32,745 nt of DNA from Phormidium sp. FACHB-1136 (GTDB lineage: Bacteria > Cyanobacteriota > Cyanobacteriia > Phormidesmidales > Phormidesmidaceae). Below are positions 1 through 32,745 of this stretch, piece after piece. Each line of letters starts with the position of its first letter. Position 1 is the stretch's first letter. Under the pieces are notes generated by a model that worked only from the letters and a program-made list of their open reading frames with translations, had not been told where the DNA came from and made no database searches. Position numbers and translations under genes: made by a program. The stretch spans positions 1 to 32,745 of the forward strand of contig NZ_JACJRS010000060.1 of assembly GCF_014697375.1 (NCBI RefSeq), written 5' to 3'.

Positions 1-179
1 AGCACTCGATGATAACGCTGAAATTGGGGGTCATTGGCTAGCCCCATCACCCGCAGCACTTGGCTCACCGTGCGTTTCCCAGGAGCCAACAGCGCTCCCA
101 TCACCAGCGTTAGCGCTTGAGGCCACACCCGCTGTGAAAACAAGGGCGCAAACGCTATCATCATCGACATAAATTCCAT
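1..179 (-). mobile_element. Transposase, N-terminal part (IS701/IS4-like DDE), cut by window edge
   Basis: Reading leftward from an ATG at 179, the frame stays open to the window edge for 59 codons. The peptide begins MEFMSMMIAFAPLFSQ and continues through the segments LVMGALLAPGKRT and VMGLANDPQFQRYH. This is the typical N-terminus of DDE transposases of the IS701/IS4 type found in many cyanobacterial genomes. The catalytic DDE residues would lie beyond the left edge, so activity cannot be judged. No terminal inverted repeat could be recognised in the DNA to its right. Family assignment is from remembered sequence likeness only. Confidence 0.75.
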
Positions 180-499
180 CGCAGCAAGTTCCTCAGACCC
201 TCATCTGAATTCTGCTTGCTGCTTTCCTTTTTGGATCAAATGGATAAAGTCGAGCTGAGTGAAGGCCGTTTTGGAATGGTCGCGCAGTGGTTGGATATCT
301 CAAATAGCCGTTCCCCTTCATTCTAGAATTGGCGCTTTCCACAATTCGCAAGCAGGACTTCCTCTAGACGTAAAAATTAAACTCCCCAAACCATTACTTA
401 CCCTAGCGGTGATTTACTCTGTTGAAACACTAGCCTACGGCGACCTAGGGCTTCCGTCAGCGGCAAGTGTTAACTTAGATGAAGTATGCTGAGGGCGTC
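180..499. other. Intergenic region between transposase and hydrolase
   Basis: About 320 bp without a convincing gene. It should hold the right end of the insertion sequence and the promoter of the hydrolase gene, but I see neither a clear terminal inverted repeat nor a good -35/-10 pair. A GTG-initiated frame at 259-492 has no recognisable protein character and is taken as chance. Confidence 0.4.
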
Positions 500-1474
500 A
501 TGGTGACTGCGGCACGGGCCAATCCTGAAACCAAAACCTGGCAATGGCAGGGGTTTTCCATTCGCTACCAGCAGGTGGGTAACGAGGGTGTGCCCATCCT
601 TTGTATCCATGGCTTTGGGGCCTCTAGCGACCACTGGCGCAAGAATTTGCCCACCTATGGGCAACCGCACCAAGGCCAGTCTTACCGAGCCTACGCCATT
701 GACCTGATCGGCTTTGGCCTTTCTGACAAGCCCACCCCCGGCCAGCCCCTCACCTACAGCTTTGAAACCTGGGGCCAGCAAATCATCGGCTTTTGCCGCG
801 AGGTGATCGGTCAGCCCGCCTACCTAGTGGCCAACTCCATCGGCTGCGTGGTGGCCATGCAGGCAGCAGTGGATGCCCCCGCCGAGGTGCTTGGCCTTGT
901 GATGATGGACTGTTCCCTGCGGCTCTTGCACGAACGGCGACGCGATCAAATTCCCTGGCACCAGCGGGTGAGCACGCCCCTGGTTCAACAACTGCTGGGC
1001 TATCCAGCGGTGGGACGCTTTTTCTTTAGCCGCATCGCCCGCCCCTCGGTGATTCGCAATCTACTAAAGCAGGCTTACCACGATCACACCGCCGTCACAG
1101 ACGAGTTGGTAACCGCGATTCTCACCCCCGCCCAAACCCCCGGAGCCGCCGATGTGTTTTTGGCCTTCGTGCGCTATTCCCAAGGGCCGTTACCAGAGGA
1201 TTTGCTGCCGCACCTCTCCTGCCCCGCCTGGCTGATCTGGGGACAGGCCGATCCCTGGGAGCCCGTGGCCCTGGGCCGCACCCTGGCCGAATATCCCGCC
1301 GTAAAAGCCATGGTGGAACTGCCCAACGTGGGCCATTGTCCCCAGGATGAAGCTCCTGGCCAAGTGAACCCCCTGGTCATGGACTGGATCACCTCGGATC
1401 TAGCCGCATCCAATCCTACTGGAGTCCCATCGCCCCCAACTTCAATCGGCCTACCTCAATCTGACCAACCGTAG
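500..1474 (+). CDS. Alpha/beta hydrolase
   Basis: A 324-residue alpha/beta-hydrolase-fold enzyme of the type common in cyanobacteria and related to haloalkane-dehalogenase-like and plant pheophytinase-like hydrolases. The oxyanion segment HGFG is at 37-40. The nucleophile elbow ANSIG gives Ser113, the acid is Asp251 in WGQADPW, and the base is His279 in NVGHCPQDEAP, so the catalytic triad is complete. No signal peptide is visible, which suggests a cytosolic or membrane-associated enzyme. The ATG at 500 is preferred because GAGGG lies just upstream; an in-frame ATG at 479 would add seven residues. Oddly, the last residues (QP) and the TAG stop are supplied by a dispersed repeat that starts at the gene end. 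It converges on the two minus-strand genes that follow. The substrate is unknown. Confidence 0.85.
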   Translation: MVTAARANPETKTWQWQGFSIRYQQVGNEGVPILCIHGFGASSDHWRKNLPTYGQPHQGQSYRAYAIDLIGFGLSDKPTPGQPLTYSFETWGQQIIGFCREVIGQPAYLVANSIGCVVAMQAAVDAPAEVLGLVMMDCSLRLLHERRRDQIPWHQRVSTPLVQQLLGYPAVGRFFFSRIARPSVIRNLLKQAYHDHTAVTDELVTAILTPAQTPGAADVFLAFVRYSQGPLPEDLLPHLSCPAWLIWGQADPWEPVALGRTLAEYPAVKAMVELPNVGHCPQDEAPGQVNPLVMDWITSDLAASNPTGVPSPPTSIGLPQSDQP

Positions 1475-1493
1475 GGGGGAGGTTCTCTCGCCC
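1470..1493 (+). repeat. Dispersed palindromic repeat, family A
   Basis: A degenerate copy of an element whose best copy in the window (16366-16390) reads CCGTAGGGGCGAGG followed by TCTCCTCGCCC. Related copies are at 5072-5083, 10597-10620, 19511-19552 and 19559-19600. In this copy the TAG of the repeat is the stop codon of the hydrolase. Confidence 0.6.
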
Positions 1494-1503
1494 TCTCGAT
1501 CTA

Positions 1504-2121
1504 TCAAAAGGCTACGGGCTGAAAGTCGTCGGGTACTGTGAGTTCAAACACCTCGTCTTGGATGCGGGCAACATAAAGCCCCTCCTGCATCGCCTGCTCC
1601 CGTAGGGCATCCGACATATCAACGGCGGCTAAAATGCCAAAGACTTGCTTATCCCGGTGTTCAGGGAAGAATTCCCGAAAGCGCTGTAGCTGGGTTTTGA
1701 GCTGTCCCAAGGATGATTCGCGGGCATGGCTTTTGACTTCCACAATGTAAGCCTGATTGATCGGCCCATTGGCATAGGCGAGAACGTCTAATTCCATATG
1801 TTGCCCCACCTTGCTGACCCGCACGCTGGGGCTAATGACCTCCATACCAAACCGATGCCGCAGGATGGTTTCCATGGACGGTAGCGCCAAACCTTCGGTG
1901 AAGCTGCCGAATTTAGCGCCTAACCCACCAATCTGTTTACCGAGTTCTTTAATCTGACGGTCGGTTTCCTGCATCCGACGGTCGGTTTCCTGCATCCGAC
2001 GGTCGGTTTCCTGCATCCGACGGTCGGTTTCTTTGAACTGAAGGGCAGTTTCTTGAAACTTGCGATCCGTTTCTTGGAAGAGGCGAAGAATATCGTCGTA
2101 GGTGGGCTGTGGGGTGGCCAT
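1504..2121 (-). CDS. PD-(D/E)XK nuclease-like protein with coiled-coil repeats (DUF3782-like)
   Basis: A 205-residue protein in two parts. Residues 1-65 are a predicted coiled coil made of seven-residue units of the form QETDRRM, three of them encoded by perfect 21-bp DNA repeats at 1960-2022. Residues 75-205 resemble the PD-(D/E)XK nuclease fold: Asp112 in ELDVLAYA and Glu128/Lys130 in YIVEVKSHA give the D...E-x-K core. I place it with the DUF3782-type family widespread in cyanobacteria, whose role is not established. The ATG at 2121 is chosen because the neighbouring paralogue has the same start (MATPQPTY). It lies 40 bp downstream of that paralogue on the same strand, so the two probably share a transcript. 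There is no good ribosome binding site. Confidence 0.8.
   Translation of the reverse strand: MATPQPTYDDILRLFQETDRKFQETALQFKETDRRMQETDRRMQETDRRMQETDRQIKELGKQIGGLGAKFGSFTEGLALPSMETILRHRFGMEVISPSVRVSKVGQHMELDVLAYANGPINQAYIVEVKSHARESSLGQLKTQLQRFREFFPEHRDKQVFGILAAVDMSDALREQAMQEGLYVARIQDEVFELTVPDDFQPVAF
1960..2022. repeat. Three perfect 21-bp tandem repeats inside a coiled-coil coding region
   Basis: The plus-strand unit begins GTCGGTTTCCTGCATCC and is 21 bp long. It occurs three times without change at 1960, 1981 and 2002, with decayed copies on both sides. On the minus strand each unit encodes one heptad of the type QETDRRM, so gain or loss of a unit keeps the reading frame. Confidence 0.9.
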
Positions 2122-2161
2122 GGGGGATTGGGAGGGTAGGGGTTGGTTATTGGCTATTGGG

Positions 2162-2827
2162 TTACCAGGTCTTGGGGGTAAAGGTGGAGTCGTTGAGGAG
2201 GGTGACGCTGTCGCCAGATTGGGCCATGACGAAGAGACCTTGGCGGTAGGCATAACGGTCGGCCCCGGACTCGATGCCGATACCTGCCACGGCTCCGTAG
2301 AGTTGCATAGCGGCGTATTCGGGAAAAAAGACGGAAAACCGCTCTAGGTCAACGATGAAATCCTTGACATCGGGGACGCTGAGACTACTTTTCACTTCTA
2401 CGGCCAAGACATGACCTTGGTTCACCACCAGAACATCAATTTCCAACGTATCCCCTTGCCGTCGCCGCTTCACCCGCTGGCTCACTTGGTCAACCGGAAT
2501 GCCTCGATCTAAGAAAATCCGTTCACAGGCCGGGGCTACCAGATCTTCGACAAAACGCCCCCAAGCACCACCCAATTCACCGATTTGCTTGCTGACCTGT
2601 TGGTTGATGCGGCGGTTTTCCTGAATAGCGGCATGGAGCTTACGATCCGTTTCTTTCAACTGAAGATCGGTCTCCTGAAACCTACGGTCAGTCTCTTGGA
2701 ACTTACGGTCAGTCTCTTGGAACTTACGGTCAGTTTCTTGGAACTTACGGTCAGTTTCTTGGAACTTACGGTCAGTTTCTTGAAAAAGCCGCAGGATGTC
2801 TTCATAGGTGGGTTGCGGGGTGGCCAT
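2162..2827 (-). CDS. PD-(D/E)XK nuclease-like protein with coiled-coil repeats (DUF3782-like), paralogue
   Basis: A 221-residue paralogue of the gene at 1504-2121. It starts with the same peptide MATPQPTYEDILRLF. Its N-terminal coiled coil holds five QETDRKF/QETDRRF heptads plus weaker ones to about residue 85. The C-terminal domain (about 95-221) has a nuclease-like core: Asp131 in LEIDVLVV and Glu144/Lys146 in LAVEVKSS. Outside the shared start and heptads the two copies have diverged strongly, so the duplication is old although the heptad DNA looks freshly homogenised. It is the upstream gene of the presumed two-gene transcript. A nuclease-fold assignment is an inference from motif spacing; cleavage activity is not shown. 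Confidence 0.8.
   Translation of the reverse strand: MATPQPTYEDILRLFQETDRKFQETDRKFQETDRKFQETDRKFQETDRRFQETDLQLKETDRKLHAAIQENRRINQQVSKQIGELGGAWGRFVEDLVAPACERIFLDRGIPVDQVSQRVKRRRQGDTLEIDVLVVNQGHVLAVEVKSSLSVPDVKDFIVDLERFSVFFPEYAAMQLYGAVAGIGIESGADRYAYRQGLFVMAQSGDSVTLLNDSTFTPKTW
2670..2774. repeat. Five 21-bp tandem repeats inside a coiled-coil coding region
   Basis: Copies begin at 2670, 2691, 2712, 2733 and 2754. The plus-strand unit begins GTCTCTTGGAACTTACGG or GTTTCTTGGAACTTACGG and ends TCA. The four right-hand copies differ from each other at only one position; the first is more diverged. Each unit encodes one QETDRKF-type heptad on the minus strand. The repeat unit differs in sequence from that of the neighbouring paralogue, which points to independent amplification. 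Confidence 0.9.
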
Positions 2828-2912
2828 GGTGGGCAGAAGGCGTCATGAAAAGTAGTTTATGTGTATTGTAGCAGGGGCAACGCGGATGGATTCACTGGCC
2901 GTCCAGCCTGAC

Positions 2913-3407
2913 TTATCCCTCGGTCGCTAGGTGGGGGGAGACTCCTAGGCTGTGTAAGGCCCAAGCTAGCCCTAGGCCAGCTAGGGCTAGTAGCGTCATA
3001 CAGAACCAGGTCTTGCGGGTAGAAAAGTTGGCAATTAGCATGTCAACGCGGGTAAGCAGAGTGACGGCCACCAGCAGCGACAGGTAGGAAAACATTCGAA
3101 ATCGAGTGACCGCCGCCACCGCTAGGGAGGCTGTGACCAAGGCCATCACCACATAGCCGAGGTCGGACTGAAACCCCGTTAACAGAAGGCGACGGCAGGT
3201 TTTCCAGCAAACGGTACACAGAGCGGCAAAAATTACCGCAAAACCGACACTCCAGCCCCAGGCCCACAGGGATGCCTGAATGCTGTGTAAAAATCCGCCG
3301 TAGGTCATGTAGGCCGCCATCAGCAGCACCGACGACAGCCAGGGATTTTCTAGTCGCTGCCCTGCCTGTCCACGGATCGGTTGCTTGCTAACCGACGGCT
3401 TTGCCAT
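2913..3407 (-). CDS. Small integral membrane protein of unknown function
   Basis: A 164-residue protein with about four hydrophobic segments (near residues 25-45, 50-70, 85-120 and 135-155) separated by short basic loops such as KTCRR and FSTRKTW. The N-terminus is polar and basic (MAKPSVSKQPIRGQ), so there is no cleavable signal. It looks like a conserved cyanobacterial protein, but I recognise no family with a known job. AGGGTAAG lies just upstream of the ATG at 3407 and supports that start. It stands alone between the DUF3782-like pair and prxII, all on the minus strand with sizeable gaps. Confidence 0.7.
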   Translation of the reverse strand: MAKPSVSKQPIRGQAGQRLENPWLSSVLLMAAYMTYGGFLHSIQASLWAWGWSVGFAVIFAALCTVCWKTCRRLLLTGFQSDLGYVVMALVTASLAVAAVTRFRMFSYLSLLVAVTLLTRVDMLIANFSTRKTWFCMTLLALAGLGLAWALHSLGVSPHLATEG

Positions 3408-3475
3408 GGTTCTTACCCTGCCCTTACCAGCAGTCTACACCACAACTCTAAGGGACAAAGAACCCTAAACGATGA

Positions 3476-3503
3476 AGCCCGCCCCCTCAACGGGAAGCGG
3501 GCT
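3476..3503 (-). terminator. Hairpin downstream of prxII, possible terminator
   Basis: AGCCCGC at 3476-3482 pairs with GCGGGCT at 3497-3503, and inner C and G runs can extend the stem. It lies 125 bp beyond the prxII stop. There is no convincing run of T after the stem on either strand, so termination is only a possibility. Confidence 0.35.
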
Positions 3504-3628
3504 ATTCAACACCACAGGGAACAACCAACGAATCAGGGCTGACCTGACATCCAGGGTTGCAGGGGGAAAGATTACCATGGGATCGAAATCCAGCAACCGG
3601 ATCGGCCCCCAAGCTTTTGGGATAGAAA

Positions 3629-4201
3629 CTAGCCCACAAAGGCCAGACGAGGCTCGGACACGCCAGCGGACTCGGTTCCCTTCAGGTAGGCCAGCATGGT
3701 GTCTGCGTCGGACACTTCAAAGGGGTCGATGGGGCAGTTATCGCCGAAGTCGGGCTCTACGAAGATCTTCTCGATGTTGCCATCGTTGACCAGCATGGAG
3801 TAGCGCCAGGAGCGCAGACCAAAGCCCAGGTTGGACTTGTCCACCAGCATCCCCATCTTGCGGGTGAATTCGCCGTTGCCATCGGGCAGCAGGAAGACGT
3901 TCTTCGCGCCGATTTTCAGACCCCACTGGAACATGACGAAGGCATCGTTCACAGACACGCAGATGATGGTGTCCACGCCTTGGGCCTTGAACTCTTCGTA
4001 GAGTTCTTCGTAGCGGGGCAGATGGTTGGAGGAGCAGGTAGGGGTGAAGGCACCGGGTAGGGAGAACACCACCACTTTCTTACCACCGAAGATTTCCTGG
4101 GTGGTCAGATCTTGCCAGCGGTAGGGGTTAGACCCACCCACGGACTCGTCCCGCACACGGGTCTTGAACACCACATCAGGCACACGTTCGATAACGCCCA
4201 T
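3629..4201 (-). CDS. prxII: Type II peroxiredoxin (Prx5/PrxII family)
   Basis: A 190-residue thiol peroxidase that reduces hydrogen peroxide and alkyl hydroperoxides with electrons from glutathione or thioredoxin systems. The peroxidatic site is the segment [15 protein letters not shown], with the family's PxxxTxxC pattern. Further conserved parts are [20 protein letters not shown] and the [10 protein letters not shown] strand. The ATG at 4201 is preferred over a longer frame because AAGAGG lies at the right distance upstream and the protein then starts like other PrxII proteins ([12 protein letters not shown]). It is divergent from perR, the same arrangement as sll1621/slr1738 in Synechocystis, so peroxide-dependent derepression by PerR is likely. 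Confidence 0.93.
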
Positions 4202-4506
4202 AATTACCTCTTGAACAATACTGAACTGCGTTTCCAGCCCTCGGCTGTACTTGAGACCTAGCCGCCCCTCTTCCTGATGCCTTGCCCTTTGAGCAGACAC
4301 TATAGGGAGGTCAACTAAGCCCTAAATCAGAATAGTTCTGATTTAAGAATTTTTCAATAAGCATAATCACTTATTAAACTGATCGTATCTTAGACCACGG
4401 TCGCTCCTAAGTAAACGTGTTACTGTATGAAACGTAGTCGTATGCACCAGAGGTATAAGGGGAAGTTCTCCCTTCAGACAAGCGCCTGGGCTGGAGATAG
4501 GTAGCA
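4202..4506. promoter_or_regulatory. Divergent prxII-perR control region
   Basis: An AT-rich 305-bp spacer in otherwise GC-rich DNA. It must hold both promoters. It contains a perfect palindrome at 4323-4345 and a second inverted repeat, AATAAG/CTTATT, at 4357-4376. The clustering of AT-rich palindromes between a Fur-family gene and its presumed target suggests autoregulation and co-regulation. Transcription starts cannot be placed with confidence. Confidence 0.6.
4323..4345. promoter_or_regulatory. Candidate PerR operator (perfect palindrome)
   Basis: TAAATCAGAA and its exact reverse complement TTCTGATTTA are separated by TAG. A Fur/PerR-type dimer usually recognises an AT-rich inverted repeat of about this size. 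Its position between perR and prxII fits an operator serving both genes. It does not closely match the Bacillus PerR box, so the assignment rests on symmetry and position. Confidence 0.5.
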
Positions 4507-4935
4507 ATGCAGCAACACAGTGAGGATATTGTTCAAACCCTGAAGGCTAGGGGGCTACGTGTGACACCCCAGCGCTTTGCGGTGTATGCCAACCTGCTCC
4601 ATCGCTACGACCACCCCACCGCCGAAGACATCCTTAACGACCTCAATCAAGACGCCCCCACCTCCTCCCAGGCCACGGTCTACAGTTCCCTGCAAGCTCT
4701 GCGCGAGGTCAATCTAGTGCGCGAGGTGCTGCTGGAGGAAGGCGTCCGCCGCTACGATGCCAACGTTGAACCTCACCATCACTTTCGCTGTAAAACCTGT
4801 GGATCCATTGCCGATATTCCCTGGGAATCCCTATCCCACATCGATCTCAGCCGCCTTAGCTCCCGCTGGAAAGTGGAGGGCTATGAGGTGACGGTGCATG
4901 GTGTGTGTGATTGCTGCCAAATTGAAGCAGATTAG
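4507..4935 (+). CDS. perR: Peroxide-responsive Fur-family repressor PerR
   Basis: A 142-residue Fur-family regulator. The N-terminal winged helix runs to about residue 80 (RVTPQRFAVYANLL and SSQATVYSSLQAL). The regulatory metal site can be read off by alignment to Bacillus PerR: His36, Asp84, His90, His92 and Asp103 correspond to its H37, D85, H91, H93 and D104, a constant shift of one. Aspartate at 103, rather than the glutamate of Fur, is what marks the peroxide sensor. The structural zinc site is Cys95/Cys98 with the C-terminal CDCC (134-137). The ATG at 4507 has GGAGATAGG upstream. It is divergent from prxII and followed by a strong terminator. Confidence 0.92.
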   Translation: MQQHSEDIVQTLKARGLRVTPQRFAVYANLLHRYDHPTAEDILNDLNQDAPTSSQATVYSSLQALREVNLVREVLLEEGVRRYDANVEPHHHFRCKTCGSIADIPWESLSHIDLSRLSSRWKVEGYEVTVHGVCDCCQIEAD

Positions 4936-4977
4936 CTCGGCAACCTTGTTCACAAGAAAGTTAACCTTGTCCATAAG

Positions 4978-5013
4978 AAAAAGGAGCAGTGGTCGGGCCA
5001 CTACTCCTTTTTT
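4978..5013. terminator. Bidirectional rho-independent terminator between perR and tsf
   Basis: AAAAAGGAG-C-AGTGG pairs with CCACT-A-CTCCTTTTTT around the loop TCGGG. The run of A on the left and T on the right lets it work for perR on the plus strand and for the rpsB-tsf transcript on the minus strand. Confidence 0.85.
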
Positions 5014-5071
5014 ACGACGATATTTAACCCAAGATCCCCATGCCTCACCCGGTTGGGGAGGGCCAGGAAAT

Positions 5072-5083
5072 CCCGCCCCTACG
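5072..5083 (-). repeat. Partial dispersed repeat, family A
   Basis: CCCGCCCCTACG is the reverse complement of the CGTAGGGGC core of the family A repeat. The left arm is decayed. It lies in the perR-tsf gap. Confidence 0.4.
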
Positions 5084-5150
5084 TTTGACGGATTGGGAAT
5101 CGGTGAGAGATCAGGTGGGGATGTAGTTATGAATTACCCGCCCAAGGCGA

Positions 5151-5972
5151 CTACTTCTTTTTCTTTTTCTTGGCGGTACCCGATGCACTGGACTCTGGTT
5201 TAGCCTCGGCTTCTTCTACTGACACCGTAACATTGCCGACTCGAATAACGGCCGAGACACCGGACTCTGGTTTAGCCTCGGCTTCGGCGGGGGATTCCTC
5301 GTCGGGAGTAGGATTATTCCGGCCAGCTTGGGCGGCCACTTCAGCGGCAAAGTCAACCTCTTGCTTCTCGATGCCTTCGCCCAGCACAAAGCGCACAAAG
5401 CGACGCACCTGAATGTTCTCGCCCAGTTGAGAAATGGTTTGCTTCACTAACTCTTCAACGGAGATATTTTGATCTTTGATGTAGGGTTGATCCATCAAAG
5501 ACAACTCCTTCAGGCGCTTTTGAATACGGCCCTCTGCGATTTTCTCGCGCATGGCTTCGGGCTTGTTAGCCAGGTCATCGCGGCCCATTTCGATGGACTT
5601 TTCCTTGGCAATAATATCTGCCGGAATTTCATCCGACTTCACGTATTCCACATTGGGGCAGGCGGCGATTTGCATAGCAATGTCACGAACCAGGGCTTTG
5701 AACTCATCCCGACGGGCGACAAAGTCGGTTTCGCAGTTCACTTCTACGAGCACACCAATGCGATCCCCGGTGTGAATGTATTGACCAATAATGCCCTCGG
5801 CGGCTACTCGACCCTCTTTTTTAGAGGCCGAGGCGATGCCCTTTTGCCGTAGCCACTCAATGGATTTTTCGATGTCGCCATCGTTTTCCTTGAGGGCTTT
5901 TTTGCAGTCCATCATCCCTGCGCCGGTTTTATCGCGCAGGTCTTTCACAAGCTTCGCAGAAATTTCTGCCAT
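5151..5972 (-). CDS. tsf: Translation elongation factor Ts
   Basis: A 273-residue guanine-nucleotide exchange factor for EF-Tu in the cytosol. The N-terminal UBA-like module ([21 protein letters not shown]) and the core motif [13 protein letters not shown] are unmistakable. The conserved core ends near residue 218; after it comes a tail of about 55 residues, rich in Glu, Ala and Ser, ending in six lysines. Within the tail the peptide EAEAKPES occurs twice, encoded by identical 24-bp DNA repeats. It is the second gene of the rpsB-tsf transcript, 122 bp after rpsB. Confidence 0.97.
5190..5285. repeat. Pair of 24-bp direct repeats in the tsf tail
   Basis: The same 24 bases, beginning GGACTCTGGTTTAGCCTCGG, occur at 5190-5213 and 5262-5285, exactly 72 bp (24 codons) apart. 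They encode AEAKPES in frame. The DNA identity suggests a recent duplication of tail coding sequence. Confidence 0.85.
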
Positions 5973-6018
5973 GGGTTTCTAACGTCCTAACGCGCTCATC
6001 AAAAAACAACACACCTAA

Positions 6019-6068
6019 AGTCCCCTAGGGGACTACGGAGAAGGGCAGCACCGCAAAAGCCTGCCCTT
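6019..6068. promoter_or_regulatory. Two hairpins in the rpsB-tsf spacer
   Basis: AGTCCCCT/AGGGGACT at 6019-6034 is a perfect palindrome. AAGGGCAG at 6041-6048 pairs with CTGCCCTT at 6061-6068. Enteric bacteria have an attenuating element between these two genes, so these stems may set the S2:EF-Ts ratio or be RNA processing sites. Neither has a T run. Confidence 0.45.
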
Positions 6069-6094
6069 ACCCAGCTTAAACCGCTAGGGCCACC

Positions 6095-6868
6095 TTACTC
6101 GTCATCGCCATCGGCGGCGGGCGCATCATACTCGTCGTCATCGTAGCCTTCGTACATATCGTCGTCGTCACTGCTGACGGACTGGCCACCGTGGGAGCCT
6201 TCGTAGATGGCGTCGGCCAGTTTGCCCAGGATCAGCTTGATGGAACGAATCGCGTCGTCGTTACCGGGGATGGGTACATCGACGAGGTCGGGATCGCAAT
6301 TGGTGTCTAGCAGGGAGATGATGGGGATGCCCAGCTTGTGGCACTCGGAAACGGCGTTGTATTCCCGCTTGATGTCTACGATGATGGCCACATCGGGGAC
6401 CCGACGCATGGTTTTAATCCCGCCTAGGTACTTTTGCAGCTTCTCTAGTTCCCGACGCAGCACCGCCGCTTCTTTCTTGGGGCGTAGCTCGATGGCTCCG
6501 GTTTCCTCCATGCGCTCTAGCTCTTTCAGACGGTCGGCGCGGGATTTGATTGTGGCCCAGTTGGTGAGCATTCCGCCCAGCCAGCGCTGGTTGACATAGT
6601 GGGATCCGCAGCGGGTGGCCTCTTGGGCAACGATGCCAGCGGCTTGGCGCTTGGTGCCGATGAACAGAAACTTCTGGCCCTTTTCGGCGGCGGAACGGGT
6701 GAAGGCGTAGGCTTCTTCGATGAGCTGGGCGGTTTGCACCAGGTCAATAATGTGAACGCCGTTGCGGGAGGTGAAGATGTATTGATCCATCTTCGGGTTC
6801 CAGCGGCGGGTCTGGTGCCCAAAATGGACGCCAGATTCTAGTAGCTCAGGGAGCGTAATCACGGGCAT
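6095..6868 (-). CDS. rpsB: 30S ribosomal protein S2
   Basis: A 257-residue S2 protein of the small ribosomal subunit. It shows the family start [20 protein letters not shown], the segment [33 protein letters not shown] and [13 protein letters not shown]. The ATG at 6868 is supported by AAAGGAGAA upstream; the longer open frame before it has no S2 character. The last 27 residues form a strongly acidic tail ([17 protein letters not shown] and onward), longer than in enteric S2. It is the first gene of the rpsB-tsf unit. Confidence 0.97.
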
Positions 6869-6992
6869 GAATGGTTCTCCTTTCGGGTTTAGCCACCATC
6901 CGAATCTGCTTCCAACCTGGGAAGACCCGAAATTTCGGATGTGCGATTTTGACAACTTTTCTAGGGTAGCACAGTAGAGGACACAAAAACGG

Positions 6993-7322
6993 TTACCCTC
7001 GTTTAGCACGGGTGCCGCGATGGCGTTTGAAGCTCAGGTTGACTACCAGATTGAGCCCTCGGCGTAGGTAGGGCAGGTACCCGATCCACCGTTGAAAGGT
7101 GGTGTACTGGTGGCGCAGGTGTTGTAGTTTCTGGCGGGGTAGATCCAGATCGGTTGCAGTCATTTTGGATAGGGTCTGGGATAGTTCCTGCTCCCAGAGG
7201 GCGAGGGCGTCGGCTAGGGTAGCCCAGGATTGCCGCCAGCGCCACAGGCGTAGAGATAGATACAGCCCGCCCAGGGCAATGCTGCCATTGACTGCCACCA
7301 CCGCTACCACAAGACGGTTCAC
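6993..7322 (-). CDS. Small membrane-anchored protein of unknown function
   Basis: A 109-residue protein starting with GTG. One N-terminal transmembrane helix (about residues 3-27) is followed by a basic stop-transfer segment (RLWRWRQSW). A predicted helical, partly coiled region ([19 protein letters not shown] and [19 protein letters not shown]) comes next, and the C-terminus is very basic ([12 protein letters not shown]). It resembles conserved cyanobacterial proteins of unknown function. It lies about 125 bp upstream of rpsB on the same strand and may be co-transcribed, although a functional link to translation is not implied. Confidence 0.65.
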
Positions 7323-7439
7323 AACTACGTTCTCACCGTAAGATGAATGGCTAAATGATAGCGGTATTTGGCGGGGCGATCTGGGGTAAGTTCTGGCTGG
7401 ATCGGCCCTGGCTGCTAGACGGCAAAAAAGGGGAAAGCC

Positions 7440-9602
7440 ATGGTGCAGACGATGTCAAAGACCCTAGAGGTGGATCCCCAGCGGGGCATTGATCAGCCTT
7501 CGGGGCGACCCCATCTACCCTACAGAACCCTAACGGCGGCGCTGGTGGCGGCCCAGGGCAATGCCTTGATTAAGCTGGCTCCGGGAACTTACAGCGCCGA
7601 ATCTGGGGAGCGCTTTCCGCTACTGATTGGGGATCGAGTGGTGATAATGGGGCAGGAAACCACCCAGGGGGACGGCATTGTCATCACTGGGGGTGGAGCG
7701 GTGCCGGGGGATGGGGCAATCTCGGCGGCGCTGGTAGTGGAGGACCAGGCCCAGGTGCGGGGGGTGACGATCCAGAATCCTCAGGGGGTGGGGGTTTTGG
7801 TGCGGAGTGGGGTGCCCCTGGTGCGGGCCTGTCGGCTGAGCCAGTGTGGGCAGGCGGGGGTGCAGGTGATGGGCATGGCCAGTCCATTAATTCTACAGGT
7901 ACGCGGCGATCAGATGGCCGGGGTGGGTCTGCTGCTGCTGGAGCAGGCGAAGGGTGAGATCCGCGATTGCACCCTGCAACGCTGCAATATGGGTATTCAT
8001 ATCCTGGGGGCCGCTGCGCCCCTGCTGACGGATAACCACTGTGCCAACAACCAAACCGGGATGCGGGTGGCCGGAACCGCCAGCCCAGTCCTGAGGCAGA
8101 ACCGACTGGTGCAAAACCAGCAGTGGGGGCTATTGGTGCAGGAGCGGGGCCAACCCGACCTCGGTCAACCCGGCGAAGCCGCCAACAATACCCTGCGCCA
8201 CAACCGCCAGGGCGACCTTCGCAACGACACGGGCCAAACCCTGGTGACGGTGGGGAATGACCTATTACCCCAGGCTCTGGTTGGCCCGGTGACCCTAGCC
8301 CCCAGCCAGGTTCCCGACCCCGCCGCCGTACCGCCGCTACTGTTAGATCGGGCCGAAACAGCGCCCGTGATTGCCCCGTCTGCGCCCCCAGAACCGCCTG
8401 CTCCGCCCCCGGTGGTGAGTCGGTTTGTGGATCTTCAGGGCCATTGGGCGGCGGCCTACATTGAGGCTCTGGCCGACCGCAACTTGGCCAAGGGCTTTAC
8501 CGATGGCACCTATCGCCCCAACGACATCATCACCCGATCCCAGTTTGCCGCCCTGGTGGCGAGTTGCTATGGCAGTCGCCCCTTTGTGCGCAATACCAGC
8601 GAATTTCTGGATGTCCCCCGTAGTTTCTGGGCCTACCGTGCCATTGATATGGCCCAGCGCCAGGGGTTTGTCAGCGGCTACCCCGACCAAACCTATCGCC
8701 CCAGCCAGCCCATGACCCGCGTGCAGGCGATAGTGGCGGTGGTCAATGGTCTGGGTCTGCCCGATGCCCCCGCCAGCGCCCTAGGCCGCTATGCCGACCG
8801 GGCTCAAATTCCCAGCTACGCCATGTCGCCCCTCAGTGCTGCGACCCAGGCCGGATTGATCATCAACTATCCCGACGCCGACCAACTCCGACCCCAGGAT
8901 CCCATGACCCGCGCCGAGGTGTCGGTGCTGATCTACCAGGGTCTCGTGGCCCTGGGCCACGCCCCTCGGCTCACCGGGGCCGACCCTACGCCCCCACCCC
9001 CGCCCCTCGTCCAGGGATCCTTCGCCGACATTCAGAGCCACTGGGCGCAGGACTTTATCCAAGGCTTGCTCAATTTAGACTTGGTGCGGGGCCAAAGCGA
9101 TGGCCAGTTCTACCCCGATCAAGCCATGACCCGCGCCCAGTTTGCTGCCCTAGTGACAGCGGCCTTCCAGCCAGCCCCACGATTGAATGCCCAGCCCTTT
9201 TCCGATGTGCCCGCCCACCACTGGGCCGCCAACGCCATCCAAATGGCCTGCCGAGGGGGCTTCTTGGCCGGGTTCCCAGACGGCACCTTTGCCCCTAACC
9301 ACGCCGTACTACGGCTCCAGGTCTGGCTGGCCCTGGTCAATGGTCTGGCCCTGGTCAACGATCATGCCGTCAAGCTCTATGTCGTCAACCACTATCAAGA
9401 TCGGGGCATGATTCCTGGGTATGCCCTGGAAGCGGTAGCCTTGGCCACCCAGTTGGGCCTCGTAGTGAACATGCCCGACCTAACTCAACTTAACCCCCAC
9501 CGCGCCGCTAGTCGGGCGGATATTGCCGCTGCCGTGTACCAAACCCTGGTCTACCAGCGGCGAATCCCTCCCCTAGACCATCCCTACATTGTGCGGATTT
9601 AA
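7440..9602 (+). CDS. Beta-helix (DUF1565) protein with six S-layer homology domains
   Basis: A 720-residue modular protein. Residues about 20-275 resemble DUF1565/parallel beta-helix proteins, with the start YRTLTAALVAAQGNALIKLAPGTY and repeated turns such as GVTIQNPQGVGVLV and NMGIHILGAAAPLLTDNHC. A proline-rich linker (about 300-325) leads to two triplets of S-layer homology domains, about 329-515 and 526-705, separated by a second short proline run. SLH units are seen as FVDLQGHWAAAYIEAL, FADIQSHWAQDFIQGL and FSDVPAHHWAANAIQMA with following TDGTYRPN-like turns. SLH domains normally bind peptidoglycan-linked polymers, so a cell-envelope role is expected. No Sec signal peptide is visible at the chosen ATG, which has AGGGGAAAG upstream. 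Confidence 0.88.
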   Translation: MVQTMSKTLEVDPQRGIDQPSGRPHLPYRTLTAALVAAQGNALIKLAPGTYSAESGERFPLLIGDRVVIMGQETTQGDGIVITGGGAVPGDGAISAALVVEDQAQVRGVTIQNPQGVGVLVRSGVPLVRACRLSQCGQAGVQVMGMASPLILQVRGDQMAGVGLLLLEQAKGEIRDCTLQRCNMGIHILGAAAPLLTDNHCANNQTGMRVAGTASPVLRQNRLVQNQQWGLLVQERGQPDLGQPGEAANNTLRHNRQGDLRNDTGQTLVTVGNDLLPQALVGPVTLAPSQVPDPAAVPPLLLDRAETAPVIAPSAPPEPPAPPPVVSRFVDLQGHWAAAYIEALADRNLAKGFTDGTYRPNDIITRSQFAALVASCYGSRPFVRNTSEFLDVPRSFWAYRAIDMAQRQGFVSGYPDQTYRPSQPMTRVQAIVAVVNGLGLPDAPASALGRYADRAQIPSYAMSPLSAATQAGLIINYPDADQLRPQDPMTRAEVSVLIYQGLVALGHAPRLTGADPTPPPPPLVQGSFADIQSHWAQDFIQGLLNLDLVRGQSDGQFYPDQAMTRAQFAALVTAAFQPAPRLNAQPFSDVPAHHWAANAIQMACRGGFLAGFPDGTFAPNHAVLRLQVWLALVNGLALVNDHAVKLYVVNHYQDRGMIPGYALEAVALATQLGLVVNMPDLTQLNPHRAASRADIAAAVYQTLVYQRRIPPLDHPYIVRI

Positions 9603-9631
9603 GCGTGGACAATAAACGATAAAAGCAAATT

Positions 9632-9784
9632 CTATAGCGGTTCTCGATAGAGTGGGATACACCGTTGCCGGGTTCTAGATCCCCCCAGTGCCTAGCGGTC
9701 TAAGGCTCACTCTGTACCCCCCTTGAGAAGGGGGCAGGGGGGGGATCATCGCAGTGTACTTCAACCGAGTGAAATCCACTATAA
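9632..9784. mobile_element. MITE-like element with imperfect terminal inverted repeats
   Basis: The left end CTATAGCGGTTCTC... and the inverted right end TTATAGTGGATTTC... agree at about 20 of 31 positions, both finishing in TACAC at their inner edge. TA is present at both borders, as expected for IS630/Tc1-type target duplication. The 150-bp interior has no coding frame and contains a family B palindrome at 9716-9747. This looks like a non-autonomous miniature transposon. Confidence 0.5.
9716..9747 (+). repeat. Dispersed palindromic repeat, family B
   Basis: CCCCCTTGAGAAGGGGG followed by CAGGGGGGGGATC. A copy in the opposite orientation lies at 23608-23639 between nifV and nifT. Such C-run/G-run palindromes are frequent in intergenic DNA of filamentous cyanobacteria. 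Confidence 0.65.
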
Positions 9785-9930
9785 ATGGGCATTTTCTGGC
9801 ATCAAAAAGCGATTTTCAAAAATGAATAAAAAATGAATTATTCCCGACTTAATATCCCACATGATGCAGAAATGGCGGCTGAAATCTAAGTCTAAAAAAC
9901 ATGGTATTCTAACTCCTAGAGGAGAAGACC
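9785..9930 (+). promoter_or_regulatory. AT-rich leader of the Mn exporter gene
   Basis: A 146-bp AT-rich stretch ends in a good ribosome binding site (AGAGGAGAAG) before the ATG at 9931. It is the likely promoter region. I looked for a yybP-ykoY manganese riboswitch and did not find a convincing one. Confidence 0.4.
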
Positions 9931-10560
9931 ATGAACCCACTGACTGGATTTACCGCCGCTCTACTGCTGATTACCCTGTCAGAAATTGGGGATAAAACTT
10001 TTTTTATCGGCATGATTTTAGCCACCCGTCACCCCCGTCGCTGGGTGTTTCTGGGGGTAACAATGGCCCTATTCTTGATGACCGTTTTGTCGGTGGCCAT
10101 TGGGCAAGTGGCAACGCTTTTCCCTCCGGTGGTGGTGAATGGGTTGACCGTGGCTCTGTTTTTGGGGTTTGGCCTGAAGCTGCTCTACGATGCCCTGCAA
10201 ATGAAGGGGCCAGGTAGCCTTGAAGATGAGCAGGTTGAAGCCCTAGAGGCGGTCGAAAAGCGGGAACAGGCGGTGGCGGTGAACACCAATCGAGCCGTGG
10301 TGATCGAAGCGTTTGCCCTGACCTTTGTGGCGGAATGGGGGGATCGTACCCAACTGGCCACCATTGCCCTGGCGGCGGCTCAGCATCCTGTGGGGGTCGT
10401 GCTGGGAGCGACCCTCGGCCATGCCATTTGCGCGGCCATTGCGGTGGTCTGCGGCAAACTGGTGGCGGGGCGCATTTCAGAACGCTGGCTCACTTTAATC
10501 GGCGGTCTGCTCTTTATCCTGTTTGGCATCATCGCCGCCATTGAACGGTTTGGCCCCTAG
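9931..10560 (+). CDS. mnx: UPF0016/GDT1-family manganese exporter
   Basis: A 209-residue membrane protein with two copies of the family signature: EIGDKT at 18-23 and EWGDRT at 135-140. Each sits in a three-helix half, so there are six transmembrane helices. The halves are joined by a charged loop (about 95-120). The cyanobacterial and chloroplast members (Mnx in Synechocystis, PAM71 in plants) move Mn2+ out of the cytoplasm, into the thylakoid lumen or the periplasm, which protects against Mn overload and supplies photosystem II. The length is normal for the family and both motifs are intact. The neighbours give no functional hint. Confidence 0.9.
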   Translation: MNPLTGFTAALLLITLSEIGDKTFFIGMILATRHPRRWVFLGVTMALFLMTVLSVAIGQVATLFPPVVVNGLTVALFLGFGLKLLYDALQMKGPGSLEDEQVEALEAVEKREQAVAVNTNRAVVIEAFALTFVAEWGDRTQLATIALAAAQHPVGVVLGATLGHAICAAIAVVCGKLVAGRISERWLTLIGGLLFILFGIIAAIERFGP

Positions 10561-10596
10561 GACAACTCCCATTTGTTGCCCCCCGATATGAACGGA

Positions 10597-10620
10597 CGGG
10601 GAGACCCCGCCCCTACGGTT
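10597..10620 (-). repeat. Dispersed palindromic repeat, family A
   Basis: On the minus strand it reads AACCGTAGGGGCGGGGTC, a slightly altered copy of the family A unit. The TAG inside it is the stop codon of the binding-protein gene that ends at 10613. Confidence 0.65.
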
Positions 10621-12421
10621 GGTTGGGCTGGGAAGCGGGGTTTTCTGATTCAGAGGTGGGGTCAGAGGTGGCTGGTGCCCAGTCTTTAATCGCCCAGGTG
10701 CTGGCATCCCAGGGGGTGAAATCAACCCCATCCAGGCGGTCGGCCACGGCATTGGCCATAGCCCGATGTACCACGGGAATCACCGCCACATCGGTGGAGA
10801 GCAGGCGGTTCATACGCTGAAACAGTTCGGTGCGTTTTTCGGGATCCAGTTCAGTTTTGGCTTGATCCAGCAGGCGGTCGTATTCGGGGTTGCAGTAGCG
10901 GGCGTTGTTGGGTTTCTGCCACTGATTGGCCTGGGAGGCGATTTTGTCGCAGCTCCACCAGCCCATATAGGTGCTGGGGTCGGGGCTTTCGTTGCCGATG
11001 GCGTAGATCTGCATATCGGCATAGAAGTGATTGAGGCTATTGATATCCTCAGGGTTGGCGGAGAAAAACTCATCCACCCGCACGCGGGATACCTGCACGT
11101 CCAACCCCAGTTGCTTCAGGCTCTCGGCCACAATGGCTTGGGTTTGTTGGCGCACGGGGTTCACCGAGGCCTGAAACAGCACTTCTAGGGGCACCCCATC
11201 CCGGTCGCGGATACTGTCGCCGTCGGTATCGACCCAGCCCGCCTGTTCGAGCAAGAGTTTTGCTTTCACAAGATTGTATTCGTAGGCCAGGTCTGGGGTT
11301 TGGTAGATCGCTGGGGCCACCAAAAGCTGGGCCGTGGGTTGGCCCGCTGGCCCATAGAGCTGTTCGGCAATGGTGTCTCGGTCGATGGCTAGGTTGATGG
11401 CCTGCCGCACCCGCCAATCGCTGAAGTAGGGGTGGGGCACCTGGGCGCTGGCCCGCTCCCCCGATTCAGTGCGCACGAAGGGGTTGGCGAAGTTCACCAT
11501 AATCCGCTCCACCTGTGCCCCAAACAGGTAGGAGATTTGGCCCAGGGCAACCTCGGTTTTGAGGGCGGCGAGGGCGTCGGCTTCCACCTGGAGGTTATGG
11601 GCAAAGTCGGCGCTGCCCCGTTGCAGAACTTCCCTGGCGGCGGCGTAGGGCGCAATCCCCCCCTGAAGTTCCACCCGTTTAAATGCGGGTGTTCCGTCCC
11701 AGTAGTTGGCATTGGCTGTGTAGATTACCGTCCCCGGATCAAACCCGATGGCTTGATAGGGGCCAGTGCCCACGGGCTGAAGGTTAGTGGGGGCTTCGCG
11801 GGCATTGAGGCCGTTGTAGTCGGCATAGCGATGCTGGGGCAAAATCATCCCCGTCTGTCCGGTGAAGGGAACCGACCAGGCCGGAGTGGGGGCTTTGAAG
11901 GTGATTTTGACCCGATGGTCGTCCAAGGCTTCCACCGATTCCACGGTTTCGTAGTACTGGGCTGTGGCCGCAGCGACCTCCGGGTTGCGAATGAACTCGA
12001 AGGTAAACACCACATCCTCGGCGGTGAAGGGCTCCCCATCGGCCCAGGTCACGTCCCGGCGCAGCGTCCAGATGACGCTGGTGCCGTCCTCCGCCAGCCC
12101 CCCGTTGGCTTCCGTTGGAATGTCCGCCGCCAAAAAGGGTACGAGTTCGCCCGCCTGGTTATAGCTGGCTAGGGGTTCGTAGCTGAGGCGGGCCGCTTCA
12201 AAGTCTTGGTAGCCTGTGGCCAAGTGGGGGTTGAGGGTGATGACGGATCGCCCATAGAGCAACCGCAGGGTGTCGGGATCGCGTTGGGCGGCGGCGAGGC
12301 TGGCCTCGGTTTCAGATCCGGTAGATCCATCCTCCATCGCCGCAGGGCTACAGGCCACCGCCCCCAACAACGACAGGCTGGCGGCCACAGTAACCGCAAT
12401 ACGGACTCCAGATTTCAACAT
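10613..12421 (-). CDS. ABC transporter substrate-binding lipoprotein, peptide/OppA type
   Basis: A 602-residue family 5 extracytoplasmic binding protein. The N-terminus MLKSGVRIAVTVAASLSLLG then AVAC is a lipoprotein signal with a somewhat unusual lipobox and Cys24 as the lipidation site. The mature part shows SBP_bac_5 signatures: LNPHLATGYQDFEAARLSYEP, the segment DGEPFTAEDVVFTFEFI, LQPVGTGPYQAIGF and DWRVRQAINLAIDRDTIAEQLYG. It should bind oligopeptides or a similar ligand in the periplasm for an ABC importer. No permease or ATPase gene is adjacent, so it is an orphan in this window. The ATG at 12421 is chosen because the signal peptide begins there. The last residues and the stop come from a family A repeat. 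Confidence 0.88.
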   Translation of the reverse strand: MLKSGVRIAVTVAASLSLLGAVACSPAAMEDGSTGSETEASLAAAQRDPDTLRLLYGRSVITLNPHLATGYQDFEAARLSYEPLASYNQAGELVPFLAADIPTEANGGLAEDGTSVIWTLRRDVTWADGEPFTAEDVVFTFEFIRNPEVAAATAQYYETVESVEALDDHRVKITFKAPTPAWSVPFTGQTGMILPQHRYADYNGLNAREAPTNLQPVGTGPYQAIGFDPGTVIYTANANYWDGTPAFKRVELQGGIAPYAAAREVLQRGSADFAHNLQVEADALAALKTEVALGQISYLFGAQVERIMVNFANPFVRTESGERASAQVPHPYFSDWRVRQAINLAIDRDTIAEQLYGPAGQPTAQLLVAPAIYQTPDLAYEYNLVKAKLLLEQAGWVDTDGDSIRDRDGVPLEVLFQASVNPVRQQTQAIVAESLKQLGLDVQVSRVRVDEFFSANPEDINSLNHFYADMQIYAIGNESPDPSTYMGWWSCDKIASQANQWQKPNNARYCNPEYDRLLDQAKTELDPEKRTELFQRMNRLLSTDVAVIPVVHRAMANAVADRLDGVDFTPWDASTWAIKDWAPATSDPTSESENPASQPNQP

Positions 12422-12825
12422 AACCGCGCCAAATCGATACCAAATATACAGAATACAGATCAGCGTAGAGCAATCAAGCCAAGTAGACGGCCAACCCAAT
12501 CGCCAACCCAGCCGCTCAATGTCCCTCGGACGTAGACCAGAAGGGGCAAGTTCCCCAGACCGATCCCATTCCCTCATCCAGCCCAATACCAACCCATGAT
12601 CCCAACAATCCACGGCCATGCATTCATGCACAGGAGAGAGAACCATCAGACTCCGTCATCGCGATGAGAAGAGCGTCAAGCCCATTTGAGATGACCTGTC
12701 TTACCCGTAGGTCTGAAGTTGGAAAAACAAGGTGACTCTGTTTTTACCTCTGCCCCGCACAACAATGCACTCCTATAAAGTGCTGTGGTAGGCCCACCGA
12801 GGCGGTTCCCTAATCGTCTGGAACC
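12422..12825. other. Intergenic region upstream of the binding-protein gene
   Basis: About 400 bp without a gene. On the minus strand TTGATT (12472-12477) and TATTCT (12450-12455) are 16 bp apart and could be the -35/-10 of the binding-protein gene, a weak match. AAAAACA at 12723-12729 and TGTTTTT at 12739-12745 could form a small hairpin downstream of the 66-residue gene. Neither is strong. Confidence 0.3.
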
Positions 12826-12839
12826 CTAATCGTCTGGAA
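12808..12839. repeat. Tandem 16-bp duplication at a gene end
   Basis: CCCTAATCGTCTGGAA occurs twice, back to back. The stop codon of the 66-residue gene lies at the inner edge of the right copy, so the duplication adds nothing to the protein. Confidence 0.9.
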
Positions 12840-13026
12840 ACTGCCAGCAGGGAATGTGCTCCACCCGAAGGCTACCACAGGCACAGGATCCTTCGTCGTC
12901 GGAGGCCATCCAGGTGGCATCGCAGTCCCGACAGTGGCAGAGCACATTGTTCAAATTCGCTTGGGCTAAACCAAACCGCCAGCGTTCCAGTTCTTCGGGG
13001 GTAAAGTGGGTCGGAGGATCGGCCAT
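12826..13026 (-). CDS. Small cysteine-rich protein, possible zinc ribbon
   Basis: A 66-residue protein. Cysteines at 30, 32, 35, 48, 50 and 60 lie in LCHCRDC, SCACGS and HIPCWQF, a pattern suggestive of a metal-binding (zinc-ribbon-like) fold. The N-terminus FTPEELERWRFGLAQANLNNV is probably helical. It resembles conserved cyanobacterial proteins but I cannot name a function. It lies 13 bp downstream of the next gene on the same strand, so the two are probably co-transcribed. No clear ribosome binding site precedes the ATG, which fits translational coupling. Confidence 0.7.
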   Translation of the reverse strand: MADPPTHFTPEELERWRFGLAQANLNNVLCHCRDCDATWMASDDEGSCACGSLRVEHIPCWQFPDD

Positions 13027-13039
13027 GGTTCAACGAAGT

Positions 13040-13846
13040 TTAGAGGGACATCCCTACCATGGGATCGTCCGTGGGATCGGACTCTGGCGACGATGATCTG
13101 ACCTGGGGAACAATGCCCAGACTGTCGCGGCTATTGGTTAGCACCTCTACAGCCCGCTTTAACTTGGCTTCTAGATAGCGCTTTTGATCCACCAACTGAC
13201 GCAGTTTTTGATGGCGGGCAATGGCCAAACTGAGGGTAGACACCTGCTCTGGGGGGCAGGGTATACATTGCAAGTGGCCATCGGCATTGAGGCTACACAA
13301 CCGATAGCTAGGGGCCACTGCCGATGCCTCTGGGGAGGCCGAAGCCGGAACCTCGTGGCCCAGGGACTCGCAAAGCTGATCCACATAGCCGGAAAGGGCT
13401 TGGGGGTCAGCGTGGCGCAGTAGCGCAGCGGCATCCTGGGTCTGGGCTGGGGGCGCACTGTCCATGGTTTCCAACCAGCCATCGACAATGGGCCCTTCCA
13501 GGTACAAATCCTGGATCATCTGCACCGTTTGCCGCAGCTCGCTGTGCCAGCTTTCTACCGCCCCATGAACATCCTGAAGCACCTTGAGGGCCAGGGCTGG
13601 ATTGGCATCGTGGCGATGACGGCTAAAAATAGGACGTTTGCTTTTGATTTCAGGAGAAATCAGCGTTGGATCGCCGAGGGGTAAAGACAACCCTTGACTC
13701 CCCCTTTCCCCTGAGTACTGGGGATTGGCGGTTGCCCTAGACCGGAGATCGAAGGAAACCGGCTTTTGAAGTGGACGCAGCGGCAGAGGGCCAACGGCTT
13801 CGGGGGCAGTGGGCCGGGAGGGCTCAAGATTGGGCAAACTGGCCAT
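13040..13846 (-). CDS. Conserved cyanobacterial protein of unknown function
   Basis: A 268-residue protein. The first 75 residues are proline- and arginine-rich and probably disordered. A helical segment follows (LKVLQDVHGAVESWHSELRQ with MIQDLYLEGPIVDGWLE), which I recall as a conserved cyanobacterial signature without known function. A short variable linker leads to a small strand-rich part (YRLCSLNADGHLQCIPCPPEQV) and a C-terminal coiled coil (IARHQKLRQLVDQKRYLEAK and onward). The ATG at 13846 is chosen because the longer open frame adds only a non-conserved stretch. It sits immediately upstream of the small cysteine-rich gene. Confidence 0.65.
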   Translation of the reverse strand: MASLPNLEPSRPTAPEAVGPLPLRPLQKPVSFDLRSRATANPQYSGERGSQGLSLPLGDPTLISPEIKSKRPIFSRHRHDANPALALKVLQDVHGAVESWHSELRQTVQMIQDLYLEGPIVDGWLETMDSAPPAQTQDAAALLRHADPQALSGYVDQLCESLGHEVPASASPEASAVAPSYRLCSLNADGHLQCIPCPPEQVSTLSLAIARHQKLRQLVDQKRYLEAKLKRAVEVLTNSRDSLGIVPQVRSSSPESDPTDDPMVGMSL

Positions 13847-14061
13847 GGCAATAGGAAATAATGAGGCCGGAAGAACAAGACCGAAAACGGTAGTACCGGA
13901 GCAAAAATGACCCTTGGTGGTAGGCACCACCTAGAAGCCAAACCCTATGAACAATTTATACCTGAATTCATCGGTTCCGCGCCACTCAATCCCAAGGGGC
14001 ACCCCATAAAAAAATAGGTACAAGCGATCTATATTTTGGCCCCATTGCCCATGACTTCGGC

Positions 14062-14226
14062 CTACATCAAGTGGTCAATAATTACCGCAGAGATCGCTGA
14101 AAAGAGCGTAATGCCGAGACCCACAAAGGGATTTTGTCCCTGGCTGACGGCTAAGGTGGTAATCACACCTGCCCCCAGGGCGGCGATGGCAATGGCGCTA
14201 ATCCAGTCTTTTTGTACGTTATGCAT
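14062..14226 (-). CDS. 54-residue membrane protein
   Basis: A short protein with two hydrophobic helices, about residues 8-28 (WISAIAIAALGAGVITTLAV) and 35-51 (VGLGITLFSAISAVIID), joined by a GQNPF turn. Both termini are polar. It has the look of the small conserved membrane proteins of cyanobacteria. No function can be proposed. The ATG at 14226 is the start that leaves a compact two-helix protein; upstream codons are not protein-like. Confidence 0.6.
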   Translation of the reverse strand: MHNVQKDWISAIAIAALGAGVITTLAVSQGQNPFVGLGITLFSAISAVIIDHLM

Positions 14227-14668
14227 GGGTGTTATTGGCGAGTAATGATAGCAGGGAGTTAATAACGCGAAAAACCCATAGGAATCTGGGGATGGGGAAC
14301 GAGATCCAACCAATCGATAGGCCCAATCCCAACCTTCCCCCAATTCGCCTAGGGCGTTCCAGTTTTTGAGACCCCGAATCTATCACTCTGGCCAGCGCAA
14401 AATCGCCCGTCGGCCAAAAAACGCAACCAAGCTTTAGGGTTAGTCAAAATAGTTAACATTTCCCCAGGAAAAATTTGGGCCTCTGCCCGCCATCGTTGGG
14501 CCACCCATAATTGGCATCGACGCCATCTTGCCCATCCCATTCCTGGCATCCCGCAAACCGGGCACATCCCAGATCGGCAAGATCCCCTTCCTCAGGGGGC
14601 ACAATCAAATCCTGGATACAAAATCCTTGATACAATGGGATCTGAGTTTTTCTAGGTAAGGGTTCTCC
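14227..14668. other. Intergenic region upstream of rpoZ
   Basis: About 440 bp with no gene I can support. A minus-strand frame at 14349-14567 contains the phrase ILTNPKAWLRFLADGRF, which could be a decayed gene remnant but is not recognisable. GATACAATGGG near 14629 contains a TACAAT that could be the -10 of rpoZ, without a good -35. Confidence 0.35.
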
Positions 14669-14896
14669 ATGCTCAAGCGCTCCCACTTCGACAGTACGCA
14701 AATTATGCGCCGCAGCGAGGAACTCATCCGGGCCGCGTCCAATCGCTATCGAATTACGGTACAGGTGGCCAATCGTGCCCAGCGTCGTCGGTTTGAGGAT
14801 TTCGAGAACTACGAAGACCCCAAAATGAAACCCGTCCTCCGCGCCATCATCGAAATGTCTGACGAGCTGACCCAGCCGGAAATCATCGGCGAGTAG
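14669..14896 (+). CDS. rpoZ: RNA polymerase omega subunit
   Basis: A 75-residue omega subunit, the small RNA polymerase component that helps assemble the beta' subunit and, in cyanobacteria, favours binding of the primary sigma factor. It has the cyanobacterial form: [40 protein letters not shown] and [25 protein letters not shown] lies upstream of the ATG. The DUF1818 gene follows 34 bp later on the same strand. Confidence 0.93.
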
Positions 14897-14930
14897 ATCA
14901 TCGACAGCCCCTAGCCGGAACTCATCACCC

Positions 14931-15305
14931 ATGGGACAACGGGCCATGCAAGAAGGGGAAGGCTGGCGAATCGGCTGGGATGGTGAGGCAACCCACTATC
15001 CAGGTTTGCTAGGGGGTGCCCATTGGGCAATGGAGTTAACCGCTCCAGAGTTCCAGGAGATCTGTCGTCTAGCACAGCAGTTGGCCCAGCAAATGCAGGC
15101 CATGGCCGATGTGCTAATGGATGAAGAGAGCCTGACCTGCGATGCCGAGTCTGACCTTGCTTGGGTGGAGGTGAACGGGTTCCCCAACGCCTTTACGCTG
15201 CGGTTTATTCTGCAATCCGGGCGGCGCTGTGAGGGGGCTTGGGATATTGCCGCCACAGGCCCACTGCTGCGGGCCATGGATACGGTGTTCACGCAGCCTT
15301 TTTAG
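14931..15305 (+). CDS. DUF1818 family protein
   Basis: A 124-residue protein with the signature of the DUF1818 family of cyanobacteria and plastid-bearing plants: EGEGWRIGWD near the N-terminus, then YPGLLGGAHWAMELTAPEF, the helix ICRLAQQLAQQMQAM, CDAESDLAWVEVNG and the ending AMDTVFTQPF. The biochemical role is unknown. An in-frame ATG at 14946 would remove five residues and is equally possible. It follows rpoZ closely. Confidence 0.82.
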   Translation: MGQRAMQEGEGWRIGWDGEATHYPGLLGGAHWAMELTAPEFQEICRLAQQLAQQMQAMADVLMDEESLTCDAESDLAWVEVNGFPNAFTLRFILQSGRRCEGAWDIAATGPLLRAMDTVFTQPF

Positions 15306-15378
15306 GGATTCCATGCAGCCCTTTTGGATGAACGGTATGACTCTCCAGGGTGGAGCGGGTTATTGAGGAGAACGGTAA

Positions 15379-16356
15379 ATGGCCTACGAATTGGAAAAAC
15401 AGGTAGCGGTGGCAGCGGTGCGGCAGGCGGCGCAGTTGTGCGAGACCGTGCGCCAAACCCTGGTGCCCGAAGCCATCGAAAAAAATGACAAAAGCCCGGT
15501 GACCGTGGCCGACTTCGGTGCCCAGGCGATCATCTGTCGGGCCTTGGCCGAAGCGTTTCCCCAGGATGCGGTCGTAGGAGAAGAGGACGCCGCCGCCCTG
15601 CGCCAACCGGAGATGGCTGGCCCCCTAGCGACGGTGACCGCTCAAGTGCAGCAACACCTTGCCACCGCCACCGCCGAGGACGTGCTGACCTGGATTGACC
15701 ACGGCAACGGCACGGTTTCTTCCCGCTATTGGACGTTGGATCCCATTGATGGCACCAAGGGCTTTTTGCGCGGCGACCAGTACGCCATTGCCCTAGCCCT
15801 GGTGGAAAATGGCGACCTCAAAGTAGGGGTGCTGGGTTGTCCCTATTTAAGTTTCGACGGCGGCGACCGAGGACTGCTATTCGTGGCGGTTCGCGGCGAG
15901 GGGGCGATGATGATGCCCCTAGCTGGGGGAGATCCCCAACCCTTGCAGGTGGTGCAAGATCCCCAGTCGGATCGGTTCCGGTTTGTGGAAAGCGTGGAAT
16001 CTGGTCATGGCAACCAAAGCCAGCAAAATGCCATGGCCCAGGCGGTGGGGATTCAGTCCCCCTCCATGGGGATGGATAGCCAAGCCAAGTATGCTGCTGT
16101 GGCCGCTGGGCAGGCCGCGCTATACCTGCGTTTGCCCTCCCCCAAAACCCCCGACTACCGAGAAAAAATTTGGGATCATGCCGCTGGAACCCTTGTGGTG
16201 CAAGAGGCTGGGGGCTGCGTGACGGATATGCACGGCAAACCCCTAGACTTTAGCCAATCCGCTCGGCTTGAGGACAATCGCGGCGTTGTGGTGAGTAATG
16301 GCACTATCCATGCCGAGGTGCTAGCGGCTTTGGCGACCCATCCCACCGAGTCCTAG
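15379..16356 (+). CDS. 3'(2'),5'-bisphosphate nucleotidase (inositol monophosphatase superfamily)
   Basis: A 325-residue Mg2+-dependent phosphatase of the HAL2/SAL1/CysQ branch, which removes the 3' phosphate from PAP (a by-product of sulfate activation) to give AMP. The metal-binding motifs are complete: VVGEED (65-70), LDPIDGTKGFL (120-130, with Asp121 and Asp124) and IWDHAAGTLVVQEAGG (264-279, with Asp266). The TKGFLRG segment is typical of PAP phosphatases rather than inositol monophosphatases. GAGGAG lies just upstream of the ATG. It stands downstream of the DUF1818 gene and converges on clpP3. Related activity on inositol phosphates or fructose bisphosphate cannot be excluded. Confidence 0.88.
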   Translation: MAYELEKQVAVAAVRQAAQLCETVRQTLVPEAIEKNDKSPVTVADFGAQAIICRALAEAFPQDAVVGEEDAAALRQPEMAGPLATVTAQVQQHLATATAEDVLTWIDHGNGTVSSRYWTLDPIDGTKGFLRGDQYAIALALVENGDLKVGVLGCPYLSFDGGDRGLLFVAVRGEGAMMMPLAGGDPQPLQVVQDPQSDRFRFVESVESGHGNQSQQNAMAQAVGIQSPSMGMDSQAKYAAVAAGQAALYLRLPSPKTPDYREKIWDHAAGTLVVQEAGGCVTDMHGKPLDFSQSARLEDNRGVVVSNGTIHAEVLAALATHPTES

Positions 16357-16365
16357 GCCGACAAA

Positions 16366-16390
16366 CCGTAGGGGCGAGGTCTCCTCGCCC
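16366..16390 (+). repeat. Dispersed palindromic repeat, family A (best copy)
   Basis: CCGTAGGGGCGAGGTCTCCTCGCCC, in which GGGCGAGG-AGACC and its complement form a near-perfect hairpin: GGGCGAGG pairs with CCTCGCCC. It lies 10 bp after the phosphatase stop codon. Confidence 0.8.
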
Positions 16391-16474
16391 GCTGATACCG
16401 TGGGTAAGTAAGCCAGATTTAGTATGAATCAACTACATCAAGCCCCCTATTTTGGGGTTTAACGTCTTAATTAA

Positions 16475-16510
16475 AACCCCTCTTCCAACCGAGGGAGAGG
16501 GGCTGAGGGT
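16475..16510. repeat. Dispersed palindromic repeat, family C (partial)
   Basis: ACCCCTCTTCC, a spacer, then GAGGGAGAGGGGCTGAGGG. It shares the CCCTCTCC/GGAGAGGG core with the full element at 31218-31310. A second small hairpin (CCCC/GGGG around 16442-16457) precedes it and might help end transcription of clpP3. Confidence 0.5.
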
Positions 16511-16550
16511 ACGGACTGGTGGCCGTTTTGATTGGCTGAGCTTACGCGAA

Positions 16551-17186
16551 TTAGATCGTCGAGGCCACTGCGGTGGCAAGTTCCTGGTTGCGGTCTTCGA
16601 TCACCTTGTCGATCAGGCCGTAGGCGGCGGCTTCTTCGGCGGACATGAAGTAGTCGCGGTCGGTGTCTTTTTCAATTTGTTCGATGGGTTTCCCGGTGTG
16701 GCGGGCCATCATTTCGTTCAGTTCCTGGCGCACCCGCAGGATTTCCTTGGCCTCAATGGCAATGTCGCTGGCCTGGAGGCGTTGCCGTCCGGTGCCGCCC
16801 ATGGGTTGGTGGATCATAATCCGGGAGTGGGGCAGGGCCAACCGTTTACCGGGGCTACCCGCCGCCAGGAGGAAGGCTCCCATGGACGCCGCCAAACCGA
16901 GGCAGATCGTCACCACATCAGACTTGATGTACTGCATGGTGTCGTAGATGGCCATGCCCGCTGTTACCGAGCCACCGGGGGAGTTGATATAGAGGTAGAT
17001 GGGCTTACTGTTATCGTCGGAGTCGAGGTACAGCATGGCCGCCACAATGGAATTGGCCAGGGTATCGGTGACTTCCTGACCCAGGAAGATGATGCGCTCC
17101 TGGTTGAGGCGGGTGTAGATGTCTACCCACTGGCTGTATTGGCTACCGGGCAGACGATAGGGAACCTTGGGAGTACCGATGGGCAT
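16551..17186 (-). CDS. clpP3: ATP-dependent Clp protease proteolytic subunit ClpP3
   Basis: A 211-residue serine protease subunit. The catalytic triad is intact: Ser101 in GLAASMGAF, His126 in [11 protein letters not shown] and Asp174 in EKDTDRDYF. The start [14 protein letters not shown] is that of the cyanobacterial ClpP3 paralogue, which assembles with the inactive ClpR into a mixed barrel fed by the chaperone ClpC; this core is essential in Synechococcus. It lies 163 bp downstream of clpR on the same strand, the usual clpR-clpP3 order. A dispersed repeat occupies the spacer. Confidence 0.93.
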
Positions 17187-17250
17187 AGCGTTTTTGCAAC
17201 CTTAAAACGAGAAACAACGTAGGTTTTGAAAAATTCCGACAATTCGGTTT

Positions 17251-17340
17251 CTGTAGGAGGGGTTAGCGCAGCGTAACCCATTCTGAATCGTTTCTTAATG
17301 CGGTACGGCTGGGCCTCACGCATCCTACAGCAGCTAAAAA
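17251..17340. repeat. Dispersed inverted repeat, family D, between clpR and clpP3
   Basis: CTGTAGGA (17251-17258) pairs with TCCTACAG (17333-17340). Near the left end GGGTTA-GCGCAGCG-TAACCC (17260-17279) forms an inner hairpin. The GGGTTACGCTGCGCTAACCC core is a motif I have often seen in intergenic DNA of filamentous cyanobacteria. Confidence 0.75.
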
Positions 17341-17349
17341 AGCCACGAT

Positions 17350-18036
17350 CTAGGCGACTCCAGCGGCCATTTTGGGCAGCTCTTTCCGGCTTTCTAACAC
17401 CCGGTCAATAATGCCGTATTCCTTGGCTTCTTGGGGGTTCATGTAGAACATGCGGTCAGAGTCGTGCATCACTTGGTCGAGGGTTTTGCCCGTACTCTTG
17501 GCCAAAATCCCCATCATGGATCGCTTGTTGTCGATCACTTCCTTGGCCCGAATTTCGATGTCGGTGGCTTGGCCTTGGGCACCGCTGCGGGGCTGGTTGA
17601 GCACAATCCGCGCATGGGGCAAGCTGGCCCGATAACCCTTGGTGCCTGCGGCCAAAATTACCGCCGCCGACCCCATGGCCTGACCAATGCAGATGGTGTG
17701 GACGGGGGGCTTGATGTAGTTCATGGTGTCGCAGATGGCAAAGGCTTCGGTGTCGTAGCCGATCATGTTGCCGTCGTACCAAGAGGTGCCCGTGGAGTTG
17801 ATGTAGAAGAAGATGGGCTTATCGGGGTCGTCAAACTGAAGGTAGAGCAACTGGGCGATGATCAGTTCGGTCACGTCAATGCCCACCTGTTGCTTGATGT
17901 CGTCGCCCGAAAACAGGGGCAGACCCAGGTACACAATCCGCTCCTTTAGCAGTAGGGAGGGCAAATCTGGGGGCGGCGTGCGATACATGGCATCGCCATA
18001 GTAGGGGGCTTGCACAGCTTTAATTTCCATACTCAT
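17350..18036 (-). CDS. clpR: ClpR, catalytically inactive Clp protease subunit
   Basis: A 228-residue ClpP paralogue without a working active site. Aligned to ClpP3, the catalytic Ser is replaced by Gly122 (IGQAMGSAAV against [10 protein letters not shown]) and the His by Asn147 (ARIVLNQP against SRIMIHQP). An insertion around residues 84-100 (TSWYDGNMIGYDTEAFA) is characteristic of ClpR. It forms the non-proteolytic half of the ClpP3/R core and is normally essential together with clpP3. The ATG at 18036 has GCAGG upstream; an ATG two codons later is also possible. It is the first gene of the pair. Confidence 0.94.
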   Translation of the reverse strand: MSMEIKAVQAPYYGDAMYRTPPPDLPSLLLKERIVYLGLPLFSGDDIKQQVGIDVTELIIAQLLYLQFDDPDKPIFFYINSTGTSWYDGNMIGYDTEAFAICDTMNYIKPPVHTICIGQAMGSAAVILAAGTKGYRASLPHARIVLNQPRSGAQGQATDIEIRAKEVIDNKRSMMGILAKSTGKTLDQVMHDSDRMFYMNPQEAKEYGIIDRVLESRKELPKMAAGVA

Positions 18037-18105
18037 AGACCAAACCTGCCCAAATACGGGTTTTTAACAGTGTAACGCGCTGGCGAACTGGGTTCTACCC
18101 CATCT

Positions 18106-18513
18106 CTAGCGGTCGGCCTTTAGCCCTTGCTGAACGGGGTCGAAGCCGGAGGGAAAGTGGGTCTCATCGGGATCGTAGTCGGCTTGGTGGAACTGGGCGG
18201 CAGTGATCGTGGCTGTGCGCAGGTCGGTGCCGATCAGCATGGCCCCCCGCAGGTCGGTGTTGGTCAGGTTGGCATCACCGAGGTTGGCATAGCTGAGGTC
18301 GGCTCCGCGCAGGTTGCAGCCGCTGAGGTTGGCCCCTCCGAAGTCGGCATAGCTAAAGTCGCAGCCCTTCAGATCGGCCCCCGTCAGGTCGGCCTCGGCC
18401 AATAGGACGTATTCAAAATTACGCTGGCCAGCCGCGTAAGCCTTCAGCAGATCCGCTGCCGTGGCAATTTGGGAAACAGGTACCAAGGGGGTCGTCATGG
18501 CAGATTCTCTCAT
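18106..18513 (-). CDS. Pentapeptide-repeat protein
   Basis: A 135-residue protein. Residues 16-35 are a helical lead (IATAADLLKAYAAGQRNFEY). About twelve A(D/N)LxX pentapeptides follow (ADLTG, ADLKG, ADFGG, ANLSG, ADLSY, ANLGD and so on, residues 41-105), which should form a right-handed quadrilateral beta-helix. A short non-repeat tail ends the protein. There is no signal peptide, so it is probably cytosolic. GAGG precedes the ATG at 18513; an ATG five codons later is a close rival. Such proteins are numerous in cyanobacteria and mostly of unknown function. Confidence 0.85.
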   Translation of the reverse strand: MRESAMTTPLVPVSQIATAADLLKAYAAGQRNFEYVLLAEADLTGADLKGCDFSYADFGGANLSGCNLRGADLSYANLGDANLTNTDLRGAMLIGTDLRTATITAAQFHQADYDPDETHFPSGFDPVQQGLKADR

Positions 18514-18686
18514 TCGCCCCTCTAGCTTAGGCGGTCTGGGGCACCCTGTACCAGGCTCTTAACTATCCGTTGAGGGAGGGAATCCGGCGATCCGTTGGTG
18601 GGCAAGTTTTGTTACGTTATGAGACGACCCCTGGCTATTTCCCCCGCCCTTGGCTGTCTAGGGCGTCTGTCCCCGTCGCGATTCCC

Positions 18687-19439
18687 ATGGCCCCTGCTTC
18701 GCCACCGCTCCTCGATGCTCCGCTTGCCCTGTCGCCCCTAGCCTTGGCCACCGGGCTGCTGCGCCTGTCTGGCGTGACAATGACCGTCACCGGGTACCGT
18801 CGCCTACCCACCACCCAGCCCATGGTGTTGGTGAGCAACCACCGCAGCATTATGGATGCTCTGCTGTTGATGCAGGCTGTGAACCGTCCGGTGCGATTTG
18901 CCTGCCATCACTACATGGGCCAAGTGCCCGGTTTACGCGAAGTGGTGCAAGCCCTGGGCTGTCTCCCCCTCGACCCACCCGAACGGGGCCAGCGAGCCTT
19001 CTTTCGTCGGGCCTGCCACACCCTCAGCCAAGGTGGGGCCGTGGGCATTTTCCCAGAGGGAGCGGCTCCCATGGTGCAACCCACCAGCCCCCAGCACCTC
19101 GGTAGCTTCCATCGGGGCTTTGCCCATTTAGCCCTACGCGCCCCCGTCGATCAACTCGCGATTGTGCCTGTGGCCATTGCCTCCCGCCAAGAGTGGAACA
19201 ATGCCGCCATCCCCCTGCGCTGGTTGAGCTGGTTTGACGCCACCGAGCCCCTGTTCCAGCAATCGGGCTGGCACCCCGCCGTGGTGTATCGGTCGGTGGA
19301 GGTGCGCATTGGTCGCCCCATTCGCATGGATGCCGCCCTGCGCTCCCACTATCGGCGCAAGGGCAACGACGCCCTACTGAGCGATCTCACCCACGGTTGC
19401 CACGAGGAAATTGCCACCCTGCTACGGACTACGCCTTAA
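18687..19439 (+). CDS. 1-acyl-glycerol-3-phosphate acyltransferase-like protein (PlsC family)
   Basis: A 250-residue LPLAT-family acyltransferase expected to act at the membrane in glycerolipid synthesis. The catalytic block is VSNHRSIMDALLL, with His52 and Asp57 forming the HX4D motif. The phosphate-binding FPEG motif is at 122-125 (GIFPEGAAP). The ATG at 18687 is preferred; the frame is open back to a TTG at 18570, which would add a basic 39-residue lead that does not look conserved. It is followed 166 bp later by an alpha/beta hydrolase on the same strand. The substrate cannot be told from the sequence; lyso-phosphatidate is only one option. Confidence 0.82.
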   Translation: MAPASPPLLDAPLALSPLALATGLLRLSGVTMTVTGYRRLPTTQPMVLVSNHRSIMDALLLMQAVNRPVRFACHHYMGQVPGLREVVQALGCLPLDPPERGQRAFFRRACHTLSQGGAVGIFPEGAAPMVQPTSPQHLGSFHRGFAHLALRAPVDQLAIVPVAIASRQEWNNAAIPLRWLSWFDATEPLFQQSGWHPAVVYRSVEVRIGRPIRMDAALRSHYRRKGNDALLSDLTHGCHEEIATLLRTTP

Positions 19440-19510
19440 AGGCTCCATCCCGCCAGACTTCGCCCCGGTTCCACCTTTCCGTTGGGTTCTGCGTCATACC
19501 CCGAACCCAA

Positions 19511-19600
19511 TACCCATGGGCGAGGAGACCTCGCCCCTACCCGACTCCCGATCCTCGATACCCATGGGCGAGGAGACCTCGCCCCTACCCGACTCCCGAT
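19511..19600. repeat. Two tandem copies of a family A repeat unit
   Basis: A 42-bp segment starting TACCCATGGGCGAGGAGACC occurs at 19511-19552 and again at 19559-19600, a period of 48 bp. Each copy contains the GGGCGAGG/CCTCGCCC hairpin, CCTACC and then GACTCCCGAT. It lies directly before the hydrolase start at 19606. Confidence 0.9.
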
Positions 19601-19605
19601 TCCCT

Positions 19606-20391
19606 ATGCCTACCGTCCTACAATTGTTAACCCCCACCGAAGCCCAGCCCCAGAAGCCGCTGTTGGTCTACCTTCCCGGTATGGATGGGTCGGGGCGGCT
19701 GTTTTCAACCCAGGTTCCCGCCCTGCATTCCCATTTTGAGGTGCGCTGTTTGGCCCTGCCTAGGGAAGATCGAAGTACGTGGGATCGCTTGGCTAACCAG
19801 ACCATTGCCCTGATTACGACGGTTGCTGCCGGACGCCCAATTTACCTCTGTGGGGAGTCCTTTGGGGCTTGTTTGGCGCTTCAGGTGGTGGCCCAGGATC
19901 CCCAGTTGGCCCATCGTTTGATTTTGGTGAACCCAGCTTCGGCCTTCCATCGGCTACCCTGGCTGCACTGGCTGGGGCAGATCACGCCTTGGGTGCCGTC
20001 CTTGGCTTTTCCCTGGTCTACTCTGGGCAGTCTGCCCCTGTTGGCCAATCTCAGCCGCATGGCACCCACCCAGCGCGAACAATTGCTGGGGGCGGTGCGG
20101 GCGGTGCCCCAGACTACGGTGGCTTGGCGGATGGCATTGCTGGCCCAGTTTCAACCCGAAGCCCTTCCCCTGGCGGTGCAGACTCCACCGACGCTCATTG
20201 TCGCGGCCCTGGCGGATGGCTTGCTGCCTTCCTTAGAAGAGGCCCAACGCCTAACCCAGCGGTTGCCCCAGGCCCAGATTTACCCCCTACCCCACAGCGG
20301 CCATGCCTGTCTGCTAGAGCAAGAGGTTAACCTAGGTCAAATTCTGGCCAAAACGGGATTTCTGCCCCAATCCAGCCCGGTTTTGGCTTAA
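19606..20391 (+). CDS. Alpha/beta hydrolase, similar to the hydrolase part of plant phytyl ester synthases
   Basis: A 261-residue alpha/beta hydrolase. The segments VYLPGMDGSGRLF and HFEVRCLALPREDRSTW resemble the N-terminal hydrolase domain of plant esterase/lipase/thioesterase (phytyl ester synthase) proteins. The nucleophile is Ser85 in LCGESFGACL, the acid Asp204 in LADGLLPS and the base His233 in PHSGHACLLEQ, so the triad is complete. The ATG at 19606 marks the start of the conserved fold; the open frame further upstream runs through repeat DNA. No ribosome binding site is present because the repeat abuts the start. Substrate unknown; phytyl or acyl esters are a guess from likeness. Confidence 0.83.
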   Translation: MPTVLQLLTPTEAQPQKPLLVYLPGMDGSGRLFSTQVPALHSHFEVRCLALPREDRSTWDRLANQTIALITTVAAGRPIYLCGESFGACLALQVVAQDPQLAHRLILVNPASAFHRLPWLHWLGQITPWVPSLAFPWSTLGSLPLLANLSRMAPTQREQLLGAVRAVPQTTVAWRMALLAQFQPEALPLAVQTPPTLIVAALADGLLPSLEEAQRLTQRLPQAQIYPLPHSGHACLLEQEVNLGQILAKTGFLPQSSPVLA

Positions 20392-20404
20392 TTCCAAGGC
20401 CAAG

Positions 20405-21091
20405 CTAGGAGGACTCGCCGCCGAGGTAGGGCTGGAGGTCGCCCTGGAGACGATGGCGGGCGCGGGCAATGCGAGATTTGACGGTGCCGAGGGACACCCC
20501 GGTGATATCGGCGATGTCTTCGTAGGCCAAGCCCTGAATTTCCCGTAGCACAATGGCGGTACGGAAGACCTCTGGCAGGTCGGCAATGGCTTGGTGTAGG
20601 TGGGTGTAGAACTCTTTGGTCATCAAGGTGTCCACCGGGCCGGGATCGGTGGAGGGAACATCCCACTCGATGGATCCGTCCTCTAGGTTAAGGGGCGCAT
20701 CCAGGGATAGGGTGGTGCGGGTGCGCTTGCGACGGCGCAGTTCGTCGTAGAACAGATTGGTGGTGATGCGGCTCAGCCAACCCTTAAATTTGGCGGGTTC
20801 GTTGAGGCGGCGAATGTTGCGGTAAACCCGAATCCACACTTCCTGGGACAGATCGGCGCGGTCGGGCCAGTCGGGGGCGAGGTGGTAGAGTAACTTATCC
20901 ACATGGCCCTGGTAGCGACGCAGCAATTCGGCAAAGATGGCTCGGTCGGGGCGCAACCGTTGCTGACAGAGGGCTACCAGTTCTGAGTTGGTGAGATCGC
21001 TAGGGCAAGCCGACGGCTTAGAACCGCTGAGGTGGACAGACCAAGTAGAGAACATAGGATGACTCATTCCTTCTACAGTGACGCCGTTCAT
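20405..21091 (-). CDS. sigG: ECF-type RNA polymerase sigma factor, SigG-like
   Basis: A 228-residue group 4 sigma factor. Region 2 is seen in FAELLRRYQGHVDKLLYHLA and DLSQEVWIRVYRNIRRLN with the following GWLSRITTNLFYDELRRRKR. Region 4 is the helix-turn-helix IVLREIQGLAYEDIADITG with VSLGTVKSRIARARHRL. Likeness to Synechocystis SigG (slr1545) is my reading. The start is uncertain: ATGs at 21067 and 21055 are in frame, and AGAAGGA sits between 21091 and 21055, favouring a shorter protein. In Synechocystis an anti-sigma gene follows sigG, but here the next gene is the convergent hydrolase 13 bp away, so no anti-sigma partner is adjacent. Confidence 0.87.
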   Translation of the reverse strand: MNGVTVEGMSHPMFSTWSVHLSGSKPSACPSDLTNSELVALCQQRLRPDRAIFAELLRRYQGHVDKLLYHLAPDWPDRADLSQEVWIRVYRNIRRLNEPAKFKGWLSRITTNLFYDELRRRKRTRTTLSLDAPLNLEDGSIEWDVPSTDPGPVDTLMTKEFYTHLHQAIADLPEVFRTAIVLREIQGLAYEDIADITGVSLGTVKSRIARARHRLQGDLQPYLGGESS

Positions 21092-21755
21092 TCAGCGCCG
21101 TTAATAAACAGCAGAGATCGGTATAGACCCGTTGCAACAACGGCGATGGCTCCTCATGGGCCTCTGGCAGGCTTGTCCGTATTCTGCCTGGGGTTCTCGC
21201 CGCCCAGAACGTCCCTTGTGCCTGTGCTTGGGTTGGCACAAGGAAAGCCGTCAGCCAGCCCTAGCCAACTCTGGCCAGATGGTGGCGGAGTTCGGTGTTT
21301 AGACCTGTCCGGTGACGGTTGCCGTCGTTAGGTTGTTGTGACAGCCCACGGTTGTTCAGGCGATTGTTAAGGATTGATGAGTTATCGAAACGGGGTTCTG
21401 ACACTTTGGCTACGGTTTCTCCGACGACAGCGAGGGGCATCGTCCGGTGAAGCGATCCTTTGAGTACAAATCCTGGGGGTTTTGCCACATCCCTAGAATG
21501 GGGGCGCGGCCTTGGGGGTTGGGGGTTTGCCCTGAGTGCAGAATACTTGGCCCTAGGGGTAAAAATCCCCATTCCTAGGGGCCAAAATACCTGTCCCCTA
21601 GGCTATGCAGAACTTCAAAGACTGGGTAGGCCGTCGCTTGCGGGACTGAGTACCGGACTAATTATTTTAGTGAATTTGGATGGGGCAATCCCAAAATCGT
21701 GGCCTTTGGGGCGTTGCTATAAGCAGAGAAACCCACGCCGAGCCAGCCCAGCGCC
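21092..21755. other. Long control region between sigG and nifP
   Basis: A 664-bp divergent spacer with no gene I can support. It holds the TTGAGTACAA box (21460-21469) and a stem of nine pairs, CCTTGTGCC/GGCACAAGG, at 21214-21243. A second, bulged stem, TTGGCCCTAG with CTAGGGGCCAA, lies at 21547-21585. TATAAG at 21718-21723 could be a -10 element for nifP, 33 bp before its ATG, without a good -35. The length suits activator-dependent nif control. Confidence 0.5.
21460..21469 (+). promoter_or_regulatory. Candidate CnfR-binding element upstream of nifP
   Basis: TTGAGTACAA is identical to the cis-element I recall being reported for CnfR-activated nif promoters (nifB, nifP) in Leptolyngbya boryana. 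Here it precedes nifP, 286 bp before the ATG, and a cnfR gene lies 3.6 kb downstream. The match is visible; binding is inference. Confidence 0.65.
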
Positions 21756-22478
21756 ATGTTTCTCCCCCTATCCCAGTCCTCCCGTCCGTCCCCACGGTCA
21801 AAGCCCAGTTCTCGCCTGCGTTTCTCCCTCCCGGAGGATGCCGCCATCATCTTTGAACGAGATCCCGCCGCGAAACATTGGCTGGAGGTGTTGTGCTGCT
21901 ACCCCGGTTTGCACGCCCTTCTGGCCCACCGTTTGGCTCACGGGTTGCATCGTTGGGGTCTGCCCTTTTTCCCTCGGTTCATCGCCTACCTCAGCCGCTT
22001 TTTTACAGGCATCGATATTCACCCCGGTGCACGCCTTGGCCGGGGGGTGTTTATTGATCATGGCATCGGCGTGGTGATTGGCGAAACGGCCATTGTGGGA
22101 GATTTTTGCCTGATCTACCAGGGCGTTACCCTGGGCGGCACGGGCAAGGAAAGCGGCAAACGCCATCCCACCGTGGGCAACCATGTGGTGCTGGGGGCGG
22201 GGGCCAAGGTGTTAGGCAATATTACCCTGGGCGACTATGCCCGCATTGGGGCAGGGGCGGTGGTGCTGCGTTCTGTCCCCGCCCACTGCACTGCCGTTGG
22301 GGTGCCCAGTCGCCTAGTGCGCCACTGCAATACCGAAACAGCCCCCCTAGACCATGGCCAATTGCCCGATGCCGACGCCCTCACCCTTCACACCCTGCTG
22401 GATCGCATCGAAGCCCTCGAAGCCCAGGTGCGCCACCTCCAACCCCGCCCCTCTACCCCACGGACGCTCGTGCCATGA
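21756..22478 (+). CDS. nifP: NifP, nif-linked serine O-acetyltransferase (CysE-like)
   Basis: A 240-residue serine acetyltransferase that makes O-acetylserine from serine and acetyl-CoA, the precursor of cysteine. The left-handed beta-helix part runs from about residue 85 ([19 protein letters not shown]) through [20 protein letters not shown] to [20 protein letters not shown]. Asp87 and His102 correspond to the catalytic Asp143/His158 of E. coli CysE, with the same 15-residue spacing. The protein is shorter at the N-terminus than enteric CysE. Its stop overlaps the nifV start (ATGA), so translation is coupled. That linkage makes it NifP, which boosts cysteine supply for NifS-dependent Fe-S cluster synthesis. 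A housekeeping cysE may exist elsewhere. Confidence 0.88.
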
Positions 22479-23584
22479 TTGACATCAACGACACCACCCT
22501 TCGCGATGGCGAACAGGCCGCTGGCGTGGCCTTTGGCCTGGAGGAAAAAGTAGCCATTGCCAAGTTCCTCGATGCCATTGGTGTGCAGGAGCTAGAGGTG
22601 GGCATTCCTGCCATGGGCCAAGAGGAGGCCAAGGCCATTCGCACCATTGTCGATCTGGGCCTTAATGCTCACCTGCTGGGCTGGAATCGAGCCGTCCTGT
22701 CGGATATTCAAGCCTCGATCCACTGCGGCCTCAAGCGCGTTCATATTTCCATCCCGGTATCTGAGATTCAGATTCAGGTGAAGTTTCAGGGCCGCTGGCG
22801 AGCCATGCTAGAGCAGTTGCGCGACGCCATCACCTTTGCCCGCGACCATGGCCTAGCGGTGAGCCTTGGTGGGGAAGACGGATCTCGCGCCGATGAAAGC
22901 TTTTTGCTGGATGTGGCCCAGTATGCCCAGGAGTGGGGGGCGTTTCGGTTCCGCTTTTGCGATACTGTCGGCATCCTCGACCCCTTCACCACCCACGACA
23001 AAGTGGCCAAACTGGTGGCCGCCCTGACGATTCCGGTGGAAATGCACACCCACAACGATCTCGGTCTGGCCACCGCCAATGCCCTGGCCGGGGTGCGGGC
23101 CGGGGCCACCTCGGTGAACACCACCGTCAACGGTCTCGGCGAACGAGCAGGAAACGCCGCCCTAGAGGAAGTGGTGATGGCCATGAAGCACCTCTACGGC
23201 CTCAAAACGGGCCTCAAAACCCAGCATTTTCTGGAACTCTCCCGGTTGGTGGCCAAAACCGTCAACTGTGCCGTCCCCCCCTGGAAGGCCATCGTGGGCG
23301 ATAACACCTTTGCCCATGAAGCGGGCATCCACGCCCACGGCGTGATGCAAAACCCCAGCACCTACGAACCCTTTGACCCCCAGGAAGTCGGTCGCCAGCG
23401 CAGTTTGGTGATCGGCAAACATTCCGGTCGCCACCTGATTGAGCAAGTCCTGTCTACCCAGGGCGTCCACCTTGATCACGAAAACAGCCAGTCCGTGCTG
23501 GATGAAGTTCGCCATCGCGCCGTAGCCCTCAAACGTAGCCTCACCGTTGATGAACTCCTCAGGGTTGCCGCTGGTCAAGGTTAG
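22475..23584 (+). CDS. nifV: Homocitrate synthase NifV
   Basis: A 369-residue enzyme that condenses acetyl-CoA with 2-oxoglutarate to homocitrate, the organic ligand of the nitrogenase FeMo cofactor. It starts [20 protein letters not shown], with Arg10 and Asp11 in the active site. The segment [15 protein letters not shown] follows, and the metal ligands His191 and His193 lie in [16 protein letters not shown]. The length and the GIPAMG motif separate it from 2-isopropylmalate synthase, which is longer and has a regulatory domain absent here. The ATG at 22475 overlaps the nifP stop by four bases and has no ribosome binding site of its own. Confidence 0.94.
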
Positions 23585-23607
23585 ATCGGCCTAGGCCATG
23601 CCTGGAG

Positions 23608-23639
23608 GATCCCCCCTGCCCCCTTGGAAAGGGGGATCT
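23608..23639 (-). repeat. Dispersed palindromic repeat, family B, between nifV and nifT
   Basis: GATCCCCCCTGCCCCCTTGG followed by AAAGGGGGATC, the reverse complement of the copy at 9716-9747. It occupies the place where nifZ is usually found. Confidence 0.65.
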
Positions 23640-23670
23640 GAAGCCGCCACTTCCCACTTCCCCCTGAATT

Positions 23671-23705
23671 ATCCCGACTCCCGACTCCCGACTCCCGACT
23701 CCCGC
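23671..23705 (+). repeat. Heptanucleotide tandem repeat (GACTCCC)n before nifT
   Basis: GACTCCC is repeated four to five times in a row, then decays into CTTCCC, ATTCCCT and CTCCCTCCCCT up to the nifT start at 23733. This is a short tandemly repeated repetitive (STRR-like) sequence of the sort known in filamentous cyanobacteria. It leaves nifT without a Shine-Dalgarno sequence. Confidence 0.8.
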
Positions 23706-23732
23706 TTCCCAATTCCCTACTCTCCCTCCCCT

Positions 23733-23936
23733 ATGAAAGTCATGCTTCGCACCAATGCCGCTGGCCATCTCCTGGTTTATGTGGCCAAGAAAGATCTCGA
23801 AGAAGAGGTGGTTTCCCAAACCCAGGGAGACAATGCCCACATCCTCACCCTGGCGAATGGCTGGAAGCTAGAGGTAAAGGGACTGGGTGACCCGATTTCA
23901 ATGCCCCGAACCGTGGATGCCCGCAAGCTGAACTGA
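23733..23936 (+). CDS. nifT: NifT/FixU family protein
   Basis: A 67-residue protein with the NifT signature: MKVMLRTNAAGHLLVYVAKK, DLEEEVVSQTQ, LTLANGWKLEV and the ending MPRTVDARKLN. NifT occurs in most nif clusters; its exact role is unclear and mutants often have little phenotype. In heterocystous and Leptolyngbya-type clusters it follows nifV and nifZ; here nifZ is missing and repeat DNA fills the 148-bp gap. The ATG at 23733 begins the conserved part; the frame upstream is repeat-derived. Confidence 0.87.
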   Translation: MKVMLRTNAAGHLLVYVAKKDLEEEVVSQTQGDNAHILTLANGWKLEVKGLGDPISMPRTVDARKLN

Positions 23937-24035
23937 GTTTGGCCAGGGACCCCCGCCCCTAGCCCCTCCCAGCAGGGAAATTGAGATGTTCTGAGAGTTC
24001 TGCCCACGACCGCCCCCCTACCAAGGAGAGATCCC

Positions 24036-24719
24036 ATGGCCGCAACCACGCTCCCCCCCTGGATGTTCAACCTCGATGGCACCTTTCTCGGCTTTGTGGG
24101 CGATGACCCCGCTAAGGCTAAGGCCATTTATTTAGACGTGGAGGGCGAATGGCTAACCATCAAACTGCCCAAGGAGGTGCGAACGGTGCTGAGATCACGG
24201 CTACAACCGGGCGACTACCTGCGCTGCATTGGCCGTACCGAATTCGATGGCAGCACGATTAAACTCAAGGCCCACCAGGTGTTTGTGTTGCTTCCCCCTC
24301 GGCCCACACCATGCCCTCACCCCCCTCACCCTACGACGGATCTCTCACCCTCCGTGATCTCGTCTTCTGGGAAAAACTCGTCTTCTGCGGCACCCTCCGC
24401 TGGTCTCTCCGCTAGCCATCCCTCCCAGCGGCCCAATTCGCACCCCGCCGCCCATGCCATCAAAATCCAGGTCTGCCGCAAATCCGGTTGCCAAAGGCGA
24501 GGAGGCCGCCAGTTGGTTGAGGCGCTCAAACAGGCACTACGAGACCGTAATCTCCACTCCCAGGTGGAAATTCAATACACGGGATGCCAAAGCCACTGTT
24601 CCAAGGCTCCTACCTTCACCGTGATGCCGGGGGGACACCGCTACAGTCGGGTCAAACTATCGCGTCTGTCGGGGGTGCTTGATCGCCACTTTGCTCCGGC
24701 CAAGCCCGTTCCTCTCTAG
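24036..24719 (+). CDS. Thioredoxin-like [2Fe-2S] ferredoxin with an extra N-terminal domain
   Basis: A 227-residue protein in three parts. Residues 8-86 form a compact strand-rich domain (FNLDGTFLGFVGDDPAKAKA, YLDVEGEWLTIKLPKEVR, LQPGDYLRCIGRTEFDG) that could be OB-like; I know no function for it. Residues 87-140 are a Pro/Ser/His-rich linker. Residues 141-227 are a thioredoxin-like [2Fe-2S] ferredoxin with the four ligands Cys147, Cys152, Cys184 and Cys188 (VCRKSGC and YTGCQSHCSK). It probably carries electrons or stores a cluster in the cytosol. AAGGAGAGA before the ATG is a strong ribosome binding site. Lying between nifT and cnfR it may serve nitrogen fixation, but related proteins may occur in non-diazotrophs. 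Confidence 0.8.
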   Translation: MAATTLPPWMFNLDGTFLGFVGDDPAKAKAIYLDVEGEWLTIKLPKEVRTVLRSRLQPGDYLRCIGRTEFDGSTIKLKAHQVFVLLPPRPTPCPHPPHPTTDLSPSVISSSGKNSSSAAPSAGLSASHPSQRPNSHPAAHAIKIQVCRKSGCQRRGGRQLVEALKQALRDRNLHSQVEIQYTGCQSHCSKAPTFTVMPGGHRYSRVKLSRLSGVLDRHFAPAKPVPL

Positions 24720-25036
24720 CCGTCATGCACGGGGCAAGGGCGGGGGGAGCGGTGGCAGGGGCATCGTCGGCTAGGCCGAAGGAGATGTAAAGCAATGTTT
24801 CGCAAAGATGTTGTTTATTTACGAAGAAGCGCGGTTTAAAGACAAGGTCATCAATCTCTCATATTTGGCCTCAAAATGTCGTTGTTATCATTACTTAATT
24901 TATGCTCAAAACGTCCATTCTGAACGCATTTTTGGCAATAAGAAAGAGATCATTAAATCGTATCCGTCAGCATAAAAACTGGTGATTTAGGTTGTTATCC
25001 CTAGGAGGGTGAATCACTGGCGAAAGGGGGTACTCA
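24720..25036 (+). promoter_or_regulatory. Control region of cnfR
   Basis: A 317-bp gap whose part from 24790 to 24990 is markedly AT-rich compared with its neighbours and has no coding frame. It probably carries the cnfR promoter. No NtcA site (GTAN8TAC) could be found. The plus strand reads GGGTACTCAATGG across the cnfR start codon, whose complement TTGAGTACCC matches eight of ten bases of the presumed CnfR box. AAAGGGGG is the ribosome binding site. Confidence 0.5.
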
Positions 25037-26638
25037 ATGGTCTACACCGTTAAGGAAGGCTGCACGGCCTGCGATAGCTGTCAACCAGAATGTCCCACCG
25101 GGGCCATTAAGGTGCAGCCCGATGGCGAGGGTTACTGGATTGATCCCACCCTGTGCAATAGCTGCGAGGACATCGATGTGCCCCGCTGTGTCGATGTCTG
25201 CGTCACCGGGGCACTGGCTCCCCTCCAGCCCAAAAAAGGCCGCAACAAAAGTACCCTGCTGCCCGTCGCCATTCCAAATATTTTTCTCAATGGGAAAACC
25301 ACACCCTTTGCCTCCTGCATGGTGGTGTGGGAAGCCTGCAATGTGTTAGCCCAGCGTCAGTCCTTGCCCTGGCATGCCGATGATCAGGGCCGCTTGCGTT
25401 ATTGCCACACCATCCACCGGGGCCGAGGGGAACTACGGTTTCGCCTTGCCGCCGATCCAGAGGATCCCAACCCCAGCGCCACGGCCTATGATGCCGGGAT
25501 GGAGGCTCTGACCCAGTTTGATCTACGGGCCACCTGTCTACACCTGATTTTTGCCGCCCAGGCGACCACCGATGATCGCCCCTGGGAACAGCCTTTTGTG
25601 CTCAACGACCAGCACCTTGAACAATACCTAGGGTTGCACCGCCGCAAAGACCTGACCAAGCTGGAACGGCTGAAGCTCATCAAAACCCTCGTCTTTCAGG
25701 CTTGTCAGGTGTTGGTCTCCCTCGACTGGCCACGCCAGGGCAAGGTGCAGGGCTTTAGCCTGGAGGAACATGCCATCTGGCAACTCCTGCATACCCAGTA
25801 CTACTTTGAGACTGATACCGAGGGATGCCAACACCTGATTGGGCTGAGTTTCACCCTCCAGGCTGGAGCTTGGGCCAAGCACTTTCTCAATCGACAAGAC
25901 TACGGCAAGCAGACCGCCTTTTATCAGTACGGCACCCTACCCTGGCTGCTGCTGACCGGGGTGATGGCCAGTTGGCAACAGCACGAGGGGGCCATGCGTC
26001 TATTGCTGTGGCTGGTGTTTAAGCTGCGCCTAGGCAGCGACCACCGCATGACCGTGCGCACCCTATTGCGGATTGCCTACGGCGAAGATCGGCTGCGGGA
26101 AGCGATGACCGTGCGCGGTGCCCACAAGCGCCTACTCAAAACCTTTGAGAACGACCTAGAAACCCTCTACCACCACGGTCTTAAACCCCAGTTTGACCCC
26201 GATACTTATCCCCCAGAAATCCAGCCCCTATGGGCCAGGGTGGCGGAGATTCCTGACGATGCCGACGATGCCCTCGACTTTTGGGCCGACGACGCCCATC
26301 GTCCCCTCAGCCTGACGGATCGCGCCCCCCGCGATAAAGGGCAACGGCTGCTGAATGCCCGTCTGCTGGGGTTTGATCTATCCGAGGACTGGCAGCAGAG
26401 TGTTGGCAAAACCCGGCCCAAACGACGGCGATCTGCGAAATCTACCCCCACCGCCCCCCCCACCGCCCTGTCCGGCGATGCGATCAAGGCCGCCCGCCAG
26501 CGCCAAAACCTGAGTCAGCGGGCCTTGGCCCAGCGTCTCGGCAAAAGCCAAAGCTGGATTCGGGATGTGGAAAATGGACGCTTTAGCGTCGGGGCAGGGG
26601 ATCTCACCCAACTGCAAACGGTGCTGGGGCTGGGCTAA
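25037..26638 (+). CDS. cnfR: CnfR (PatB-like) nif transcriptional activator, ferredoxin-HTH fusion
   Basis: A 533-residue regulator. The N-terminus is a bacterial-type ferredoxin module with two cluster-binding sets: Cys9, Cys12, Cys15, Cys19 (CTACDSCQPEC) and Cys40, Cys43, Cys51, Cys55 (CNSCEDIDVPRCVDVC). A long middle region (about 75-455) has no other family I can name. A basic, Pro/Thr-rich linker leads to a C-terminal XRE-type helix-turn-helix at about 479-533 (KAARQRQNLSQRALAQRLGK, SQSWIRDVENGRF). This architecture and length match CnfR of Leptolyngbya and PatB of Anabaena, the activator of nif genes under low oxygen; the Fe-S clusters are thought to sense oxygen. It lies downstream of nifPVT in the same direction with its own control region. 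Confidence 0.92.
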   Translation: MVYTVKEGCTACDSCQPECPTGAIKVQPDGEGYWIDPTLCNSCEDIDVPRCVDVCVTGALAPLQPKKGRNKSTLLPVAIPNIFLNGKTTPFASCMVVWEACNVLAQRQSLPWHADDQGRLRYCHTIHRGRGELRFRLAADPEDPNPSATAYDAGMEALTQFDLRATCLHLIFAAQATTDDRPWEQPFVLNDQHLEQYLGLHRRKDLTKLERLKLIKTLVFQACQVLVSLDWPRQGKVQGFSLEEHAIWQLLHTQYYFETDTEGCQHLIGLSFTLQAGAWAKHFLNRQDYGKQTAFYQYGTLPWLLLTGVMASWQQHEGAMRLLLWLVFKLRLGSDHRMTVRTLLRIAYGEDRLREAMTVRGAHKRLLKTFENDLETLYHHGLKPQFDPDTYPPEIQPLWARVAEIPDDADDALDFWADDAHRPLSLTDRAPRDKGQRLLNARLLGFDLSEDWQQSVGKTRPKRRRSAKSTPTAPPTALSGDAIKAARQRQNLSQRALAQRLGKSQSWIRDVENGRFSVGAGDLTQLQTVLGLG

Positions 26639-26700
26639 CCTAAGTTCGAGTTACGCCAAAGACTGCAAGGGTGAGGGCTTTCAGGGCATCAGGCTACGTC

Positions 26701-28176
26701 CTAGAACCGTTCAACCTGAGGAAAGGCATTGCCTTGGGGGCGGGCTGCTTCGCCACAGGTGCGGGGGGTGGGCAGGAGCTTGGTAGGGTTGGCCAAACCA
26801 CTGGGGTTAAAGGCTTGGCGCACCCAGGCCATAGTTTCTAGGTCGGTTTCGGAGAACATATCGGGCATGTAGCAGCGTTTGTCGGCCCCGATGCCGTGCT
26901 CGCCGGAGATGCTGCCCCCCACCTTGATGCAGAGCTTGAGGATGTCGCCCCCCAGTTCCTCCACCTGTTCGAGCTGGCCAGGGATTGAATTGTTATACAG
27001 AATCAGCGGGTGCAGGTTGCCGTCGCCCGCATGGAACACATTGGCCACCCGATAGCCGTGGTGGGCACCGAGGGCGGCGATTTCCTTCAGCACGTAGGGC
27101 AGTTGGGTGCGAGGGATGACGCCATCCTGCACATAGTAGTCGGGGCTGAGTTTACCCATGGCGGCGAAGGCGGCTTTGCGTCCCTTCCACAGGCGCAGGC
27201 GTTCTTCGGGGTCGGTGGCAACGGTAATGCTGCGGGCACCCTTTTGGCGACAGAGGTGATCGATGCGCTCCCCGGTGGCCTTCACCTCGGCGGGCAGACC
27301 GTCGATTTCAATCAGCAAAATCGCCGCTGCATCCCTGGGGTAGCAGTTGGTGGCTACCACGTCCTCCACGGCATTGAGGCTAAAGTTGTCCATCATCTCC
27401 ATCCCGGCAGGAATAATTCCGGCGCTGGTGATGGCCGACACCGCCTCGCCCGCCGCTTCCACGGAGGTAAAATCCGCCAACAACACCTGGATCGATTCCG
27501 GCGCTTTGAGGATCCGCAGGGTAATTTCTGTGGCGATGCCGAGGGTACCCTCGGAGCCGACGAATACCCCGGTGAGGTCGTATCCGGGCATCTCCGCCAC
27601 CGGGCCACCCAAATCCACAATGTCGCCCTTGGGGGTCACTACTTTCAGCCCCAAGACGTGGTTGGTGGTCACGCCATACTTGAGGCAGTGGACGCCGCCA
27701 GAATTCTCGGCCACGTTGCCCCCCACCGAACACACCGACTGGCTAGAGGGATCCGGCGCATAGTAAAATCCGGCCCCGCTCACCGCCTGGGTCACCCAGT
27801 TGTTGATCACGCCCGGTTGCACCACGACCCGCTGGTTCTCTAGGTCAACGCCCAAAATGTTCCGCATGGTGGCCATGACGATGAGGACGGAATCCTCAAT
27901 GGGCAGGGCTCCCCCCGATAGGCCCGTGCCCGCCCCCCGTGCCACAAAGGGCACCTGGAAGCGATCACAAATTTTCACCGCCGCCGCCACTTCCTCCGTG
28001 GAATTGGGCAGCACCACCACCGCCGGACGCTGACGGTAACTGGTCAGACCATCGCACTCGTACACCAACAACTCTTCCTTGCGCCGCACCACCTTGTCGG
28101 GGCCAAGCACATCGGTAAATGCCTCAATAATCGGTGTCCAGGATTGAACGCTGGGGGTCGTCGTTGCAGGGGCCAT
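26701..28176 (-). CDS. glcD: Glycolate dehydrogenase subunit GlcD (FAD-linked oxidase)
   Basis: A 491-residue flavoprotein that oxidises glycolate to glyoxylate in photorespiration, passing electrons to the membrane chain. The FAD-binding domain (about 50-230) has VPFVARGAGTGLSGGALP, YAPDPSSQSVCSVGGNVAEN and GVFVGSEGTLGIATEI. The C-terminal FAD-oxidase domain has DYYVQDGVIPRTQLP, NVFHAGDGNLHPLI and SGEHGIGADKR. D-lactate dehydrogenases are close relatives, so D-lactate could be an alternative substrate. The ATG at 28176 (MAPATTTPSVQSW) is chosen because the longer frame has no homology. It converges on cnfR (62-bp gap) and diverges from hsdR. Confidence 0.9.
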   Translation of the reverse strand: MAPATTTPSVQSWTPIIEAFTDVLGPDKVVRRKEELLVYECDGLTSYRQRPAVVVLPNSTEEVAAAVKICDRFQVPFVARGAGTGLSGGALPIEDSVLIVMATMRNILGVDLENQRVVVQPGVINNWVTQAVSGAGFYYAPDPSSQSVCSVGGNVAENSGGVHCLKYGVTTNHVLGLKVVTPKGDIVDLGGPVAEMPGYDLTGVFVGSEGTLGIATEITLRILKAPESIQVLLADFTSVEAAGEAVSAITSAGIIPAGMEMMDNFSLNAVEDVVATNCYPRDAAAILLIEIDGLPAEVKATGERIDHLCRQKGARSITVATDPEERLRLWKGRKAAFAAMGKLSPDYYVQDGVIPRTQLPYVLKEIAALGAHHGYRVANVFHAGDGNLHPLILYNNSIPGQLEQVEELGGDILKLCIKVGGSISGEHGIGADKRCYMPDMFSETDLETMAWVRQAFNPSGLANPTKLLPTPRTCGEAARPQGNAFPQVERF

Positions 28177-28335
28177 AGGGCAGAGGATGAGTGAACTATG
28201 CCTGATCCTAGCAAGACTCGACTCCCCCTCTGCATCCAAGACGGGTTGGAGTGATAGGTTGCGACGAACCATGGGCACTATAACGGTAATGGCTGGACGA
28301 CGGATTCGCGCTGGCAAGGTTGCATGTAGAGTTGC

Positions 28336-31143
28336 ATGAAAAACGAAAAGCAGACACGCCTTGATCTGATTGATGGCCTTTTGGCCCAAGCGGGTTGGAA
28401 TATCCACGATCCGACCCAGGTGGTGGAGGAATTTGAGATTGCAACCTCGCCCTCTGGTCGGGCGGCGGAACCTGGAGCCGCCTACAACGGCCATCAGTTT
28501 AGCGACTATGTGCTGCTGGGCAAGGATGGCAAACCCTTGGCCGTGGTGGAGGCCAAAAAATCGAGCCGGGATGCCGCCATTGGCCGGGAGCAAGCCAAGC
28601 AGTATTGCTACAACATTCAGCGGCAACTCGGTGGAGAACTACCCTTTTGCTTTTATACCAACGGCCACGATATTTACTTTTGGGATTTGGACAACTACCC
28701 GCCTCGCCAGGTCGTGGGGTTTCCTACCCGTGATGATTTGGAGCGGTTTCAATACATCCGCCGCCACAAAAAGCCCCTCACCCAGGAACTCATCAACACC
28801 GACATTGCGGGCCGCGATTACCAAATTCGTGCCATTCGCACGGTGTTGGAGGGGATTGACCAGAAAAAGCGCGATTTTCTGCTGGTGATGGCGACGGGCA
28901 CCGGAAAGACACGCACCTGCATTGCCCTGGTGGATGCCTTGATGCGGGCGGGCCATGCCGAAAAGGTGCTGTTTCTGGTGGATCGCATTGCGCTGCGAGA
29001 TCAGGCCCTAGAGGCGTTCAAGGAACATCTACCCCACGAACCTCGCTGGCCTAGTCAGGAGGAAAAGCGCATCGCCAAGGATCGACGCATCTATGTGGCC
29101 ACCTATCCCACCATGCTCAACATTATTCGGGATCAGGGACAGCCAATATCGCCCCATTTTTTCGATTTGATTGTGGTGGATGAAAGCCATCGCTCGATCT
29201 ACAACACCTATAAAGAGGTGCTGGATTACTTCAAAACCATTACCCTGGGGCTAACGGCCACCCCTACGGATATCCTTGACCACAATACGTTTCAGCTTTT
29301 TCATTGCGAAGATGGCCTGCCCACCTTTGCCTACACCTTTGAGGAAGCGGTGAACCATGAGCCGCCCTATCTGTGCAATTTTCAGGTGATGAAAATTCAG
29401 ACTAAGTTTCAGAACGAGGGCATCAGTAAGCGCACAATCTCCCTAGCGGATCAGAAAAAGCTGCTGCTGGAAGGGAAGGAGATCGAAGAGATCAATTTTG
29501 AAGGCACGGATCTAGAGAAAACCGTAACCAACAAGGGCACCAACGTCCTGATTGTGAAGGAATTTATGGAGGAATGCATCAAGGATGCTAACGGGGTCTT
29601 GCCCGGAAAGACGATCTTTTTCTGCTCCTCCAAAAAACATGCTCGGCGGATTGAGGAAGTTTTTGACCAGCTTTATCCCCAGTACAAGGGGGAACTGGCC
29701 AAGGTGTTGGTTTCCGATGACCCTCGCGTTTACGGCAAGAACGGGCTGCTGCATCAGTTTACCCACAACGATATGCCCCGTGTGGCGATTAGCGTGGATA
29801 TGCTGGATACGGGCGTTGATGTGAGAGAAATTGTCAATCTAGTATTTGCCAAGCCGATTTATTCCTATACCAAGTTTTGGCAAATGATTGGGCGCGGCAC
29901 CCGATTGCTAGAGAACCATAAACTCCAGCCCTGGTGTCTAGAAAAGAAAGGGTTCTTAATCCTAGATTGTTGGGACAATTTCGAGTATTTCAAGCTTCAG
30001 CCCCAAGGAAAAGAGCTTAAACCCCAGGTTCCCCTACCCGTGCAGGTGGTGGGGTTGCGCCTCAACAAAATTGAACAGGCCAGCGACCTAGGCCACCCTT
30101 CCATTGTGGAGCGGGAGGTGGCCAAGCTGCGCCAGCAGATCGCCGATCTGCCCCGTAGTTCTGTGGTCATTAAGGAAGCCGCCGCCACCTTGGCCCGATT
30201 GGAGGATGAGAATTTTTGGATCACCTTAGATCACGCCAAGCTGGAATTTCTACGGAATGCCATCAAACCGCTGTTTCGCACGGTGTCGGAGGTTGATTTT
30301 AAGGCCATGCGCTTTGAGCGGGATGTGTTGGACTATGCCCTCGCCCACCTGGGCCAGGAAACGGGTAAGGCCGAAGCGTTGCGGGATGGCCTGGTGGAAC
30401 AAATTAGTGAACTGCCACTGACGGTCAATTTTGTCCAGGAAGAAGAGGCGCTAATTCGCGAGGCCCAAACCAACCGCTACTGGGTTCGGGCCGATGAAAA
30501 CGAGCTAGACCTGGCCCTCGACAATCTCTGTACCCGCCTGGGCGGCCTGATGCGGTTCCGCGAACCGAGGATCAACCCCGGCCCGGTGGAGCTGGATTTG
30601 GTGGATGCCCTGCACCATAAGGACTGGGTGGAGTTTGGCCCCCAGCACGAATCGGTGTCGATCAGCCGCTATCGGGAGATGGTGGAGGCGTTGATTGCTG
30701 AGCTAACGGAGCACAACCCGGTGCTGATCAAGATCAAAAGCGGAGAGGCCATTACCCCAGCGGAGGCCCAGGATTTGGCCAATCTGCTCCACGCCGAGCA
30801 CCCCCACATTACCGAAGACCTGCTGCGCCAGGTCTACCAAAACCGCAGGGCGCAGTTCCTCCAGTTCATTCGCCACATTCTGGGCATCGAAATCCTCAAA
30901 AGCTTTCCAGACACCGTCAGCGAGGCCTTTGACCAGTTCCTTCAGCAGCACAACACCCTCAACAGCCGCCAACTGGAGTTCCTCGACCTGCTGAGGACGT
31001 TCATCATCGAGCGGGAGCGGGTGGAAAAGAAAGACCTGATCAGCGCTCCGTTTACGGTGATCCATCCCCAGGGCATTCGCGGCGTGTTTACCCCCAGGGA
31101 GATTACCGAAATCCTCCAGCTTACGGAACGGCTGGCCGCTTGA
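28336..31143 (+). CDS. hsdR: Type I restriction enzyme, R subunit
   Basis: A 935-residue restriction subunit that translocates and cuts DNA as part of an R2M2S complex. The N-terminal PD-(D/E)XK nuclease has Asp57 (FSDYVLLG) and Glu72/Lys74 (VVEAKKSS). The SF2 motor follows: Walker A MATGTGKTRT (185-194), the DESH box at 282-285, LGLTATP near 295 and MIGRGTRLL near 516. The C-terminal part (about 760-935) resembles the EcoEI R C-terminal domain that binds the methylase. The gene is intact. hsdM follows after a 208-bp gap containing a dispersed repeat; hsdS is not in the window. Confidence 0.94.
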   Translation: MKNEKQTRLDLIDGLLAQAGWNIHDPTQVVEEFEIATSPSGRAAEPGAAYNGHQFSDYVLLGKDGKPLAVVEAKKSSRDAAIGREQAKQYCYNIQRQLGGELPFCFYTNGHDIYFWDLDNYPPRQVVGFPTRDDLERFQYIRRHKKPLTQELINTDIAGRDYQIRAIRTVLEGIDQKKRDFLLVMATGTGKTRTCIALVDALMRAGHAEKVLFLVDRIALRDQALEAFKEHLPHEPRWPSQEEKRIAKDRRIYVATYPTMLNIIRDQGQPISPHFFDLIVVDESHRSIYNTYKEVLDYFKTITLGLTATPTDILDHNTFQLFHCEDGLPTFAYTFEEAVNHEPPYLCNFQVMKIQTKFQNEGISKRTISLADQKKLLLEGKEIEEINFEGTDLEKTVTNKGTNVLIVKEFMEECIKDANGVLPGKTIFFCSSKKHARRIEEVFDQLYPQYKGELAKVLVSDDPRVYGKNGLLHQFTHNDMPRVAISVDMLDTGVDVREIVNLVFAKPIYSYTKFWQMIGRGTRLLENHKLQPWCLEKKGFLILDCWDNFEYFKLQPQGKELKPQVPLPVQVVGLRLNKIEQASDLGHPSIVEREVAKLRQQIADLPRSSVVIKEAAATLARLEDENFWITLDHAKLEFLRNAIKPLFRTVSEVDFKAMRFERDVLDYALAHLGQETGKAEALRDGLVEQISELPLTVNFVQEEEALIREAQTNRYWVRADENELDLALDNLCTRLGGLMRFREPRINPGPVELDLVDALHHKDWVEFGPQHESVSISRYREMVEALIAELTEHNPVLIKIKSGEAITPAEAQDLANLLHAEHPHITEDLLRQVYQNRRAQFLQFIRHILGIEILKSFPDTVSEAFDQFLQQHNTLNSRQLEFLDLLRTFIIERERVEKKDLISAPFTVIHPQGIRGVFTPREITEILQLTERLAA

Positions 31144-31217
31144 CGATGGGGGACGCCAGCCCAGAAAATTCAAGCCATGCGCTGATGAATAGAATCCTGT
31201 GCTTTGGCCGAGATCTA

Positions 31218-31310
31218 GCCCTCACCCCTAGCCCCTCTCCCACAGGGAGAGGCGAACCGGAAGCACTTCAAAGTCCCTCTCCCGTGGGGAGAGGGATTTA
31301 GGGTGAGGGC
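31218..31310. repeat. Dispersed inverted-repeat element, family C, between hsdR and hsdM
   Basis: GCCCTCACCCCTA (31218-31230) is inverted as TTAGGGTGAGGGC (31298-31310). Inner arms CCCCTCTCCCACAGGGAGAGG and CCCTCTCCCGTGGGGAGAGGG each form their own hairpin, giving a double-hairpin structure of about 93 bp. It is followed by three to four 9-bp repeats of GAGGGCCGC (31304-31335). Confidence 0.75.
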
Positions 31311-31351
31311 CACGAGGGCCGCGAGGGCCGCGAGGACTTTACAATTGACTG

Positions 31352-32608
31352 ATGCTACAAAACAACCCTGAACTCAAAAGCGAAATCGACCAGCTTTGGA
31401 ATAAGTTTTGGTCGGGCGGCATTTCCAACCCGTTGACGGCCATCGAGCAGATCACCTACCTGCTGTTCATGAAGCGGATTGATGAGGTCGATCAAAAGAA
31501 GCAGGCCGATGCGGAATGGACGGGGGAGCCCTACACCTCCAAGTTTGCGGGCACCTGGATTCCGCCGGAATATCGCCAGCAGGACAACCCCGACCAATAC
31601 GCCATCGACAAGCAATCCCTGCGCTGGAGCGAGTTTAGCCGAATGCCCGCCGAGGCGATGCTGAGCCATGTGCAGAGTCGGGTGTTTCCGTTTTTGAAGG
31701 ATTTGACCGGGGCCGAATCGAACTTTGCCCAGCACATGAAGAATGCGGTGTTTATCATCCCCAAGCCCAGCCTGCTGGTGGAGGCGGTGAAGACCATCGA
31801 CCACATTTTCGAGATCATGGATCGCGATTCCCAGGAGAAGGGCCAAGCGTTTCAGGATATTCAGGGCGATGTGTACGAAATGCTGCTGTCGGAGATTGCC
31901 ACCGCCGGAAAAAATGGCCAGTTTCGCACGCCGCGCCACATCATTAAGCTAATGGCCGAACTGGTGCAGCCCCAACTGGGCCACCGCATTGCCGACCCGG
32001 CCTGTGGTTCGGGGGGCTTTTTGCTGGGGGCCTATCAATACATCGTCACCCAGCTTGCCATTCGGGCCGGAACCAAGGATTTGCCCCCCGATGAAGACGG
32101 CTTTGTCCGTACCTCGGTGGCGGCGGCCCTGACCGAAAAGGCCCAAACCATCCTGCAACACTCCCTCTATGGCTACGACATCGACGGCACCATGGTACGC
32201 CTGGGCCTGATGAACCTGATGATGCACGGCATCGATGACCCCCACATCGACTACCAAGACACCCTCAGCAAAGGCTACAACGAAGCCGCCGCCTACGACA
32301 TCATCATGGCCAATCCGCCGTTTACGGGCAGCATCGACAAGGGCGACATCAACGAAACCCTCAGCCTCGCCACCACCAAGACGGAATTGCTGTTTGTCGA
32401 AAATATCTATCGCCTCCTAAAAACCGGGGGAACGGCCTGTGTAATTGTGCCGCAGGGGGTGTTGTTTGGCTCTGGCAAGGCGTTTAAACAACTCCGCCAA
32501 ACTCTGGTAGATCGCTGCGATCTGAAGGCGGTGATTACCATGCCCAGCGGCGTATTTAAGCCCTATGCCGGAGTTATTGCAGCCCGGAGACTGATTAGGA
32601 CAGAATAG
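31352..32608 (+). pseudogene. hsdM: Type I DNA methyltransferase subunit hsdM, 3' end lost to an insertion
   Basis: 418 codons are open. The N-terminal helical domain (ELKSEIDQLWNKFWSGGISN) and the catalytic domain are intact, with the SAM-binding motif DPACGSGG (215-222) and the N6-adenine motif NPPF (321-324). The protein is normal to MPSGVFKPYAGV (about 397-408). The family then continues STAIL... and roughly 80-100 more residues; here it reads IAARRLIRTE and stops. An IS630-type transposase starts 28 bp after that stop, so the last ten codons are probably transposon end sequence. The break falls where GTT-AGC (Val-Ser) would contain a TA target. Without its C-terminus the subunit may not assemble with HsdR and HsdS. 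Confidence 0.85.
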
Positions 32609-32745
32609 GGATGTTGTTTCCGCCCCTGAACCCCGATGCCTGCCCCCTACAGTGTGGATTTAAGAGTAAAGGCCGTTGCCGCAGTTGACCGAGGTGAGCG
32701 CAAGAGCCACGTCGCTCGTGTCTTGCAGATCAGTCGCAATACGTT
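32577..32745 (+). mobile_element. IS630-family insertion sequence, left end, cut by window edge
   Basis: The transposase starts with the ATG at 32636 and is open to the window edge. Its peptide MPAPYSVDLRVKAVAAVDRG then ERKSHVARVLQISRNT is the helix-turn-helix N-terminus typical of IS630/Tc1-mariner transposases. The element's left end should lie just after the TA at 32575-32576, in TTGCAGCCCGG. The right end is outside the window, so the inverted repeats cannot be compared. Confidence 0.82.

Follow-up and report, generated by a model that had tools for sequence, protein, structure and literature searches.

A candidate CnfR-type three-box promoter upstream of nifP in Phormidium sp. FACHB-1136

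The ten bases TTGAGTACAA upstream of nifP in Phormidium sp. FACHB-1136 raise the question of whether this gene is controlled by CnfR, whose cis-acting element at nifB and nifP of Leptolyngbya boryana was reportedly described by Tsujimoto in 2016. The DNA analysed, hereafter called the window, is a stretch of 32,745 nucleotides (positions 1 to 32,745 of contig NZ_JACJRS010000060.1, forward strand).

Predicted promoter elements upstream of nifP and nifB

The decamer TTGAGTACAA was verified at positions 21460-21469 of the plus strand, as was its single exact occurrence in the window. Dinucleotide shuffles of the window contained a mean of 0.04 exact copies, with at least one copy in 4 of 100 shuffles. 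The whole genome (5.98 Mb) has seven exact copies compared with three of a control pattern read backwards, so that the decamer alone carries little weight, and it was dropped as evidence by itself. Two of the seven copies precede nif genes, namely nifP and nifB (C219:5357-5366, minus strand). The remaining five are found on contigs C72, C98, C207, C245 and C254, each inside an open stretch of 151-536 codons (counted from stop to stop in loci of about 3 kb), and C207 also carries a weak match to the nifB family (E = 8.6e-8) at 18 kb from its decamer. The original prediction had named a decamer as frequent as chance as an argument against itself; this is nearly true of the decamer alone, but not of the whole element. 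The part that is not due to chance is the context: two further boxes share the spacings of those before nifB, and the extended -10 keeps its usual distance.

The entire CnfR-type element was detected at positions 21458-21677 of the plus strand (E = 1.6e-21, 78.6 bits) with R1, a sequence-only profile for which alignment A1 took 42 of 97 eligible elements; they came from 32 genomes, 2 of them of the same genus, and this genome supplied none. Within the R1 match, the decamer forms the CS1-like box 1, whose core TGAGTAC occupies 21461-21467. Box 2, CTGAGTGCAG (21532-21541, plus strand), is located 72 bp past box 1 with the core TGAGTGC at 21533-21539, and box 3, CTGAGTACCG (21646-21675, plus strand), is located 114 bp past box 2 with the core TGAGTAC at 21647-21653 and the conserved TAAT of this region at 21659-21662. 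Thus nifP is preceded by three TGAGTA-type boxes, of which box 2 reads TGAGTG, a G that 19% of box 2 copies share; both spacings fall within the range of relatives (70-75 bp, and 113-118 or 126-129 bp). Between boxes 2 and 3, A-tract/CCC repeats extend over 21561-21598 of the plus strand, and their units AAAAATCCCCATTCC (21561-21575) and AAAATACCTGTCCCC (21584-21598), when compared by eye with the alignment consensus, are counterparts of the conserved AAATACT-N-GT-N-CCC repeats. Downstream of box 3 there is an extended -10, TGCTATAAG (21715-21723, plus strand), in which TATAAG starts 71 bp after box 3 and represents the predicted -10 hexamer of nifP (21718-21723). The corresponding -35 position, at a 17-bp spacer, reads AATCGT, i.e., the extended -10 is not accompanied by a -35 hexamer, and the whole -10 region closely resembles its counterparts in relatives. 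The three boxes, their nifB-like spacings, the -10 and the R1 match bear out the proposal of a CnfR-type promoter at nifP. The decamer, which had been taken for the complete site, turned out to be box 1 of an element that stretches over about 260 bp as far as the -10.

Since the predicted -10 would place the transcription start of nifP near 21730, with a 5' untranslated region of about 26 nucleotides to the ATG at 21756, box 1 would be situated about 270 bp upstream of the start. The decamer is therefore probably outside the transcribed region, in the upstream region and not in a long nifP leader as had been supposed.

A matching element precedes nifB, which is located on another contig (C219, minus strand). 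Its three boxes, at 5551, 5479 and 5365, show identical spacings of 72 and 114 bp, and its extended -10 is found 69 bp after box 3; here TTGAGTACAA is box 3 instead of box 1. Within this genome, nifB (6.5e-29) and nifP were the two strong matches to R1, followed by a weak and partial third match (C228:49964-50081, E = 5.7e-4, model positions 43-173). A looser triple of TGAGT, discarded as a search pattern, occurred at 11 places in the genome versus 3 for the reversed control, 2 of the 11 being the nif sites. On C219 the genes are ordered nifB, nifS, nifU, nifH (nifS and nifU named by eye), and R1 detected no site in this genome directly before nifH, which sits behind the other three. Of the sites expected before nifB, nifP and nifH, those of nifB and nifP were thus present and that of nifH was absent from the R1 results. 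Since nifB has the best-scoring site of all, the switch is not restricted to accessory nif genes, contrary to what had been suggested.

The gene downstream of the element, nifP (21756-22478, plus strand), encodes a serine O-acetyltransferase (TIGR01172, 239.9 bits, over the cut-off). As the enzyme family is CysE, the name nifP rests on its place before nifV, and a second CysE-like gene is present on C157. It is followed on the same strand by nifV (22475-23584), encoding homocitrate synthase (TIGR02660, 527 bits, over the cut-off), whose start overlaps the nifP stop; by nifT (23598-23936; TIGR02934 / PF06988), whose start codon is uncertain, with the NifT domain beginning at about 23733; and by an open reading frame for a 2Fe-2S thioredoxin-like ferredoxin of 227 amino acids (24036-24719; PF01257). 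Divergent from nifP, on the minus strand, is a gene for an ECF-type sigma factor (20405-21091), a neighbour found at the window's locus only, among 30 nifP-search loci with flanks of up to 1.5 kb. The window also contains type I restriction genes, HsdR-like at 28336-31143 and HsdM-like at 31352-32608.

The element in other cyanobacterial genomes

In the same class, 126 other genomes had a NifB above the cut-off, and we retrieved nifB upstream regions from 120 of them (G003, G009, G022, G101, G111 and G314 were left out); five of the stretches were short (L040, L101, L108, L110 and L137). With the region of this genome included, box triples with a score of 19 or higher out of 21 were present in 101 of 121 regions, compared with none of 605 first-order resampled sequences, and at a threshold of 18 of 21 the figures were 103 of 121 and 3 of 605. 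Triples scoring at least 19 in both directions, 96 towards nifB and 45 opposite, constituted a set of 141 elements. In this set, boxes 1 and 2 were 71-74 bp apart in 138 of the 141 elements. The distances from box 2 to box 3 formed two classes that differ by roughly one helical turn, 113-118 bp (100 of 141) and 126-129 bp (40 of 141), and one odd element had spacings of 78 and 121 bp. In family f32, the nifB-directed elements had a box 2 to box 3 distance of 126-128 bp in 22 of 23 genomes, compared with 114 bp in the window, and none was found in the other genome. Exact TTGAGTACAA was present in 47 of the 141 elements, most commonly as box 3.

The alignment also revealed conservation beyond the boxes: AAATACT-GT-CCC repeats lie in the interval from box 2 to box 3, and box 3 is followed by TAAT and a stretch rich in A and T. 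All elements of sufficient length (137 of 137, the other 4 of the 141 being too short) had an extended -10, TGNTAT or TGNTAA, that began 68-72 bp past box 3, while control windows shifted by +10, +20, +30, -10 and -20 bp gave 3, 0, 0, 0 and 0 matches, respectively. This looser pattern was used instead of a first regular expression, TG.TA...T, which had no match.

When 388 genomes were searched with R1, counting a match anywhere in the genome, 137 were positive. Among the 127 genomes whose NifB exceeded the cut-off, 123 were positive (91 of 95 after subtraction of the 32 training genomes), compared with 14 of the 261 genomes without such a NifB, 5 of those 14 being weak. The NifB genomes in which R1 found no match were G022, G043, G275 and G314, and in G275 nifB is at a contig end. 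At least one triple was found at 27 of the 30 nifP-search loci, although in divergent cases it may belong to the neighbouring gene. A scan of IMG/VR with the element pattern gave 0 matches. Weak R1 matches were found in family f5 (about 1e-15 to 1e-18), where CnfR aligned over nearly its full length at 50-51%, as well as in family f16 and in the f23 members G232 and G278, which have small genomes. The CnfR relatives of f16, G232 and G278, among the matches listed, aligned at 36-42%, with the N-terminal part mostly missing. Element and N-terminally unmatched CnfR may possibly have drifted together in f16 and the two f23 genomes; a weak element and a divergent CnfR are not cleanly correlated, because f5 combines weak R1 matches with a CnfR of near full length.

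A scan of named genomes for triples with TAAT produced at least 113 stretches, from which 80 loci, all cyanobacterial by title, were listed and read for downstream genes, recognised with eight proteins of this genome. These 80 loci held 88 sites, each of which (88 of 88) had an extended -10 at 69-72 bp. The first recognised gene was nifB at 40 sites, nifP at 22 and nifV at 2, and at 24 sites none was recognised, at 4 of them through lack of sequence. Three small genes were located behind 19 of the other 20, and a nifE-like gene (by eye) behind one.

The cnfR gene and its probable separate promoter region

As the original prediction had stated, a clear cnfR gene (25037-26638, plus strand) lies near the site, with its start 3.3 kb downstream of the nifP start. 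Its product, of 533 residues, has two N-terminal 4Fe-4S cysteine motifs (C9-C12-C15-C19 and C40-C43-C51-C55), where Fer4 domains were found, yet below the Pfam gathering score, and a C-terminal XRE helix-turn-helix at 480-532 (PF13560 and PF01381, over the cut-off). The same layout of 4Fe-4S motifs and an XRE domain is described for CnfR in PMC8510180. A search of this genome for CnfR gave a single match at 1e-40. Relatives were found in 161 genomes, a figure that includes weaker relatives in genomes without nifB. In this genome cnfR occurs together with nif genes and the element; for the class as a whole, this was a comparison of lists by eye.

The gap of 317 bp before cnfR contains no three-box element. 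It holds a conserved promoter region of another type, devoid of three TGAGTAC boxes, at 24886-25014 of the plus strand, which matched a second profile, R2, with E = 4.3e-26, the one match in this genome at E <= 0.01. On these grounds cnfR appears to own a separate promoter, and the proposal of a self-contained switch becomes doubtful. R2 was built from 14 of 20 cnfR upstream stretches (that of this genome excluded), the 6 others being dropped since a regular expression did not fit them. It matched 12 of the 28 genomes searched, once per genome in 11 of the 12; several of the searched genomes had supplied training sequences, and G000, G338, G264 and G005 had not. The block is not universal, because G004, G006 and G007 have a CnfR match and no R2 match. 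In relatives, the block has the form GTCCA..CTGAAC ... TTAAACCGTATC ... CATAAAA ... GTTGTTATCCCTA. A GTACTCA half-box (25030-25036) that directly adjoins the cnfR start codon was weighed as a candidate for autoregulation and rejected, as 0 of 20 relatives have it at this place.

Proposed activation by CnfR and alternative readings

We consider it very probable, at roughly 0.92, that the nifP promoter has three boxes to which CnfR binds, the decamer being the first, that CnfR thereby drives nifP, nifV, nifT and the ferredoxin open reading frame, and that the nifB copy works likewise. The boxes, their spacings, the -10, the genes, their conservation and the presence of only two strong sites in the genome are directly observed. 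From them we infer CnfR binding, control by and sensing of oxygen, DNA bending and the extent of the operon. CnfR with intact iron-sulfur clusters, which is thought to respond to low oxygen, would be produced from its gene downstream of nifP and would bind the three boxes, whose distances of 72 and 114 bp are near-whole helical turns and would place them on roughly the same helical face. It would then recruit RNA polymerase to the promoter, whose extended -10 lies 71 bp past box 3, so that the nifP element would drive nifP-nifV-nifT and the ferredoxin open reading frame, and the matching copy on the other contig would drive nifB-nifS-nifU-nifH. Control by low oxygen is not universal among these regulators, because CnfR1 of A. 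variabilis, according to PMC8510180, activated its promoters both in the presence and in the absence of oxygen when it was expressed in vegetative cells.

This switch clearly adds a new example to a known kind and does not constitute a new one, since three-motif regions and dependence on CnfR have been published for Anabaena variabilis and L. boryana. Three TGAGTATA motifs upstream of nifB1 and nifB2 of A. variabilis are described in PMC4284476, and the elements CS1-CS3 with an extended -10 lacking a -35 in PMC8510180; nifP of the window shares with both genes the three TGAGTA-type boxes upstream of such a -10. PMC8510180 places the three elements 300-600 bp upstream of start sites, compared with about 270 bp from box 1 to the predicted start here. 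In L. boryana the CnfR element is likewise upstream of nifB and nifP, with cnfR in the same cluster, and it is also a long multi-motif element, with motifs I-IX mentioned in PMC5943405, a likeness of layout. There, nifB and nifP are divergent genes on either side of a single intergenic region (PMC5943405), an arrangement also present in close relatives of this strain such as G329, G196, G298 and G264, whereas here each gene has its own copy of the element on a separate contig. The order nifV, nifT, orf217, cnfR of Thermoleptolyngbya sp. O-77, as given in PMC5745016, is like the order nifP, nifV, nifT, ferredoxin open reading frame, cnfR of the window, so that the ferredoxin gene takes the place of orf217 by gene order alone. 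The nif genes of that strain are described as one cluster, unlike the separate contigs of nifP-cnfR and nifB-nifH here.

It is extremely improbable that the decamer occurs here by chance and that some other element or factor drives nifP. Such a reading would account for the five exact genomic copies away from known nif genes and for the shuffled windows that also contained one, but not for two more boxes at nifB spacings, the conserved distance of the -10 and the R1 match (1.6e-21). Very unlikely, although somewhat less so, is binding of the boxes by another nif regulator, either a different XRE protein or NtcA, with CnfR acting indirectly. Binding of CnfR at nifP is what we infer here, and PMC8510180 speaks of the elements as sites where binding is "thought" to occur, both of which leave some room for another protein. 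Against this, no NtcA site of the form GTA-N8-TAC starts between 20900 and 25100 of the window, and PMC5943405 states that CnfR activates the nif genes of L. boryana from the nifB-nifP intergenic region, that this also works in Synechocystis 6803, and that motifs I-IX serve recognition by CnfR.

We also regard as doubtful, but clearly less remote than these two, that the nifP element in addition drives cnfR by read-through and so closes a positive feedback loop, which would be the self-contained switch in its strong form. The position of cnfR behind nifP on the same strand, repeated at about 3 to 6 kb in 12 relatives (by eye), would suit read-through, whereas the 317-bp gap with its own promoter region, conserved as R2 in 12 of 28 genomes, speaks for separate transcription, as does the statement in PMC5943405 that the L. 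boryana cluster genes depend on CnfR with the exception of cnfR itself.

Activation of nifP by CnfR through the three boxes, the reading that we favour, turns a match of one word into a complete, testable promoter and outlines the CnfR circuit of this genome as two strong sites, nifB and nifP. The geometry of three boxes and a -10, fixed across the class, lends itself to exact predictions for mutants with altered spacing and to a sharp listing of candidate CnfR targets in cyanobacteria, which is useful for transferring nitrogen fixation into other phototrophs.

A more specific extension of this reading is tentative, and we hold it as possible when its three parts are taken jointly: CnfR, the three boxes and the -10 might assemble into a rigid, phased complex in place of three activators that act independently, the A-tract/CCC repeats might bend the DNA that separates box 2 from box 3, and the three-gene operon might be an additional target. 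In such an assembly the boxes would be about 7 and 11 (or 12) turns apart, with the extended -10 locked 68-72 bp behind box 3. Descriptions of the helical phasing and of the three-gene operon were not met in the literature searched, and we do not claim novelty for either. The proteins of the operon have about 140, 93 and 103 amino acids (L205, L211, L219 and 16 more of L204-L283), and one representative of each gave no Pfam or NCBIfam match at E 0.01. The 19 listed loci belong to 18 Nostocales and to Plectonema radiosum NIES-515 (Oscillatoriales according to NCBI). Relatives of the 103-amino acid protein are also encoded near nifP or cnfR in some relatives of the window (L188-L191, L199 and L200).
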